Shown: positions 1 to 64,000 of the stretch, in pieces
How the letters are laid out: each line of letters opens with the position of its first letter
How positions within the stretch are numbered: the first letter of the stretch is position 1
From: a virus
IMG/VR virus record: IMGVR_UViG_3300034198_012786
Span: 62,001-126,000 of that record
Direction: 5' to 3' (one strand)
Length of the DNA: 64,000 nucleotides
Translations under genes and position numbers: made by a program
Notes under the pieces: generated by a model
What the model saw: only the letters and a program-made list of their open reading frames with translations
Told to the model about the DNA's origin: nothing
The model's database searches: none

Positions 1-613
1 GTCATCTAATATCTCGACTGTCGCTGGCGCGAACCATCTTAGTAGCGCAGGTGGTCGGAATATAGCTATTGGTAGTTCTATCGAACAAAATGCTGGTGAA
101 TCCGGCATGAGCATCAAGTCATTAGGCGCTGCAAACACAGTGATTCTTGGTGAGGCGTCTTATGATCACGGTCAGAGCGTCACTTGTAACTATGCGGTCG
201 GCAAAGAAGCAACGACTGTAGCTGGCGTAGATAAGACTACCGTTTTGACCGGGAGCATCACGAGGTCTGTGGTTGCAGGGACTGGCATAGACGACTCGGT
301 TACCACCGGAAATATATTAACGTCGGTCGTTACTGGTTTGGTAGATACCTCCGTTACGACTGGTTCTTACTCGGTGTCAGTTAAATCCGGTGCTTTGTCA
401 CTAGCTGCCCCAGTTGGTCCGGTATCGATCCAGGCGGCTTCAACTACCATTTCTAGTACATCATTGAATCTGTTCACCGCTCCAACTACTGCGATCGGTA
501 CTGCTACGGTTGGGTTCGCAGTGGCGGGCATACCTAGTCCAGTACCAGGACCTCACATTGATTATTTAACCGGTATACCGATTCTTGGCATACCAACGAT
601 CGCGATAGGATAA
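1..613 (+). CDS. Baseplate spike-like beta-helix protein (5' end outside window)
   Basis: The reading frame is open to the left edge of the window (from base 2), so the true start lies upstream; the first internal ATG is at 107. About 203 residues are visible. Residues about 75-140 are short Val/Thr/Gly repeats of about ten residues (segments such as TGSITRSV, TTGNILTSV, TTGSYSVSV). Repeats like these occur in the needle of T4 gp5 and of VgrG proteins, which puncture the host envelope at the tip of contractile tails. The C-terminus is Gly/Pro/Ile-rich. The stop shares a base with the next ATG (TAATG). The spike role is inferred from the repeats and from the baseplate genes downstream. No lysozyme or OB-fold domain can be judged because the N-terminus is missing. 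Confidence 0.55.
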   Translation, partial: SSNISTVAGANHLSSAGGRNIAIGSSIEQNAGESGMSIKSLGAANTVILGEASYDHGQSVTCNYAVGKEATTVAGVDKTTVLTGSITRSVVAGTGIDDSVTTGNILTSVVTGLVDTSVTTGSYSVSVKSGALSLAAPVGPVSIQAASTTISSTSLNLFTAPTTAIGTATVGFAVAGIPSPVPGPHIDYLTGIPILGIPTIAIG

Positions 614-1185
614 TGCCAATAACTCCTGTTTCAGCATCGGGCATTATATTAGGCAATTTAGTGTCGACTGGCGTTGCTGGTCCGAATAACGTTCAACTTG
701 CGAATGGTCTTGGGAATGGTATAGCTACCTACCTTACAAGTGTTGTGACTTCGGCCACTTTAGACATTGGAATTCTTGGAGTAGGACAGGGTACCGGGAC
801 TGTTGTATTAACACCTGCTACTGCTATCCCAGCATTCAGTTCCGGATTCGCGGCAGCTGGCATGACAGGCAACATGATCCCAGCCCTTTCGACTGCACTT
901 GGCATTAGTCTTTGTACCATTTTGGCGACTGCTACTATTTCGGTTCCTTCCCCTACTGTCGGGATAGGTGTCGGTGCTGGAGTACTGGTTCCAGTGGGTG
1001 CAATACCCTTTATCCTAACTGGACTGGCTAGTAGCGGACTGACTGGGACCGCAATACCTCAGTATGCTACTGCTGTTGGTAATGCGATAGATACCTGTCT
1101 GCCAAGCGCTATTGTAGGAGTTGTGATAACCGGTTCCGGTTCTTTCATCCCTTCGGCCATGGTAGGAACTGGAAAGCTTTTGTAG
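613..1185 (+). CDS. Small glycine-rich repeat protein, tail-tip associated (unknown)
   Basis: 190 residues, starting at an ATG that overlaps the previous stop by one base, so it is probably translationally coupled to the spike gene. It is almost free of charged residues and rich in Gly, Ala, Val, Ile, Thr and Ser. A unit is repeated internally: residues about 55-104 and 118-163 align, with a shared core of the form G-[FL]-A-x-[AS]-G-[ML]-T-G. A third, partial copy of the second half lies at residues 16-41 (LVSTGVAGPNNV). I do not recognise the family. The position directly after the spike gene and the uncharged repeats suggest a structural part of the tail tip, but this is inference from context. 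Confidence 0.6.
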   Translation: MPITPVSASGIILGNLVSTGVAGPNNVQLANGLGNGIATYLTSVVTSATLDIGILGVGQGTGTVVLTPATAIPAFSSGFAAAGMTGNMIPALSTALGISLCTILATATISVPSPTVGIGVGAGVLVPVGAIPFILTGLASSGLTGTAIPQYATAVGNAIDTCLPSAIVGVVITGSGSFIPSAMVGTGKLL

Positions 1186-1197
1186 GTATTGTCTTGT

Positions 1198-4100
1198 ATG
1201 GGTTTAAACACAAGTGGTGCAATTCTCGAAGGCATTAGGTATTCTGAATCTTGTAATCCATATTTCTACCCTCCTCGAAATCTAGTCTTATCTTCGAATA
1301 CGTCTGAATTTAACCAGACGACATCAAGATCAGATTATTGCATATGGGTTTCTGGTCAAAGCATCGGATCTTCAGGTCTCGAGATATCCGATCCGAATTT
1401 ACGATTTAACTGGACGAAAAATGATTCGATAATTCGGTTTGGGTATGACAGCGTAGGGAGAAGGTTTTTCCCCAACCCAGGCGCTCAGCGTATATCATGT
1501 GGCGCCATACGCAACGAACCGCGTATCAAATCAGCCATTCCAATTTCTGCTTCCTTAGATTCAGCTCCCTATATAGTAACCGTCGGATCTCCAGTCATAT
1601 CGAAATTCGAGGTAATTCTAGTAGACGTCGGAATAAACGGATGGTTGAACCCGCCCCCGGCTGGATGTGTTCAAGTGAGCACCAGAACGGGTGAGTTTAA
1701 TTTCAATCCTCTTGATTTAGAAGATGCTCGGTTTAAAGGTCAGTCTGTTTACGTCTCGCGTCAATCGTTCTATGACCGTAGCAAGGAAAAAGGGGTCATA
1801 GCCACGATAGATGATAATAACAATTATGTAGCTTATTTGAATCCCGTACCCGCGAAAAATTCGAAAGTGCTTCTTAAAATCGCGAACTATCCATACTTGT
1901 CCGTAAGTTATTTTAATAATGAAGCCCAGATGGTGGTTCCGACGTCGTCGGAAGTAGCTCATGTCGCTCTTGATACAGGACGTGTACTTGTAGCGTCGGA
2001 TCCGAAATTCCAGGGACTTGAGATAGTATATGACGGCTTAATCCTACAATCTTTAACTCTATCTCAGATCCCAGTCGGGCTGGTTTCTGATACAAATGTA
2101 AGAGATGCTGTTTATGTAGGAATTAATCCTAAATTCAGGAATGTGACCGATTCATCAAGGTTCGTGTTTTACGCGAAGAAAACTGGCGAAACGAATTATT
2201 ATTTTAATACTGAAATAGTCGAAGAAGATGAACCGGTCCTTGACTCGGGAGTTGTTGCCATAAATAGTAAGAATGGTAAGGTCTGGCTTAATGCGACTAA
2301 CGATAGAGACGTTTACGGATATGAGATCATAGCCGTTGACACTTACTTGTCTATTGAAAAGGGTGTTACAGTCCAGGTGTATCGTAGCGCCGTAAACGGC
2401 CCCGGAAACCCTGTTGTTCCTGATTTCATAGAATACTATCGTATAAACGATTCCGTGATTTCAGACGGTTTAGGGTCAAGCCCATTTCTCCCTATTCCTG
2501 CGAAACCGTTGCAAACTCCCTATATTGGATTCAGGATTGATCAGAACGCTGGAGGTAGTGGTACATTCATCGGAGATTTAGTCGATGCCACGAACCCTAG
2601 TCAGCAAGGTTTCGGTTATTTGCTCGACATAAATTCATCTCAGTTTAAATTCTCCAACCGAAAGACAGTTACAAAAACTTTGCCATCTCCTAGTAGCTTT
2701 CTTAAGCTAGATGATTCTGTCGTGTTTTCTCAAGGTATATCTGGAAAATTCAACGGTCTGCCGGTAGATGAAGGCACTGACTATTCTTTCGATAAGAATT
2801 CGGGTCTAATTACATTTCTAGAATCCGTAGGCGAAGGCTCAGCCATAAATAAAAGTAATATAAACGGTGCCATTCAGGATGAACGAACGTTTGTGGCAAC
2901 ATCGGACGTCTTTTCAAATTCAGATACTAATGCGTTTGCGGTAATTAACGCCGGATTGAATGCTGGCGTCTATAAAATCCTATCTGTTCCAAATTCGAAA
3001 ACCATAAAGATAAATGGACCATTCCGAAGCCTTGGTCCGGCGACTATTGATGTTAAACCTACTTATGAAACAATAGCAGATAACTTCTGGGAGATTTTGA
3101 ATCCTCCTATGAAGAAATTCGTGGTATCTAGAGCCAGCTCTATCAGTGCTCCCCTGCAAGTGCTTTCAGAATCCGAATATCGAGTTATTGCATCTAGCGG
3201 TCAGGTCAGCTTGATAAGACCTAGTGACCCTGGCTGCGTCTATTTTGTTAGATATACGGCGACGATCTCGACGACAGGTGGTATTAGCTACGAAGAGAAA
3301 GACTTTGAAGAGTATTTAGCTTCTAAAATTCAGTTAGAGACCGCTTCCTACACTTCTGGGTCTAATACAGTATTCTTTAACCGGAATGGACTTACGGTAA
3401 TACCAGAGCGTGGGTTTACAGTATATGTGGATGGAGTCGAGTATTCAGTAACTTCTAGTAACTTCGAAGCTCCTAATAAACTAATTCTCCCCAATATTTT
3501 CACGAATCAGCGTATAACCGTAACATACTATGTTGCCGAAAGCCCTGGCGGAAATCGTAGCTTTAACACTCAGTATAGCCCAGTTATTCTTGATAAGCCT
3601 ACTTTTATTGCAACGACAAACTCGCTGGTCTTAAATGGCGATCTCTCCAACAGCATTAAAGTGGGCGGTGTAGTCTATTATTTAGATAAATATTTACTTC
3701 CCGTGCAATCAGTAGTCTACGACTCCACGTCTGACACTACGAAGCTTGAATTCATCAGTGAAATACAATTCGATTACGCTGGGGAGTTTAAAGTCTGTGA
3801 CCCAATTACCTTTACGGATGTTCAAGAATTCTCGACTGCCACAGTAGCTCAGAATCAAACTTCGATAACGATTAACGCGACTCTAGATTTGAAGCCTGGT
3901 CAGTTCATAAAGCTTGATGATGACCTGTTCTTAATTATAGCTTCGGAAATCGGGGCCGATCTTAAGACGACAGTATCGGTATCGAATGCAGCATCTAGAA
4001 ATTATCTCTTCCCAGAAGTGAGATTTAGTTTAGGTACAGTGACCGATCCACCGACACTACTGTCGACCAAGAAATCTGCCATTACTTCTAGTCCATTTAA

Positions 4101-6453
4101 TCTATTTTTAATATCAAATAGCCCTAGATTGCTGAACTCTCCGGCTGATTATATCGTATCGGATGGTGGACAGATCAAGCTGGCAAGTTCTCTTCAGAGA
4201 GGTCATTCGCTACTCGCTTTTTATGTGGCTCGGAAGACCCTTCCCGCAGGCACGATCATTAATCTGAATTATGCATGCAGTTTATCGCCTAACGACTCAA
4301 ATGGCCTCATAGACCAAAGATTGATAGGAAAATTCGATTTGTATGGTCCAGATTCTTTTTATTACAGAATCGAGACGGTTCTCTCTTATGTTCCAGAAGT
4401 TAGTCAGGCCGTTTCTTCGTCTACAAACCAGACATCATCCGGCCCGATTACTTCATACTCCGTTTCTCTGAACTTAAAATCTAGAGGAATTCCGAGCCTG
4501 TACTTCGATGAGCAACGTTATGCTAACCTTGACTTAGTTACAAAACGACTGTTGCTTTATTATAACGACCTTACGAATGGCCTTGAAGACAATCTAGCGA
4601 ATTACGATGGCCGAATAATCGGCGGCCTTTCCGGGAAGTTTAAGTTTAACTTATCTGAAGGTGTAGACCGCGATAATCCCGCCGCGATTCGTAATGACAT
4701 TGATGATCGAATATTCGTTTACGATGAATTCCAACTAGTGTCCTTTTTTGACATCGAATCCGTTAAAATTTACAAGCCTCTTTATGATTATTCACAGTAT
4801 TCTCGGTTATTCCCTACATCTGCTAATCGGAACTTCGTGTTTAATGATAAAACAGATGCAGACTCCGAGCTACGAGGTCAGGTTATAGGAAACGTGGGTC
4901 TGACGAACCTCGTTGATATTAAAACTATCGTCTCGGCAAGATCTTCTTTCAGGTTCAAACGCATTTCTGATACTGTAGTCCAAATCGGATCGAATGGGGA
5001 CTCGACTGCTCTAAATCCACCATTTAAGCAAAAAGCACCTGTATCTATTTTTTCAGACGATGGCACTTTTGTCGGGTCTAATATAATCATTAGTGTGGCA
5101 GGAGACGCTCCCTGCGTTATCACGCTTCAAGATCCTGTGGCGGTCAATGTCGGCGGCATAGTATTAAACAATCAAATTAAGAATGACTCTAATGATGAAT
5201 CGCTTTACCAAGATAATCGGTTCTATAATCCTTCAAGAGATTTCGACATAAATTATGACACCGGGGAAATTAAGAACGATCTATATGATTTTTTGCAATT
5301 CTTAGATATCCAAGATGTAGTTTACCCAAACGAAGTGCTCTCTTCGCGCGTCGATTACACCAACGTGAGCACGACCCCGAAGAAAATCCCGGCATTGTTC
5401 GGTGGAACGGACAACGACAATGGCTTTTATCCTGTTCCTCCCGTTCATTTTATGTCGGAATCGGACTACACTACAGACGAAGTCGAATATCTGAACAATT
5501 CGAACAACTTCGGTAAAGCTGCAATATTTCCAGATAAAATAACACTGACAAACCCTTCGTTGCCGACTCTGAAATCTGGTGAGCGGATCACGTTTATCTC
5601 TGGAAGCAACAGTGGCGAAACAAGAACCGTAGACCAAGTCGTTTCGAGTACAAAGTTCACTGTTACGGCTCCTTTTACTAGTGCTACACCATCTCCAGAG
5701 TCGTTTGTAAAATCTTCCGAGTATGAGTCTTACCTTTCTACTCTAGATAGTTTAGTCAGAGTCTTATCGACGAATCAACACATACCGATAACTCCTCCGT
5801 CTCAGATCCCTAAACCTGCAAATGAGCTCGCGGTTTTGGACTATGTAGCTCGATACTTTGGTCAGAATTTAATCTCAAGCACTGCTATGCTCGACGGGGA
5901 TACACTAACTGATTCTACACAAACATTCACGGTATCAGATTTAACGTATGTCTATGTGACTTCTGGTCCTAACTTGGGATTCTATAAGGTCACTGGCTCG
6001 AATGGAAACATTCTAACCGTTTCGACCAATTCCCCATATTATGGGTTCAGTACACTCGACACGGCTCCATACATTCTTCTGAATCGTTATACTTTCATGA
6101 CCGACTTGATTCCGCAATATTTAGCCACTGCATTTGCGACTACCAATACATTTTTGGATCAGACCGTTAACTGGAGAAGCGGCGTTGATTTGACTGATAA
6201 GACTACTCGATTAAACCAGTTAGGCGTGAGATCACAAAACAGGGATGATTTAATAGGATTAATCGAGAATCTGTGTAAATCCGGTGACTCTTTATATAAT
6301 AGGAGATTTCTATGGATCAGTCAACGCACGGACAAGACAAACGGGTTCATAACGAAGAAGAACCTGTCGACTTTGAACCGGGAAGAATCGACTCAGAAAT
6401 TCATCGAAAACCAGCAGAAACGTCTGATGCTTCAAGCGATGGCATCCCTGTGA
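1198..6453 (+). CDS. Very large tail/baseplate structural protein (unknown family)
   Basis: About 1751 residues from the ATG at 1198, which lies ten bases after an AGGT; an in-frame TTG at 1189 is an alternative start with poorer spacing. The composition is typical of phage virion proteins: many Ser/Thr/Asn/Asp, short beta-prone segments, few Cys, no transmembrane segment and no visible catalytic motif. Several stretches read like repeated beta-sandwich units of the type 'V-x-Y-x-x-G-x-I'. Its position between the spike genes and the baseplate wedge genes makes a baseplate or tail-sheath-distal structural role likely. The end overlaps the next gene as GTGA. I recognise no named family. Confidence 0.75.
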   Translation: MGLNTSGAILEGIRYSESCNPYFYPPRNLVLSSNTSEFNQTTSRSDYCIWVSGQSIGSSGLEISDPNLRFNWTKNDSIIRFGYDSVGRRFFPNPGAQRISCGAIRNEPRIKSAIPISASLDSAPYIVTVGSPVISKFEVILVDVGINGWLNPPPAGCVQVSTRTGEFNFNPLDLEDARFKGQSVYVSRQSFYDRSKEKGVIATIDDNNNYVAYLNPVPAKNSKVLLKIANYPYLSVSYFNNEAQMVVPTSSEVAHVALDTGRVLVASDPKFQGLEIVYDGLILQSLTLSQIPVGLVSDTNVRDAVYVGINPKFRNVTDSSRFVFYAKKTGETNYYFNTEIVEEDEPVLDSGVVAINSKNGKVWLNATNDRDVYGYEIIAVDTYLSIEKGVTVQVYRSAVNGPGNPVVPDFIEYYRINDSVISDGLGSSPFLPIPAKPLQTPYIGFRIDQNAGGSGTFIGDLVDATNPSQQGFGYLLDINSSQFKFSNRKTVTKTLPSPSSFLKLDDSVVFSQGISGKFNGLPVDEGTDYSFDKNSGLITFLESVGEGSAINKSNINGAIQDERTFVATSDVFSNSDTNAFAVINAGLNAGVYKILSVPNSKTIKINGPFRSLGPATIDVKPTYETIADNFWEILNPPMKKFVVSRASSISAPLQVLSESEYRVIASSGQVSLIRPSDPGCVYFVRYTATISTTGGISYEEKDFEEYLASKIQLETASYTSGSNTVFFNRNGLTVIPERGFTVYVDGVEYSVTSSNFEAPNKLILPNIFTNQRITVTYYVAESPGGNRSFNTQYSPVILDKPTFIATTNSLVLNGDLSNSIKVGGVVYYLDKYLLPVQSVVYDSTSDTTKLEFISEIQFDYAGEFKVCDPITFTDVQEFSTATVAQNQTSITINATLDLKPGQFIKLDDDLFLIIASEIGADLKTTVSVSNAASRNYLFPEVRFSLGTVTDPPTLLSTKKSAITSSPFNLFLISNSPRLLNSPADYIVSDGGQIKLASSLQRGHSLLAFYVARKTLPAGTIINLNYACSLSPNDSNGLIDQRLIGKFDLYGPDSFYYRIETVLSYVPEVSQAVSSSTNQTSSGPITSYSVSLNLKSRGIPSLYFDEQRYANLDLVTKRLLLYYNDLTNGLEDNLANYDGRIIGGLSGKFKFNLSEGVDRDNPAAIRNDIDDRIFVYDEFQLVSFFDIESVKIYKPLYDYSQYSRLFPTSANRNFVFNDKTDADSELRGQVIGNVGLTNLVDIKTIVSARSSFRFKRISDTVVQIGSNGDSTALNPPFKQKAPVSIFSDDGTFVGSNIIISVAGDAPCVITLQDPVAVNVGGIVLNNQIKNDSNDESLYQDNRFYNPSRDFDINYDTGEIKNDLYDFLQFLDIQDVVYPNEVLSSRVDYTNVSTTPKKIPALFGGTDNDNGFYPVPPVHFMSESDYTTDEVEYLNNSNNFGKAAIFPDKITLTNPSLPTLKSGERITFISGSNSGETRTVDQVVSSTKFTVTAPFTSATPSPESFVKSSEYESYLSTLDSLVRVLSTNQHIPITPPSQIPKPANELAVLDYVARYFGQNLISSTAMLDGDTLTDSTQTFTVSDLTYVYVTSGPNLGFYKVTGSNGNILTVSTNSPYYGFSTLDTAPYILLNRYTFMTDLIPQYLATAFATTNTFLDQTVNWRSGVDLTDKTTRLNQLGVRSQNRDDLIGLIENLCKSGDSLYNRRFLWISQRTDKTNGFITKKNLSTLNREESTQKFIENQQKRLMLQAMASL

Positions 6454-6596
6454 ACTTCAAGTGGGTAGCTCCTTCTAATCTCAATAGCTCGAGTGTGACT
6501 CGTGAGCTAACCAAAATAGCCGACGTGCTTAGGGATGTTATTGATGAGAGAAAGCGTGAGCTCTCTCATTTAGAATCTCTCAAACGCGGTCTGTAG
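6450..6596 (+). CDS. Small helical protein (48 aa), unknown
   Basis: The GTG at 6450 overlaps the TGA of the large upstream gene by four bases (GTGA), the usual coupled arrangement in this genome. The frame is open upstream to an ATG at 6312, but that part reads out of frame through the end of the upstream gene and looks like a shadow. The predicted 48 residues are mainly amphipathic helix (residues about 14-45, with RELTKIADVLRDVIDERKRE), so a small coiled-coil assembly or tail protein is possible. Function unknown. Confidence 0.6.
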   Translation: MNFKWVAPSNLNSSSVTRELTKIADVLRDVIDERKRELSHLESLKRGL

Positions 6597-6603
6597 GTGA
6601 TAT

Positions 6604-8910
6604 ATGTCGAAATGGCTTAATGCTTCTATAAACACAAAAGAATTCGTTGAGCCTATTCGCGATGGACTTACTTCTGCATTACAGGCATTGCAACTAGCGG
6701 AAAAGGTCGTCGAGTTAGTCCTTGATTTTGTCAAGACGTTTTTGATTGGGCTTACCAGCCCAATCAAGGCAGTTCTTTTGCTTCTTTTGGCTTTGATTCG
6801 AAAGCTCATCGCTACCATAAACGCAACTGGTCTTTCGTTTTTAGCCGTAATTCCGAACACCAGTTTGCCTACCATAAACGCTCAGTTGGCGTCCGTATAT
6901 GGCGGATATGATGCGTTCGAAAGGACTGTTGTAAATAAGCTAACTGATCAAACAGACGTCAACGCACCGAAGTATACGAAGGGTTCATCTGCATTTATGT
7001 TGATCGGTTACATTAGCGTGACCGATTTTAGAAGAATATATGAATTCATTAATACGCTTCGTTATTTATATAACACTCCATCAAGTGCTTGGCTGAATTT
7101 ACCCTCCCCGGTGAACTTAACGGTCAAGAGTGTCGATCAAGCAGGCGCTTTACTGGCTACATTCAAAGATCTTTTTAGTGGTTCAAAGTCGAACTCTCTT
7201 GTTCTTCAGTGGGAGATGCAAGCTGACTCAAGCGGATCTAATGTACCTGGGTTTTTTAACTCCACGGCCAGCATCATAAACTCTTATAGGTATCCTTATT
7301 TCCTCATCGAGCGTACACAAGTAAATGTCGACGGCATCCCAGGAAAACTACTGACGGTAAAAGTGAATAATGCCGCCCAAGGAAAACTGAACGAAAGTAT
7401 ATACGAACAGTACGGATTACAGTCCCCTCCCGCCACGGAAAGCATAAAAGAGAAGGATAACTCAACTGAATATCGATTTTTTGAAAAGCGAATAAAATAT
7501 GACGACACATTTAGAGGCGGAGCGTTAGGATTTCTGTCGAATAACTACACATATATAGATACTGATGTCGTCGCTGGACAGTCATATTACTATAGAGTGT
7601 CAGCGTATAGCGGCGAAATAGATCCGTACTTAAGCATCAAAGACACCGACATAACGAAAGAGGGGTCTAGATGGTACGACATCCAGAATCTCTCTATTCC
7701 TGTTGTGAATTATAATCCGAACTCAAAAGGCACGGTAGTTGGCAAGCATAGCTCTGTGGTTCGTGGTGTCGTTCCCATTTTTAGTCTTAGCGAATTTAAT
7801 CCATATGAAGACATATTCGATACACTTTTGCTAGGCGCGATGCTCAATGTGGACTTACCGTCAGTATCTGCAACAAGTGCGTACGGTAGCGCGCAGCTAA
7901 CTGGATATGGGAAGGCTACGCAGATAGGCGCCGTACTTCTGCCTTGGAAGCGCTCGTATGGGGATAGTAAATCCTTCTGCGAAGGACCGTTTGCTAGAGC
8001 AGCAGTCCGGGAGCTAACAAATCTTATTGTCGCAAGAATGTATTCAGACGCTGGGCTTTACAAAAGGCTTTCAGATTATTGGAATAAACGAGGGGTTAAG
8101 ACACTAGTTAGAAAAGTGATTCGCACCGACAAGCAAAGAGATGATTACACACCAGCACCCGACGATGACGGTGATGAACTCACTTTCTTGTCTGAAAAGC
8201 CTGGTTACTATATTCCTGATTATCGGTGGGGATTTCCAGACATTTCTAAGGGCGAAATCGTTAACGGCCTAAGTAAGCCTGGCATGGATTCGATTTTATC
8301 CTTTGTCGAAACAGATGTTGATACTGGAAGAACGGTAAGTTTAGATACCACGGCAGGCGAGGATTTCATAACTAAACAATGCCCTTTATCCTGTATCACT
8401 GCTGAGGAGCGCCAAAATCTATCTGAAATGATGGCGCTTTGCACTATCCCGGTCACGCCCCAGAAGGCTTGGCTTTCTTGGAGCACGATTTCGGTAGGAT
8501 CTCTATTTCCCGACATATCATTCTTCTTGCGAGATTTCGAACAATTCGTGTTTAACTTAGTGAAGGCTCTTGATGATATCGGTAAGAAAATAGATGAAAT
8601 CAAACAGTCTCTAGTTTATCGAATTAAGCAGCTTGAGACCGTGGTACAGACGATCGTGGCGATAGTAAACCTCCTAGACATTTCGCTAACGGCCTCTCTG
8701 CTGTTCGTAGATACGAACGATGGTCTCGACGGCTTAGTGTCTGGCTTAAGTTCCTCGGAAGATAAACCTTCGAAGTTACCCGGATATTCATCCAACAGTT
8801 TGTATCTCGGTTTCGTGGCGACAGCTGGAGGCCCAGGACCGGAATCAGTTACATCTAGTGTAAATGCGGTTAAAGCGCTGGCGAATTTACTGAAGGCAGG
8901 AGGAGGTTAA
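6604..8910 (+). CDS. Tail structural protein with hydrophobic N-terminus and FN3-like region
   Basis: 768 residues. The ATG follows a TAGGTGAT ribosome-binding sequence. Residues about 35-80 form a strongly hydrophobic helical stretch (VLLLLLALIRKLI in the middle). Residues about 225-345 contain a fibronectin-III-like beta region ending in a G-Q-S-Y-Y-Y-R-V-S-A strand, typical of FN3 folds in phage tails. Residues about 635-705 are long heptad-like helices. The C-terminus ends in a Gly/Ala-rich tail. It lies in an operon with structural genes on both sides. The family is not recognised; a tail or baseplate component is the likely role. A perfect 11-bp hairpin lies inside the gene at 6742-6767. 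Confidence 0.7.
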   Translation: MSKWLNASINTKEFVEPIRDGLTSALQALQLAEKVVELVLDFVKTFLIGLTSPIKAVLLLLLALIRKLIATINATGLSFLAVIPNTSLPTINAQLASVYGGYDAFERTVVNKLTDQTDVNAPKYTKGSSAFMLIGYISVTDFRRIYEFINTLRYLYNTPSSAWLNLPSPVNLTVKSVDQAGALLATFKDLFSGSKSNSLVLQWEMQADSSGSNVPGFFNSTASIINSYRYPYFLIERTQVNVDGIPGKLLTVKVNNAAQGKLNESIYEQYGLQSPPATESIKEKDNSTEYRFFEKRIKYDDTFRGGALGFLSNNYTYIDTDVVAGQSYYYRVSAYSGEIDPYLSIKDTDITKEGSRWYDIQNLSIPVVNYNPNSKGTVVGKHSSVVRGVVPIFSLSEFNPYEDIFDTLLLGAMLNVDLPSVSATSAYGSAQLTGYGKATQIGAVLLPWKRSYGDSKSFCEGPFARAAVRELTNLIVARMYSDAGLYKRLSDYWNKRGVKTLVRKVIRTDKQRDDYTPAPDDDGDELTFLSEKPGYYIPDYRWGFPDISKGEIVNGLSKPGMDSILSFVETDVDTGRTVSLDTTAGEDFITKQCPLSCITAEERQNLSEMMALCTIPVTPQKAWLSWSTISVGSLFPDISFFLRDFEQFVFNLVKALDDIGKKIDEIKQSLVYRIKQLETVVQTIVAIVNLLDISLTASLLFVDTNDGLDGLVSGLSSSEDKPSKLPGYSSNSLYLGFVATAGGPGPESVTSSVNAVKALANLLKAGGG
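6742..6767 (+). other. Perfect 11-bp hairpin inside coding sequence
   Basis: The arm TTGATTGGGCT (6742-6752) and its exact reverse complement (6757-6767) are separated by the loop TACC; one G.U pair can extend the stem outward. It sits in the part of the gene that encodes the hydrophobic N-terminal region. Function unknown. Confidence 0.6.
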
Positions 8911-8912
8911 CC

Positions 8913-9683
8913 ATGGCGTTTAACTTTTATGGCACCGCCTCACTTGATCAGCTTAACGCTCTAAACAAATTTTCGAAATATCAAGAGCAGGATATTAAAG
9001 ATCGTATAGCATACTTAAACATGTTGCTACAGAAAGTCGGAAAATTCACCACGACCTTCGATTCAGACACTGGCTTGCCTTCAAAATATTCGGCTTCCCC
9101 AGATATCAGCTACGGTGCGAAGTTGCTTGCCGCCTACAGAGCCATGGGGGGAGTACCGGAAAAGGATTTCTTTCTAAGAACCAGGGATAAGCCGGTAACT
9201 CTTGCTCCTGGCACCGGATTGACGAATGATCCCGACAACGTAACCGGTGGATATTCGAGTACCCTAAGCGATGGCACCAGAGTGCAATCTGCTAGATTCG
9301 ACCGCGATATCGGAGTTCGGACCGAAGTCGCCAAGCGTTGGATGCTCGAAATTATTAAGAGGAAACGAGAATATCTGGAGTTCAAAATCAAAAGGACTAT
9401 AGATTATTCTGACAATATCCAGCTTGAAATCGACATGCTTAAAGAAATGCGGGTAGACCCACTGAGTTCCGCAGACTTCAAACAGCAGGATATCATAAAT
9501 ACTGCTCTAATGCTAGGTTCGATGGGGTTGATAGCAAAGACCGGCGACCCTATTTCGGGGCGAGTTGGTGAAGTGGTTGACGTTACACGAGAAGCTGATC
9601 TTATCGCCGCGAATGCTGAAGATGGCTTAGGTCCTTCTTCTTTGGACGAGGAAGAAGCGGTTAATGAATCTGGTGATATGTAA
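8913..9683 (+). CDS. Virion-associated helical protein, unknown
   Basis: 256 residues, with an AGGAGG ribosome-binding site ending eight bases before the ATG. Residues about 10-45 and 135-195 are predicted helical and charged (the second contains KRWMLEIIKRKREYLEFKIK). A Gly/Thr-rich loop lies between them, and the C-terminus is acidic (LDEEEAVNES). No catalytic motif is visible. It sits between the 768-aa tail protein and the gp25-position protein, with 2- and 11-base gaps, so a baseplate or tail-assembly role is inferred from context only. Confidence 0.65.
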   Translation: MAFNFYGTASLDQLNALNKFSKYQEQDIKDRIAYLNMLLQKVGKFTTTFDSDTGLPSKYSASPDISYGAKLLAAYRAMGGVPEKDFFLRTRDKPVTLAPGTGLTNDPDNVTGGYSSTLSDGTRVQSARFDRDIGVRTEVAKRWMLEIIKRKREYLEFKIKRTIDYSDNIQLEIDMLKEMRVDPLSSADFKQQDIINTALMLGSMGLIAKTGDPISGRVGEVVDVTREADLIAANAEDGLGPSSLDEEEAVNESGDM

Positions 9684-9694
9684 TAGGAGGCGTC

Positions 9695-10861
9695 ATGAGT
9701 TATGATTTTGCCACATTAAAACAGTGTCCCCACTATATAGTTGATGAACTGAAAACTCTGGATACGGATTCTTCGAACTTCGTGGACCCTAGTCGGGAAG
9801 TCGCGAGTGACAAAATAGTAGTTAAAATAGACGATTTAGAAATTCCGAAACAGGGACTATATAGTTTCGCTGAAGTAAATTTCTCTAAACCCGCCCCGTA
9901 CCGGATAGAATATAATAAATCCGATATGATGATGATTAAAATAGGTAACGGGACGACCCGAACGATAAAATTAAGTCCGGGGTTCGAAAGAACTTCGACA
10001 GAGGTTGCAAACGAGTTGCAACAATCCATACCCGAGCTAGACGTTCTAGTAGTAAATGACCACGTTGTTCTTCGGTCTACTAGCCGTGCTGCCGGGTTCG
10101 TTTTTTCTCTACCAGATCCACGGTGGTCTGACAAGGCTGGTACTCTTTTGTCTACTAAACGCATACTTGCGTTTTATGCATCGGTCGGAGTCGTACCGGG
10201 TAAATCTGGTATAGGCCAGGAGATTTATCCGTCTTGGGTTTTAACTAAAAATCAGAATTCATTTCTGCAAGAACTCATAATTCTGTTCTCAAAGCCTATT
10301 CGGAATTTTCTTCCGAATATCAAAATATCATACACGACGCTATCCCAATTTTGCGGTAGATGTAGCGGTACGAGACTAGAATACGATTACACGGTCTCTG
10401 GACGCACCTATGATGTAGTTCGGAATACAGATCTTCTTATTCAAGAGGCCGATAAATTCCTGTTTACCGAATTGGGTAGTCACTGGAAGTGGCCTTGGTT
10501 AGGTTCCAATATCTTGTCGAGGATAGGTTCAAAGGCGAACGTGAATGGCGGGGATTCAAGCGCCTCCATAACTCTAGATATAAATCAAGCATTCGCCACA
10601 TATCAAAATATCAAAGTTCAGCAGCTCAACAATTTCCCATTTCAAAGGGTGACGGATGCTGAAACACCCTCTGCGATTGTCGACTTATCTGCTTCTCCAT
10701 CCGAATCTGATCCTACTATATATTTAGCTAATGTTACCATAAAGAGCAGGTCTCAAGGTCCCATTGAGGTTACACGGATTGTCTCGATACCTGACCCGTT
10801 CACGTTAACGACGAATGGTGCGGCTTATATTCAAAACGCCCCGTACGGATTACGCGGATGA
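9695..10861 (+). CDS. Baseplate protein in the gp25 position (gp25-like C-terminal half?)
   Basis: 388 residues after a clear AGGAGG site. Residues about 75-150 carry a module also found in three later tail genes: a short beta strand, 'T-x-x-x-V-A-N-E-L' helix, then 'V-V-L-R-S-T-S-R-A-A-G'. The middle has a C-G-R-C-S-G-T motif (Cys220, Cys223). It is followed by LLIQEADKFLFTELGSH and WPWLGSNIL, which resembles the 'LxT..G.....P..GS.L' signature of T4 gp25/gpW baseplate wedge proteins. The next genes are J/gp6-like and gpI-like, the order expected after a gp25 homologue. The gp25 assignment is an inference from a short signature plus gene order. Confidence 0.55.
   Translation: MSYDFATLKQCPHYIVDELKTLDTDSSNFVDPSREVASDKIVVKIDDLEIPKQGLYSFAEVNFSKPAPYRIEYNKSDMMMIKIGNGTTRTIKLSPGFERTSTEVANELQQSIPELDVLVVNDHVVLRSTSRAAGFVFSLPDPRWSDKAGTLLSTKRILAFYASVGVVPGKSGIGQEIYPSWVLTKNQNSFLQELIILFSKPIRNFLPNIKISYTTLSQFCGRCSGTRLEYDYTVSGRTYDVVRNTDLLIQEADKFLFTELGSHWKWPWLGSNILSRIGSKANVNGGDSSASITLDINQAFATYQNIKVQQLNNFPFQRVTDAETPSAIVDLSASPSESDPTIYLANVTIKSRSQGPIEVTRIVSIPDPFTLTTNGAAYIQNAPYGLRG
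10297..10319 (+). other. 9-bp hairpin inside coding sequence
   Basis: TATTCGGAA (10297-10305) and its exact reverse complement (10311-10319) flank the loop TTTTC, within the 388-aa baseplate gene. It is one of several perfect short hairpins inside genes of this window. Confidence 0.5.
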
Positions 10862-10884
10862 ATGGTTAATTAAAAGGGGTAAGT

Positions 10885-13800
10885 ATGGCTACCGCACCTA
10901 AAATATTTTATCCAGGCAGCACGGTTGAGACTACGACTGCCCTAAATATTACTACAAACATCCCGAGTCTGGTTTTTTCCGGATTAGTCGACGATAGCAC
11001 CGTCGACATTCTGATAAATATTAATGATAGTGGATATGTAGCAGACCCTTCATTGGTATCTTTGAATCTGCCATATTTCACGATCCCTAATTCGTCTGCA
11101 AACCCAAATGGATTTAGGTTTAACTATAGTACTAACATCATAAAGCTCAAAGCCGTTGACATTAACGGTAGCCTTAGTGATGAAAGTGTCATAGTAGTCG
11201 ACGTAAAGTCTGACTCTGCCATTGGCACTGTCTATGCTCCTCCCTCTGGGACGAATCTCCAGAGGTCAGCCAACTCGGTCGTCATCGAGTGGTCAGGTCA
11301 ATTCGTTTCTAGCGCTTCAGGATTTAATATATATGCTTCAAGTGGTCCGGGTGGTGCCGGAAGTGGGTACTTGCGCGTTAACGCTCAGATGATCCCGATC
11401 GATAATCCTACGACCACCGACATTATCGAATTAGACAGCCAATCGGTCAGCTATGACTTTAGTCTTACTTCGACACGTAGCCAGAATTTACAGGTAGTCC
11501 TAAATACAGTTGATTCAGTAAACAATGATACTAATGAGTTAGTTAGGAATGTATACCCACTAATATATAGCCCTAATTACAAAGTAGATATAAAGTTCAG
11601 TCGAACTAGCCCTACATCCAGATACAGATTCGTTCATAATCGTAATGCCACCCAGTTGAACGGCATCTTAAACAGTGATACGTTCGCTCTAATCCCGAAC
11701 GATCAGCCTTTATATTACGTAGTGACTGCTTGCTATTTCAATAAGCAAAGCGGGACATTCATCGAGTCCCGTTACTCTCAAGAAATGCCTGGTTCGCCAC
11801 TTCCGATAACTCAGGATATCAAAGGTCTCAAGATACGAGATCAATCTCAAGTGGCGCGTGATTACATTCAAGTAGTGCAGCAGGTGGCTCCAGAGCTGTC
11901 TCTGATTCCCGGATCCACAATTCGTGAAGTTCACGTCGAGCCATTTTCAAACGAAATCCAAAAGACTTATTTCTTGCTTGACTTCGTACATCGAGCGAAG
12001 TCCTTTCCTGCATTGTTAGCTATAGACGATCCTACTTTATCGGGCACCAGCATCCCCGTTTCCGACTCAGCGTATAAGATAAATTTACGTACTGCTTTAG
12101 CCACGAATGATGATGTTACTGTCCAATCTCTCATAAATTCTGCTTTCGATAGTTTGGCAGCAAATTATGGCATCGTCCGTAAAGGTCCACAGCGGAGTGT
12201 GATTGAACAGATATTTTATACAACCACTGCTCCTGTAAGAACCCTATATGTAAATCAAAATGCTGTGGTTCGTTCTTCCACTACTCCGACTGCCCCGAGA
12301 TTTATTGCAAAAGGGCTTTATAGCATACCACCGCAGCCGGAAGCCGCTAGGTTTTATAACCCGACTAAGAAGCGCTACGAAGTCAAAGTCCAAATGTATG
12401 CGGACACCCCTGGGCTTGCCGGGAACGTTCCAGCGAACACCCTGGATATAGTAGAAAGTGGAGCCAATGGATTTCTTACGATAAATGAATCTGCAGCTAT
12501 CGGTGGGTCTGATAATCAGTCGAATTTAGACTTAGCGACTTCCGCCATGCAGTCGCTGGTAGGTGTTGATAGCGGGACTCGTTACGGGATCGAAAAAATA
12601 GTTTCTTCTGTTCCAGGTGTCTTAAGCTATTATGTGGTTGATGCAGGCAATCAGTATATGATGCGTGATTATGACCCGATAAGGCGTAAACATACGGGCG
12701 GCAAAGTCGACATTTACATCAAGGGCACTATTGAACGCACCGTAGTCGAAACGTTTGCTTTTGAATTCGACGTTGTGTCGGGCATGCGGTTTCAGGTCAT
12801 TGATCCGACAAATCTGATATTCGTGGCCTTGGATAGTCGTCTAACGCCAAATAATCCGATAGCTGAAATGCTATACAACCCGAGTCGTGATCAAGGATTA
12901 CGCAACTATTCGACAATTCCGGTATCATCATATGATCTTTCAGGCGTCGTTTATGTCGATTACCGTACAATAAAATTGAACACTTCCATACCACAACCTG
13001 ATACTGCCTACGACGATTTCATTCAAGGTGATTATCGATTCCGCAGCAACAATAAGTTTACTCCGACCGTTCAGCCAATCGTCTCAGTTTCTAGCGTTGT
13101 AGGCCAGGTCAGTGGCGCTTTGGATAACACTTTCGGTTATACACTGTATAAATTACAAGATCCGCTCTACGAAGGCGAAAGCGTTCAGTCAACGGATTAT
13201 GTGAGCGTAAATCAATACCTCGGACAACCGAGTGGTGCTCCGATTCAGGTTAACGGTGAAACGCACGTTCTTATCGGAACCATAAACGAATCCTTAAACT
13301 CGGTAGGTATAAACCGTTACACTCTAAAAGTTTACTCTGAAGATAGAACTGTCCTCTATGCTGGTCCGGACGGAGTAAGTCCGGATTACTTAGTCATACC
13401 TGGAACGCAGACAAGCCCATTGTCGATTGTACGGACCGCACTAAGTTCGATACCTGATGGTTCGACAGTTTCAGTTGACTATGAACATGATGAAAACTTC
13501 GCAGTGACATATGTCGTGAATGACGTGCTACAGAGAGTCAATGACGAGATAGATGCAAAGCGTCACATAACAGCAGACATTTTGGTGAAGCAAGCGATCG
13601 AGAATCCTCTGTATATCGAGACTACTGTTGTGTTAAAGCCGAATTCCGTTCAATCGACAGTGGATATAAACCTTCGCACCTCATATTCAAATGCTATAAA
13701 TAATAAGAACGTTGGAGAGGACGTTCACGTTTCAGATGTGATAGCGTCTTTTGATAATACGGAAGGCGTCGACTATATAGTCACGCCCTTCAACCGAATG

Positions 13801-14319
13801 ACTCTTGCAAACGGATCATACAGGGCGAAAGACGAATTGGCTAGTGATTTCGTGTTTCTTCCTTCCATTAGCGCCGGAGTGAATGCGGTTTATCTGCTTA
13901 CTCAACCTCTGCCCTTCGCTACTAGTAATGGTGGTGGTCCGAACAACATTTTCCATTGCGTCTATAAAGATAGTCTGTCCATGACTAACGCTAGATCCAT
14001 AGAAGATGTGAGCTCTGGCTTAAATCAATCGTACATAATTGGTTCAGATGGCGCCATAATTCCCGGTTTCAGTGATGATGCGACGCTTTCGAAATCTTAT
14101 GACACAGCCATTGAGATATTAAATGCGAGAAAAAATTTGACGGCCAATCGAGTCTTAGTGTCTCTCGATTTCGGTCAATCGCCTCCAGATGTCCCGACAA
14201 ATCATTCATTCGCAGCTTCTTACATCGTTAGCGGTGACGTCAGCGCCAAAGATGTTTATGTAAGTAACCTAGAATATCTTACTTCGGGCGATCTGACCAT
14301 AACTTATAAAAAGGGATAG
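10885..14319 (+). CDS. Baseplate wedge protein, gp6 / baseplate-J-like
   Basis: 1144 residues. The N-terminal 300 residues are Ig/FN3-like beta regions (GFNIYASSGPGG is a typical strand-turn). The core, residues about 490-625, matches the pattern of baseplate J / T4 gp6 proteins: 'A-D-T-P-G-L-A-G-N-V-P', then 'E-S-A-A-I-G-G-S-D', then 'G-T-R-Y-G-I-E', then a 'V-P-G-V' strand. The C-terminal third carries a second conserved-looking block around NTEGVDYIVTP. gp6/J forms the ring that holds the baseplate wedges of contractile tails together. Cellular J proteins are usually much shorter, so this version carries large extra beta domains. It lies between the gp25-position gene and a gpI-like gene. 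Confidence 0.75.
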   Translation: MATAPKIFYPGSTVETTTALNITTNIPSLVFSGLVDDSTVDILININDSGYVADPSLVSLNLPYFTIPNSSANPNGFRFNYSTNIIKLKAVDINGSLSDESVIVVDVKSDSAIGTVYAPPSGTNLQRSANSVVIEWSGQFVSSASGFNIYASSGPGGAGSGYLRVNAQMIPIDNPTTTDIIELDSQSVSYDFSLTSTRSQNLQVVLNTVDSVNNDTNELVRNVYPLIYSPNYKVDIKFSRTSPTSRYRFVHNRNATQLNGILNSDTFALIPNDQPLYYVVTACYFNKQSGTFIESRYSQEMPGSPLPITQDIKGLKIRDQSQVARDYIQVVQQVAPELSLIPGSTIREVHVEPFSNEIQKTYFLLDFVHRAKSFPALLAIDDPTLSGTSIPVSDSAYKINLRTALATNDDVTVQSLINSAFDSLAANYGIVRKGPQRSVIEQIFYTTTAPVRTLYVNQNAVVRSSTTPTAPRFIAKGLYSIPPQPEAARFYNPTKKRYEVKVQMYADTPGLAGNVPANTLDIVESGANGFLTINESAAIGGSDNQSNLDLATSAMQSLVGVDSGTRYGIEKIVSSVPGVLSYYVVDAGNQYMMRDYDPIRRKHTGGKVDIYIKGTIERTVVETFAFEFDVVSGMRFQVIDPTNLIFVALDSRLTPNNPIAEMLYNPSRDQGLRNYSTIPVSSYDLSGVVYVDYRTIKLNTSIPQPDTAYDDFIQGDYRFRSNNKFTPTVQPIVSVSSVVGQVSGALDNTFGYTLYKLQDPLYEGESVQSTDYVSVNQYLGQPSGAPIQVNGETHVLIGTINESLNSVGINRYTLKVYSEDRTVLYAGPDGVSPDYLVIPGTQTSPLSIVRTALSSIPDGSTVSVDYEHDENFAVTYVVNDVLQRVNDEIDAKRHITADILVKQAIENPLYIETTVVLKPNSVQSTVDINLRTSYSNAINNKNVGEDVHVSDVIASFDNTEGVDYIVTPFNRMTLANGSYRAKDELASDFVFLPSISAGVNAVYLLTQPLPFATSNGGGPNNIFHCVYKDSLSMTNARSIEDVSSGLNQSYIIGSDGAIIPGFSDDATLSKSYDTAIEILNARKNLTANRVLVSLDFGQSPPDVPTNHSFAASYIVSGDVSAKDVYVSNLEYLTSGDLTITYKKG

Positions 14320-14321
14320 TT

Positions 14322-15137
14322 ATGGCGATCATAAAACAAAATGTTAACGCGTATGAGAGTGGGGAAGTCTACTTAGCCAGGCTTCAAAATGAAGTAAACC
14401 GCGAATTCGGCGTGTTGTTCACTTTATTGAGTTCGTACTGGAAATCAAACGTCGATGGACCTAACTACGCTCGAAACTTGAAAGCGATTTCTATTTGCTT
14501 AAGCCAGATAAAAATCGCTTTAGATGATGTGCTTGCCGATAATAAATTCTCGGCTACTCGCACTGAGTATTTATATCAAGTAGTCACAAATTTGCTTTTT
14601 CCTGAATCAGCACCTAATTTAGAGTCTACAGATGACGATTTCAGGTCCTTCCTGGTTTCGATAATTTCGGTTTATTTTAAAGGGAGCACACCCGAAGCGA
14701 TCCAAGAAGGAATCGAACTGCTGACGAGCGGAACGGTTCGTATTTCAGAAGACATTCAGTCTTTAAGCAAAAGTGCTTACGGTTATGACATCTCTAATGA
14801 GTTCACCTTTACAGTCGACATATACTTGAATGAAGAAAGCGGCGTGAATACTATTTTATCTGACCATAATATTCGAATCTTATTGTCGGTCATTAAGCCT
14901 GCTCATACTCTTTATCGATTAAAGTATATTCTTCGTGACGAATATGAAGGCAATAGAACGACCTTCGAAGTGGGGTCCCCATTTGAACCTAACAAAGTGC
15001 TAGATAAGCCTATAGTGTCTACAGACCAGTATAGATACGCGGATTTTAGGCGTTTTTCTTTGGGTGTTTTCGGAATCGATCCGTTTGGTGCAAAGCAAAA
15101 CCACGCGGTAGTAGATGAATTACACGTAGCACCATAG
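14322..15137 (+). CDS. Tail protein I / baseplate wedge tip-like protein
   Basis: 271 residues, starting two bases after the stop of the gp6-like gene. The sequence contains FLVSIISVYFKGSTPEAI, then VIKPAHTLYRLKYILRDEY. The 'I-x-P-A-H-T-x-Y-x-x-x-Y' block is characteristic of P2 gpI / Mu gp48-type tail proteins, which bridge baseplate and tail fibres. The gene order gp25-position, J/gp6, I fits myovirus baseplate operons. The following fibre-like gene also fits, because gpI-type proteins connect to fibres. The length is close to that of other gpI-like proteins. Call is by motif and order, not by database search. Confidence 0.65.
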   Translation: MAIIKQNVNAYESGEVYLARLQNEVNREFGVLFTLLSSYWKSNVDGPNYARNLKAISICLSQIKIALDDVLADNKFSATRTEYLYQVVTNLLFPESAPNLESTDDDFRSFLVSIISVYFKGSTPEAIQEGIELLTSGTVRISEDIQSLSKSAYGYDISNEFTFTVDIYLNEESGVNTILSDHNIRILLSVIKPAHTLYRLKYILRDEYEGNRTTFEVGSPFEPNKVLDKPIVSTDQYRYADFRRFSLGVFGIDPFGAKQNHAVVDELHVAP

Positions 15138-15152
15138 AAAAGCAGGTATAAT

Positions 15153-16037
15153 ATGTCTCACGAGTTATTCGCAAATAATGCTCAGACTTTCCTAAATAAA
15201 CTAAGCGGCATAACCGCGACAGATTCTAAAATTCGTGTGGCCGATGCCAGTCGCTTCCCTACATCTACTGGGCAATTTAGGATTAGGATCGACGACGAGT
15301 TACTACTCGTCGTCGATGTATCTGGTAATGTCTTTACTGTTTATCGAGGCATCGAAGGCACTTCACCGCAACCTCACAACTACGGTGCTCTTGTTACCCT
15401 GATAGTTACGGCTGGAAGCCTTGATAATATCCGTGGTGATACTGGTGCTCAGGGACCTATCGGACCAACAGGTTCCATAGGTTCCACTGGTTCAACGGGT
15501 CCAAAAGGACCTACAGGTTACTCAGGATTTGTAGGTCCTACTGGTCCGGCCGGGGCAGTAGGTTTAGTTGGACCTACCGGGTCTGCGGGATTAGTTGGAC
15601 CTACCGGGTCTGCGGGATTAGTTGGACCGACTGGCCCTTCATTCGGGAGTCGGTATTATGGATCCGTTTCGGGCAACACTTCTGTAAACTTGCTAGTTGA
15701 CCCCGATTTAGGGCTAGTCCCTGGCAACGTATATCCATTGCCTTACAATTCTTCTAGTAAGATACGGGCCGAGTTAGTGGCTAGAAACTTCGGGTCGACT
15801 ACATCGCTAGGATCTAAAGGGTTTACAATTGAATGCCTAGCATTCAATGATGGTGGCACTATTTTTATCGAAAGCGAAACAGTCACACCGTTTGGTTCGT
15901 TCTCAGGATATGTGACGGGACCCTCGTTCATTTCAGACGATTCGATTCCGGGTTTGTATATTCAAGCCTGGGGTACTACGGCCAGCGGCGTTTCTGGAAC
16001 GGACTGGTCGGCAGTGTTATATTCGGTCGAAGTCTGA
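15153..16037 (+). CDS. Collagen-like short tail fibre protein
   Basis: 294 residues. Residues about 20-90 form an N-terminal beta domain ('F-R-I-R-I-D-D-E', 'T-V-Y-R-G-I-E-G-T') also present in the 1563-aa gene downstream; it probably anchors the fibre. Residues about 95-168 are G-x-y collagen-like triplets rich in GPT and GST, expected to form a trimeric triple helix. Residues about 170-294 are a beta-rich globular head without a known enzyme motif. Phage collagen-like proteins are usually fibres or host-binding appendages. Two perfect hairpins (15288-15317, 15828-15848) and a 27-base tandem repeat lie within the gene. Confidence 0.75.
15288..15317 (+). other. Perfect 13-bp hairpin inside coding sequence
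   Basis: ATCGACGACGAGT (15288-15300), loop TACT, then its exact reverse complement (15305-15317). It encodes part of the N-terminal anchor domain of the collagen-like fibre. It is the most stable of the short-loop hairpins found inside genes here. Confidence 0.7.
15564..15637 (+). repeat. 27-base tandem repeat encoding collagen-like triplets
   Basis: Two identical 27-base units (15564-15590 and 15591-15617, beginning TTAGTTGGACC) are followed by a partial third copy that diverges after 12 bases. Each unit encodes nine residues, LVGPTGSAG. Perfect identity at the DNA level implies recent slippage or expansion, so fibre length may vary between relatives. Confidence 0.85.
15828..15848 (+). other. 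9-bp hairpin inside coding sequence
   Basis: ATTGAATGC (15828-15836), loop CTA, then its exact reverse complement (15840-15848), in the part encoding the globular head of the collagen-like fibre protein. Confidence 0.5.
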
Positions 16038-16108
16038 TTTCGTCTTAATCGAATTTTTAATGAGCCTGAGTAATTGACGAGACGGATCTCGTTTCACCCG
16101 GAGGGTCA
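16038..16108 (+). promoter_or_regulatory. Leader of the codon-biased 562-aa gene, with small hairpin
   Basis: A 71-base gap, longer than most in this operon. It is AT-rich at first (GAATTTTTAATGAG), followed by a 6-bp hairpin ACGAGA-CGGA-TCTCGT (16077-16092). A strong GGAGGG ribosome-binding site then precedes the ATG at 16109. The arrangement suggests a separately enhanced message for the next gene, but no promoter consensus is convincing. Confidence 0.35.
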
Positions 16109-17797
16109 ATGGCCACTTATAATAATCAGATATTAGTCTATGTGGATGGAAGAGTTCAGAAAATAAGCGCGGCCGACGACTTGACGATGGGCGGTACCCT
16201 CAAGGTCGGGGGTAACCTACAGGTTGCTGGCAGTTTAGTCGTTGGCGGCAGTGGCGTCGACTTGATGGTCGGCGATAAGTTCCTTGACATTAACGCCACG
16301 AACGTAAGCTCGAGCGCGTCGGCTGTCGGCTTTACCTTCAACATTAAGAAGGCCTCCGGCAAGTCGACGATGACAGCAGTTGCCTATCGTTCAAAGGCAA
16401 TGTCTTCCGGTCAGGCCCGCATTTACGTCAGCGGCAACGTTACTAGCGAGTTTGTTTCCGGCGCTTTAATTCAAGTATCAGGCGCGAACAAAATCGAGAA
16501 CAACGGTCTGTTCTCTGTTCAGAACACAGAGTATTCCGGCGGAAACACTGTACTTTATTTAGAAACGTCGGTTCCTGGGTATGCTCCGTTTATTAAGGAT
16601 GACGTCACATTTAGCGATCCACAGTATGACACGGTTACTGGAACCGTAGTTCAGATCGACCTCGGCGTTCTTGCGATGTCCGATGGTAGCTATATTAAAG
16701 ATTCGATGGGTACTTCGATTACCTTAGGTAAGATGGTTTCGGCTTTCTACGCCACTGCGAAGCTGAGCGATTTTAACGGAACCACGAACGGCACCGGTTA
16801 TACGGAGATTGGGACCGGCGGGAGTTCCGTTTATAGTATCATGGCCGGTTCTACTGCTGGAAGTATTCTTGCTCACGATCCCTTCTTCGAAGGGCTTCTG
16901 CGTCCTGCCGAACAGGGTAGCTCCACGAACGCGCTCAAGGAGTTAGTAGGAATCGCGACTATTTCGGGTCCCTCGGTTGGAGACACCTCTGGTTGGACCG
17001 GTGCCGGATTCGATCTTGCCTTCACGGCCACTGTTCCTGGTACTTTGGGTAGCAGTCTTTATTTCGGCGCCACCTCCGGAAATTACCAGAGCTCTTTCCT
17101 TCAGACTGATCAAGTAGGAAACAACTTTATCTTTAACTTCGTGACTGACGGTAACGGAACCCCGCTCATCGATCTTTATGATCAGATCGCTCAGTCTGGC
17201 GGAGAGCTTCCGTTCTTCGTATCGGCTACCGGACCTAGTTTTGCGTCCATTAGCCCGGTGACCGGTATCGGTCTTACTGCCACGATCGGAAATGCGGATG
17301 GTGAATGGTTCGTGTTCACCAATGACCTTACCGGAAGCGTCAATAATAACGACTGGATTGCTCTACGTAACATCGAGAGCGATATCCCGTACTACGATAT
17401 AAATAAGGGTTGGCAGGTTAAGGGCATTACGACTGAGGGCTTCTACCTAGGCGGTTCGACCGGTAGCGGTCCAATAGACCACTATAACGGCGGCTACGTT
17501 TACGACACCATCACCAGCTTCTTCGTGCCTTCTGGCTTCACTGGTGGCTCCGGTGATTCTTATACTGCTGGTGCTGTCGTTACTACCTCTGGCGTTGCTA
17601 CTGACGTCTTCTTCGGAGCCAGTGGCACCGCTGGATCGACCATCGGCACTCCCATTTATCTCTCCTCTACTCCTGGTAACGCCAGCATAACTCCTCCTGA
17701 GACTGGTCGAGTTTGGAGAATCGGAACTGCCGAGACCCGCAGTCAGAGCGATACTCGCTCGGTTCTATTCCGTCCGGTCTTTGTAACCGATCTGTAA
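16109..17797 (+). CDS. Probable abundant tail appendage/fibre protein
   Basis: 562 residues. The N-terminal 55 residues include a beta-helix-like repeat (GTLKVGGNLQVAGSLVVGG). The rest is Gly/Ser/Thr-rich beta structure. The C-terminal block has G-T-P-I-Y-L-S and 'P-P-E-T-G-R-V-W-R-I-G', a pattern I associate with phage appendage proteins. Compared with its neighbours the gene prefers C-ending codons (AAC, GGC, ACC, TTC), has a strong ribosome-binding site, its own leader and a strong 3' hairpin. These are signs of high expression, so it may be one of the most abundant virion proteins. The exact role is not recognised. Confidence 0.6.
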   Translation: MATYNNQILVYVDGRVQKISAADDLTMGGTLKVGGNLQVAGSLVVGGSGVDLMVGDKFLDINATNVSSSASAVGFTFNIKKASGKSTMTAVAYRSKAMSSGQARIYVSGNVTSEFVSGALIQVSGANKIENNGLFSVQNTEYSGGNTVLYLETSVPGYAPFIKDDVTFSDPQYDTVTGTVVQIDLGVLAMSDGSYIKDSMGTSITLGKMVSAFYATAKLSDFNGTTNGTGYTEIGTGGSSVYSIMAGSTAGSILAHDPFFEGLLRPAEQGSSTNALKELVGIATISGPSVGDTSGWTGAGFDLAFTATVPGTLGSSLYFGATSGNYQSSFLQTDQVGNNFIFNFVTDGNGTPLIDLYDQIAQSGGELPFFVSATGPSFASISPVTGIGLTATIGNADGEWFVFTNDLTGSVNNNDWIALRNIESDIPYYDINKGWQVKGITTEGFYLGGSTGSGPIDHYNGGYVYDTITSFFVPSGFTGGSGDSYTAGAVVTTSGVATDVFFGASGTAGSTIGTPIYLSSTPGNASITPPETGRVWRIGTAETRSQSDTRSVLFRPVFVTDL

Positions 17798-17808
17798 ACC
17801 TTAATTCT

Positions 17809-17844
17809 AACACAGCCAGAGAGAGCAATCTCTCTGGCTGTGTT
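17809..17844 (+). terminator. 16-bp hairpin with GCAA tetraloop after the 562-aa gene
   Basis: The 16-base arm AACACAGCCAGAGAGA (17809-17824) pairs perfectly with 17829-17844 across a GCAA loop, a stable GNRA tetraloop. It begins 11 bases after the stop codon. No clear T-tract follows (GTATATGGGG), so it may act as a 3' stability or processing hairpin, or as a weak terminator. Confidence 0.6.
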
Positions 17845-17859
17845 GTATATGGGGTGTAA

Positions 17860-18180
17860 ATGGGACCTGCTAAAGATAAAAAATTTGCTAAAGTCATGCA
17901 AATGGGCTTAGGCGAAGCAATACTGAGGCTTATGCAGATTGAACACCTTCGAACTAAAGGTATTGTCGCGGTTCCGGCGCAGGCTGCAGCTGAAAGAGAT
18001 CTAATAGTCGAAGCTCTAAATACTCAGCGTCTTGATTTAGGCTTTGACTGCGACAACGATGGTGTTCCCGACAGCGTCAAAATATTCGCAGCGTCTGCGA
18101 AGACTTCTTGCTGCAGACTCGCCCCGATCGACTCCACTAAACGCACGCGGTCATCTTCGCGTAGAACTACGGAGGAATAA
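17860..18180 (+). CDS. Small protein with calcium-binding-like DxDxDG loop
   Basis: 106 residues after a GGGGTG site. The N-terminal 55 residues are helical (LGEAILRLMQIEHLRTKG). They are followed by DLGFDCDNDGVPDSVKIF, which contains a D-x-D-x-D-G-x-x-D loop like those of EF-hand or thrombospondin type 3 calcium sites. The C-terminus is Ser/Arg/Thr-rich and looks disordered. The gene sits between the abundant fibre protein and a small membrane protein; its stop (TAA) directly precedes the next ATG. I do not recognise the family. Calcium binding is inferred from the loop alone. Confidence 0.55.
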   Translation: MGPAKDKKFAKVMQMGLGEAILRLMQIEHLRTKGIVAVPAQAAAERDLIVEALNTQRLDLGFDCDNDGVPDSVKIFAASAKTSCCRLAPIDSTKRTRSSSRRTTEE

Positions 18181-18468
18181 ATGTACATACTATTCGATCT
18201 TCTAGTGGCTTACGGCATTGCTTTTGGGCTAATGAACAAGATAGCGTTCCTACATAAAAAGCCGTTCTTTAAGGACCTTCTGAAGTGTTCTTACTGCACG
18301 GGGTTTCATGCTGGATACTTGACGTTCATAATAACTTTTCCGGTTCACTCTTATGGGTCCGTCTTATCAGGTCTTAGCGCCGCAGTCGCCATGGCGTTTG
18401 GTTCTTCGGCCTTTTGTTATATCGCAGATGTCGCTACTCAGTATTTAGAGCTAAACGTTAAGGAATAA
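18181..18468 (+). CDS. Small membrane protein with CxxCxGFHxG motif (DUF1360-like)
   Basis: 95 residues beginning immediately after the previous stop. Three hydrophobic segments are visible (residues about 3-22, 44-56 and 60-84). Between the first two lies LKCSYCTGFHAGY, which matches the 'C-x-x-C-x-G-[FW]-x-x-G' signature of small DUF1360-type membrane proteins that recur in phage and bacterial genomes. It is expected in the host inner membrane. Its presence among tail genes is unusual; a role in assembly at the membrane, lysis or superinfection control would be guesswork. A long palindrome follows the gene. Confidence 0.6.
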   Translation: MYILFDLLVAYGIAFGLMNKIAFLHKKPFFKDLLKCSYCTGFHAGYLTFIITFPVHSYGSVLSGLSAAVAMAFGSSAFCYIADVATQYLELNVKE

Positions 18469-18476
18469 CGGTTTTT

Positions 18477-18511
18477 CGATGGCCTATGAGCTCGGAGCTC
18501 ATAGGCCATCG
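18477..18511. terminator. 35-base near-perfect palindrome after the membrane protein gene
   Basis: 17-base arms (18477-18493 and 18495-18511; core GGCCTATGAGCTC) around a single central G. As RNA it would form a stem of about 15 bp with a tiny loop. As DNA it could also be a dimer-binding site. No T-tract follows on either side, so a factor-independent terminator is plausible but not certain. Confidence 0.55.
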
Positions 18512-18547
18512 GAATATTTGAAGCATTATTAGTAGGTAAAATATAAC

Positions 18548-20599
18548 ATGCCTTTCGCTGGAACGATCGGAAGTGTAGACGCTCAACCCGGAACTTTAGT
18601 TCCCGGACTCGTGAATGAGTTCGGAACGCAGGCTTTCGGCGTCATACTTCATAGTCTGACTAGCAAATCGATTCGAATTAAGTATGCGAGACCAGTAAAC
18701 GACGGTTTAGCACTAAGTGTCGATAGCTACAGGCTTTCAGTCATTACGCCAGGATCTTTTTTGCCGGAGATCGAAACGGTTCGACCATATGAGCTCGACA
18801 ATATGCAGTACGAACTTATCTTTAAGAAAAGCTTAACTTTAAACTCCACATATTCCCTCGAAATCTTCGGGGTTACTGCTTATGATGGGATTGGTGGTGT
18901 CAATGTCGGAGCTTATAACTTTGTAGCTACAGTTCCGGATTATGCGATTGCAATTGGAGCATATTCGCATAAAGAAGGATACTTAGTTATCGAATATGAT
19001 CGTGTTGTATTCCCATATACGACGGCGGCTACAGCAAGTATAAGTCCTCAAGATGATTTAACTAAGGTAAAACCACTTACATGGGTGCCAAATACTGATC
19101 TAATTCCACCGAACCTCCTTTTGTTCAAAATCGATGCTATAGACCCAACAAACTCAAATTATCTGGTCACATATAGCGCGATAAAAGATACGAGTCTTAA
19201 TACTTCGAATGGGTCGGTTCCCTTTATTGTCCCGCAAGAAATACCGAGACCGATCGATTTTCCTAAACTAAAGTCTATTAGGTTATTATTTTCTCGGATT
19301 ACCGATTGGTTCTACGATCATAATGATCCATTTAATTCATATGTAAATGTGAGAGCTTTCTTTAACGTTCCAGTTCAAATCGCATCGGCGAAGAATACTA
19401 GCAACTGGAACATGATAGTCGACGGGCTTCCAGCTGAATTCATAAACATTAGCGCTTCCTGGATAAATTCTTACATATCCTACGATTATGCATCGAGTGA
19501 ATCTGCGTGTCCAGATGCGCAGTACTTTTGGCATGTAGACTTACGGGTCCGATCTGGCATTCGAAATCCTAAAATATTGATTTCGGCTAAAATTAAATCC
19601 GAGGATGGTTTATCTGAGACTGTTCCGTCTACAACCGGTTCCTCCAGTCCACGACCTTCCGGTTCGATCCCGAAACCGTTAAAACTGGTGTCGGTTCCTT
19701 CTGTCGGTTTTTTGGCGCGGCATGATGTAGGCTTCGTATTGTCATCACCACCAAGCGTATCATATCCCTTAAATCATCAATCACCAAGTGAGAATTCTAT
19801 CTCCATATATAGTTTATACTGGTTATTAAATAACTTGTGGACTTCTTTCGATGGTCACCGCAAGAATGCGTCGTCCCATTCTACTGTAGACCTCGTTAAT
19901 ATGATTTCTGAGACAATTCCGGGCACGACTCTATCTGATCTCATATCGTCAGCCAATCTACTTAAACTAAGGATTCTTACTCATAGCACAACTGCAGAGT
20001 ACCATGGGAACGTTGCAGATTATCAAGTGTTTTCAACGCCAGATGCCGTCGATTTATCGACTCTACTCGATTTAATAGGCTCTTTAGCCAATTACTTCAT
20101 TCGTCATACACAGAATGAATTCATCCATCAAGGTTTAAGGCTATCATGGTTGAGTGCAGGTCTTTCTGACCAAATCATCACATCAGAACCCAATCAGCTC
20201 ATTGGACAGCCTTATCAGTTAACATTTAAAGCGAATGTATTGGTTTCAGACAATGAAACTGGAAACACTAACGACATATTCTATGGCTTATCGGATGTTA
20301 TAATCGGTTTGGACTATCCTCCATATGTTGCTGTCGCTCTTCCTGTCCCTGGTTTAAGATTAGAATTTAACGGTGAAGTGATTCGTTCCGATGAAGTGGA
20401 GGTCTACTTTTCAAAAGCCATAGACACAAAACAAAGTTTTAGTTATTCATTTACATCAGTGGCTCCGCCTTTGGAAGTTACTAGCTTTAAATGGCCATCT
20501 CCAACTCGCTTGCTCTTTAACGTGAACAAGATGCGCCAAAAATCTTATTCGTTATCTCTGACGGGGTTAAAAGATACCGTCGGAAATTTGGTGCCATAA
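18548..20599 (+). CDS. Tail appendage protein with SbsA-like Ig domains and H-x6-H modules
   Basis: 683 residues. Residues about 30-135 and about 610-683 look like SbsA/Big_5-type Ig domains ('Y-S-L-S-L-T-G-L-K-D-T-V-G-N' is the typical closing strand); a third Ig-like region lies around 240-350. Residues about 425-530 are helical and carry paired histidines with exactly six residues between them: a pair in DGHRKNASSH, His479/His486 and His520/His527. The same module is repeated in the 1879-aa and 230-aa genes downstream. The gene starts the appendage cluster after the 35-base palindrome, and its stop overlaps the next ATG by one base. Likely virion appendage. Confidence 0.65.
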   Translation: MPFAGTIGSVDAQPGTLVPGLVNEFGTQAFGVILHSLTSKSIRIKYARPVNDGLALSVDSYRLSVITPGSFLPEIETVRPYELDNMQYELIFKKSLTLNSTYSLEIFGVTAYDGIGGVNVGAYNFVATVPDYAIAIGAYSHKEGYLVIEYDRVVFPYTTAATASISPQDDLTKVKPLTWVPNTDLIPPNLLLFKIDAIDPTNSNYLVTYSAIKDTSLNTSNGSVPFIVPQEIPRPIDFPKLKSIRLLFSRITDWFYDHNDPFNSYVNVRAFFNVPVQIASAKNTSNWNMIVDGLPAEFINISASWINSYISYDYASSESACPDAQYFWHVDLRVRSGIRNPKILISAKIKSEDGLSETVPSTTGSSSPRPSGSIPKPLKLVSVPSVGFLARHDVGFVLSSPPSVSYPLNHQSPSENSISIYSLYWLLNNLWTSFDGHRKNASSHSTVDLVNMISETIPGTTLSDLISSANLLKLRILTHSTTAEYHGNVADYQVFSTPDAVDLSTLLDLIGSLANYFIRHTQNEFIHQGLRLSWLSAGLSDQIITSEPNQLIGQPYQLTFKANVLVSDNETGNTNDIFYGLSDVIIGLDYPPYVAVALPVPGLRLEFNGEVIRSDEVEVYFSKAIDTKQSFSYSFTSVAPPLEVTSFKWPSPTRLLFNVNKMRQKSYSLSLTGLKDTVGNLVP

Positions 20600-23500
20600 T
20601 GCCGAACGTCAATTTCATAGGCACTCCATCTACGTTAGACCGCACCATTTTTGCGAATAAGGCTACTATCGTTAAACCGCCGGTCCCCGTTTTGTTCGGA
20701 AATAACTGTTCAGTCATATCTAATGACGTTGTAGAAATTTCGACGCAAATATTCGATGATAGTTATCTCGGTAAGGATTTGAATATCAATTCAGGTCCCT
20801 TTTCCGGTCGATATGAGATTGTAGAGATCGTCAATCCTAGAAGACTAAGAGTTCGCGGCTCTAATTTTGATCTATTAGATCGAGATAGCTTAGAATCGAC
20901 TCTAATACAAAATATAACGACACTAAGATCATTATTCAACGATCATATATTAAGCTCCGATTTCCATTTAAATCCCGATGTATACAACAATTTAGATTCG
21001 GATGCCATAGACGCATTTTCGTACAAATATGTCTTGGTCGAACTGCTCACGTCTTTGGAGCAACATGCTAATAACGGACCGTTAGTCGGTCCGCCTTACG
21101 ATCCAAGCATACATTATTTTGCTGATCCAAATTACAAAATATACTCTCAAATTCAAGATCTTAATAATGTCGATTTAGTTCCTATCGTAAATACGTTTAA
21201 TCTATGTGTTCGTAGGTATAATGATCACAGGTCGAACTTAACTTTCCATGTTTCTGAAGATAACACGAACTTATACCTGCTTCCTCAGATTAAACTATCA
21301 GATTTCATCGTAAAAGCCGGACCTTTTTCTTATACGATTTTCGACCCGAGACTAGGCCAGATAGCTGACGACGCCGCCGATGTTTTTGTAACCGTAAATG
21401 ATGTTCCGGCCTCTGTAGACGCAGTCTATGGGTCATTAGGCGCAGTTGTATTGACTGACATACCGAACACAGGAGATCAAGTCAAGCTGGACTACAGTTA
21501 CTTGGTGAATCCGCCGAGTCAATTCGAGCGACTAAATAGTTTCGAATTCGTGCTGAACCAGGAAAAGAATCGTGGTAAATCGGGCTTTCCTGATCATCTG
21601 TATAGACAGCGATCATTTTTAGTGAATCCAGTCGTTGCGTCATCTGACATAATCTCTCCATATTCCCCGAAAACGACGAGCATAAAATACAAGGGTTTCG
21701 AACGTAGTTATACGGCATCTTTAAACGATCCCAACACGCTATTGCTCAATGTTCCGACAAATCGGATCATGTTTCCCGTATTCGAAGATGTCACCCCTCC
21801 GACTTATATCAGGTATGATCCGATTGTTTTACCCGAAAATCAAGTCAATCCATGGATGTTTAACGGAGTGGGCCAGACAAGCTTAATTCCTAACAACGGA
21901 GGACTTGTCTTACTTGATAACAGTAGTGAAGTCGACATTGCACTAGGCAGCCCATTTTATTCGTACTCAATTGATTTAACATACTCTAGCTATGTATATT
22001 TAGTTGCTAGACTCTCTTCCTTGGCGGATCGCGAGTCCTTTATAACGGACGGCAATGACACGGGCGTCGGATTCGGTATCACGGACGGTCAAAAAGCTTC
22101 GATTGCGGGTCTGTTATACACTGATGCGACTAATTTAGGCTCCGCGATCTTGATCGCTAATCAGCTTAAATCAAAATATTCCGCCCATTTGGCAGAGACT
22201 GGTGTTCATGCTCCTAATGATGATTTGGTTCAGGATCAGTTATCGGCCAACGATGCCGTTGATTTAGACAGCCTTATAACGCTTTGCGGCGACTTAATTT
22301 CGAAATTCAATAATCATATCATCCAGGGTCCTGCTAACATTCACAAAAACGTTGACGCTTTGGACTCGATTCTTATCCCGGCTCCGATTGATGAAGACTC
22401 TGCCATCGCTACCGTTAACAGTATCGTGTCTTCTTTTAACCATCATCTTGTTCGTGCAGACGTTCATTACAATAACGACACCACAAACACAGTGGTTCAA
22501 GTAAAACAGGTAGGGTTGTTAACCTCTCGCGGGCCCTCTGAGAATCAGTATAGCTGGAATCTATTTCCGTATGACTGGAGTGTCGAAACTTCATATTTGA
22601 TGTTCCGAAATGAAGTAGGTGATGTGTCTTTATCATTGAGCGGGAGTCTTACTCCAGGTTCTGTCGTAAGATATGAAGATCTACCTAACGCTGCCGACCA
22701 AGACCTTGTGTTTGACAACTTATACCAAGTATTTTTCGGTTCGTTGCAGGATGCGGCTACGAACCAGTCGACTTGGAAATTTATTAGAGCGAGTGTCATC
22801 CCTCTGGCTCGGAGGCAGGTGGGTAAGAATAAAACAGTTACATATGAAGCTTCGACCTTACCTGAATTCGATACTTCTTACCCTTGGATCACCGTCGGCC
22901 AGGGTGGTACTGAATACCTCAAGACGAGCCCGAATCGTCTTGTCGTAGACTCAACCAGTAGTATTCCAAGTGTCGATGTCCCTTTTACTGGATACGTAAC
23001 GGGAGAATTCAGAGGATACCTCCGGGTTGAACCAACCGCCACCCCTAAAAACCTCATAAGTGTTGATTTTAAGACTTATGGAAATTATTACAGCTTCGGT
23101 ATCGATAATAGATCATATAGTGTTAGCATCGGGGATGGTCAATACAGCACTCAATTCTGTTTTTTACAAGCGAATCCGAAGCCCGCCACGATTTCAGGAA
23201 CTAATTACGAAGGCAGTTTCAGTATCAACCCTGGCGATTTAGGCTATATTGAGATAGATGGGTCTAATCAGATCACCATAACCAATACCGGACCTTCTCC
23301 GTTGACTTCCGCGCAATCAGTTGCGGATCTAATTAATGCAAGTTTAAACGGAAGCGTAGCTACTACGGTTGCAAATCAGTATGGAAGCAAGGCGATAGTT
23401 CTAACCAGTCCTACCAAGGGCGCAAGCAGCTCCATAAATTTAATTAGCGGTAATCTTTGGTCGAAGCTCGGATTTATGCAAGGCAAAGTATTCGGTACTG

Positions 23501-26238
23501 ACTCATCACCCGAACCGAAGATGTCTTGGTCGGGTATGAACTTCCCGAATAGAAGTTACCCTGTCTGGATCGAATCTGGAAATCAGCCAGTGTTTATGGT
23601 AGGCCGGATTCTACGTATCGAAGATAATAGTACTACGGACTACAAGTCATATTCATGTGTCGACCCGTTAATCATGACCAAAGTCATTCTTCCGTCGGAT
23701 GACTGGAAATTCGATGTAAGGCTTAGAGTCGAGTCCTATATCAAGGGCGATATTGTCGAATCTGGTTCCAACTTGCACTTTTGTGGCGCTGCATTTTCGA
23801 TCGATGAAGGACCAACTGCAAGTTACGGTATCTATGGGAAAAACATTGAAGTTCATCTATCAGTAGACAATAACGACGAGCCTTATCTTAATATATTGAC
23901 TTACGTGGTCGATGGTGAAACGTCAGAATTTTCACTTAAGCAGGTCGCTGCGTTCCCATTTAGGTGGAACGATGGAGAATTCCACACATACAACATTTTC
24001 ACTGATAAGGCATCACAGATCGTGACGTTCTGGGCCGACAGCGTTCTCTTAGGCGCTGGTGTACCGTATAGTGCCTTTGAATATGGATTCTATGGACCAT
24101 CGGTAATCTTTGGAACTGGTTCATCTCCCGTCACTAACTGCGATCTTCGGTACTCCAGATCTATCACAGAATGGGATTCGATCAGCGCAATTCACTATTC
24201 TAACCTCGATGCTAACCGCTATATTGGTATATATCGGGGAGGCAGTGTAAACGATTTATCCTCTTATTATTTACATGAATTAGACTGGACAGTACCTAAG
24301 ACATACCGTCTTGTAAGAGACCCGATATCAGGCGTTACTGTATATGTTAACGGTGATCAAGTCCCCGCTATCTCCGCAAGCTATGACGTTCTATCTCTAC
24401 CTATTGATGACCTGGACTTTTTGGCGAATGTAGTGCCATCTGGTAAATTTATAGCTTTTGGTTCGTTTAATCCACTAGAGATTAGTAGAACGGTTTGGTA
24501 TGACATTAAATATTCGATCGGTGTTGAAACACTTACGGATGGATTCGTTCCGCCACACAGCGTTCTAAACGCTGCAAATGTGGTTACATCTTCTGAACAT
24601 CTGAAATCGAAATTAACTCATGCGCATAACGGAAAGATTGCTTACTCCTCGGGAACTCCGGAGACTGATTTCTTAACTGAAGATGCGTTGTCGTCCGGAG
24701 AAATTCTTTTAGATGGGACTCCGTCGTTCATATCTACGCAGAATCTGGAGTCAAGAGGCGGATTGATTACATCCGCGACTCCCGTCGGATCTCTAGCAAG
24801 CGTAAATGACGTGATAGATGCGCGTGGCAACATGGAGTCGCTCGAGGACGACACCACCAATACAGTTCTGGCCTCGGAAGCTACGACCTTTATAGGCAAC
24901 GTTGAGTTATTGAACGCCACACTAAAGAACCTAGAATCTAAATATAACGATCACATCGTGAAGACCGCTAACAATACACACAAACTGTCTGATACTTTCG
25001 ATTTTGTCGGATCAGTCTACCCAGACTACGAGACCTTCACATCCTGGTTGAATAGTTTCATCGAAGTGTATAACCGCCACTTAAGCAACTACTCACCACC
25101 AGGATCAAAGCAATTCCACAATATAGCTGATACTGCTCACATCATCGAACCTGAGTTCCCGCTCACTCTGCAAGGCACCATCGATTACTATAACCGCGTA
25201 GCCAAAAAAGTCGAAGCACATATTAACTCAGATTTCGCTCACTTAGCTTACAAGCCGACACAGATCGATTATACTCCCGACTACATTGCGGCCGTGAATT
25301 TTCTGGTTACAGTTTTCAATGAGCATATAAGGAATGAACCTACTGGTAACGACTATCACCTGGGAGTCTATGACGCCATAGCTATTAACAGCTATGCAAC
25401 AGATATCCTATCGGCATGCAGTGTAGCGAACGCCCTGAAGGCCGCATATCTGGCTCATATTCCACTAACAACGTTCAATTCGACACCCATACATCTGTTG
25501 CCAGATACCATAAACACTTCGCTCCCGGCTAATGCTACAAATACATTGGCATCTTTGATTCCACTTGTAAACGCTCTGCAAGCTAGGTTGTCTGGCCACA
25601 TCAACAACACGGGTGGTAATTTCCATTCGCCCACTGATTTCATTCCGTCCGTGGCTTTCTATGAAAACTGGGAATTTGCCATTAGGCTCATGAATTCATT
25701 AAGGGACTCTCTAAATTCCCACCTCTCTGATTTAACACTCCACACGTCTGATGACCAATTTGCCTATACACCTTCGACTGCGGTTTATGTACTAGGCTTT
25801 GGTGTTTTAGCTCAACCGCAATCAGACACCATAATATCCGAAATAAACACTATAATATCTAACATACGCTCACACACAAATAAATCTCTTTCTACTTTTG
25901 ACGGTCAGCAGGTGCACCGAACCGAAGACTTTAGAAGTTTCGACGCTTTATATAGTACAGTAGCTACAGATGAGATCACTTCAGCTCAAGCAGTCTTACA
26001 AGCTCGCAGTGTGCTCTTCGATAGTCACATACCCTGTGGCGTTGGAGCTCCCGGATTGTTAGCTTTGGCTCACGGCAGTCGAGATGTCGTCGATATACCG
26101 GAACAGTCAGATCTCAAGGATAGCTATAACGTCGCCGTATCTTTGGCTTTCGATATTCTTAAAAATTTTGGAAGCCACGTAAACAAGAAGACCTCACACT
26201 TAGAGGTCATTGATATACCGATACTGATCACCAAATGA
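20599..26238 (+). CDS. Giant appendage protein with H-x6-H repeats and LamG-like domain
   Basis: 1879 residues. Residues about 100-250, 510-640 and 1415-1879 consist of repeated helical units of the form 'L-x-x-x-[YF]-N-x-H-x6-H'. Seven pairs have exactly six residues between the histidines (for example His116/His123); others have eight or more. Residues about 879-965 hold the 'I-N-A-S-L' / 'V-L-T-S-P-T-K-G' module shared with the spike paralogues. Residues about 1034-1220 look like a concanavalin/LamG-type jelly roll, a common carbohydrate-binding fold. The His pairs could bind metal ions in a trimeric fibre, as His residues do in the T4 long-fibre tip; this is inference. No enzyme motif is seen. 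Confidence 0.65.
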   Translation: MPNVNFIGTPSTLDRTIFANKATIVKPPVPVLFGNNCSVISNDVVEISTQIFDDSYLGKDLNINSGPFSGRYEIVEIVNPRRLRVRGSNFDLLDRDSLESTLIQNITTLRSLFNDHILSSDFHLNPDVYNNLDSDAIDAFSYKYVLVELLTSLEQHANNGPLVGPPYDPSIHYFADPNYKIYSQIQDLNNVDLVPIVNTFNLCVRRYNDHRSNLTFHVSEDNTNLYLLPQIKLSDFIVKAGPFSYTIFDPRLGQIADDAADVFVTVNDVPASVDAVYGSLGAVVLTDIPNTGDQVKLDYSYLVNPPSQFERLNSFEFVLNQEKNRGKSGFPDHLYRQRSFLVNPVVASSDIISPYSPKTTSIKYKGFERSYTASLNDPNTLLLNVPTNRIMFPVFEDVTPPTYIRYDPIVLPENQVNPWMFNGVGQTSLIPNNGGLVLLDNSSEVDIALGSPFYSYSIDLTYSSYVYLVARLSSLADRESFITDGNDTGVGFGITDGQKASIAGLLYTDATNLGSAILIANQLKSKYSAHLAETGVHAPNDDLVQDQLSANDAVDLDSLITLCGDLISKFNNHIIQGPANIHKNVDALDSILIPAPIDEDSAIATVNSIVSSFNHHLVRADVHYNNDTTNTVVQVKQVGLLTSRGPSENQYSWNLFPYDWSVETSYLMFRNEVGDVSLSLSGSLTPGSVVRYEDLPNAADQDLVFDNLYQVFFGSLQDAATNQSTWKFIRASVIPLARRQVGKNKTVTYEASTLPEFDTSYPWITVGQGGTEYLKTSPNRLVVDSTSSIPSVDVPFTGYVTGEFRGYLRVEPTATPKNLISVDFKTYGNYYSFGIDNRSYSVSIGDGQYSTQFCFLQANPKPATISGTNYEGSFSINPGDLGYIEIDGSNQITITNTGPSPLTSAQSVADLINASLNGSVATTVANQYGSKAIVLTSPTKGASSSINLISGNLWSKLGFMQGKVFGTDSSPEPKMSWSGMNFPNRSYPVWIESGNQPVFMVGRILRIEDNSTTDYKSYSCVDPLIMTKVILPSDDWKFDVRLRVESYIKGDIVESGSNLHFCGAAFSIDEGPTASYGIYGKNIEVHLSVDNNDEPYLNILTYVVDGETSEFSLKQVAAFPFRWNDGEFHTYNIFTDKASQIVTFWADSVLLGAGVPYSAFEYGFYGPSVIFGTGSSPVTNCDLRYSRSITEWDSISAIHYSNLDANRYIGIYRGGSVNDLSSYYLHELDWTVPKTYRLVRDPISGVTVYVNGDQVPAISASYDVLSLPIDDLDFLANVVPSGKFIAFGSFNPLEISRTVWYDIKYSIGVETLTDGFVPPHSVLNAANVVTSSEHLKSKLTHAHNGKIAYSSGTPETDFLTEDALSSGEILLDGTPSFISTQNLESRGGLITSATPVGSLASVNDVIDARGNMESLEDDTTNTVLASEATTFIGNVELLNATLKNLESKYNDHIVKTANNTHKLSDTFDFVGSVYPDYETFTSWLNSFIEVYNRHLSNYSPPGSKQFHNIADTAHIIEPEFPLTLQGTIDYYNRVAKKVEAHINSDFAHLAYKPTQIDYTPDYIAAVNFLVTVFNEHIRNEPTGNDYHLGVYDAIAINSYATDILSACSVANALKAAYLAHIPLTTFNSTPIHLLPDTINTSLPANATNTLASLIPLVNALQARLSGHINNTGGNFHSPTDFIPSVAFYENWEFAIRLMNSLRDSLNSHLSDLTLHTSDDQFAYTPSTAVYVLGFGVLAQPQSDTIISEINTIISNIRSHTNKSLSTFDGQQVHRTEDFRSFDALYSTVATDEITSAQAVLQARSVLFDSHIPCGVGAPGLLALAHGSRDVVDIPEQSDLKDSYNVAVSLAFDILKNFGSHVNKKTSHLEVIDIPILITK

Positions 26239-26248
26239 GAGGATAAGC

Positions 26249-27376
26249 ATGGCCACCGAATTGACGTACGTAGGGGTTCAGGATTATAAGATTGACGCTT
26301 TCACCTACGTCGATCCCGTCGACATCACAAAAAATCAGATCTGGTGGTTGGTGGAGAGCTTGACGGGATTAATCTCGGGCGGTAATCCAGTGACGGGCAA
26401 CCCTGCTGCATGGACCGTGGTAGCCTCTTGCTATTATAACGGGACCTCGCTGGTCAAGGACATTACCGGCACAAATACCTGGGGAAATACATTCGACTCG
26501 ACCAAGATAGTCTGTGCCGACGGGACTGATAAGACTTTGCCTCGATCCTGGATCGTTCTGCATAGTCCGCATGCTACTTCGAATGATTTAAATCTGTACA
26601 TGACGATCGACATGTTATATCCTAACGGTGCTGATTTTTACTTCTCTCAGTCCCTGCCGGATGTCGTGGCAGCCAGTTCTACAGCTCGACCTGTGGCCGA
26701 AGACGAGTTCGGCTATAGCCTTTTGGATGCAAACATGTATTACGCAGGAAATGCCATAAATAATGGGGATGTAGAACTATCTCATTACAATCATTTCGTA
26801 CTCTGCACAAGCGCCTCTCAAAATCGTGGCGGTTTCTATTTCTTCACCAATCCTGCAAACGCGGAGAAGTTTTACGCGACTATCCTAGCTACCCGCATCG
26901 ATAATATTCGAGCCAACGATAATCAGCCCTCGGTTGCAGCTGCCGCTTTCGAAGATTATGACTCATTTAAGATTTCTCCTTCCTACAGCATTTTCTCGAG
27001 TTCCAACTCTGGGACGGAATTCTACGGCGCTATGAGAGGTCGCTCCACTCAAGCGACTCCGGGTAATGACTTCGTTCAGGTAGTTGCAGGATCTTGCGCC
27101 ATAAACGGAAGTTATAGCGGACTAATAGACGATGGCTACGTGAACGATCAGAATGAAAGTGATGGTAATTACAACGAGTGGCACATACCGGTATTCACAC
27201 TATATTCGCATCAGCAATTCAAGGGTCGCTTGCGAGACATTAAACTCGCAAGCGGGGTAATCCCGCAGCTAGCGACCCGTCCAGCTGCGCCGGTTGGAGT
27301 GCCGCCGAAATATGACTATATTAAGGTAGGCGACTGCTGGATGCCTTGGCCGTTCCAATATAATCCTGCTGTCTAA
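26249..27376 (+). CDS. Virion structural protein, unknown family
   Basis: 375 residues after a GAGAGGATAAGC leader with good ribosome-binding spacing. It is beta-rich and aromatic. The 'A-W-T-V-V-A-S' and 'R-S-W-I-V-L-H-S-P' blocks and the ordered Gly/Asn/Tyr-rich C-terminal half resemble a family of single-copy phage structural proteins I have seen without a firm function. No transmembrane or catalytic motif is visible. It lies in the appendage cluster, between the giant repeat protein and a small Trp-rich protein, so a fibre or appendage component is likely. Confidence 0.6.
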   Translation: MATELTYVGVQDYKIDAFTYVDPVDITKNQIWWLVESLTGLISGGNPVTGNPAAWTVVASCYYNGTSLVKDITGTNTWGNTFDSTKIVCADGTDKTLPRSWIVLHSPHATSNDLNLYMTIDMLYPNGADFYFSQSLPDVVAASSTARPVAEDEFGYSLLDANMYYAGNAINNGDVELSHYNHFVLCTSASQNRGGFYFFTNPANAEKFYATILATRIDNIRANDNQPSVAAAAFEDYDSFKISPSYSIFSSSNSGTEFYGAMRGRSTQATPGNDFVQVVAGSCAINGSYSGLIDDGYVNDQNESDGNYNEWHIPVFTLYSHQQFKGRLRDIKLASGVIPQLATRPAAPVGVPPKYDYIKVGDCWMPWPFQYNPAV

Positions 27377-27386
27377 TGGTCAATAA

Positions 27387-28079
27387 ATGGCATCTGTTAA
27401 TGTCGACGCGAATGACTGGTATGAAGTAGACCCACCTTTATTTGCGTTGGCATATATCCCAGGGGACCCGGAATGGGTCCCCTGGATAGATGTAGAAACA
27501 TGTTTATGGAATTTAGCTTATAATGTTATCGACATACCATGGTGGGACACATTTACATACGACTGGACCGTAGGTAAGCCCCAGGACGTTAATCCATATG
27601 TGCCGACCCGGACGTATAAATGGGCTTTGGCGTATACGATTGATGCAACACCATGGGTGCCTTCTCGGTATGCCCCTATTACTCCAGATGTAACCCCAGA
27701 AATTGTTGATCTGGTCAAATTAGCCAATCTCCTCAAGGCCGCATATAATAAACATATTGCTCTAGAGGTATTTCGGGAATACCGTAATAACGTTCCGGTT
27801 AAGGAACGAGTACATATGCAAAGTGACTTTATTAATAGTGTCACTTCTCCGGATGCAACAGATTTAGACTCTGCGATCGTTTTATTGAATGAAATCAAAC
27901 TAAGGTATAATAGGCACCGAGAAGAACATTCAGTACATGGAAATGTCGCTGTTATACGTCTCGATGCCCCAGCTCGTACGCTTTACAACAGTATTTCGGT
28001 TTATTTAAAATCAACAGGGATCCCGAATTTGTTGGCCTCTTTCTCGGATGATGAGGGAGGAACGCTAAACGACGTATAG
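27387..28079 (+). CDS. Trp/Pro-rich protein with H-x6-H module
   Basis: 230 residues. Residues about 10-100 repeat short Trp/Pro/Tyr-rich units (WVPWIDV, IPWWDTF, TPWVPSRY), perhaps three or four copies of a small beta unit. Residues about 108-190 repeat the helical His-pair module of the larger appendage genes, here as LKAAYNKH with a long His spacer and LRYNRHREEHSVH with six residues between the outer histidines. The shared module suggests that these three proteins assemble together or share a partner. A perfect 11-bp hairpin lies at 27459-27485. Function otherwise unknown. Confidence 0.6.
   Translation: MASVNVDANDWYEVDPPLFALAYIPGDPEWVPWIDVETCLWNLAYNVIDIPWWDTFTYDWTVGKPQDVNPYVPTRTYKWALAYTIDATPWVPSRYAPITPDVTPEIVDLVKLANLLKAAYNKHIALEVFREYRNNVPVKERVHMQSDFINSVTSPDATDLDSAIVLLNEIKLRYNRHREEHSVHGNVAVIRLDAPARTLYNSISVYLKSTGIPNLLASFSDDEGGTLNDV
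27459..27485 (+). other. Perfect 11-bp hairpin inside coding sequence
   Basis: CCAGGGGACCC (27459-27469), loop GGAAT, then its exact reverse complement (27475-27485). It is GC-rich and therefore stable, and lies about 70 bases into the 230-aa gene. Confidence 0.65.
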
Positions 28080-28094
28080 TTTAGAGAGGCCAAA

Positions 28095-28739
28095 ATGATA
28101 CTAGATCGAAATAAGATGATGCGATCCGGCAATTCTCTAGAATTCTCGAATCAAATAAACGAAACTCGATTTAACCTCCAAGGCGAAGTCTTCTGGACTC
28201 TCCTCGATCACAATGGGGAAGTCATTGGGTCAGGAAAAAAGAAGAACGTCGTCACCTTGGACGCTGGTATACTGTTAGCATCCTTCATGCGCGGGACTAG
28301 CGTCGTAAATACAAGTGCTCCCAAATGGGGAATTCGCGCTTTGGCCGTAGGTGTCGGTAAGGCAGGATGGGACCCGATGAGCCCGCCACCTGCTGAACCT
28401 ACACAGCATTCTTTATATGGTGAAATAGCTAGAAAAGTAGTGGCAAGCGCTAAATTTATAGATCCTAGTGGTAACGATAGTACCATCCCCACAAACGTTG
28501 TGGATTTTAGTTTTACGTTCGGTGCTTCTGAAGCCGTTGGTCCCTTGGTCGAAATGGGACTGATAGGCGGTGATTTGGATGGTAATAATATGTACGTCCG
28601 TAATCCTATTACCCCACCAAATTCAGACACACCAGTCGACATTCAAGGCAAGGACGTGCTTTGTAATTATTTAACATTTCCGGTTATAAACAAAGCCCCA
28701 GGAAATGTTTTAAACTGGACTTGGCGCCTTACTTTTTAA
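28095..28739 (+). CDS. Tail fibre-associated protein ('AVGVG ... E.GL' type)
   Basis: 214 residues. It has the layout of a common phage tail/fibre protein type: a 'K-K-N-V-V-T-L-D-A-G' start, an 'I-R-A-L-A-V-G-V-G' strand, a middle 'E-I-A-R-K-V' segment, then 'F-T-F-G-A-S-E-A-V-G-P-L-V-E-M-G-L' and a final 'N-W-T-W-R-L-T-F' strand. Such proteins are usually fibre or baseplate adaptors; no enzyme function is expected. A 59-base gap follows with no recognisable promoter. Confidence 0.55.
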   Translation: MILDRNKMMRSGNSLEFSNQINETRFNLQGEVFWTLLDHNGEVIGSGKKKNVVTLDAGILLASFMRGTSVVNTSAPKWGIRALAVGVGKAGWDPMSPPPAEPTQHSLYGEIARKVVASAKFIDPSGNDSTIPTNVVDFSFTFGASEAVGPLVEMGLIGGDLDGNNMYVRNPITPPNSDTPVDIQGKDVLCNYLTFPVINKAPGNVLNWTWRLTF

Positions 28740-28798
28740 CTCAATAGGTTACTAATAGGCCAGTAGGATTGACTACTCGGTTTATTTGAGGTATATCA

Positions 28799-31700
28799 AT
28801 GGCCACAAATCCCCTTGGTTCTGGCGTCTCCCGTTACATAACGGATAAAGACCGTCAGTATACCTCAGTCGTCTTTCAAGCTTCTAAACCACCTCTCGAT
28901 TCAGAATTAAATCTTATCAGTCTTATCGATCTCGAGAACCAAGCGGAGGAAGTTCGTAGCCGTCTGCCCTCCGGATGGCTAATGAATGAAATGAATCCTA
29001 GGGCCGATTATTCGACGGATCCATCTTATTCGAACTATTTCTTCTTTGGGCGCAATCAATCCGGTGAAGTCCGGAATCTAACTTGGGCTGTTGTGAATGG
29101 TTGGATGGTCCCGGTCACAGGGACTAGGACTGGAAGCCCTCCGATCAATCCGAACGACGTAGACTACTGGAACCGAATCATACTGAATCCACCGCCAACT
29201 GGTGCGAGTGGAAACGTACCGGAATTTATTTTCTTAGAAGTGTGGTTACAACGGATCGATGTAGATCCGCCTCCGCCAGCAGTAGCGCCTGGCAAGCCCA
29301 CTCGTAATTTCATTTATCGATTCGGAAACGTCGACGGTGGTTTCTCATATTTACCTGACGAGCTAGTCGACCCTGACATTAACTATGAGACCACCAAGCG
29401 TGTTCAGCTCCAGTATCGAATTCGCAATGTTCAGAACATTGGTTTGAGCACGAATCCGGAAGGATTCGATCCCACAACTGTTTTCGCGCAGGGTGCTTTA
29501 TCCGTTCCCACGAACGTGCCATTCACCAACATGCGCCAAGCTCTAGGCGATCCAGGTCTCTGGAGAGCTGGGACGGGCGATCCTGTCACTTTCGGAACCG
29601 CAGACGGTTACGTTTACGCAATACCACTCTGCGTTGTATGGCGCCGCAATTCAGCTGGATTCAGCACTTCTAATTTAGCTGGTGCTTTTAACCGAAATTC
29701 AACTGCCATCTCGAAGCTTGATTACACAACTTACGCAAATCAGATCACGTTGCCTGCAGCGATTTCTGATACCGACACAACGTTCACTCTAAACAGTATA
29801 TCCGGAACGTTCCTCTCGAAAATGTCGAATTTCGGGGAGGCGTATGTTCGAATCGATGACGAATATGTCCGAATTTCTAGCGTTACGACTGTGTCTCCAA
29901 CGAGCTTCATAGTAAACATCACCGATCGTGGAGTTCTCGGCTCTACCGCACGTTCACATGTTGCCGGGTCCGCCGTAAAACTATACACCATCCGTCCAGA
30001 CGGCTTATTCGCTGATCAGGTCACCTCGACAGACATTCTCGATTTACGCCACTCAGTAGCCGACAAATTCGATTACGAATCTATCCTGAAGACTAACGTG
30101 GTCGAGCTCTTGAAGGGCAACCTGCGTAGTACTTGGAAGACATACGGAGCCGCAGCTTCACAGGGAGCTGTTGTCCTTTACGGTGATATCGTTACGAATA
30201 ATCCGACGAACGCAGGGCTCACTAAGCTTGATGCACCAGATGGTTTACGGCGTACGTGGTCTGATAGCGCGGTAATGCAAAGATTCTGCATCCCGATAAG
30301 ATGTCCGAATCCGGCAGATCCGAACCCGGTGACCAGTCCTACAGATTTGGCCGGTAATTTTAAAATCGCCCCATATGAATCGGTCATAAATTGGTCCGGA
30401 TTCGCTCCAGCTCATCCAAATGGTCCTAGCCGGAATAACGCCAGTGGTATAAGATATTGGTGGAACGGTGATGAGGTAACTGTTAAGTTACAGCCTTTCC
30501 AGTCTGTGCTAGGCTCTGATGCGGACCAGGTCAGATTCGTGCTTCCGGACGAGCTATCGGAGTCGATCTTGGTTCGATTCGAGGGCGGCACTTCGGATCC
30601 GAATGGTGGCATCCCTGTAAACCCGAATACCACTTCACCGACTGCTTCGAATCCTCAAATCACAATCTCTGGAAAGAGGATCTTGAAGCCTAATGATGGA
30701 TTAGTCGTAACTCTCGATGGCTCTGATCTAAAAATCAAGTTTCTTTCGGGTGCAGTTGACAGCCCATTAAACGAGTGGGCAGATGCTCTTCAGGGCAACA
30801 ACGATGCTTATGCCACTAATGTGGCTGCTTGGATCGAATTCACCGTTATCTATGGAGCCGGTCGAGGTCTTTCACATAAGCCAGAGTGGATACACTCCGT
30901 TGTATACGATGGGAATCCGGTCCAGACTTCAAAAGCGTTGTTGCGTCAGGGTCTTTCAAACACCAATCCGATGGTACCGACTTATTTGTCGGACTCCCCT
31001 TACATTCAGACCGGTAATAATCGGACTTATGCTCGAACCTCAGACGTGATGCTAGATCCAGGTTCGAAGTCTCTCTACATAGCTCCTTACACATACCAGA
31101 CGATCCCTACGTTAACCGCACGCAGCGGTGATACTTCGAACTGGTACTATACGACTCCAAGTGCGACGGTTCCTTTGTACCAGGGACTAATGCCCATCAA
31201 TGACCAGAACGGTAATCCGATTTCTGGTATGAGTGCGGCCAATCGGGACGCTCTTAATTTATTCAAGAAGGGCAACGTTGGGAGCGTGTACGTAGAAATT
31301 CCTCTTGAATTCCTACCGAAACCTGGATTCCACCACGTCCCGATTTACCCTATGTCCGCTACGCCTACTGCTTATTATAGCAGCGGCATTAACTTCATGC
31401 TTAGTGCGTTCCAGGGTGTAGTTGGAGATAACGCACTTTATAACCCGAACATAGTTGCTTATCCTGATAGACCTGGCTATTATATTGCAACGCCACAAGC
31501 CGGTGAAATCTACGGTACGAAGCCCGGTACCTCCGCTTATACTGTGTTCGGACAGAAGGCCAGTATTAATGCGGTAAGTTCTGCTACAGGCACTGTTTTC
31601 ACAGGTATTAGATTCCCGAAGTTCTACGGCCCAGCTCGTATTACAGGTGTTTACGAACGAATTTCTGGTGCATATGAACCTACGAATTCTCCTTTCAACA

Positions 31701-33490
31701 GTGATCGGGAATTTGTTGGAGGCACTTCGCCTAACTGTTTACGAGATAGTTTCGATGGTCCTACGTTCCTGTTAGAGGTCGATAAAAACGGCGATTTGAC
31801 TTTCGTGTTAAACTCAGAAGTCATAGACCTGACGAAAGCTACTCCAGGTGCTACATTTGAAGATCGGGAGTGGTTGATTGAGTGTGTTCTATTCGGCTTC
31901 GATCGTGGGTTCCTACAGACTAACGGACGATTTGTCGTAGTGAATCCTTCTGTCGTGAATTCAACAACGCGGGTCGCGAATCAACAGACTTCAAACGCTG
32001 ATTCTAAGATAGGTATCATTTCGCCTGCACCTTTGGCGGTTCTCGGTACAAATAATCAGGTTACCGTTTTCTATTCAAGAGCTCCTTATCAAGGAAATCC
32101 ATTCGGCACACAATATGGCCAGACCGACGACATATACCGACTTGGACCGTTAACTCCATCTCAGTCTTACTCGATATTTAACAACCCGTTAGGTCCTGTT
32201 GATACTTTGCAGCTACCTGCTAAGAATGGATATGAGATCCTAACTGCCATATCTTTCACCACAGATCTCGGAACCGGGCGTTTATCTGGTTCAAATCCGA
32301 TCCCGTTACTTAACACGTTCGAGGCACCAGCTAACCCACCTGACTATGCCGGGACGCGTGTAGACTTATATCGACGGTTTAGCCTTAATCGCGTGGGTTA
32401 TGAAGACTGGGAAGACATAAAATTCCCTGTTGATCCGGCCACGATAATCGAACGTCCTGAAATCAAGACGTACGCTCTGTCCGAAGTCTTTGATTCAGAC
32501 ATTCATCCGGAGTTAGCAGGAAGCATTACACAGCTTCCTTTAGGTGTCTACTTCAGAGACAAGGATTTTATCGGTAAGACTCTATACCAGACGCGTAGTG
32601 CTTCTGGTAATGCTTCAATCCCTGTCGGCACCTTCAGCGTTACCCCGTATGAAGCACCCACGACGCCATCCTCCGTCGGCCTTTCGACTTGGGAAGGTAG
32701 AGAATTCGTTTGCGGCAACAGTAGCAATACATCCGGCGTCGGATCTGAAGCATTAGTGAAAGTCGACGGTATTGATACACGAAACGGCTCGGGTGCTTAC
32801 ACAAGCACCACTATATTTAAGACGACTCGCGGTGGGGCGGCTTATTCGGCCACCGGCCCATGGCCTGGCGGGAACTTGTCTTCACGGTTCCCTAAGGCTA
32901 GACCAAACAACACCGCAGGGTCTGTGCTAACGGCAACTGCATATTTGGTAAGATCTCAGCCAGAAACGTATGCGGGCCGCGAAGTTCACGTAGGAAACGA
33001 ACTTCAGATGGTCATAGTCACGCAAGCCGCGCCTTCATACTTTAGGGATAGTGAAATAAATCATAGTGCTGCTGGAACAAACGAGGGTTATACTGCGGTC
33101 GATCGGTATCGCCTGTTAGGTAAGCCGCTTGAGAAGCGTCGTGGAACGGTCGATACAAACGTCCTTCCGGCAAATCAGCCGCTGTTCGTCAATAAGATTT
33201 ACGATAACCCCGCGTTCTACGGTTCAAGCGACTTGCCCTTGATATCTTTAAAGCAGGAAACGGTCGCTGTAACGGCCAACGATCAAACGGTCTTTAGTTT
33301 AAGCACTAGACCGCTTGATCCGACGACCGTTCAGATGTTCGTGAACGGCGTCAAGCTCCAGTATGGAGCAACCGCAGATTTTGTGGTCGGTGGAGCTACG
33401 AACCAAACCGTAACCTACTTCCCGAATCCTCCGGTGCATCCACCGTTGGTCACGACCGACGTGGTTGAGTTCTGGTATGTGATATTCTAG
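28799..33490 (+). CDS. Giant tail/appendage structural protein
   Basis: 1563 residues after a TTGAGGT site. The N-terminus has 'R-Q-Y-T-S-V-V-F-Q-A-S-K-P-P-L-D-S-E-L-N-L', a signature found at the start of several phage and contractile-injection structural proteins (DUF4815/DUF6519-like N-termini). Residues about 314-400 carry the same beta domain as the collagen-like fibre ('V-R-I-D-D-E-Y-V-R-I' ... 'D-R-G-V-L-G-S-T'). The remainder is beta-rich with many Pro/Gly/Asn. The last 90 residues (VFSLSTRPLDPTTVQMFVNG onward) look like a strand-rich cap seen at the end of fibre proteins. It probably forms or anchors a large host-contact appendage. Confidence 0.65.
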   Translation: MATNPLGSGVSRYITDKDRQYTSVVFQASKPPLDSELNLISLIDLENQAEEVRSRLPSGWLMNEMNPRADYSTDPSYSNYFFFGRNQSGEVRNLTWAVVNGWMVPVTGTRTGSPPINPNDVDYWNRIILNPPPTGASGNVPEFIFLEVWLQRIDVDPPPPAVAPGKPTRNFIYRFGNVDGGFSYLPDELVDPDINYETTKRVQLQYRIRNVQNIGLSTNPEGFDPTTVFAQGALSVPTNVPFTNMRQALGDPGLWRAGTGDPVTFGTADGYVYAIPLCVVWRRNSAGFSTSNLAGAFNRNSTAISKLDYTTYANQITLPAAISDTDTTFTLNSISGTFLSKMSNFGEAYVRIDDEYVRISSVTTVSPTSFIVNITDRGVLGSTARSHVAGSAVKLYTIRPDGLFADQVTSTDILDLRHSVADKFDYESILKTNVVELLKGNLRSTWKTYGAAASQGAVVLYGDIVTNNPTNAGLTKLDAPDGLRRTWSDSAVMQRFCIPIRCPNPADPNPVTSPTDLAGNFKIAPYESVINWSGFAPAHPNGPSRNNASGIRYWWNGDEVTVKLQPFQSVLGSDADQVRFVLPDELSESILVRFEGGTSDPNGGIPVNPNTTSPTASNPQITISGKRILKPNDGLVVTLDGSDLKIKFLSGAVDSPLNEWADALQGNNDAYATNVAAWIEFTVIYGAGRGLSHKPEWIHSVVYDGNPVQTSKALLRQGLSNTNPMVPTYLSDSPYIQTGNNRTYARTSDVMLDPGSKSLYIAPYTYQTIPTLTARSGDTSNWYYTTPSATVPLYQGLMPINDQNGNPISGMSAANRDALNLFKKGNVGSVYVEIPLEFLPKPGFHHVPIYPMSATPTAYYSSGINFMLSAFQGVVGDNALYNPNIVAYPDRPGYYIATPQAGEIYGTKPGTSAYTVFGQKASINAVSSATGTVFTGIRFPKFYGPARITGVYERISGAYEPTNSPFNSDREFVGGTSPNCLRDSFDGPTFLLEVDKNGDLTFVLNSEVIDLTKATPGATFEDREWLIECVLFGFDRGFLQTNGRFVVVNPSVVNSTTRVANQQTSNADSKIGIISPAPLAVLGTNNQVTVFYSRAPYQGNPFGTQYGQTDDIYRLGPLTPSQSYSIFNNPLGPVDTLQLPAKNGYEILTAISFTTDLGTGRLSGSNPIPLLNTFEAPANPPDYAGTRVDLYRRFSLNRVGYEDWEDIKFPVDPATIIERPEIKTYALSEVFDSDIHPELAGSITQLPLGVYFRDKDFIGKTLYQTRSASGNASIPVGTFSVTPYEAPTTPSSVGLSTWEGREFVCGNSSNTSGVGSEALVKVDGIDTRNGSGAYTSTTIFKTTRGGAAYSATGPWPGGNLSSRFPKARPNNTAGSVLTATAYLVRSQPETYAGREVHVGNELQMVIVTQAAPSYFRDSEINHSAAGTNEGYTAVDRYRLLGKPLEKRRGTVDTNVLPANQPLFVNKIYDNPAFYGSSDLPLISLKQETVAVTANDQTVFSLSTRPLDPTTVQMFVNGVKLQYGATADFVVGGATNQTVTYFPNPPVHPPLVTTDVVEFWYVIF
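33281..33320 (+). other. 13-bp hairpin with one mismatch near the 3' end of the 1563-aa gene
   Basis: GATCAAACGGTCT (33281-33293) pairs with AGACCGCTTGATC (33308-33320) with a single A.C mismatch at the centre; the loop is 14 bases. It lies about 170 bases before the stop codon. Confidence 0.45.
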
Positions 33491-33514
33491 TAGCGGGATT
33501 TTGTGGAGGTTGCT

Positions 33515-36500
33515 ATGACTCGTCCGCGTTCAGCACAGCTTAACTACCCGGCTACCAGATATACAAGTTATACTCTTCCAGTTTCACCAAATCCTGGAAC
33601 TACGCAGATATTCTTACCGAACCCAGTTACTGATTTCACGGTAACAAAGGTTACTGGCGGTGCCGAAACCGCGCTACCAGCTGCGCTTATAGCTACTATC
33701 GGTGAACCGACTGCGGGTTTTCTGATACCCGTAACAGGTACTCTGACAGTCTCGATGAACGACGGTACTTCTGCTTCAATAAATTTAGTCCAGGGAACCA
33801 CAGTTCGACTTCAGCAAATAATAGATAGCATTAACAATGCGTTCTTAGCATTAACTCCGTCCGTTTCAGTCGCCGTCGCTGACCGAACATTCGATCAATA
33901 TTTAATACTTCGATCGGCTAATGCGAGCGGTTACATAGTCGGGACTGGCGCATCTGTGACCATTACTTCAAATCGAATTGCGCTCTTAGCGCTTTTCGGG
34001 TTTGACGTGACGAATAGTGCTACCGGGGTTCCTCTCGGTAGAGGTGTTGTTACAAACGCTTTCGATTTATTTGGTGGAAAAGTATTCTTTAGTCGCGCAG
34101 ACGGCTATGATCTCATGGCCGTTTCGAATCGAGTATTTCCAGACTTCTCCGCGAAAGATGAGTTCCTTCCGAACTTCACGTCCGCGTCAAGGCCAGACAA
34201 ACGTTTATATGGTCGTTTAGTCGCAACCGACCCATCTAACGTGCTCGCGATTTGTCGGGTTGAGGCTTATTCCGCCGCTCCTTTTAAGACTACGAACGCA
34301 AATTGTGCAGCACTTACGACCGGCGATAGCTTCGAAACCACTATAACAAACAGAGTGTCTGGCAGAAGTGTTACGTTTCTTACTAGCATAACATCGAATA
34401 ATCCGACCTCAGAAGATGTGGCTACTTACGTTAACGATTCGTTTAGTCTTGCCACCGATTGTACGACACCTTATTGGACATCAACCGTTTCCGAACCCTT
34501 CTTCCTAAGCGGTTCGTTCAGACTACGGTTTAGTGGCACGTACATAAATGTAAGCCTGGACTCCACCCTAAGAAATGCTCAGCAGGTGGCTGATAAGATC
34601 AATGCAGATATCAGCGTGGCCGGAGCGTCGTCTGAAGGTTTAGCTAGCGTACTGAATGGAAGAGTCGTCATCAAGAGCAGCTCGGGCACAAGTTCGCTGG
34701 TGGAAATCTCAGAAATATCTGATAGCGAATTTGCTAGAGCCCTTGGAATTCAAAACGGTCAGTATAGAGCATACATTATCTGCTCCGCAATCGGTTCAGA
34801 GTTATATTTTAGCTTACCTTTCGATTGCAACTTGTCGTTTGATAATGCGTCATTACCTAGCACCCTTAAGAACTTAGGGATTACCAACGCCGACGTAACA
34901 TCGGTCGCACTTCCAGTAGACACCAAAGAAGCGAGAGCTATATTTCCTAATCTAACCGGATCCACCTCGAACTCGTCGGAACTTAATTATATAACGATAC
35001 AGATTCCGGAACTGATGGAAGCAGGCGACGTTCCCGCCGATCAATTCACAGATGAGCGCGAAACTGACTTTCAAAGCCCATATAAACGCAAGCAGATAAC
35101 GATTCCGAGCTTGTATGAGACTTCAGGTACTCCTGTCTTCAACACTGACAGTGGTTATCTGAACGAATCATTGTTTCCATATTCGATCTCGACCGGTCGG
35201 GTTGGTCAAGCGACGTTCGCGCAGGAATTTCCAGACGCTACATACCTTCCATCCCCAGTAGTATATTCAGCAATAGCAAAGCAGGGTCTAACTACCGTAA
35301 ATTATAAATTGTTTGCCGAGATAGCCCCAGAAGATGCTGATCAATCGTTTACTAGAATATCCACATACAATGTCTCTCCTCGCAATAGTTTAATCCTTTC
35401 TACTAATTCCAAGCCCAGTGTAGACTCTAACATTTTAAAATACTCGCTTGATCGCGGCAGTAGTCCAGCATCCGCCTTATCTATCGCGAATGACTCGATA
35501 GGAGTACACTTTAAGGACGCTTCATCTGCTGAATGGGATGCCGATTCTTGGACTCCTTCGATTTCTCTCGAGAAGGTCGAAGACACCACTTATGGCATCA
35601 GCATTATACATGCAATCTCGTTAAGCGATGGCGGAGTATTTGTTCAAAAAGACAGTAGCCTAAAGTTCTCCGATGCGAATACTCAAGCTGAATCAAACGT
35701 AGCGCTTAAGAATATTCAGCTGACATCGATCGATGGTACTAATGGCGATTCTGTTTTAAGAGTCGGTAACCTACCGGCTGTAACCAACGTACAGACCTAT
35801 AGCGGAGATAGGTATTCGATCGTCAGATCCCTTAACTCAAGGAATACGATAACCTGCGGTGATGGGATTTCCACGTTCGGAGATTTTAACGGACCCGTAG
35901 CTATATCAGAAATAGCCGATTTCATCACTTCAAATTCGATTTCTGATGCTCATATAATAGTTAAGCCAGGCGTTTATACGACTTTGAATACGATCGCTTT
36001 CCAGAATGCGAACATCACAATTGAGGGTTATGGAGCTACAGTATCTGCGTCCGGATCATCGGCGGCACAACTAACATTTACCAATACGGCGGACGGGAAA
36101 GGCGTTCTTAAAATTTATGGTCTTAATTTCGCCACAAATTCGAACTATAATCTTAATGCGCAAAATGGGTATATTCATTTAGAAGATTGCTCATTTAATT
36201 CAGGGATTTACCTAGCCGCGTCTGCGTCTACGACCCCAAATTACTCCCAGCTTGGTATACGCGCTTTATATGCTAAAAATTGCTTTTTTAAAGCGGGCGG
36301 ATCATATGACTCATGCGTAGAAATCACTAAAGCGTCCACGTCGAATGTTTTGGCGAATTCAATCATTTTTGATCAATGTTATTTCGATCCACGTGATTCC
36401 GGAAATGATAAGCGCGTTTGTATCGTATCTGGTCTTGCTGGCGCCTACGCGTCGATGACCTTTAAGGATATAGCTTTCAATAACTGCGAGTTTAAATTAT

Positions 36501-38128
36501 CGTCTTACACTGCTCAGGGCGATAACCGCATGAACGTTAATGTGGGTCTCATAGAGCTGAACCCAGCAACTAACATACGTAATGCTTCAGGCTTAAGGAT
36601 AAGCAGACTATCATACGATAGTTGCACGGTTGATGCTACAAACACGGGATTAAACTGCCTAATGCAGCTTTCTTCTGGGTTAACGACCAATACCGTGACT
36701 GCTTCTTCCAACTATGCGATTGTTGACGAACTGTATATGAACAACATGGATATGCGATTGCGCTTATCAAGTACTTCCATATCGAATTATTCTCTTGGAT
36801 TCGTTATTGGTCACAGTGTCCAAAAATGTGTTTTTGTGAATAACAAAATCGCATATACCAACGGGAACAATGATTGTGGATATGGTGCCCGCCCAACTTG
36901 GATGGCCTTCGCAGGAGCCAATTTAGCTGCTTCGTCTTTCGGGCACATTTCCTTCATTAGCAAGCAAACCATAATCGAAAATTTCGATGTAACAGGTTGT
37001 GTTGCTGGTAGCACGAGGTCTGTATTATACGGGGCTGATTTATCCTTGGCATTTGGCACAAAACTCAAAGTAAATAACGTAAACTTATCTTGGACCAAAC
37101 CTGACGGCACCATATCGAATGGCGATGGCACAATAAGTCCCAGGTGCCGGGTTGCCGTTCAAAAAATCTACACTGTTAGTAGCCCCATATATGATGAGAA
37201 CGGGACTGCTGTTATAGAAAATCTTAATTTGATCGGTCCGAACTCGACTCCTACTCTGCGCTGGGCAGATTCTGCAATCATATATAATGTTGCAAATAAT
37301 GTCACATACCGAAACGTGACGTGTAAATCATTTTTAAATGCCTCAGTGACTGGTACTACCTATGGCATTCATGTATATACTGCTAACAGCTATGCTCAGC
37401 TTGGATCTAATGTCAGTATTGCTGAGTCTAACTTCGATGGATTTGATCGTGGTGTCGTCGTAACGAACGTTTCGACGACTCCTGGCGAGAATATCAGCAT
37501 AACTAACAACAAAATTAGATCTCTCCCTACGGGAAGCGGGAACACGAAATCCCAGGGCATTCAGGTAATAATGCAGAATACTCAAGTTGGCTTTGGCGGC
37601 TTAAAAATACTCGCCAATAGCATTGAGACGACTGGATTATCCTATAGCGGGTCTGCTCCAATATCAGGTAGCTCTTATTACAATGAGTCTGCTGGTATAC
37701 TGATTACCACTCGTATTTCCGTAGACCCCCTTTCACGTAAAAATGCTCGTAAAATCATTAAAGATAATGTGATTAAAACAACTGACACAGCCGCTGGGTC
37801 CCGATTGATACCAGGGATTTGGTTGGTCCCGTGGCCTGGGTCGTCAGATTCTGGAAACGAAACTGCTATATGTTCAGGAAACTCTGTAATGAGTAACTAT
37901 TTTGCAGGGCCTGAGTATTGGACAGGTAGGATTGCAATAACTGGATACGACGCTAGTGCTAACGCGTTCGTTCCCGTAATTAGTCCGATTTTGCCAAGTT
38001 ATGGGCTTGTTGGTGTAGAAACCGGATATGCCGTAGTAGGCAGCGAAACTGTCAGCAACTTGTTGGCTGACGGGGCCGACACAGTACATAACTTCTCGAG
38101 ACTTCTGAACTATAGCGCTCCGGCATAG
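33515..38128 (+). CDS. Tail spike / fibre with right-handed beta-helix (paralogue 1)
   Basis: 1537 residues from the ATG at 33515, which is six bases after a perfect GGAGG; an in-frame GTG at 33503 would place that site inside the gene. The paralogue starts at the same residues (MTRPR-x-AQLN-x-P-x-TRYTS). Residues about 75-165 and 333-425 are two copies of an 'I-N-x-A ... L-x-S-x-x-x-G' module. After residue about 780 (CGDGISTFGDFNG) the sequence becomes a long run of Asn/Ser/Thr-rich short strands typical of pectate-lyase-like right-handed beta-helices, as in phage tailspikes that bind or cleave surface polysaccharides. No catalytic residues can be assigned by eye. Confidence 0.75.
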   Translation: MTRPRSAQLNYPATRYTSYTLPVSPNPGTTQIFLPNPVTDFTVTKVTGGAETALPAALIATIGEPTAGFLIPVTGTLTVSMNDGTSASINLVQGTTVRLQQIIDSINNAFLALTPSVSVAVADRTFDQYLILRSANASGYIVGTGASVTITSNRIALLALFGFDVTNSATGVPLGRGVVTNAFDLFGGKVFFSRADGYDLMAVSNRVFPDFSAKDEFLPNFTSASRPDKRLYGRLVATDPSNVLAICRVEAYSAAPFKTTNANCAALTTGDSFETTITNRVSGRSVTFLTSITSNNPTSEDVATYVNDSFSLATDCTTPYWTSTVSEPFFLSGSFRLRFSGTYINVSLDSTLRNAQQVADKINADISVAGASSEGLASVLNGRVVIKSSSGTSSLVEISEISDSEFARALGIQNGQYRAYIICSAIGSELYFSLPFDCNLSFDNASLPSTLKNLGITNADVTSVALPVDTKEARAIFPNLTGSTSNSSELNYITIQIPELMEAGDVPADQFTDERETDFQSPYKRKQITIPSLYETSGTPVFNTDSGYLNESLFPYSISTGRVGQATFAQEFPDATYLPSPVVYSAIAKQGLTTVNYKLFAEIAPEDADQSFTRISTYNVSPRNSLILSTNSKPSVDSNILKYSLDRGSSPASALSIANDSIGVHFKDASSAEWDADSWTPSISLEKVEDTTYGISIIHAISLSDGGVFVQKDSSLKFSDANTQAESNVALKNIQLTSIDGTNGDSVLRVGNLPAVTNVQTYSGDRYSIVRSLNSRNTITCGDGISTFGDFNGPVAISEIADFITSNSISDAHIIVKPGVYTTLNTIAFQNANITIEGYGATVSASGSSAAQLTFTNTADGKGVLKIYGLNFATNSNYNLNAQNGYIHLEDCSFNSGIYLAASASTTPNYSQLGIRALYAKNCFFKAGGSYDSCVEITKASTSNVLANSIIFDQCYFDPRDSGNDKRVCIVSGLAGAYASMTFKDIAFNNCEFKLSSYTAQGDNRMNVNVGLIELNPATNIRNASGLRISRLSYDSCTVDATNTGLNCLMQLSSGLTTNTVTASSNYAIVDELYMNNMDMRLRLSSTSISNYSLGFVIGHSVQKCVFVNNKIAYTNGNNDCGYGARPTWMAFAGANLAASSFGHISFISKQTIIENFDVTGCVAGSTRSVLYGADLSLAFGTKLKVNNVNLSWTKPDGTISNGDGTISPRCRVAVQKIYTVSSPIYDENGTAVIENLNLIGPNSTPTLRWADSAIIYNVANNVTYRNVTCKSFLNASVTGTTYGIHVYTANSYAQLGSNVSIAESNFDGFDRGVVVTNVSTTPGENISITNNKIRSLPTGSGNTKSQGIQVIMQNTQVGFGGLKILANSIETTGLSYSGSAPISGSSYYNESAGILITTRISVDPLSRKNARKIIKDNVIKTTDTAAGSRLIPGIWLVPWPGSSDSGNETAICSGNSVMSNYFAGPEYWTGRIAITGYDASANAFVPVISPILPSYGLVGVETGYAVVGSETVSNLLADGADTVHNFSRLLNYSAPA

Positions 38129-38169
38129 ATACTGGCCTTCTAGTAATGTGACATCAGTGAGGTGTCACC

Positions 38170-41100
38170 ATGACTAGACCGCGCGCAGCACAACTAAACG
38201 ATCCGCAAACCAGGTACACTTCAATACCGTTGAAGTCAGTGCCGGTTGCTGGTTCGTCATTGCTTGATTTCGCCGGTCCGGACTTAACATATGTTACCGC
38301 AAGTTCCGTTACCGGTATCTTTGGCGGAATTGAGTCTGCTCTACCTGCGGTACTTACAACTCCAAGTATTGAACCTTTCACTATACCGTTAAATAGTTAT
38401 CTGTATATCACAATCCCTGGGTTAAACCAGTCGCAACCTGTAGCAGTTAAGATCGACTCCGGTTTTAACTCATATGGAAGTCGAATTTCGGCTTCATATC
38501 TGTCCAAGCTCATAAATGATGCGTTTGCGATTCATACAAATCAGAAAGTAGCAAGCCGAAGTGAAGATGGTTCACTTACGTTAAAATCCGTGGCTTCAAA
38601 CAGTCCCCTTACCGGCTCTAATGCTCGTATAAGCCTTAATGGAACAGCAGCGGCCTTGTCAGCTCTCGGGTTTTCTGGTCTCGCCCCGTATGTTTCAAGC
38701 GGTTTGGACATTACACGCGGAATCGTGACTACATCTGAGGACGGGAAGGGAGGGTATACCTTCTTTACCAAATCGGATGGATATGAGCTTCTAGCGAACC
38801 AACAGGTGTACTACCGATACCCGTTAGATGCCTTTGAAATAGGACCAAAATCTCAATATGGGGCCGCAGTAAACACTGGTGCACCGTTAATTGGGCGCAC
38901 CAGCTTTGTGAATGATGATACCTTGCGCTTAAGCCTTTTCACCAAGGCGTTTCGTGCAGGCCCTGTCGTTACGACTCTTAGCAATTTCCCTACTTTATCG
39001 AGCGGCGACGCTCTGACGGTTTCTGTCACCGAAACCTCGTCTCAAAATAACACATCGTTTGACGTGGTTTTTGCTTCAACACCTGCCAGTCTAAGTGAGA
39101 TCGCTAATATTATAAATTCGGCATGGCACTCACAAACTGGTAACAGGAAAGCTTCCATATTTTTAAGGACTAGCGGTTTATACTACTTATATGAGTCGGT
39201 TAATTTGTCGTTAAACGGCAATGCTTCCTTCGACTGGGTAATTAGTTCCGATGTAAAGACTCCTCTCCAATTAGTGAATTCTCTGAATGATGCGATCATG
39301 GCGAATGGTGGAGGTGCCGTAGCCACTTTGATCGATGACGAAGGAATTTTCCTCGAAAGCGAAATTGAAGGTGTCGACTCTCAAATATCTATCGCTGCGA
39401 CTGATGAGGTTAGGAGAATACTCGGTTTCTCCGAAGGAATTTATAAATCGTACGACATCGTGTCGGTATCTGGATCAGAACTAGTGTTCGACGTGCCGTT
39501 TGCCGAGTGCTCATTTAACTTTTTTGCCAGTCCCACTGTGCTTTCGAAATTCGGTTTAAGCACACTCCTTGATTCAAACGGTTTTGTCCCATCTTATTTA
39601 AAGGAACATCCTTCAAGGTTTCCTAGCATTCCCGAAAACGACTCGTTGTTTAACAGCTTTGTGGGAGAAGGTTATATTTCGATACTGCTAGGGGAACTTG
39701 AAGAAGTAGGTGATGTGCCTGATAATCAAGATACTAATGAGCGTTTAGCAGACACTCAAGCAACCGAAAAGCGGTTTGGTATAACAAATCAGCCTGGTTA
39801 TCTCGGATACGGCTCATACATCATAAAATCAGAAATTGGTCGTATACAGAATGATGACATTCCTTTTAATCAGCGATACAGCACAATCGGATCGGTAAGC
39901 TTTCCGAAGTACACCACTTCTTCTCCTTCGGTCTTCTCAGCCGTCCCTAAGATAGCTACTCCAGTTAAATATTTTGCTGACCCGATAATCGAATCTATCA
40001 ATGTAAATGATAATGTCGGAGTTCGGTTTTCTACAACATCAAATGCTTCTGGATCTCAGAATGGTGTTGCTTTTACTTATAACTTAAAAGGGTTCTTTGA
40101 TATCGATGCATACTGGCAGTCAGATGTAAGTTCCGTATCTTCTTCTTCCGCTTCATTGTTTCCTACTTCGTTCAAGCTATTTTTTAAGCCTACGCCCGCA
40201 GATCAGTGGTCAGTTCAAAGCTGGGATCCAACTTTTAGTTTTTCGGCAAGTGAGACTGCCTACGGACCTCTAATCAACAGCCTCACTTTAGCCGGTGAGT
40301 CTGTGCTCACAACTGCCGATGGACCGTTAAATTTTTCAGATTTTAACATCAAGAACGCAGTTTCGACTCCTCTCTTTTATCCTCTTTCTAGTAATTCAGA
40401 AACTAGTGGAGACGCACTCCTCCGAGTCGGCGACCAAGAGGCCAATGCGGCCGTGACGCCTACTTCGGATAGATATTCTATACTGCGTTCGTTGAATGCT
40501 CGCAATGTTATATTCTGTGGTAATGGAGTTAGCACTTTCGGCGATTATAACGGATCTAATTCCTTAGCCCAGCTTGTAAATCAACGAACTCTATTCACCC
40601 CGTTCTCAATCCACCTAAAATCTGGAACCTACGAGGGCGTTGACTTCACAGATCCGCTCATGCGGCTCAGTGGAGACGGTTCGGTAATTACGACCCACGT
40701 TTCCATAAGCTCGCAGCCTGATGGAGTCTACATAAGCGGACTATCTTTTGAAGCGGGACTGTCCGTATCTGGCAATGTTACGCTAGAAAATTGCAGGGTA
40801 AACGGTCTCCGATATGAGACCTCGACGCAAAATCTCGGTGCGAAATTCATAAATTGCCAAATAAGTTACAATGCGGTCGAAAATTGGGACTCTATAGTAC
40901 AATTAAGTTATAACGGTGGGATGAGCGACAGTGCAGGCTCTTGGGCTGCGCCGATCTCGTTTGAAAATTGTCACTTTAACAGCAATTACTCAAATAACAT
41001 TAAGTGTATCTCTATCGTGGGAAATGGAGACGAGACATTTGGTTCTGTCGAATTTAATCTATGCGAATTTGAACTCGGGTACTCTGCGAACATAGATTAT

Positions 41101-42669
41101 ATTTTCTCAGGAGATTCGAAGGGACCATACGCGAATTTCAATACGGGATTGATAAGTCTCGACCCATCAGATGCCACTTCTAAGAACTCACCTTTAAGAA
41201 TCAACTGTCTCACTGTTCGGAACAGTCAGATAAGAGCGACTTCTGCATCTGAAACGAACATCCTTCTACATTTGCATTCTTCAGATATCCGATCATCTGG
41301 AACTTCGTCTACAGCCTACGCTGAAATCGGCAGTTTTGAACTCGACACCAATTTGTTTAAGGTTAGATTACCTTCTGCATCACCAACACGGGCTACAGTT
41401 TCGCCGTTTGTTCTTGGTCAAGGCGCTAAAAGAGCAAGACTAAAGTCGAACACGATCGAGTACGTGGATGTGGATGCTAATTCGGTTTATGGGAAAATGC
41501 CCGGCTGGTTCACAGAAAAGACTGCGATCGATGTTTCATCTGATGGCAACATCGCATTTGGAGTTTACGACTACACCATTCGCGACCTGACGATATTAAA
41601 CGGTTTAACCAGGGGCTTATATGGAGCTTCGCCTACTGGATCAACTGATCCAGGAGCGGGTGGTGCAGATTTAGTGGTAGTAGTCGGTTACAAATGTGAA
41701 ATCGATGGTTGTGACATAGTATTATCTGACGTTCCATCTACTTTAGGGATTCCTCAGGTGCGCGTTGGGGTAGAATATGTAACTTCATCATCGTCTGGGA
41801 TTTTCAATACCCCGAACAGCGTCGCGAGTCCTCAGGCAATTATCCGAAATCTACGACTCTCAGGATCTTCTCAGTCTTCATCTCAATTTTGTAATGTAGC
41901 CTTCGTTAAGAATGTCGCGGCCAATGTTCTTTACGAAAAGTGCACGGTTAACAATTTCATTATGAACAGCGCGATAGGTCCCGGCACGTTAATGTTACTG
42001 ACATCCACGACAGAAAAGCCGAATGCCCTAAGTAATGTGATCGTGCGGAACTGTGAATTCTTTGGAGGTACCAGTACGGCGAACTATTATTCGGGTGATG
42101 TAGGTATTCGGATCGATAAATGCCCGACAGGGACAATTATTTTAGACGGTAACACCATTTACGCGGCTCCTTACTCGAACACTGTAGTTTGTCAGGGTAT
42201 ACGAATCGATTGGACTACTAACACCACTAATATCGGCTTTATCACAGTAAGTAACAATCGAATTTACCTGAATGGAAATCTATACTCCGGACCGACCCCG
42301 ATGACCACGTTTCTTCAGACTGCTGGAATTTTATGCGTTCCAGCAGTTAATGGAACGAGTTCAGCGGTAAGAATCATAAACAATGATATCAGGGTAAATG
42401 ATATCGGTATTCCGGCTATTTTACTAACAAACGCAAATGCGGCTTCTTCAGCGACCCCACGAGCCATCGTGACCGGTAACGCTTGCCAAACTAGTGCAAA
42501 CGCTTTTGCTCGTATTGTCGGCATCGGAAAGAATGGTTCGGGGGCTTTCAACGGACTTACGTCTATTTGGCCGAAAGGTCTAGAGACCGCTTACGCTGGC
42601 ACTACCACTTCAGGTCAAGAGACACTAAGAAATGATGCGATTGCTTACACAAGCAATAAACCTAACTAG
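38170..42669 (+). CDS. Tail spike / fibre with right-handed beta-helix (paralogue 2)
   Basis: 1499 residues, paralogous to the gene just upstream. The same N-terminal motif (MTRPRAAQLNDPQTRYTS) is followed by two copies of the 'I-N-x-A ... G' module at residues about 78-175 and 344-425. The same junction 'R-Y-S-I-L-R-S-L-N-A-R-N ... G-N-G-V-S-T-F-G-D' precedes a beta-helix of Asn-rich strands. The heads have diverged strongly while the N-terminal and junction parts remain alike. That is the pattern expected when two spikes share a docking site but recognise different surface glycans. A GAGGTG ribosome-binding site lies in a small hairpin just before the ATG. A 10-bp hairpin occurs at 42319-42347. 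Confidence 0.75.
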   Translation: MTRPRAAQLNDPQTRYTSIPLKSVPVAGSSLLDFAGPDLTYVTASSVTGIFGGIESALPAVLTTPSIEPFTIPLNSYLYITIPGLNQSQPVAVKIDSGFNSYGSRISASYLSKLINDAFAIHTNQKVASRSEDGSLTLKSVASNSPLTGSNARISLNGTAAALSALGFSGLAPYVSSGLDITRGIVTTSEDGKGGYTFFTKSDGYELLANQQVYYRYPLDAFEIGPKSQYGAAVNTGAPLIGRTSFVNDDTLRLSLFTKAFRAGPVVTTLSNFPTLSSGDALTVSVTETSSQNNTSFDVVFASTPASLSEIANIINSAWHSQTGNRKASIFLRTSGLYYLYESVNLSLNGNASFDWVISSDVKTPLQLVNSLNDAIMANGGGAVATLIDDEGIFLESEIEGVDSQISIAATDEVRRILGFSEGIYKSYDIVSVSGSELVFDVPFAECSFNFFASPTVLSKFGLSTLLDSNGFVPSYLKEHPSRFPSIPENDSLFNSFVGEGYISILLGELEEVGDVPDNQDTNERLADTQATEKRFGITNQPGYLGYGSYIIKSEIGRIQNDDIPFNQRYSTIGSVSFPKYTTSSPSVFSAVPKIATPVKYFADPIIESINVNDNVGVRFSTTSNASGSQNGVAFTYNLKGFFDIDAYWQSDVSSVSSSSASLFPTSFKLFFKPTPADQWSVQSWDPTFSFSASETAYGPLINSLTLAGESVLTTADGPLNFSDFNIKNAVSTPLFYPLSSNSETSGDALLRVGDQEANAAVTPTSDRYSILRSLNARNVIFCGNGVSTFGDYNGSNSLAQLVNQRTLFTPFSIHLKSGTYEGVDFTDPLMRLSGDGSVITTHVSISSQPDGVYISGLSFEAGLSVSGNVTLENCRVNGLRYETSTQNLGAKFINCQISYNAVENWDSIVQLSYNGGMSDSAGSWAAPISFENCHFNSNYSNNIKCISIVGNGDETFGSVEFNLCEFELGYSANIDYIFSGDSKGPYANFNTGLISLDPSDATSKNSPLRINCLTVRNSQIRATSASETNILLHLHSSDIRSSGTSSTAYAEIGSFELDTNLFKVRLPSASPTRATVSPFVLGQGAKRARLKSNTIEYVDVDANSVYGKMPGWFTEKTAIDVSSDGNIAFGVYDYTIRDLTILNGLTRGLYGASPTGSTDPGAGGADLVVVVGYKCEIDGCDIVLSDVPSTLGIPQVRVGVEYVTSSSSGIFNTPNSVASPQAIIRNLRLSGSSQSSSQFCNVAFVKNVAANVLYEKCTVNNFIMNSAIGPGTLMLLTSTTEKPNALSNVIVRNCEFFGGTSTANYYSGDVGIRIDKCPTGTIILDGNTIYAAPYSNTVVCQGIRIDWTTNTTNIGFITVSNNRIYLNGNLYSGPTPMTTFLQTAGILCVPAVNGTSSAVRIINNDIRVNDIGIPAILLTNANAASSATPRAIVTGNACQTSANAFARIVGIGKNGSGAFNGLTSIWPKGLETAYAGTTTSGQETLRNDAIAYTSNKPN
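42319..42347 (+). other. 10-bp hairpin inside coding sequence
   Basis: ACTGCTGGAA (42319-42328), nine-base loop, then its exact reverse complement (42338-42347), near the 3' end of the second tail-spike gene. Confidence 0.45.
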
Positions 42670-42700
42670 ATTCTGATGTAAGCTATCGTCAGAGGTTACC

Positions 42701-44755
42701 ATGTCTGACGCCATCCAGAAACTTCGTGATATCCGCACATCAGATAAGTTAAATTTACCAGGATCCCCGTTCCTAAAACCAGCGTTTGCGAACGGGGACC
42801 CTATCATTCTCCGGAATTATCAGAAAAGCGGTATTGCTAATCTTCTTTTAGCGCCACGGACTATTCTGGGTGACGGCACAGGTCTTGGAAAGACTATCCA
42901 GGTGCTGAGCACTATTGGTTACGTTTGGATGAAAGAGCCAGACTATATACCCATTATTTTAACCACGAAATCAGCCCTATTTCAGTGGGAGTCAGAAACC
43001 TTAAAATTCATGACTGGCATGCAGCCTGTCGTTATTCATGGCGAGCCCCATGAACGACAGCTACAGTATGAAGAATTCTTTGACTCAGAGTCGCATCGGA
43101 AAATACTGCTAATCACGTATGACACGCTATTCCGAGATCTAGACTCGACGGTCGTCAAGGATCGTAGCGTCAAGCCTGATCCTAAGCTTAAGAAATTACT
43201 CAAGAATAAAAAGGACGAATTTAACGATATAAAATCGCAATTAGAATCTGGTATGAGTGTTCTACGAAGTATCACTGATTCTCGAAAATTCGAAGATGCA
43301 GAGTATGTTTTCTCTAGCCTAAATGGCAAAAGTCTCCCGCGCCCGTATGGATGGTCAGATGATGATCAGCTTATCTTAAACCGCACCATCGGGCTTAAAG
43401 TAAAATTCGAATCGACGAGACTAGAAATCGAGAGCATATCCAATAAAATTTCGCCACCTATGACCACAATAGGCCTCGCTGAACGCGTGTCGACTCTGAA
43501 GGCCGAAAATCCTAATTTAAAGTTCATGCTGGTGATGGATGAAGCCCACAAAGTAAAAAATTATCGTAGCCAAGTACATGATAAAGTCAGGGCGATTTCT
43601 CTACAATGTGATCGCATTGTGGGGATGACTGCAACGCCCGTCAAGAATAAACTGATGGAATTTTTCGGGATATTCCGAATTGTTAATCCGTCTTTATTCC
43701 CTAAGGTCACAGCCTTTCAGAACGAATATTGCGTTACTAAGCTTCAGAGAGTAGGCGGCGGTAGACAAGTTCCAATTGTGGTCGGATATAAGAATCTAGA
43801 TAAATTCGTCGAAAAAATCGAACCCTATTATCTCTCTCGAAAAAAGCACGAAGTCGCCAAAGAATTACCCGAGCTTATTTCGGTAGAAATTCCTTGTGAA
43901 CTTAGCCAAATACAAGATGATCTTTATGATATGGCAGAGTCTGGTGTTGGAGGTTCGGATGATACAGAGGAAGGAGCGGGTGCGGAGATACTAGCTTCCC
44001 TGACCATGTGTGCTCAGGCAGTCAATGCACCGCAGCTCATATTGAATGAGGAGGGTGAGCCGTTTGATGGAAGTTCCACTAAAATAGAATCTCTTATCGA
44101 CCTTCTTGAGAATGACGCGTTTGACCAGAAAGTGATCATTTTCTCTCGATTCGAGAAAATGATTAGTCAAATCGAAGTATCATTAAAAGAATCAAACATT
44201 AAATACGTTAGAATCACAGGGAAAGAATCTGATCCAAAAATGCGTCAAAACGCAAGAGAGAAATTTCAAGATCCGAACTCCGGCGTTAACGTGATAATGA
44301 TTACGATGGCCGGTTCTGAATCTCTAAACCTGCAGGCGGCAGAACACTTCGTTTTCGTCGATCTCCCTTGGTCTTATGGTGATTATGACCAGCTTCTAGG
44401 CCGAATGATACGCATCGGCTCTTCTCATAAGACGGTCGTGGCTCACCACATGCTGGGAGTCCGAATCTCCGGCGAGAAGACTATAGATCATCACGTACTT
44501 AAGGCGCTAAGAGAAAAGAAGAAGCTCGCAGATAAAGTAGCCGGAAATTCTTTGGTCGGTGGTTTATCATTTGAGTCTAAAGACGCCGTTCAAGATATTC
44601 TGTCATACATGCGCAGTGACGAGAAGAAGGACTCAAAGTTTAAATCAAATAAATCGATTAAGAAAGCCAGTCCCGTGAAGCCGAAGATGAATGCTGAAGT
44701 GAAAGCGTCCGAGCCGAAGATAGACACAGTTGAAATCGATCTAAGCGATATCTAA
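42701..44755 (+). CDS. SNF2-family DNA helicase/ATPase
   Basis: 684 residues. Superfamily 2, SNF2-type motifs are clear: motif I GDGTGLGKT (residues 57-65), motif II DEAH (280-283), motif III 'G-M-T-A-T-P' soon after, and motif VI 'Q-L-L-G-R-M-I-R-I-G' (from residue 564). Residues about 150-270, between motifs Ia and II, form a charged helical insertion. The C-terminus (about 630-684) is Lys-rich and disordered. Phages often carry such helicases beside replication genes; T4 UvsW is a functional analogue that remodels replication and recombination intermediates. It opens the replication block and is followed nine bases later by the loader-like gene. Remodelling of stalled forks or branched DNA is inferred. 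Confidence 0.85.
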   Translation: MSDAIQKLRDIRTSDKLNLPGSPFLKPAFANGDPIILRNYQKSGIANLLLAPRTILGDGTGLGKTIQVLSTIGYVWMKEPDYIPIILTTKSALFQWESETLKFMTGMQPVVIHGEPHERQLQYEEFFDSESHRKILLITYDTLFRDLDSTVVKDRSVKPDPKLKKLLKNKKDEFNDIKSQLESGMSVLRSITDSRKFEDAEYVFSSLNGKSLPRPYGWSDDDQLILNRTIGLKVKFESTRLEIESISNKISPPMTTIGLAERVSTLKAENPNLKFMLVMDEAHKVKNYRSQVHDKVRAISLQCDRIVGMTATPVKNKLMEFFGIFRIVNPSLFPKVTAFQNEYCVTKLQRVGGGRQVPIVVGYKNLDKFVEKIEPYYLSRKKHEVAKELPELISVEIPCELSQIQDDLYDMAESGVGGSDDTEEGAGAEILASLTMCAQAVNAPQLILNEEGEPFDGSSTKIESLIDLLENDAFDQKVIIFSRFEKMISQIEVSLKESNIKYVRITGKESDPKMRQNAREKFQDPNSGVNVIMITMAGSESLNLQAAEHFVFVDLPWSYGDYDQLLGRMIRIGSSHKTVVAHHMLGVRISGEKTIDHHVLKALREKKKLADKVAGNSLVGGLSFESKDAVQDILSYMRSDEKKDSKFKSNKSIKKASPVKPKMNAEVKASEPKIDTVEIDLSDI

Positions 44756-44763
44756 GGTATACC

Positions 44764-45636
44764 ATGAATTGCAAAGTCTGTGGTAATACAGGCGTCATAG
44801 AGAAAGATAATAAGACATTCGAGTGCCACTGTGCATTCGTAAGGAGGATGGCTGCTAGTATGCCCGCGTATATTAGGCGGGCTGAAGTTCGTAAAGAGCA
44901 TGTTTCGCTTCCGATCATGGCTGCCCTAAAGAAACACGCTCTAGTCATCAGTGCTTGGCAGGACATGAAATCTGTAGTCAAAGCTGCGATGATTTCTAAC
45001 CCAAACATGTTTATTCGAATTACGAGCGACCGAGAAATTCGGGATGTATATGTCGGAAGTAAATCAAGAGCCGCAAGAGGCGACGAAGAAGGATCGATAT
45101 ACAATAGCCTAGAAGATTTAATGGAACCTCCGAGTCTATGTATAGTAAGACTTAATGAATTGTCATATAAAAATAAAGCTGCTCCTGGAGCCCTTGAAGA
45201 AGCTATTTGCTATCGAATCGACAGAGATAAACCTACCTGGCTTTATTCCGACTGCGATAGGCCGTTTACGGTCGGTAGCCATGCCTATTCGGATTCAATA
45301 GCAGACGTAATTAAGACGAATTTCCCTATAGTCCGCATTCCTCGAATTCTGCCCAGCATCAACTTAGGGGAAGACCTGAATTTGATGCCGGAACCTGTGA
45401 ACAATGTTGGTCAATCACAGAATGACCTCGTCATAACTGAACCGATGCCTTTGCAAGAGGATGTAGTGGACGGCGTTCTGGAGACTTCAGAAGTATCGAA
45501 AACGGCCAGCAAGCCTAAGACCAAGGTAAGGATCAAACCGTCAACCGATGAAGACGCCGATACTGGTGGCCTTTCGTTGTATGGTTCCGGACTGAATTCA
45601 TCTAAGAACAAGTTCAAGAATAGGAATCGGTCGTGA
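44764..45636 (+). CDS. DnaC-like helicase loader with degenerate ATPase core
   Basis: 290 residues. The N-terminus has a zinc-finger-like C3-x2-C6 ... C21-x-C23 cluster, as in many DnaC/DnaI loaders ('C-x-x-C-x-x-T-G' followed by 'C-x-C'). The following region matches the layout of an AAA+ loader domain, but the Walker A site is absent: ALVISAWQDMKSVVK stands where a G-x-x-G-x-G-K-T loop would be expected. The Walker B strand 'L-C-I-V-R-L-N-E-L' lacks the usual Asp pair. The final 90 residues are disordered and basic at the end. It lies directly before, and overlaps as GTGA, the DnaB-like helicase gene, which supports a loader role. It probably does not hydrolyse ATP. Confidence 0.6.
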   Translation: MNCKVCGNTGVIEKDNKTFECHCAFVRRMAASMPAYIRRAEVRKEHVSLPIMAALKKHALVISAWQDMKSVVKAAMISNPNMFIRITSDREIRDVYVGSKSRAARGDEEGSIYNSLEDLMEPPSLCIVRLNELSYKNKAAPGALEEAICYRIDRDKPTWLYSDCDRPFTVGSHAYSDSIADVIKTNFPIVRIPRILPSINLGEDLNLMPEPVNNVGQSQNDLVITEPMPLQEDVVDGVLETSEVSKTASKPKTKVRIKPSTDEDADTGGLSLYGSGLNSSKNKFKNRNRS

Positions 45637-47141
45637 ACCGTATTTTAAGAAGCGTAATTACCGTAGGCAGTGTTCCTGATGCTGAAGAAGCCTTAGCTAA
45701 CTGGCATAAGCTTCAAGAACACAATCTTTCATATCCTGACGAGGAAGATGCTCGCCTTCACAAATACCTGTCCGATTTCTATGGCCAGATGGCTGCACCA
45801 CCTGACTATTTAATTGTCAAAGACTATTTTGAAAAGCAGGATGATATTGAAGTAGTTAATAGACTTGAAGAAATAAGCAAGGCTCAGCATTACATTAGAA
45901 CGAACTTTCTATCGATTGTACGATCTGAACAAGAACAACAACAGCTGAAAGCTTTCGTCTTAGCTTGTCGTGATGCTGCGAATATCGCAGAGCACGGTCG
46001 TAACATCGATAAGCCCATCAATGGGAAAAAGGTACTTCGTGGTGTTCCTGATGCTATGGGCTGGATGTTTGATCGCATGTCGGGTTTTTCTCACTTTGAG
46101 TCTGGTGAGAAACTCGAAGGATTCGTCGAAGAAGACGCAGATGAATTCCTAGAAGAATATGAACTATCCACACGTTCTAATGTGTACACCGGCCGTAACA
46201 TTTTTGGACTCGACCCAATTGATGATGCCTGTGAAGGACACAAATCCGGTGAGTTCTGGGTTCATTGTGCTTACCCAGGTGAACTTAAGACTTCGCTGGC
46301 TCTTAATTATGCATATAATAATGCCTATATTTACGGTAAGAATATCTTCTATGGCATCTTCGAGATGCCATACAAGCAATTGCGTCGTCAGTTGTATGTA
46401 ATTCATTCAAGCCACGGAAAGTTTGTAACAGAGTGGTATCGAGAGGACGTTAAGGCGGGTCGACCTAATCCTTACGTTGGTCTTGATTATCGACGAGTTC
46501 GTGATGGTAAGCTAGATGAGCTTGAGCTTAAGAGACTCAAGCTCATTGCACAGGATTTTAAGGCTAACTCAAAAGGAAAAATGTACGTATGGCGTCCCCC
46601 AATGCAAGTGGGATGTGACGAAGTACGTAAGAAATCGGAGATGTTTCATAATAAGTACGGGTGCGATGGCATCATACTCGATAACATTGGCAATATGAAA
46701 CCAAAGCATCGAACAAACGATTTCGTCACGATGATTAATAGCGTCGTTACTGAATGTCGGTTTTTAGCTTTAAATTTCGCTCGCGGTAACACGGTCCCCG
46801 TTCTAGGCTTATTCCACATGAATCGTCAAGGTAAGCTACGAGCCGACAAAGCGGACGGTCGGTACGACAGTGCCGCTATCAGCTACGCGAACCAATTGGA
46901 GAAAGACGCCGATGTAATCACCTACACTTATCTGAATGATCAATTAAGGCGGGATGCGAAGTTTAAAATCGGATGCCTAAAAAATCGAGACAATCCAGTA
47001 TTCGAGCCGTTCCTTGGGAAGATCTTTTGGAATACCAAACGCATGAGGCACATTGAGACCGGCATGATTGACATGAACGCTGACCGCATCGTTTCGACAG
47101 CTAACGCGATATCTCTTACTGCAGAAGACATGATAGCCTAG
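45633..47141 (+). CDS. DnaB-like replicative helicase
   Basis: 502 residues from a GTG that overlaps the previous stop. The C-terminal RecA-like domain of hexameric helicases is recognisable: a Walker A-like loop AYPGELKTS (residues 213-221; Lys219-Thr220 kept, but the first glycine is unusual), 'F-Y-G-I-F-E-M-P', then Walker B 'C-D-G-I-I-L-D-N-I' and later 'L-G-L-F-H-M-N-R-Q-G', matching DnaB motifs H2-H4. The N-terminal 180 residues are helical and probably form the primase- and loader-contact domain. Its neighbours are the loader-like gene and, 2 kb later, a primase zinc finger. It would unwind DNA at the phage fork. Confidence 0.8.
   Translation: MNRILRSVITVGSVPDAEEALANWHKLQEHNLSYPDEEDARLHKYLSDFYGQMAAPPDYLIVKDYFEKQDDIEVVNRLEEISKAQHYIRTNFLSIVRSEQEQQQLKAFVLACRDAANIAEHGRNIDKPINGKKVLRGVPDAMGWMFDRMSGFSHFESGEKLEGFVEEDADEFLEEYELSTRSNVYTGRNIFGLDPIDDACEGHKSGEFWVHCAYPGELKTSLALNYAYNNAYIYGKNIFYGIFEMPYKQLRRQLYVIHSSHGKFVTEWYREDVKAGRPNPYVGLDYRRVRDGKLDELELKRLKLIAQDFKANSKGKMYVWRPPMQVGCDEVRKKSEMFHNKYGCDGIILDNIGNMKPKHRTNDFVTMINSVVTECRFLALNFARGNTVPVLGLFHMNRQGKLRADKADGRYDSAAISYANQLEKDADVITYTYLNDQLRRDAKFKIGCLKNRDNPVFEPFLGKIFWNTKRMRHIETGMIDMNADRIVSTANAISLTAEDMIA
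46516..46546 (+). other. 11-bp hairpin inside the helicase gene
   Basis: ATGAGCTTGAG (46516-46526), nine-base loop, then its exact reverse complement (46536-46546). It encodes a Glu/Leu/Lys helix, so part of the symmetry may come from repeated codons. Confidence 0.4.
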
Positions 47142-47153
47142 AGGTAACTGGAA

Positions 47154-47516
47154 ATGCGAATCTCCGAATTGATCGAATCACAACGTCGAAGCCAGCAAGC
47201 TGATGCGGCAAAACAGATTAAGGAAACTGTAGAAGCCAATAAAGAAATGTGGGATCATATATCCAAAGCACACGCGAAGTCTAAACTTAACGGTAGAGAC
47301 CCTATTCAATTCACCGGCATTTTTAAAGGTTCGTTCTGTGATGGTGAATTGGTTCACATACAGGCTGATGAAAGCAAGACAGAAAGTGGCTACGTCTGGA
47401 TAACTACATTCCTGGTTGCTCCAGAAATTCGTCCTTTGGTGTCCTCGTTGAGTGCTGGAGATCGAATCTCCGCGACTTCATCATCGCTAGGAATATCCGA
47501 AATCCAGAAGATCTAA
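47154..47516 (+). CDS. Hypothetical protein in replication block
   Basis: 120 residues after an AGAGGTAA site, 12 bases downstream of the helicase gene. The first 50 residues are a charged helix (SQQADAAKQIKETVEANKEM). The remainder is a small beta domain with 'I-Q-F-T-G-I-F-K-G-S-F' and 'G-Y-V-W-I-T-T-F'. The layout (helix plus OB-like strands) could suit a nucleic-acid or protein binder, but I recognise no family. It is probably co-transcribed with the helicase. Confidence 0.6.
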   Translation: MRISELIESQRRSQQADAAKQIKETVEANKEMWDHISKAHAKSKLNGRDPIQFTGIFKGSFCDGELVHIQADESKTESGYVWITTFLVAPEIRPLVSSLSAGDRISATSSSLGISEIQKI

Positions 47517-47532
47517 ATGGTAATGTTGCGTT

Positions 47533-47727
47533 ATGAAGAGAGATGAGCTTCTAGAGCTTAAGAAGAAGTGGTCTTCTGATATGAAGGAAATTCATCATCT
47601 TATAGATCTCATGTTAAGACCACCATGTCATGTGGCTATCGATGCTATCATGCACTGCGATCCTGCTGAAAGGGATTTGGTGAGACGTCTGTGCGATTCC
47701 TTAGATGAGTCATCAGGACCTAAGTAG
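47533..47727 (+). CDS. Small hypothetical protein
   Basis: 64 residues, starting at an ATG without a clear ribosome-binding site, 16 bases after the previous stop. It is helical with HHLIDLMLRPPCHVAIDAIM and a second helix AERDLVRRLCDSL. Two Cys and several His could bind metal, but no standard motif is present. The 3' end overlaps the convergent minus-strand gene by eight bases. Function unknown. Confidence 0.5.
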   Translation: MKRDELLELKKKWSSDMKEIHHLIDLMLRPPCHVAIDAIMHCDPAERDLVRRLCDSLDESSGPK

Positions 47728-48250
47728 GAGCATGGACTGGCTTTTTAGTATTCTTAGATCCTCGTTCTTTGCGTTTCTTTCTTTTTGCCGATTTGGCTCT
47801 CTCCTTTTTTCCTAAGTCGTGTGCCTTAGACCTTGGCATACACTTTAATGGATCTGCGCCTTTCTTCGTCTCTTTTTCTCTCTTATCAGACTGCGCGCAC
47901 GGTCCTACGATATTGCCTTCCGTGTCTATCGCCACCCAATCACCCTTCGGGCTGTCTTTGTCGAACCACTCATCTAATCCCGCTATTCGAATAGCTATAG
48001 ATTCAACCGTTGAGGCTTTGCGACTTCGTTTTTTCTTCTCTTTCCATTTTCCGCCTAGTTCCTTGTACTTCTTGGCTGCCCATCCATTGCTATATGCGGA
48101 AGGATGTTTCTTAAATCCTTGACCATCACGGGGTCCGTCGATCCTCTGATCATTCCATGTTATATATGACGATCGACCTGACACAAGGTCTTGCATCTTG
48201 TTCCAGAGTTTCTTGTTAGTAGGAATGCGCTTTGATATTATTATATGCAT
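47720..48250 (-). CDS. Basic protein with DUF5872-like regions
   Basis: 176 residues, transcribed leftward against the replication genes; TAGGTAG lies about five bases before its ATG. Residues about 50-70 read PSAYSNGWAAKKYKELGGKW, and residues about 92-155 read LDEWFDKDSPKGDWVAIDTE, then a Cys-containing stretch, 'C-M-P-R-S-K-A' and a Lys/Arg tail. These two blocks resemble a small domain, annotated as DUF5872 as far as I recall, that is widespread in large phages and giant viruses. The function is unknown. The very basic tail suggests nucleic-acid or capsid association. Start codons of this gene and the next plus-strand gene are only about 20 bases apart. Confidence 0.6.
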   Translation of the reverse strand: MHIIISKRIPTNKKLWNKMQDLVSGRSSYITWNDQRIDGPRDGQGFKKHPSAYSNGWAAKKYKELGGKWKEKKKRSRKASTVESIAIRIAGLDEWFDKDSPKGDWVAIDTEGNIVGPCAQSDKREKETKKGADPLKCMPRSKAHDLGKKERAKSAKRKKRKERGSKNTKKPVHAPT

Positions 48251-48270
48251 TTTTTATGCTACCTATTACT

Positions 48271-48666
48271 ATGGACCTATCTGAAATAGCCTATAGAATA
48301 TCTATCGCCGCTGATGGTTCTTCGTCTACCCCTGAAAAGTATAAACACATTAAGTTTACTCCACCTAAGAGCGTTAAGAAAGCCGCAGCGCGTGGTCTTA
48401 AGTGGCGTTCGAAATACGGTCGCGGGGGCACGGAAGTAGGTATTGCAAGGGCTCGAGACCTGTCTAACGGCAAGCGCATTAGCCCCCGAACAGCTCGACG
48501 TATGAAAGCGTTTTTCGATCGCCATGAGAAGAATAAATCAGGTGTCCTGGACAATGGTCAACCGAGCAACGGCAAAATAGCCTGGGCTCTGTGGGGTGGA
48601 TCTCCAGGGCGGAGTTGGGCGAACAAGCTTGTCAGGCAAATGAATGCAGCTGATGATAAAACTTGA
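48271..48666 (+). CDS. Phage protein with 'RGGTxVGxARARDL' domain
   Basis: 131 residues from the ATG at 48271; an in-frame ATG at 48256 and a TTG at 48232 are alternatives, none with a good ribosome-binding site. Residues about 30-125 match a domain I know from many phage genomes: 'R-G-L-x-W-R-x-K-[YF]-G-R-G-G-T-x-V-G-x-A-R-A-R-D-L', then 'R-M-K-A-F-F-D-R-H-E', then 'G-K-I-A-W-A-L-W-G-G-x-x-G-R-S-W-A'. It is often found near head or structural genes and its function is not established. The gene is divergent from the DUF5872-like gene and is followed by a small hairpin. Confidence 0.65.
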   Translation: MDLSEIAYRISIAADGSSSTPEKYKHIKFTPPKSVKKAAARGLKWRSKYGRGGTEVGIARARDLSNGKRISPRTARRMKAFFDRHEKNKSGVLDNGQPSNGKIAWALWGGSPGRSWANKLVRQMNAADDKT

Positions 48667-48684
48667 AATGTATAGTTCCTTGGG

Positions 48685-48700
48685 GTGAGAATGGTCTCAC
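48685..48700 (+). terminator. Short hairpin followed by T-rich stretch
   Basis: GTGAGA-ATGG-TCTCAC, followed by TTCTTCT, 18 bases after the preceding stop and 18 bases before the next ATG. It resembles a weak intrinsic terminator. Confidence 0.45.
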
Positions 48701-48718
48701 TTCTTCTGGGGCTATAAA

Positions 48719-49030
48719 ATGGAAAATGTGAAGAGCGTTAGACTCCCTGGCCAGAGAAAGACCGACCTGTCAGATGAGCCAACGTCTAAGGTGCTAAAGG
48801 TCGCGAAGCAGCTAGTGAGAACCGATTTCGGCGGTAAGAATCCTGATGAGGTAATTCGCAAAAAGGCGCTCGAGCTGGGTCTCGACTTGGGTCCGAAGAC
48901 GAGAGCGTTTGTGTTGGCTATTGCTGAAGAACAAGTGGCTGCGTGCCGTAAGCGAGCCTTCCCGAGGATCAATGAAGCTATTTTGAGGCTTGATCCTCGA
49001 GAGGAAATCTTTGAGGAGCGAAACTCCTAG
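48719..49030 (+). CDS. Hypothetical protein
   Basis: 103 residues after a CTGGGG site. It is mostly helical and charged: 'S-K-V-L-K-V-A-K-Q-L-V' and 'R-K-K-A-L-E-L-G-L-D-L-G-P-K-T-R-A-F-V', with a C-terminal acidic helix. There is no recognised motif. It is followed eight bases later by the gene with the hairpin on its start codon. It is likely part of a small unit with the next two genes. Confidence 0.55.
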   Translation: MENVKSVRLPGQRKTDLSDEPTSKVLKVAKQLVRTDFGGKNPDEVIRKKALELGLDLGPKTRAFVLAIAEEQVAACRKRAFPRINEAILRLDPREEIFEERNS

Positions 49031-49038
49031 GAGCTAGC

Positions 49039-49392
49039 ATGGCCCCGCTAATCGACATTGCCGTTCGCATTAGCGGGGCCACTTCAACTGTGGTACTCAG
49101 TAAAAATCGTTTGAACGATATCTACGGTCTATGGCGCGAACATGGTCGGCGCGTAGAGCTGGGCGATGCTGTTACCATGCTAAAGCAGTTAAAGATCGAA
49201 GTTGGCAAAAAGACTGGGAATCAGTGGGATCTCATGGACCTTGCAGACAAATATGAACGTCGAATTATTAACGCGGTTCTTAAGCAGAACAGATCAGATG
49301 ATTCGGTTCAAGTGATCGAACGGAATTATGTCGAAGAGAAACCGATTGAAGTTAAATTTCCTGAGCCATCTAAGCAGATGCGACTGTTCTAA
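49039..49392 (+). CDS. Hypothetical protein with start codon in a stable hairpin
   Basis: 117 residues. An AGGAG site lies five to ten bases before the ATG. The first 15 codons (PLIDIAVRISGAT) are part of a long inverted repeat (see 49040-49081). The rest is helical with 'D-A-V-T-M-L-K-Q-L-K-I-E-V' and 'W-D-L-M-D-L-A-D-K-Y-E-R-R-I-I', then a Pro-rich end (EEKPIEVKFPEPSKQMRLF). The final 'Q-M-R-L-F' resembles short clamp-binding peptides of the form Q-x-x-L-F, as seen in replication proteins that bind sliding clamps; this is suggestive only. It sits just before the primase zinc-finger gene. Confidence 0.55.
   Translation: MAPLIDIAVRISGATSTVVLSKNRLNDIYGLWREHGRRVELGDAVTMLKQLKIEVGKKTGNQWDLMDLADKYERRIINAVLKQNRSDDSVQVIERNYVEEKPIEVKFPEPSKQMRLF
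49040..49081 (+). promoter_or_regulatory. Inverted repeat sequestering a start codon
   Basis: TGGCCCCGCTAAT (49040-49052) and its exact reverse complement (49069-49081) are separated by 16 bases; two more pairs form past a one-base bulge. The first two stem bases are the TG of the ATG at 49039, and the ribosome-binding site is left just outside. Such a stem would be expected to hinder initiation unless melted, a typical layout for translational control. Confidence 0.6.
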
Positions 49393-49405
49393 TGTACGAT
49401 AAGAA

Positions 49406-50023
49406 GTGATTTCATCTAACGAAACAGCGCAAAAACAGTGGTTTAACCGTCGGGTTGAGGCGGTAACGGCTGTTTATTCTGCTTATATGGCGCTCATTGA
49501 AAACGGCGTCGAAATCCCGGATGAGTCGACAAGTGTTCAAATATTCTGCCCATTTCACGATAATAAGAACACTCCAGCGGCTCGATATTATTCGTCTTCA
49601 GGTAGAGAGAAATCACACTTTTTCTGTTTCAAATGCAAGATAAACCTTAATGGGATAGGTTTATTCGCTAGATTCCATAACTTAAAGTTTACAGATGCTC
49701 TTTCTAAGCTCGAAAGAAGATTCCACATTGTCGTTCCTAAGCTTGAGGAGCCGATTCTTGATGTGTTTAAGGATAAAGGCGAGAATTATAAAAGTGAGGC
49801 ATGGCTAGACATCCCTAGACACCTTGCGATCTTAGAGAAAAAGCTTTCAAGAACTCGAAGTGTCGCTCCTTTTGTGGATTATGTAAAGATATGCCGAGTT
49901 CTCGATAGAGTCGCGTGGGACTTCGATAAGACAGGCACACCAACGAAGGACATGATTATTATCCTGAAAAAAGCCTCTGAAAAGCTAGACAAGATGATCT
50001 CGGAGTCAAATGAGTTCATATAA
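49406..50023 (+). CDS. Primase zinc-finger (CHC2) protein without polymerase domain
   Basis: 205 residues from a GTG at 49406. Residues about 46-95 match the CHC2 zinc-binding domain of DnaG primases: C48-P-F-H51-D, then F-F-C74-F-K-C77, then 'D-A-L-S-K-L-E-R-R-F'. The TOPRIM catalytic domain of DnaG is absent; the C-terminal 90 residues are helical. The domain recognises template sequence in primases. A partner carrying the catalytic domain should be encoded elsewhere, or the protein has another DNA-binding role. It overlaps the next gene by 14 bases and lies between the DnaB-like helicase and the DNA polymerase, which supports a role in replication. Confidence 0.75.
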   Translation: MISSNETAQKQWFNRRVEAVTAVYSAYMALIENGVEIPDESTSVQIFCPFHDNKNTPAARYYSSSGREKSHFFCFKCKINLNGIGLFARFHNLKFTDALSKLERRFHIVVPKLEEPILDVFKDKGENYKSEAWLDIPRHLAILEKKLSRTRSVAPFVDYVKICRVLDRVAWDFDKTGTPTKDMIIILKKASEKLDKMISESNEFI

Positions 50024-50459
50024 CTTGCTTGAATTCAATGACTTTGAGCTCAACCTCAGAAATCGTGAACGAATTCTCATATCAGAATTGTCGCTGGATC
50101 GCATATCAGATTTAGATGTTAAGAAGCATCTGGTGGAGAAGCCAGTCTTACGCGTTCCGTCGATCAGTCGTGAAGCAATAGACGCTGCGATCAGAGGATA
50201 TGATTCGCAGTTTACGAAGCAGTTATCTTCACCACCACATGTGGTTCTAGCTAAACTAGGTCCGATCCACTGCGCACTTAGAGATAAGTGCAGCAACTAT
50301 GAGTCCAACATTTGCAGACTTAACGCTTCTTTAAGATCTGAACCTATTTTTCCCATATGTTATGAATATCATTCCGAAGACCCAATAGAACGCTTTATAA
50401 TGACTGAATTCTCGCGGAAATGGCGAGAAAAGAGAACCGTTATCATTTGTCCCGACTAA
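50010..50459 (+). CDS. Hypothetical protein with four-cysteine cluster
   Basis: 149 residues, starting inside the end of the primase zinc-finger gene (14-base overlap), so probably co-translated with it. Residues 88-117 contain four cysteines spaced C88-x5-C94-x7-C102-x14-C117, with His87 next to the first. This pattern suits a zinc or iron-sulfur site, and iron-sulfur domains occur in primase-type proteins. I cannot tell which is right. The N-terminal half is helical. The 3' end overlaps the convergent dnaJ gene by 17 bases. Confidence 0.55.
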   Translation: MSSYNLLEFNDFELNLRNRERILISELSLDRISDLDVKKHLVEKPVLRVPSISREAIDAAIRGYDSQFTKQLSSPPHVVLAKLGPIHCALRDKCSNYESNICRLNASLRSEPIFPICYEYHSEDPIERFIMTEFSRKWREKRTVIICPD

Positions 50460-51462
50460 AGCAGTTATGATTTTCGCATTCTTCGATGAATTTATTAAGA
50501 AGCTCTTTTGCAGTTTCCGGAATATTCGATGGTAATTGTGGTTTCAGAATCAAGTACAAATCCCCGATCCCATTCGTCGATAGATTGCGAAATCCTTTAC
50601 CTTTTATCTGGACGAAATCATCGGTTTTGCTGTTCGGTTCTACTGAAACGTCTAGTGAATAACCCATCTGCGTGGGGAAGGTATGTCGTCCTCCTGTTAT
50701 CATTAACGATATAGGTAATTCTAGGTCGTGATAACAGTCATCACCGACACGGCGAATGCCTGGTGTCATAATGGTGATGATGTTTAATAGCAGATCTCCG
50801 TTTGGATCTCCGGGTTCGCCTTTACCATTAATTTTTATGACATGCCCGTCTTTAATGCCCGATGGTAGTTTAACGTTCACGGATTCCTTCGTGGCCTTAG
50901 ATCCTTCACCAGCACAGGCGTCACATTTTTCGATCGGAAATACTTTTCGTCCTTTACACGCCGGACACTTCCGATTTCCTATATTGAATGGATCCCTAAA
51001 GTATCCATTACCGTAGCAAGTTTGGCATGTAATGACACGGCTTCCTGGTTTTGCTCCCGTCGCTCGGCAGGTACCGCATTCGTTACTGTGAGGAACGTCT
51101 ACGTCGATGGACTTACCGACATATGAGTCGATTAGAGATATTTTAACGTTTACTTCAATGTCAGCGCCCGGCAGTGATTCGACTCTAAATTCTTGAGATT
51201 GCCTTCTGTGGAAATTACGAAATATCTCATTGAAAATATCGTCGATCTTGGGCGCCCCAGAGAACTTCGCATCGTACGACTTTCGTTTAGCAGCGTCGCT
51301 TAGGGTAGCATAGGCCTCGTTTATCTCCTTGAACTTAGCTTCTTTTAAGCTATCGCCATTGTTCCGGTCCGGATGATATTCGAAGGCTAGTTTCCTGTAT
51401 GCTTTCTTTATCGTCTCTTCGTCAGACGCTCTTGTTACCCCTAATACCTCGTAATAATCCAT
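50443..51462 (-). CDS. dnaJ: DnaJ co-chaperone (J domain, four zinc motifs)
   Basis: 339 residues from the ATG at 51462 (GAGGTTAGA ribosome-binding site; MDYYEVLGV start). The frame remains open further upstream to 51531, but that part has no such site. J domain: residues 1-65, with HPD at 30-32. There is little Gly/Phe-rich linker. Four zinc motifs follow: CGTCRATG, CQTCYGNG, CPACKGRK (last Gly replaced by Lys) and CDACAGEG. The C-terminal substrate-binding region is complete. DnaJ activates host DnaK; a canonical type A DnaJ is uncommon in phages. No DnaK is encoded in the window. It is convergent with the four-cysteine gene and divergent from the DNA polymerase. Confidence 0.9.
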   Translation of the reverse strand: MDYYEVLGVTRASDEETIKKAYRKLAFEYHPDRNNGDSLKEAKFKEINEAYATLSDAAKRKSYDAKFSGAPKIDDIFNEIFRNFHRRQSQEFRVESLPGADIEVNVKISLIDSYVGKSIDVDVPHSNECGTCRATGAKPGSRVITCQTCYGNGYFRDPFNIGNRKCPACKGRKVFPIEKCDACAGEGSKATKESVNVKLPSGIKDGHVIKINGKGEPGDPNGDLLLNIITIMTPGIRRVGDDCYHDLELPISLMITGGRHTFPTQMGYSLDVSVEPNSKTDDFVQIKGKGFRNLSTNGIGDLYLILKPQLPSNIPETAKELLNKFIEECENHNCFSRDK

Positions 51463-51505
51463 TCTAACCTCGATTAAATGTACATTGATGGTATCGGAGG
51501 ATGCC

Positions 51506-54334
51506 TTGAATTTATTACAGTACGACGACAAACCCAGCGTGATGCGTAATTGGATGTCTGACTATAAGTTCCACCTTGTGTCTAGCATATCTCAATTAGC
51601 CAAGCTGGTTGACATGTGTATTTCCCGTAATGTTTATTCATTAGACTTAGAAACGACGGGCGTTGATAATCGAGTATATGAAGATTCATACTTCGACGAT
51701 GGGAAGCTGACTCGTCATGGGATGCGAACGATCGATCGCATTGTAGGCGTTTGCATTTCCTTTGATGGAAAGAATGGTTATTACATTCCACTCTCTCATG
51801 AACCTGAGGGTAGCCCCAATTTAGAGTGGGACTTGGCTTGGAATGAAATCGAGCGACTTGTTCATTCTAAATCGAAAGCTGTATTTCATAATGCGAAATT
51901 CGACCAGGAATTCCTTTATGCGGTGACCGGTAAAGAGACCTGGAAAATCGATGAATATGAAGACACGTTTTTGATGACTAAAGTTCTCAATCCGCTCAAG
52001 GGATCACCAAGCGGGTTAAAGCAACTAGCTAAAGTTTATTTTAACGTAGATATGATCGAACTTGATGAACTCTTTACCGATGAAATGAGAGCTCAGCTCA
52101 AGAGAGAGAAGAGATCGACCCACAACTTCGGTGTTCTTCATCCGAAGGAAGGTCTTGAGTACGGATGTAGTGACGGGATTTTCACATACCTTCTGAACTT
52201 CGCCTTACAGGAGAAACTATCTGAAGGCGACAAAAAGATATATAACCTTGAGAAGAGTTTCTGCAATGTGCTACGTAAGATGGAACGCAATCGCGTCCAT
52301 GTAGACGTAGAACGTGTAAAGCAATTGGCGATCGAATGCGACAGAGAATTACTAGAAGTCGGTGACCAGATCAGGAACTGTATTGAGTCTAGGACCGGTA
52401 AGACCGGTCGTTGGTCGACTCTCAACGTAGGCAGTCCGAAGCAATTATCAACCGCTCTCATTACAGATCCGGAAGGTCTTAAGCTAAAGCCTACTTCCGT
52501 TATGTTGGGGGAGCAGGAACAAGGCGGGAACGCCTCTTCGGACTCAGATGATGACGATGATGTGTCTGAGACGCCAGGGGAGGCACAAAAGCAATACTCG
52601 CTTAAAGATGAAGCGATGAAGAGTTTGCACGAAGCCTACGGGGCTAAGTTCATGCTACCCCATAAGGGCCACCTGGATAAAGACGGCAAGCAGAAGATGA
52701 TCAGTTTGTTCGAATTGATCATCGAATGGCGACACTATCTAAAGATGAAAGGAAGTTACGTCGAGCCCCTTTCTTTGGCAGTCGACAAAAACGGTGACGT
52801 TCGACCTGACTTCCGACAGATGGGGACCGATACTGCTCGTCTCGCGTCTAGAGCTGGTGATATCGAGAACGGTTACTCCGGCATAAATTTCCAAGGTATC
52901 CCCCGAGATTCAGATGATGATAAACCGGAGTTGTTCAAGCAGATAAGGTCTTGCATTACTCCTAGACCTGGTTATTTCTTAGTCAAGCTAGACTTCGCAG
53001 GCGAAGAACTTCGGGTGGTTACGAATCTTTCAGGCGATCCCATTTGGACCGATTCCTTCTTAAATAAAGACGGTGACGTTCATGCAATTACGGCAAAGAC
53101 ATTATTCGGTAAAGATGTAGTCAGCAAAGATGAACGTAACCGTGGCAAACGGTGTAACTTTGCCTTCATTTACGGTGGTGGTGCTGGCGCCATCCAGCGC
53201 AATATCGGGTGTTCCATGGAGGACGCAGGTCGTCACATGGAAAATCTTAAGCGCGATGTGCCGGTTCTCATGGGGTACGTGGACCATCAGAAGAATTTCG
53301 CCAAGAAGCACAAAGCGATCTTCACGGCTTATGGGCGGCGTATACCAATCCCGACAATTGATAGCCCAATAAGGATGATCCGTTCAAAAGCGGAACGGTG
53401 TGCGATCAATTATACAATTCAGGCAACCTCTGCCGACATCCTTAAATTCGCCATGTGTTTTGTCGATAAGAATATTAGAGCGAACGGTTGGGAGGATAAG
53501 GTAAAGTATGTCCTTACGGTCCATGATGAAGTCGTATACGAGATTAAGCCCGAACTTCTCATGGAAGCAGTGCGTAAGTTAGATGAATGGATGACAATGC
53601 CTTGGAAGCTGCCTAAGGCTCACGGTCGCGATTGGGTAGTACCTTTGCTGACTGAACCGGGTATCGACATAAACTGGAAAGCTCGTTATGACTACTTTAA
53701 GATGGTTGATGGCGTTAAGCCTCAACCCAAAGAATTCGATATTGATGGGAATTTTAAAGGCAAGCTTAAGAAAGATGAATACTACGACAACGGACGAGTA
53801 TATCAGAAAGTCCCAGATTTCTTGGCCAGTTGGATCCGACGAGCGAGTGAAGTAGAAGCGAAATCTGAAGAGCCGAATCCGTTTGAGGCTGAAGTCGTAT
53901 CTAATCCCGAATCCGAGTCTCCATCTTCTGAATCAGTGGAACATCACAACGAAGTAGAACTCGATCCACCCATACAGGCTCTAAGCACGGAAGTATCGCA
54001 AGTATCTAGCGTGGATCGTGAACGCAGCGACAGCGTACTTGAAGAGCGTATTGATCATGCTGATCCTAAGACAGTAGTCAACACGACTGATTCTTCAAAT
54101 GCAGCGCCACCAGAAGCGATTAATGCTGATAACTCGGTACATAGGTTCGTGTTCAGGGCTCCTATGAATGAACTAAACCTCAGGAAATTTCACGCCATCT
54201 GCATACTTGCCGAAGGCCGAACCCCACTTCGTGTGCTTAATACGTCGAATAAGATTTTGATATCAGAGGAGAAATCTCCGAAGATAAGCGTGCCTGAATT
54301 CGAGATATTATCCCGACTCTTCGGTGTCGGTTAG
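51506..54334 (+). CDS. Family A DNA polymerase with C-terminal extension
   Basis: 942 residues from the TTG at 51506, which has a GGAGG five bases upstream; ATG 51488 and TTG 51485 are in frame but lack such a site. 3'-5' exonuclease: LDLETTG (Asp47, Glu49), HNAKFD (128-133), Y219-x-x-x-D223. Polymerase: motif A LDFAGEELRV (Asp496), motif B R544-x3-K548-R-C-N-F-A-F-I-Y-G (normally NFG), motif C V-H-D674-E. There is an acidic insertion SSDSDDDDDVSE near residue 345. After the polymerase core lie about 100 disordered acidic residues and a final 65-residue domain (VFRAPMNELNLRKFHAICIL at its start). This is the likely main replicative polymerase. Confidence 0.92.
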   Translation: MNLLQYDDKPSVMRNWMSDYKFHLVSSISQLAKLVDMCISRNVYSLDLETTGVDNRVYEDSYFDDGKLTRHGMRTIDRIVGVCISFDGKNGYYIPLSHEPEGSPNLEWDLAWNEIERLVHSKSKAVFHNAKFDQEFLYAVTGKETWKIDEYEDTFLMTKVLNPLKGSPSGLKQLAKVYFNVDMIELDELFTDEMRAQLKREKRSTHNFGVLHPKEGLEYGCSDGIFTYLLNFALQEKLSEGDKKIYNLEKSFCNVLRKMERNRVHVDVERVKQLAIECDRELLEVGDQIRNCIESRTGKTGRWSTLNVGSPKQLSTALITDPEGLKLKPTSVMLGEQEQGGNASSDSDDDDDVSETPGEAQKQYSLKDEAMKSLHEAYGAKFMLPHKGHLDKDGKQKMISLFELIIEWRHYLKMKGSYVEPLSLAVDKNGDVRPDFRQMGTDTARLASRAGDIENGYSGINFQGIPRDSDDDKPELFKQIRSCITPRPGYFLVKLDFAGEELRVVTNLSGDPIWTDSFLNKDGDVHAITAKTLFGKDVVSKDERNRGKRCNFAFIYGGGAGAIQRNIGCSMEDAGRHMENLKRDVPVLMGYVDHQKNFAKKHKAIFTAYGRRIPIPTIDSPIRMIRSKAERCAINYTIQATSADILKFAMCFVDKNIRANGWEDKVKYVLTVHDEVVYEIKPELLMEAVRKLDEWMTMPWKLPKAHGRDWVVPLLTEPGIDINWKARYDYFKMVDGVKPQPKEFDIDGNFKGKLKKDEYYDNGRVYQKVPDFLASWIRRASEVEAKSEEPNPFEAEVVSNPESESPSSESVEHHNEVELDPPIQALSTEVSQVSSVDRERSDSVLEERIDHADPKTVVNTTDSSNAAPPEAINADNSVHRFVFRAPMNELNLRKFHAICILAEGRTPLRVLNTSNKILISEEKSPKISVPEFEILSRLFGVG

Positions 54335-54571
54335 AGAATAACTAGGTTCTTCTATCACAATAGCATGCTTTATTCTAGCAGATGCCGCGCTTAGAACCAC
54401 GAGGTTATATAGGATTATTTCCCTGTCTTCGGGTGTGATCGTGGGAACATTTAGGAGGTCGAGCTCTCGTTGACTCAGACGTTCGAGCTCTTCGGATACA
54501 GTATTGTTGTCTAAATGGTTCACCAACATCATAGCTGTCTTGAACTCTTCAGCCGTCAACGAGTCTTTCAT
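54308..54571 (-). CDS. Small hypothetical protein
   Basis: 87 residues, leftward, convergent with the polymerase gene (27-base overlap) and divergent from the dCTP-deaminase-like gene 24 bases away. It is helical, with 'E-E-L-E-R-L-S-Q-R-E-L-D-L-L' and a hydrophobic segment IILYNLVVLSAASARI; no motif is recognised. The ribosome-binding site is weak. Confidence 0.5.
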   Translation of the reverse strand: MKDSLTAEEFKTAMMLVNHLDNNTVSEELERLSQRELDLLNVPTITPEDREIILYNLVVLSAASARIKHAIVIEEPSYSLTDTEESG

Positions 54572-54595
54572 ATTTAACTATACTTCGGAGTAGTG

Positions 54596-55141
54596 ATGAG
54601 TGTGCTTAGCGATCGTGAAATACTTGCAAGAGGACCTGATCTTATTAAGCCGTTTGCAGAAGGCCGTGTTCAACCTTCAAGCTATGATCTATCCCTGTCA
54701 GATTCGTTCGCACTGCCCCACCTCGGGGTGAGAATCGATCTCAGAGATGATGATCCCTCGAAATGTATGACGATAATCCGCGCAAACGAGTTTATTATTT
54801 TGCCAGGCGAGTCTATTCTGGGATGCACTCAGGAAATCGTCGAGTGTCCTCAGGATTTATCGGCACGAGTAGAAGGAAAGAGCAGTCTAGGTCGTTTGTT
54901 TTTGGCGATCCACGTTACAGCGGGCGTGGTGGACGCTGGATTCCGAGGCCAAATTACGCTTGAAATAGTTAACCACGGTCCTTGGGAAATTGTGCTGTAT
55001 GAAGGAATGAAGATCGCACAACTATCGTATTTTACGATGACTTCCCCAAGTCAAACCTTATATGGTAGCAGCCGTCTGAAATCCCACTACAACATGCAGA
55101 TGGGGGCCACGCCTGCGAAAGGTAAAAGACGCAATGAGTGA
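54596..55141 (+). CDS. dcd: dCTP deaminase / dUTPase-family enzyme
   Basis: 181 residues from the ATG at 54596, with CGGAG at good spacing; the GTG at 54593 is too close to the site. The family signature is clear: 'R-V-E-G-K-S-S-L-G-R' (residues 91-100), 'T-A-G-V-V-D-A-G-F-R-G-Q-I-T-L-E-I-V-N' with the catalytic Glu123, and 'L-Y-E-G-M-K-I-A-Q-L'. The length fits Dcd (about 190). The enzyme converts dCTP to dUTP, or in bifunctional versions to dUMP, supplying precursors for dTTP. Which version it is cannot be told by eye. It overlaps the next gene by eight bases. Confidence 0.8.
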   Translation: MSVLSDREILARGPDLIKPFAEGRVQPSSYDLSLSDSFALPHLGVRIDLRDDDPSKCMTIIRANEFIILPGESILGCTQEIVECPQDLSARVEGKSSLGRLFLAIHVTAGVVDAGFRGQITLEIVNHGPWEIVLYEGMKIAQLSYFTMTSPSQTLYGSSRLKSHYNMQMGATPAKGKRRNE

Positions 55142-55682
55142 TCCGGCGCCGCTTGATGATGCGACATTCTTCGAGCATGGACAAGTGCGTCTCGATGCAT
55201 GTGATCCGATTAAGCGACGCGCTTCCATAGAAATCAGGATTCCTTGTATATTGTTTCAGACTTTAAGTCCAGTCTTACTCCCCCGTGGAATAATTGAGAA
55301 TTTTCGAATCGCCGATCCTGTCGCCACGTGGATGCCACAGCTAACGGATGAAAGATTCAGTCTACCAGCAAGGTCTGTACGTTCCATATCAGCATCGGTG
55401 AATTCCGCTCTACATGCAGAGCTTAATAGGACATGTCTTATTTTTAAGAACATATCTCAGCATCTAACGGACCCGGCCGATATCGTGCCAATGCTTCCAC
55501 TGGGTATATACATCGATTTTACTTATAAATGCGAAATCGATCGAATATTAGAACTTCTCGAGAGCTTAGAGAGCATCAGGGTGGTTGGGGTTAGCGATTT
55601 TCAATTAGCCATGTCATCGGTATTACACAAAGTGCTACAAATATTTGAAATTCCGAAAAATTTGCTATCCGATTCGAACTAA
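55134..55682 (+). CDS. Hypothetical protein coupled to the dCTP deaminase
   Basis: 182 residues, beginning within the last codons of the deaminase gene, so probably co-translated. The middle has 'R-A-S-I-E-I-R-I-P-C-I-L-F-Q-T-L' and 'S-R-S-I-S-A-S-V-N'-like strands; the C-terminal third is helical with many Leu (RILELLESLESI). The family is not recognised. The 3' end overlaps the convergent minus-strand gene by 18 bases. Confidence 0.55.
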   Translation: MSDPAPLDDATFFEHGQVRLDACDPIKRRASIEIRIPCILFQTLSPVLLPRGIIENFRIADPVATWMPQLTDERFSLPARSVRSISASVNSALHAELNRTCLIFKNISQHLTDPADIVPMLPLGIYIDFTYKCEIDRILELLESLESIRVVGVSDFQLAMSSVLHKVLQIFEIPKNLLSDSN

Positions 55683-56345
55683 CACCTCGTACCACATCTC
55701 TTTGTAATTAGATCTCATTTTTATTCCTAAGAATTCATAATTCGGATGCTCTATTTGGTCCAGGACCTTAGCTAGCTGGGCCCCATACATGTTGGTTCTA
55801 ATGAATTTAGGATTGAAAGCCTGGAATATACCGTTCACATTCTCACGGCCTATCTCAATCAAGTCTGTTTCACTATCGACCGGTAAGTTCGCATAGGTTT
55901 TCTTAGTAAGCGTTTTGGCTTCTCTAAGAATACTCTTCGGATCGACGATATGTTCGACTGATTCGAATGGCTGATCCCTTATAACCCGATCTAGCTTAGT
56001 TTGGTGATGTCTGCTAAGAGCTAATGCACTCGTGAATTTGGGATGAAGCGTCTTGTCACGCGAGACTAAACGTCCATCTTCTCTTTTGAGATCAGGGTAT
56101 TGCACTAACATTTCTGCCGAAATCTTGAATATTACCGAACCGGTAGACTCATCGATCAAGTACGTTCCTGGATCAGACAGCATGACACTGAATTCAGTCA
56201 ACAGTCTTTCTTTAATGTGTACTGGTAGATTTGGATGGTTGGTTTCGATCTCAAGTGCGACTGAATCAATGTCTTGAGAGTTTATCGACCGACGCGTCTG
56301 ATTAAGAATACTGATGTCATCCGTGCTTAGTAATGCTGTCGACAT
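55665..56345 (-). CDS. Hypothetical protein (226 aa)
   Basis: Second gene of a leftward two-gene unit; its ATG shares a base with the stop of the upstream 197-aa gene (TAATG). It is helical and charged, with no Cys and no membrane segment. Conserved-looking blocks are 'H-P-K-F-T-S-A-L-A-L-S-R-H-H-Q' and 'Y-G-A-Q-L-A-K-V-L-D-Q'. Its neighbours suggest involvement with virion or DNA-binding functions, but nothing in the sequence fixes a role. Confidence 0.55.
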   Translation of the reverse strand: MSTALLSTDDISILNQTRRSINSQDIDSVALEIETNHPNLPVHIKERLLTEFSVMLSDPGTYLIDESTGSVIFKISAEMLVQYPDLKREDGRLVSRDKTLHPKFTSALALSRHHQTKLDRVIRDQPFESVEHIVDPKSILREAKTLTKKTYANLPVDSETDLIEIGRENVNGIFQAFNPKFIRTNMYGAQLAKVLDQIEHPNYEFLGIKMRSNYKEMWYEVLVRIG

Positions 56346-56938
56346 TAATCACCGAAAGTAAATGAGCCGCCAGGTTTTATAACTACATCATTTCGACCAT
56401 CATCCAAGAATTGTTCGCCGTCAGGTGGGATTATAGAATCAACGGTTCGGTTGTTGGGTACCTCTTCTATCTTAAGCACACCTCTAGGCTCTTCTATTTT
56501 AATCACATCTCTAGGCTCTTCGGTTGAACGGTTTTCATACTCTGTGGGCTCGACATTACTGATAGACAATACCGTATCAGAACCAACAGGCTCAGGTGGA
56601 GTGCGTTCTTGGGGTTCCGGAGGTGAATTCACAAATTCTGTCGTTTGATTTGCATTTTCGAGTAATTCACCATTTACTGAAATCTGTTCTTGCTTAAACC
56701 ATTTGCTACGAATCAGATCGTACTTTGGATCGTTAACGTCTTGCTTAACATCTAGAAATAGACGATTTTGCCAGTTTATGGCTCGATTAAACATTAAACT
56801 GTTCGATCCAGCAGATCGTCCGCAGTCTTTATTTTGGCAAATTCTGCAATACTCATTCATGAAGTCATTCAAAGGAACTGGCATACCCGCTTTTGCGGTA
56901 ATTTCACCATGACATTCTTTTAAGAAATCGGCTTTCAT
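56345..56938 (-). CDS. Cys-cluster phage protein with acidic repeat region
   Basis: 197 residues. The N-terminal 60 residues carry 'E-Y-C31-R-I-C34-Q-N-K-D-C39-G-R-S', then 'F-N-R-A-I-N-W-Q-N-R-L-F', a layout I associate with a small metal-binding domain found in other phages; Cys9 may add a ligand. Residues about 95-190 are acidic and Pro-rich and contain the repeated unit EEPR(D/G)V(I/L)KI. It is the first gene of the leftward pair, facing the sigma-factor gene across a 100-base divergent region that should hold promoters for both. Function unknown. Confidence 0.55.
   Translation of the reverse strand: MKADFLKECHGEITAKAGMPVPLNDFMNEYCRICQNKDCGRSAGSNSLMFNRAINWQNRLFLDVKQDVNDPKYDLIRSKWFKQEQISVNGELLENANQTTEFVNSPPEPQERTPPEPVGSDTVLSISNVEPTEYENRSTEEPRDVIKIEEPRGVLKIEEVPNNRTVDSIIPPDGEQFLDDGRNDVVIKPGGSFTFGD
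56462..56515. repeat. 27-base tandem repeat (two copies)
   Basis: Two 27-base units (56462-56488 and 56489-56515, each beginning CTCTTCTAT and ending CTCTAGG) differ at only a few positions. They encode a nine-residue acidic repeat in the 197-aa minus-strand protein; the unit length equals that in the collagen-like gene. Confidence 0.7.
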
Positions 56939-56958
56939 GATATACTTTACCGAATATA

Positions 56959-56987
56959 TTGCGCTTTTTAAGTTCTAATGATAGAAT
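56959..56987 (+). promoter_or_regulatory. Sigma-70-like promoter candidate for the sigma-factor gene
   Basis: TTGCGC (56959-56964), a 17-base spacer, then TAGAAT (56982-56987, five of six bases of the -10 consensus). The transcript would have a leader of about 45 bases before the ATG at 57039. It lies in the divergent region between the two opposing transcription units. Confidence 0.5.
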
Positions 56988-57038
56988 ACTCTTCCACTAG
57001 AACCATAAACTAGACCATATTAGACAAGAGGGCGACTA

Positions 57039-57698
57039 ATGAGCGCAGCCGACCAGCCAGCGATTGCTTATATTCGGACCGAAAAAGAACTCAAAAAAGC
57101 TCCCACAAAGTATCCATGGCCACGTAAAGCTGTTGATAATGACAAAGTGGATCTGGGAATCGACGTTCTAAAGAAGCGTCAGGATATCATTAAGCTAGTA
57201 CACAAATTTTTTAGTGTTGAAGGTATTCCTATGGAAGAACTGCTCCAGGAGGTTTATGCAGCGATCCTTCACAAGAATTACACGAAAAGCGCCCATGATC
57301 CGCGCAAGTCGAGTTTCGGTCACTATGTTTACATGGTCGCGAACAACGTGTGTATAAACCTTGTTCACAAAAAGAGAAGGTACGACAAGGAAAAAGACAG
57401 CATTTATGAACCAATGAATGATGAAGAACGACCGCTCGTAGAGACAGCCGAGATGGAACCATCGAGCAATTTTGTGGAAAGTGAAAGCGTTCTTGAACTT
57501 GAAGAAATATGCCGACAAAAGAAGATGTATGACTGCGCAAAATTCATTAGAGCTGCTCGCACCGGAGCGAACGTTGAGGTTATCCGCCTAGCTTTATCTT
57601 ACGGCGGGAAGACCATCACGAACAAGCACATACGAGAAATACGCCATAAAATAAATGGTGTTGTTTCTAATTCTTCGGATTTTGCTTTTTCCACTTAG
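57039..57698 (+). CDS. ECF-like RNA polymerase sigma factor
   Basis: 219 residues. Residues about 50-118 match sigma region 2: 'I-P-M-E-E-L-L-Q-E-V-Y-A-A-I-L', then 'K-S-S-F-G-H-Y-V-Y-M-V-A-N-N-V-C-I-N-L-V', then a basic end RRYDKEK. Region 2 binds the polymerase and melts the -10 element. The C-terminal part (residues about 150-215) is helical and could hold a divergent region 4, but the helix-turn-helix is not clear. Phage sigma factors of this kind direct late transcription. The gene has its own sigma-70-like promoter, so the host polymerase could make it early. The 3' end overlaps a convergent gene by 32 bases. Confidence 0.75.
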   Translation: MSAADQPAIAYIRTEKELKKAPTKYPWPRKAVDNDKVDLGIDVLKKRQDIIKLVHKFFSVEGIPMEELLQEVYAAILHKNYTKSAHDPRKSSFGHYVYMVANNVCINLVHKKRRYDKEKDSIYEPMNDEERPLVETAEMEPSSNFVESESVLELEEICRQKKMYDCAKFIRAARTGANVEVIRLALSYGGKTITNKHIREIRHKINGVVSNSSDFAFST

Positions 57699-57930
57699 CG
57701 ATACTATCAAAATACCCTTCAACTAGCTTCTTAACGGTTCCGTCATATTTTATTTCGTCTCTTTGTAGCTGCATCATGCTTACGCCACGCAAAAAAGGTA
57801 AAGCTGTGTGCGGATTTTGAAGTATCTTCCAGTGCATATCGCACACATGCAAGTCTCTATTATTCTCTACGGTATTCGCTTTTACACGCAATGGCGAAGG
57901 CTTGTCACAAAAAAGGCAAGGTCCTGTCAT
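57667..57930 (-). CDS. Small zinc-ribbon-like protein
   Basis: 87 residues. The N-terminus has 'P-C-L-F-C-D-K' and, 21 residues later, 'H-V-C-D-M-H-W', a C-x-x-C ... C-x-x-H metal site. The rest is helical and basic. Its ATG overlaps the stop of the upstream CxxCxxCC gene (ATGA), so the two are probably made together. The 3' end overlaps the sigma gene by 32 bases. Function unknown; a metal-linked pair with its partner is plausible. Confidence 0.55.
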   Translation of the reverse strand: MTGPCLFCDKPSPLRVKANTVENNRDLHVCDMHWKILQNPHTALPFLRGVSMMQLQRDEIKYDGTVKKLVEGYFDSIAKWKKQNPKN

Positions 57931-58523
57931 CTTTTACCCGCTTCGATTATGAAATCCTCTAACGAGGCAAACTGCCGCTTCGTCATACCATCGACTATTA
58001 GTAATGCCTGCTGAATCGGAAGACGTATTAGCGCCTGAGTACCATTCTTACGAGCGGCAATCTTATAAAAGGAATTCGCTATTGAGTTAAACTGGAAAGG
58101 TCTATACTGTGCATTCGTTGAATTCCACGGGTCACAAAGCTTAGGGCTTGATAAAACCCAGTGAGTGGAACATCCAACCGGCCTAACAGAATACACTCTA
58201 CATGAATTCGTTTTCGTATTCAATAAGGGACACGGAATTTTCATAACAAAATAAGAGTTCGCATCTGTTTCACTCACTATGGATTCATTCTTTTTACAGT
58301 CCTTGAGTACCTCTTGTAGTATCTTCTTTTTCTTTATTTCTCTATAGATGATTATAGCCTCAGCTAACGTCACATATATCTTTCGATAACAACATGAGGC
58401 ACAGCCTTTTTTGCAGCTCGGTTTTATTCCTGACTTAGTAAGAGACTCATATACTTTAGTGGAGTTATGCTCTACCAGATTTGCCCGAAGCTCTTCGACA
58501 TTTTTAAATATAGGTAATTTCAT
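57927..58523 (-). CDS. YkgJ-family CxxCxxCC protein
   Basis: 198 residues. The family hallmarks are present: C37-x3-C41-x2-C44-C45, then further on 'C-P-L-L ... C-R-V-Y-S-V-R-P-V-G-C-S-T-H-W'. This is the zinc/iron-chelating fold of YkgJ (PF03692-type) proteins, proposed to bind Fe-S or zinc and seen in bacteria and some phages. There is no transmembrane segment. It is coupled to the zinc-ribbon-like gene downstream. A large hairpin separates it from the histone-like gene upstream, so it may have its own transcription start. The substrate is unknown. Confidence 0.75.
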   Translation of the reverse strand: MKLPIFKNVEELRANLVEHNSTKVYESLTKSGIKPSCKKGCASCCYRKIYVTLAEAIIIYREIKKKKILQEVLKDCKKNESIVSETDANSYFVMKIPCPLLNTKTNSCRVYSVRPVGCSTHWVLSSPKLCDPWNSTNAQYRPFQFNSIANSFYKIAARKNGTQALIRLPIQQALLIVDGMTKRQFASLEDFIIEAGKR

Positions 58524-58534
58524 ATGGATACGAA

Positions 58535-58571
58535 TGACCCCCTAAAGTAATGATACCTTAGGGGGTCAAGT
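58535..58571 (-). terminator. 11-bp hairpin after the histone-like gene
   Basis: TGACCCCCTAA (58535-58545) pairs with 58561-58571 across a loop region of about 15 bases. It lies right at the 3' end of the leftward histone-like gene. No T-tract follows in that direction, so its strength as a terminator is uncertain; an RNA-stabilising role is possible. Confidence 0.55.
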
Positions 58572-59354
58572 TTAAACTAAATTGGCAAGAGGAGCGGAGT
58601 TATCCGTCATTTTCTGAATCAACGCATCAGCCTCTTCTTCGGTAGATCCCGGAACCGTGACACCGGCAGCGGACTTGATCGAATACGCGGCGTTAGCACC
58701 GTCCCCGGTCTTGACGTACCGCGTGTCGTCCTTTAATGCATTATAGAGGCTCTGACGACTCCACTGACCATGCTTAGAAGTCACTCCAGCATAAATGGTC
58801 GCTGCGCTCAGGGGCTTATCAGAACTGCTGATGACATCGTCGATCGCGGTCTTGAGGGGGACTCGAGACCCATTCGAAACCGATGAAGCCTCTGGTGCGT
58901 CTTTCGGCACAGATAACGTCGTATCTTTTGTAGTAGGCGCCTTAACCGCTGCGACCACCTTCTCAGGCGTCTTAGAGGGCTTTCCTTCGGGCTTCGAAAC
59001 CGGATTAGGGATAGCCTTCGGTAAAGATGCGACCGAGATATTTGAAAGTCCAGAGAGGAGTTTGTTCGCCACGCTGACCGACGCGTTGATTTTATCGATC
59101 TTCTTAGTCAAGGCTTCATGGGCTTTCTTAACCGACACGGCCTCGTTGTCGATACCTTTAATGATCCTCGAGATAGCAGCTGTTGTCTGTTTGACCTTGA
59201 CAACCGTCGCTACAGCCTCTTTAGTCGGCGCTTTGACTTCGGCCTTGATTGTGGCCGAAGGTTTAACGACCTTTGAAGGCTTTGCCGATTTCGTCGGCGG
59301 TTTCGGAGTTACTTTCTGCTTGACTGTCTTTGCTGCCTTCTTGATTTTAGCCAT
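58572..59354 (-). CDS. Histone H1-like basic protein with winged helix
   Basis: 260 residues from the ATG at 59354, eight bases after GGGGA; an ATG four codons upstream lacks a site. Residues 1-47 are Lys/Ala/Pro/Val-rich with no acidic residue except Glu (KPPTKSAKPSKVVKPSA), like a linker-histone tail. Residues about 52-105 are a heptad-like helix and 105-165 a second basic linker. Residues about 166-228 form a winged-helix domain of the H1/HARE-HTH type ('L-S-A-A-T-I-Y-A-G-V ... W-S-R-Q-S-L-Y-N-A-L'). The C-terminus is acidic. Codons are C-ending, as in the abundant 562-aa gene. Likely DNA compaction or a virion-packed nucleoid protein. Confidence 0.7.
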   Translation of the reverse strand: MAKIKKAAKTVKQKVTPKPPTKSAKPSKVVKPSATIKAEVKAPTKEAVATVVKVKQTTAAISRIIKGIDNEAVSVKKAHEALTKKIDKINASVSVANKLLSGLSNISVASLPKAIPNPVSKPEGKPSKTPEKVVAAVKAPTTKDTTLSVPKDAPEASSVSNGSRVPLKTAIDDVISSSDKPLSAATIYAGVTSKHGQWSRQSLYNALKDDTRYVKTGDGANAAYSIKSAAGVTVPGSTEEEADALIQKMTDNSAPLANLV

Positions 59355-59406
59355 GTATATCCCCATTAGGTCATGAAGGACCTGTATAATATTACACTTA
59401 AGCAGG

Positions 59407-59586
59407 TCATTTTATCATTCGGCGTACGTCATTTATTGATATAATACCTAATTTTCTGCATATATACTCTTTACGGCCCTCATTGTTCTTTAAGACCGCT
59501 ACCATTTTATTCAGAGATTTCTTCTCTGCTTCAGTCACGGCATACTTGAACAGTTCATTCCAGTTCGGTGAAATTGGCTTCTTCAT
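59407..59586 (-). CDS. Small hypothetical protein
   Basis: 59 residues from the ATG at 59586; an earlier in-frame ATG at 59634 would overlap the start of the opposite-strand 55-aa gene, so the shorter form is preferred. It is basic and helical (EAEKKSLNKMVAVLKNNEGR), with an isolated Cys. It lies 52 bases upstream of the histone-like gene in the same direction. Function unknown. Confidence 0.4.
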   Translation of the reverse strand: MKKPISPNWNELFKYAVTEAEKKSLNKMVAVLKNNEGRKEYICRKLGIISINDVRRMIK

Positions 59587-59613
59587 GCACAACAGTACCG
59601 AGTAATGTGAAAT

Positions 59614-59781
59614 ATGACCTACGATGAGTTGCATACCAAGCTTCTTGAGTGCATCCAGGACTACAAAAAGCTACATGGTTACGAACCCGATAAAATATCA
59701 GATTTGTTATCTTTTCTAGATAAACAGTTAGTAAAACGTAAAAGTAAGGGAGCGAAATCTCTTCGTGGGTTAAATTTATGA
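59614..59781 (+). CDS. Small protein coupled to the second J-domain gene (55 aa)
   Basis: ATG at 59614, stop TGA at 59779-59781 overlapping the next ATG by four bases (ATGA), the standard coupling in this genome. The protein is helical with a Lys/Arg-rich C-terminus (KQLVKRKSKGAKSLRGLNL). There is no motif. It starts 27 bases from the divergent small minus-strand gene. The conserved coupling supports that it is real despite its short length. Confidence 0.5.
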   Translation: MTYDELHTKLLECIQDYKKLHGYEPDKISDLLSFLDKQLVKRKSKGAKSLRGLNL

Positions 59782-60092
59782 ACATTCACGACGCTTTTCG
59801 AAATATTGGTATGGATCCTGGAGTAATATTCCTTAAGTTATCTGTTATGACTCGAAAAGAAAAGTTGTCTGCAGCCGACGCAATTATGTTAGAGGCTAAA
59901 AAGAAGGCCAAAGCACTTATGGCTAAGCATCATCCGGATAGAGGCGGAGATGCTGAAGCATTCAAGAGCGTCAGCGCTAGTGTGGATATGATCGAAAAGC
60001 ATACAATGTCATTTAAGATCGGAATACAGAAGAAAATCGACGAAGCAGCTGAGAAAGCTGCAAACTCCGTTCATATTGAGATAGAAAAATGA
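59778..60092 (+). CDS. Short J-domain protein
   Basis: 104 residues. The centre (residues about 30-65) is a J-domain core: 'A-K-K-K-A-K-A-L-M-A-K-H-H-P-D-R-G-G-D-A-E-A-F', with the HPD tripeptide that stimulates DnaK ATPase. The first 25 residues and the last 35 are helices; there is no zinc region and no substrate-binding domain. It is coupled to genes on both sides (ATGA overlaps). It resembles membrane-less J-only proteins that recruit DnaK to a specific partner. It is the second J protein of the window, alongside the full DnaJ at 50443-51462. Confidence 0.75.
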   Translation: MNIHDAFRNIGMDPGVIFLKLSVMTRKEKLSAADAIMLEAKKKAKALMAKHHPDRGGDAEAFKSVSASVDMIEKHTMSFKIGIQKKIDEAAEKAANSVHIEIEK

Positions 60093-60844
60093 GCATAATA
60101 TCAGTAATACAGTATAAACCGCGTCTAGCATCTTGCGCAGCCGATATATCAGATAATTTAAGAAAAGCTTCCTCTTTGATATATCAGGCCGGAGAATTAG
60201 GTAGCGAAATCATAGTTTTGCCCGAACTATGTTTTAGTGGCTATGCTCACGTAGACTCAAGCGTCGTAAATACTCTATGCGAGCCTTGTGATGGTCCTAC
60301 GTTTAACAAAATGTCGAGGTTCGCCCAGGAGCTCTCCTGTTACATAGCATATGGATTCATGGAACGACGCGATGATTCGCTATATAATGCTGCTAATCTA
60401 ATCGATCCGAATGGGGACTTAGTATCTACTTATCAGAAACGGAACTTGTGGGCTAACGATTTCCTTTGGGCAAGCGTGGGAGAAGAAGAGCCCGGAATCA
60501 TAAAAACGCCGCACGGAAAGGTGTCCCTGCTGATTTGCCGCGACATTAGATCGAAATCTCCACCACACTTAGGAAATAATCCTATTTTTTCGACCTCGAA
60601 ACCTGACATCGTGTTGGCATGTGCGAATTGGGGCAAATCAGGATTTCCTCCGAACAACTGGATGGATTTCTGCAAACGTAACGACTGCACACTAGCGATA
60701 GCGAATAACTATGGTGTGGAAGACAACTCAGGATACACTCTCGACTTCGGATGCGGTGGATCTTCGATCATTAGTAAGGATTGGCAAGTACATCGAAATG
60801 GTCTACGATTCAATGAAAACTGTGTAGTCACAACTAGAATTTAG
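60089..60844 (+). CDS. Carbon-nitrogen hydrolase (nitrilase superfamily)
   Basis: 251 residues; its ATG overlaps the previous stop. The catalytic triad of the family is intact: Glu46 in LPELCFSGY, Lys117 in YQKRNLW, Cys150 in LLICRDIR. Length and layout match cytoplasmic amidases such as omega-amidase, N-carbamoylputrescine amidohydrolase or deaminated-glutathione amidase. Which amide it cleaves cannot be read from the sequence. It precedes an unknown 109-aa gene and the convergent guaBA operon. It may recycle nitrogen or cofactor fragments in infected cells; that is inference. Confidence 0.8.
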   Translation: MSIISVIQYKPRLASCAADISDNLRKASSLIYQAGELGSEIIVLPELCFSGYAHVDSSVVNTLCEPCDGPTFNKMSRFAQELSCYIAYGFMERRDDSLYNAANLIDPNGDLVSTYQKRNLWANDFLWASVGEEEPGIIKTPHGKVSLLICRDIRSKSPPHLGNNPIFSTSKPDIVLACANWGKSGFPPNNWMDFCKRNDCTLAIANNYGVEDNSGYTLDFGCGGSSIISKDWQVHRNGLRFNENCVVTTRI

Positions 60845-60853
60845 GAGTCTCAG

Positions 60854-61183
60854 ATGAACATGGACGATAACTGCAATCCAGATGCATCTAAATCATTATG
60901 TGATGGTGACTGTTCGAACAATATGTGGTTTATACAAGGAAAGTGTAGACTAGACCAACTCACCTACGATCAGGTGACATTCATTCTCCAAAGAAATCCG
61001 CATGCTAAAAATGATCTTTTAAGAGTCACTACTGATGAATGCTTACGACGGATGGCTCTGGAAATCCCTCTAGTCCAGTCGCAAATACAGCAAGACCAAA
61101 GACCATACAACGTAATAAATAATCCTAAAAACACGCTGCCCTTCTACAAGCTCTTTCGTGGAAACCTGAATGGTGGGTTTTAA
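60854..61183 (+). CDS. Hypothetical protein with Cys-rich N-terminus
   Basis: 109 residues after a GGAGTC site. The first 32 residues contain four Cys (C7, C16, C20 and C32, in 'N-C-N-P', 'S-L-C-D-G-D-C-S' and 'K-C-R-L'), possibly a metal site. The middle is helical (LRVTTDECLRRMALEIPL), and the C-terminus is Asn/Pro/Gly-rich. Its stop abuts the end of the convergent guaA gene. Function unknown; it may be co-transcribed with the hydrolase. Confidence 0.55.
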   Translation: MNMDDNCNPDASKSLCDGDCSNNMWFIQGKCRLDQLTYDQVTFILQRNPHAKNDLLRVTTDECLRRMALEIPLVQSQIQQDQRPYNVINNPKNTLPFYKLFRGNLNGGF

Positions 61184-62707
61184 TCACTCGAGTTCGATGG
61201 TAGATGGCGGCTTTGTCGTAATGTCGTAAACTACTCGATTTATTCCTTTGACCTCGTTAACAATCCTCGAACTGGTTTGTTCGAGGAATTCAATCGGCCA
61301 CGGCACGCTGGCCGTCATTCCATCCTCGCTGTTTACAACTCGCAAACAAGCCATATAATCGTAAGTCCGACCGTCGCCCATTACGCCGACCGTGCGAATC
61401 GGCAGAAGAGCCGCAAAACATTGCCAAGTCGTTTTGTCGAGTCCTCTCTTAGCCGCTTCCTCACGAACAATCAGGTCTGCCCTGCGAAGAATACTTAGCT
61501 TAAGCTCATCGACGGCTCCTGATATGCGGATCGCCAATCCTGGTCCTGGAAAAGGCTGTCGATCAATAATTTTCGAATCTATGCCAAGTGACCGACCTAC
61601 TTCACGAACTTCATCCTTAAATAGATAGCGCAGCGGCTCTAATAGCGAAAATTTAATGCCTTCTGGCAGTCCTCCCACATTATGATGACTCTTGATTACT
61701 GCGCTAGGCCCATTGGCGCTGGTACTTTCGATGACATCTGGATATAAAGTGCCCTGGGCTAAAAACTTATATTCGATGGAGGATTCAGCAACAAATCTAT
61801 CGAATACTTCTATGAATTTATGTCCGATGATTTTTCTTTTTTGCTCCGGATCAGACACACCTTGCAGGGCGTGCAGGAATTCTAAACCCGCATCGGTGCA
61901 ATGAAAGGAACCTCCGAACATTGAAGAAAATGTGCCTTCTATATCATGTCTTTCATTATGTCGCATAAGACCGTTATCTACAAACACACAAGTAAGCTGG
62001 CTTCCTATGGCTTTATATATAAGAGCTGCCGTAACTGCACTATCGACTCCACCGGACAAAGCGCAAATCACGTTATCAGATCCAACAGTGATTTTAATGT
62101 CTTCAACCGCCTTATCGATGAATGATTGGCTCGTCCATTCGCTCGAAATTCGGCAAGAACGCACGAATTCCTTAAGGATTCTAGACCCGTCAGGTGTATG
62201 AGTCACTTCTGGATGAAACTGAATTCCACAAATAAGTCCACTAATATCTTCGGCAACCGCGAATTCGCAAGTGCTTGTAGAAGCAATTCGAACCCAGCCA
62301 TTAGGAAGCTTGGTTACTTTATCTCCATGAGACATCCAGACCTGAGAATCCGCATCAGACTTAAGATAATACTCTTCATCCGGAATCAAATAAGATAAGC
62401 CATATTCTCGCGAATCGGATTTGGATACTTCACCTCCTAGAGACTTAGCCAGGAGCTGAAATCCGTAGCATATACCTAGAACCGGCACACCAATTTCTAG
62501 CAATCGCATATCGAGCTGAGGTGCGCCTGGATCGTTGACGCTTGCAGGTCCGCCAGAAAGAATCACTCCTCGAGTATCTTTGGTCAAATGTGGCGTTAAA
62601 TCAGTTTTACACGACACAATTTCACAAAACACGTTGAAAGACCTGATCCGCCTAGCAATCAACTGGGTGTATTGTGAGCCAAAGTCTACTATTAGAATCT
62701 TTTGCAT
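61184..62707 (-). CDS. guaA: GMP synthase (glutamine-hydrolysing)
   Basis: 507 residues, full length for the family (E. coli about 525). The class I glutamine amidotransferase has its triad: Cys80 in GICYGFQLL, His165 and Glu167 in FHPEV. The ATP-pyrophosphatase loop is SGGVDS (218-223). The dimerisation domain has 'Q-P-F-P-G-P-G-L-A-I-R' and ends in K-P-P-S-T-I-E-L-E. It makes GMP from XMP, ATP and glutamine. The ATG comes directly after the stop of guaB, so the two form one message. All residues needed for activity appear present. A phage-borne guaA is uncommon. Confidence 0.95.
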   Translation of the reverse strand: MQKILIVDFGSQYTQLIARRIRSFNVFCEIVSCKTDLTPHLTKDTRGVILSGGPASVNDPGAPQLDMRLLEIGVPVLGICYGFQLLAKSLGGEVSKSDSREYGLSYLIPDEEYYLKSDADSQVWMSHGDKVTKLPNGWVRIASTSTCEFAVAEDISGLICGIQFHPEVTHTPDGSRILKEFVRSCRISSEWTSQSFIDKAVEDIKITVGSDNVICALSGGVDSAVTAALIYKAIGSQLTCVFVDNGLMRHNERHDIEGTFSSMFGGSFHCTDAGLEFLHALQGVSDPEQKRKIIGHKFIEVFDRFVAESSIEYKFLAQGTLYPDVIESTSANGPSAVIKSHHNVGGLPEGIKFSLLEPLRYLFKDEVREVGRSLGIDSKIIDRQPFPGPGLAIRISGAVDELKLSILRRADLIVREEAAKRGLDKTTWQCFAALLPIRTVGVMGDGRTYDYMACLRVVNSEDGMTASVPWPIEFLEQTSSRIVNEVKGINRVVYDITTKPPSTIELE

Positions 62708-63775
62708 TTAAATTCCGTAGTTTAACGATTTCTTAAATGAACTAAGACCGTGAACGTGAGACTCAGATAGTCCAGCGGTCGTGATTTGAATGAACTCGGC
62801 ATTCGAACGAAGCGAGGCTAGATTCTTTGCGCCACAATAGCCCATCCCGCTTCTGAGACCTCCGACCAACTGGAATATCACGTCTTTTGTAGCGCCTTTA
62901 AGTGGAACCGCCCCTTCAACACCTTCAGGTACGAACTTTGTAGACTCAGACTGGAAATATCGGTCTTTAGATCCCTTGGACATCGCCGCTTCAGATCCCA
63001 TTCCCCGATATGACTTGTACCGGATCCCATCGGATTCGAACTCAGCACCTGGAGACTGATCGGTTGCCGCTAAGAGGCTTCCAATCATTACGGAATCGGC
63101 TCCTGCGGCTAAAGCTTTAACGATGTCGCCTGAATGCTTTATGCCACCGTCTGCTATAACCGGAATATCATAACGATCTGCTACCGGTACCACATCCAGA
63201 ATAGCGGTTAGTTGAGGTACTCCAACTCCCGCGACGATCCTAGTAGTACATATCGATCCGGGACCGATCCCGACCTTGATCGCATCTATCCCGATGTCAC
63301 AGAGTGCTTGAGCTGCCGAAGCAGTCGCTACGTTTCCGACGATCACATCGACTTCCGAATAGTCTCGCTTAATTGTCTTGGCAACTACCAGCACATTCTC
63401 CGAATGACCATGAGCAGAATCTAAGACTATTCCTTTTATACCAGCCTTAATAAGCGACTCGGTACGCTTCCTCCAATCATCACTCACTCCTACCGCAGCA
63501 CAGATCGTTAGCGAAGGATCGTAAAGCTTAACAGTCTGCACAAGTGATACTTGTTCGTCAATCGAGTTATTTTTGTGAATTACGCCCACACCGCCTAGTT
63601 GTCCTAGGGCTGCCGCCATCGCAGATTCGGTAACTGTGTCCATAGCGCTCGAAGAAATAGGTATGGACATGTCGATGTTCCGACTAAACTTCGTCGAAAC
63701 ATCGACACCACTCGGAAGAACTGCACTGTGCTGAGGTACCAAGAGCACATCATCAAACGTCAATCCGAGCCTCAT
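62708..63775 (-). CDS. guaB: IMP dehydrogenase lacking CBS domains
   Basis: 355 residues against about 490 in cellular enzymes. The catalytic barrel is complete: 'T-F-D-D-V-L-L-V-P', 'G-G-V-G-V-I-H-K-N', the substrate loop 'G-P-G-S-I-C176-T-T-R', 'D-G-G-I-K-H-S-G-D', 'Y-R-G-M-G-S', the flap dyad Arg272-Tyr273 (RYFQ) and 'V-P-E-G-V-E-G'. The Arg-Tyr dyad and PEGVEG flap mark it as IMP dehydrogenase and not GMP reductase. The segment '[11 protein letters not shown]' runs straight into the next barrel strand (CAAVGV) where the two CBS domains normally sit, so allosteric control by ATP/GTP is expected to be lost. ATGA overlap with the MazG-like gene. Confidence 0.93.
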
Positions 63776-64000
63776 GATTTACCTATCTCACCGCCGTAGT
63801 ACCCGGCGTTCGCTCGTTTAATAACGATCTCGACTTTCTCGTTTACTAATTTAGTGAGATCTATATCTAGTACATAGGCCAGAATGTAAGAATATATGAT
63901 TACGTCAGGCAACTCGCCTTTAACGGCTTCTAATATACGGACACGATCCCATCCATTCCGGAGACTCTTAACTACGTTGTTGGCCAGTTCTCCAGCTTCA
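63772..64000 (-). CDS. MazG-like nucleotide pyrophosphohydrolase (5' end outside window)
   Basis: 75 C-terminal residues are visible; the frame is open to the right edge. It contains 'E-A-G-E-L-A-N' followed by 'E-L-P-D-V-I-I-Y' and 'L-D-I-D-L-T-K-L-V-N-E-K', the E-x-x-E ... E-x-x-D helix pair of MazG/all-alpha NTP pyrophosphohydrolases. These enzymes hydrolyse NTPs or dNTPs to monophosphates, and phage versions may also alter host (p)ppGpp. The stop overlaps the guaB start (ATGA), so it heads a nucleotide operon mazG-like, guaB, guaA. Motifs upstream of the window cannot be checked. Confidence 0.75.
   Translation of the reverse strand, partial: EAGELANNVVKSLRNGWDRVRILEAVKGELPDVIIYSYILAYVLDIDLTKLVNEKVEIVIKRANAGYYGGEIGKS

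Follow-up and report, generated by a model that had tools for sequence, protein, structure and literature searches.

The stretch of DNA analysed here (the window, 64,000 nucleotides) comes from an IMG/VR virus record of 184 kb, in which it spans positions 62001-126000; a contig of 307,777 bases is nearly identical to this record. Three of its genes encode proteins of 683, 1879 and 230 aa in which paired histidines recur (Table 1). Just upstream of the 683-aa gene, positions 15153-16037 encode a protein of 294 aa that contains a collagen-like G-P-T/G-x-x stretch and matches tail-fibre PHROGs (best 1.9e-18). Replication genes follow the structural block at 42701-47141; one encodes a large helicase (PHROG 62, 7e-84) and another a helicase of DnaB type (PHROG 19, 4e-25).

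Table 1. Genes and repeat copies at the locus, in window coordinates except for the tail sheath
Feature	Coordinates	Strand	Histidine pairs	Basis or remark
683-aa tail/baseplate-type protein, one triplet	18548..20599	+		nine relatives found by the non-repeat part
Triplet of the 683-aa protein	19787..20140	+	437/444, 479/486, 520/527	profile E 2.0e-24
1879-aa tail/baseplate-type protein, two single triplets and C-terminal array	20599..26238	+		13 relatives found by the repeat-free core
1879-aa protein, triplet 1	20875..21261	+	116/123, 156/172, 210/217	
1879-aa protein, triplet 2 (residues 504-638)	22108..22512	+	530/537, 573/582, 616/623	AlphaFold2 model
1879-aa protein, C-terminal array, ten units	24883..26211	+	units 1-5: 1452/1461, 1494/1507, 1541/1548, 1576/1587, 1620/1632; units 6-10: 1667/1676, 1708/1715, 1759/1773, 1810/1825, 1860/1867	partly profile; weakest units by eye
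375-aa protein, repeat-free	26249..27376	+		between the two parts of the apparently split array
230-aa protein	27387..28079	+		residues ~100-223 correspond to the split-off array end
230-aa protein, two units	27684..27950	+	123/143, 177/184	
Tail sheath, 1793 aa, outside the window	G000:36425-41806 (L151:2425-7806)			PHROG 2839, E 2.6e-33

The original prediction held that histidines separated by six residues occur at least three times in the 683-aa protein, at least seven times in the 1879-aa protein and once in the 230-aa protein, with further copies having longer spacers. Counting bears this out for the 683-aa protein (3 H-x6-H pairs, shuffled mean 0.20) and the 230-aa protein (1, shuffled mean 0.08). 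The 1879-aa protein holds 9, against a mean of 1.0 and a maximum of 6 in 2000 shuffles, and the predicted number stands; two of the pairs, His1334/1341 and His1507/1514, are coincidental and not units, the true partner of His1494 being His1507 at a spacer of 12. Over the three proteins, 11 of 13 H-x6-H pairs fall within the repeat. Copies with longer spacers do exist, and when they are counted the proteins contain 3 + 16 + 2 = 21 units, grouped as 3 + 3 + 3 + (10 + 2), or seven triplets. An aspartate in the loop is missing from 6 of the 21, in which both histidines are retained. In the triplet of the 683-aa protein this aspartate, four residues past the second histidine, is found in the first unit only, and this triplet may be degenerate, since two of its three units lack the residue. 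A single HxH motif is present in the 1879-aa protein, and the other two have none.

The two units of the 230-aa protein appear to be the displaced end of the array in the 1879-aa protein. Residues ~100-223 are 46% identical to the C-terminal array of L029 (118 aa aligned, E 9e-27) and are also matched in L084, L131, L115, L046 and L110; in relatives this array end runs continuously with the 1879-aa-type protein. The intervening 375-aa gene, whose product has no PHROG or Pfam match, apparently reflects a gene split or an insertion. Given the division into 10 + 2 units, one putative triplet would be common to two chains. For the 230-aa protein a match to DUF7366 (0.02) was dropped as under the curated cut-off, as were TORC_C, Longin and other weak Pfam matches under theirs.

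The repeat unit and its occurrence in phages

The histidine pairs mark a repeat of about 41 residues, three copies of which make up one previously undescribed small module of phage virion proteins. Each unit consists of a helix with a histidine near its end (N-x-H at the terminus) and a loop bearing H-x3-D (in full, H-x3-D-x2-N); the consensus from 662 units is AtDLataitLaNelKakyNaHraqtgvHlvaDttNvVT. The original prediction had named conservation of the pairs in relatives as a check, and across 625 distinct units H0 and H+7 are each conserved at 99%, D+11 at 98% and Asn at +14 at 83%, figures that are upper ones because local alignment favours conserved columns. Positions other than the conserved histidines and aspartate are mostly variable in these units, and the local alignment extends to the second histidine in 554 of 610 units. 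Spacing from unit to unit is predominantly 41 residues in tandem arrays. In one 932-aa ORF (L067), the array opens with repeats of ~26 residues that keep the helix-end histidine and have lost the loop histidine and the aspartate.

Between the two histidines lie 5-22 residues across the family, and the H-x3-D interval is constant in 560 of 563 units. The helix in the AlphaFold2 model stops two residues past the first histidine, which is a helix terminus, and the second histidine is a loop residue. The variable spacer rules out H-x6-H as a same-face heptad pair of one helix. The prediction was thus right to see a helical histidine module repeated in virion proteins and wrong to place both histidines in one helix.

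Relatives were gathered by degenerate DNA patterns over IMG/VR contigs and then by a profile of units. The first pattern scan gave 15 stretches and the second at least 119, and the profile confirms the repeat in 106 of 106 new loci listed from the second. A profile search over phage proteins, also proposed at the outset, recovers the module in 137 ORFs among the matches listed; they contain 662 units, or 724 when the threshold is relaxed, and nearly all of these ORFs come from IMG/VR phages, that is, uncultivated bacterial viruses. Other collections yielded little. Single proteins searched by tblastn against annotated phages gave almost no matches, and a phage collection of 50,697 records, at BLAST sensitivity, contained one record with the module, itself derived from a metagenome. 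A pattern scan of 84,980 species genomes, using a pattern that recovers 26 of the 106 viral loci, produced 15 pattern matches, none with the repeat. When 793 genomes were searched by profile, the only matches were 4 weak ones: three phage-like proteins near capsid genes, and the HAD-like protein L154, which was judged a chance match. Within openly licensed papers, we found no description of the module.

In the genome under study, the profile of window units refinds the three proteins plus one further ORF. The tail sheath contains five to six units in two triplets. Several unrelated modules are inserted in this one 1793-aa protein, and a segment between its repeats resembles the E1_FCCH Pfam domain, narrowly missing the cut-off (8e-7). 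Of the triplet-bearing ORFs, 31 are sheath-like, 14 resemble the 1879-aa protein outside the repeats, 10 similarly resemble the 683-aa protein, and 82 fall outside these classes, 49 of them short. Many uncultivated phages carry the module, in sheath proteins, in proteins of baseplate type and in proteins encoded next to capsid genes. Triplet 1 of the 1879-aa protein lies at the same place (~residue 100) in L029, L131, L084, L110, L026, L077, L054 and L072.

The module can also be absent. LR745208, a 485-kb phage record, has no copy of the repeat anywhere by profile search. It does encode a homologue of the 1879-aa protein. Alignment of the two breaks off at residue 506 of the window protein and restarts at 631, and only a few residues stand where triplet 2 would be; the second aligned segment is short and weak alone, and it is in order. 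Compared with this repeat-free homologue, triplet 2 is a clean optional insertion. Added domains in the sheaths of other phages sit away from the tube and have been suggested to stabilize the particle or to help it adhere (PMC9230969); by this comparison we infer that the module is probably exposed on the particle surface.

Triplets, permutation and the fold model

The units prefer to run in threes. Run length is 3 in 104 of about 190 runs, and the longer runs include 6, 9, 15 and 18. There are also 13 single units, 27 runs of two, 14 runs of four and 6 runs of five, part of which is explained by contig ends and the limits of detection. Several long arrays have unit i closest to unit i+3 (0.60 vs 0.45 in L023; 0.62 vs 0.40 in L021), a similarity that is absent from the pooled average over all arrays; for the later units of L067, lag 2 gives the best match. 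Long arrays resemble triplet domains joined in series.

A second arrangement is found in proteins of ~160-190 aa, several of them encoded directly after SU10-like major capsid genes. Their chain ends once the third helix is complete, so that the third loop is missing, and an F-H-x-D at the N-terminus, ahead of helix 1, takes its place. The capsid-adjacent forms are circular permutants of the triplet in which the histidine count is kept. Over 117 runs, the closing histidine is found only after the last helix in 62, only before the first in 41, in both places in 14 and in neither in 0 (Fisher p 7e-20, a nominal value given that related sequences are non-independent). The 14 runs with both were found with generous search windows, and their second histidine may be incidental. 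That no run is without a sixth histidine argues for a closed ring in which six histidines act together.

For the fold, the window triplet at residues 504-638 of the 1879-aa protein served as reference for an alignment of 104 triplets, in which the histidines keep their conserved positions. The AlphaFold2 model of this triplet of ~135 residues has a pLDDT of 96.2 and a pTM of 0.90; it consists of helices 10-29, 53-71 and 96-114 and long ordered loops, with no other secondary structure. A permuted head-type protein of 162 aa was likewise modelled as helices and loops only (pLDDT 92.8, pTM 0.87). Foldseek searches of the PDB with the two confident models gave best E values of 3.9 and 2.7, at probabilities never above 0.08, and the window-triplet model had no match in BFVD. 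A PDB sequence search returned only implausible matches, which were rejected (e.g., triosephosphate isomerase, E 0.008). The module is a domain without a recognized fold, apparently widespread in virions.

Mean-field couplings over 148 triplets include the near-diagonal pairs -17/-17, -14/-14, -10/-10, -9/-11 and -6/-11. Given that such couplings are present in repeat pairs 1-2, 2-3 and 1-3, a parallel closed bundle is favoured. A permutation control prefers parallel over antiparallel packing clearly for 2-3 (0/200) and modestly for 1-2 (17/200) and 1-3 (11/200). DCA scores among the near-invariant histidine columns were set aside as artefacts. The first histidine shares a heptad stripe with the coupled core positions (-17, -14, -10, -7, -3, 0), and the helix-end histidines are thus expected to point toward the axis. 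These patterns suggest that the three helices pack in parallel, and they point to a threefold geometry in which the histidines would converge.

A proposed single-chain pseudo-trimer and competing explanations

Together, the grouping in threes, the confident triplet fold, the permutation and the clean insertion place the "trimer" inside one chain. With somewhat better than even confidence, we propose a single-chain, pseudo-threefold plug-in domain with a probable six-histidine metal site that stabilizes or decorates the particle exterior. In this scenario, each ~41-residue repeat would supply one helix and one loop. The three helices of one chain would pack in parallel around a pseudo-threefold axis, and three helix-end histidines, three loop histidines and three aspartates would gather at one end of the bundle. 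There the histidines, helped by the aspartates, would most likely hold a metal ion that pins the bundle end. If the fold is right, coordination by six histidines plus aspartate seems to us fairly probable, and the metal centre of the original prediction stands as a reasonable hypothesis. The closed domain, its termini close together, could plug into loops of sheath and baseplate-type proteins, and the permuted form would make up most of the small capsid-adjacent protein. By comparison with Ig-like domains of other phages, the module most likely stabilizes and decorates the outside of the virion, and it may also adhere weakly to surfaces.

The same closed three-repeat domain might do without metal, if a buried network of hydrogen bonds between histidines and aspartates caps the helices and fixes the loops and the conservation is purely structural. 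We consider this rather unlikely. The fold model is confident without a ligand, the near-invariant aspartate four residues past the second histidine could pair with a histidine, and the window units that lose the aspartate while both histidines remain can be read in the same way. However, structural histidines are usually replaceable, and a constant set of six paired histidines, maintained through permutation, is what a shared ligand site predicts.

It is also conceivable, and in our view improbable, that the closed triplet mainly binds an outside target, either a host-surface glycan or a metal scavenged for or from the host. The presence of the module in baseplate-type and sheath proteins, at many copies per particle, would suit such a function, as would the proposals that sheath accessory domains serve as adhesion aids (PMC9230969) and that phage-borne iron aids host entry (PMC11705849). 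Against this, copies also occur beside capsid genes, where adhesion is less obvious, and the conserved positions lie mainly on the presumed core, not on a variable binding face.

Tandem one-helix repeats, predominantly spaced by 41 residues and numbering as many as 18 in an array, could form an open solenoid or an extended helical shaft with repeats end to end, possibly as a trimer of chains, but this is very improbable in view of the preferred multiples of three, the couplings between repeats 1 and 3, the circular permutation with the histidine count kept, the high pTM of exactly three repeats, the single triplets inserted into a hairpin and the failure of any PDB solenoid to match. The extended, T4-like shaft of three chains that the original prediction envisaged is not supported, because a single chain supplies all three helices through its consecutive repeats. 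For the same reason, every triplet forms a domain of its own and can have no more than one six-histidine site.

Known systems and possible origin

The tip of T4 gp37 has HxH iron sites in a needle made of three separate chains. Fibres of this kind share with the module paired histidines, a place in virion proteins and a threefold arrangement, which is predicted for the module; by count, a triplet has six histidines, as many as a fibre site. They differ in that the spacer, 1 in the fibres, is mostly at least 6 in the module (range 5-22), and the module is all-alpha, has its second histidine in a loop and is built from three repeats of one chain, not three chains. T4-type iron fibres are the closest functional analogy, and membership fails on both motif and architecture. 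An HxH iron site has also been proposed for the gp12 fibre of alterophage R22Y (PMC11705849). The module resembles the Ig-like and other added domains of phages (PMC9230969) in being an optional insertion in the sheath and in unrelated families of virion proteins, whereas it is all-alpha with conserved histidines and not a beta-sandwich.

Among protein families, PHROG 37030 (76 aa, function unknown) corresponds to one repeat unit with both histidines. It is matched by 27 of 104 triplets; for the window triplet the match (E 0.0014) covers just a single unit. Its members have one unit per chain and a longer loop before the aspartate, unlike the triplets of the window. Helix matches to PHROG 6994 ("head fiber protein") occur in 29 of 104 triplets (best 1.4e-8), and its members also lie beside capsid genes. 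Those examined carry a different N-terminal domain and a helix without the histidine, and PHROG 6994 was rejected as the identity of the module. Three such "head fiber" proteins from prophage-like regions of Bacillota genomes (L158, L159, L162) have a terminal helix with NE[IC]K-type spacing and no histidine. PHROG 6994 members are possibly distant relatives that lack the histidine, or merely a similar trimeric coiled coil. The phi29 head fibre gp8.5 is a supercoiled helix-turn-helix trimer on a phage head, and shares with the module helical repeats and a threefold packing, the latter predicted for the module. Its structure is not among the PDB sequence, profile or Foldseek matches of the module.

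Single units also occur by themselves. Two Bacillota genomes encode a one-unit protein of ~78 aa beside a major-capsid-type gene, with full-length matches to PHROG 37030 (E 7e-12 and 3e-10), and in a third genome a major head gene is followed by the gene for a comparable protein of 92 aa. These single-unit proteins (L155, L156 and L157, 78-92 aa) lie in prophage-like regions of Bacillota genomes. The simplest reading of these sequences is that the triplet may have originated as a homotrimer of single units that were later fused. A fuller account, which we offer tentatively and at somewhat less than even confidence, is a new-fold pseudo-trimer with a metal centre of six histidines and three aspartates, derived from a homotrimeric capsid-associated ancestor and spread by insertion, with the last triplet of the array split 1+2 and locking the 1879- and 230-aa proteins together.

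To our knowledge, most of the accessory domains reported from virions to date are beta-sandwiches. The module would be a widespread, all-alpha and probably metal-dependent counterpart of these domains, and it is barely represented in cultured-phage collections. It gives a direct handle for annotating giant sheath and baseplate proteins, and the idea of metal-carrying phage particles becomes testable on a protein of ~135 residues. From the perspective of virion evolution, the module suggests a route from a trimeric capsid-associated protein to a single-chain plug-in domain.
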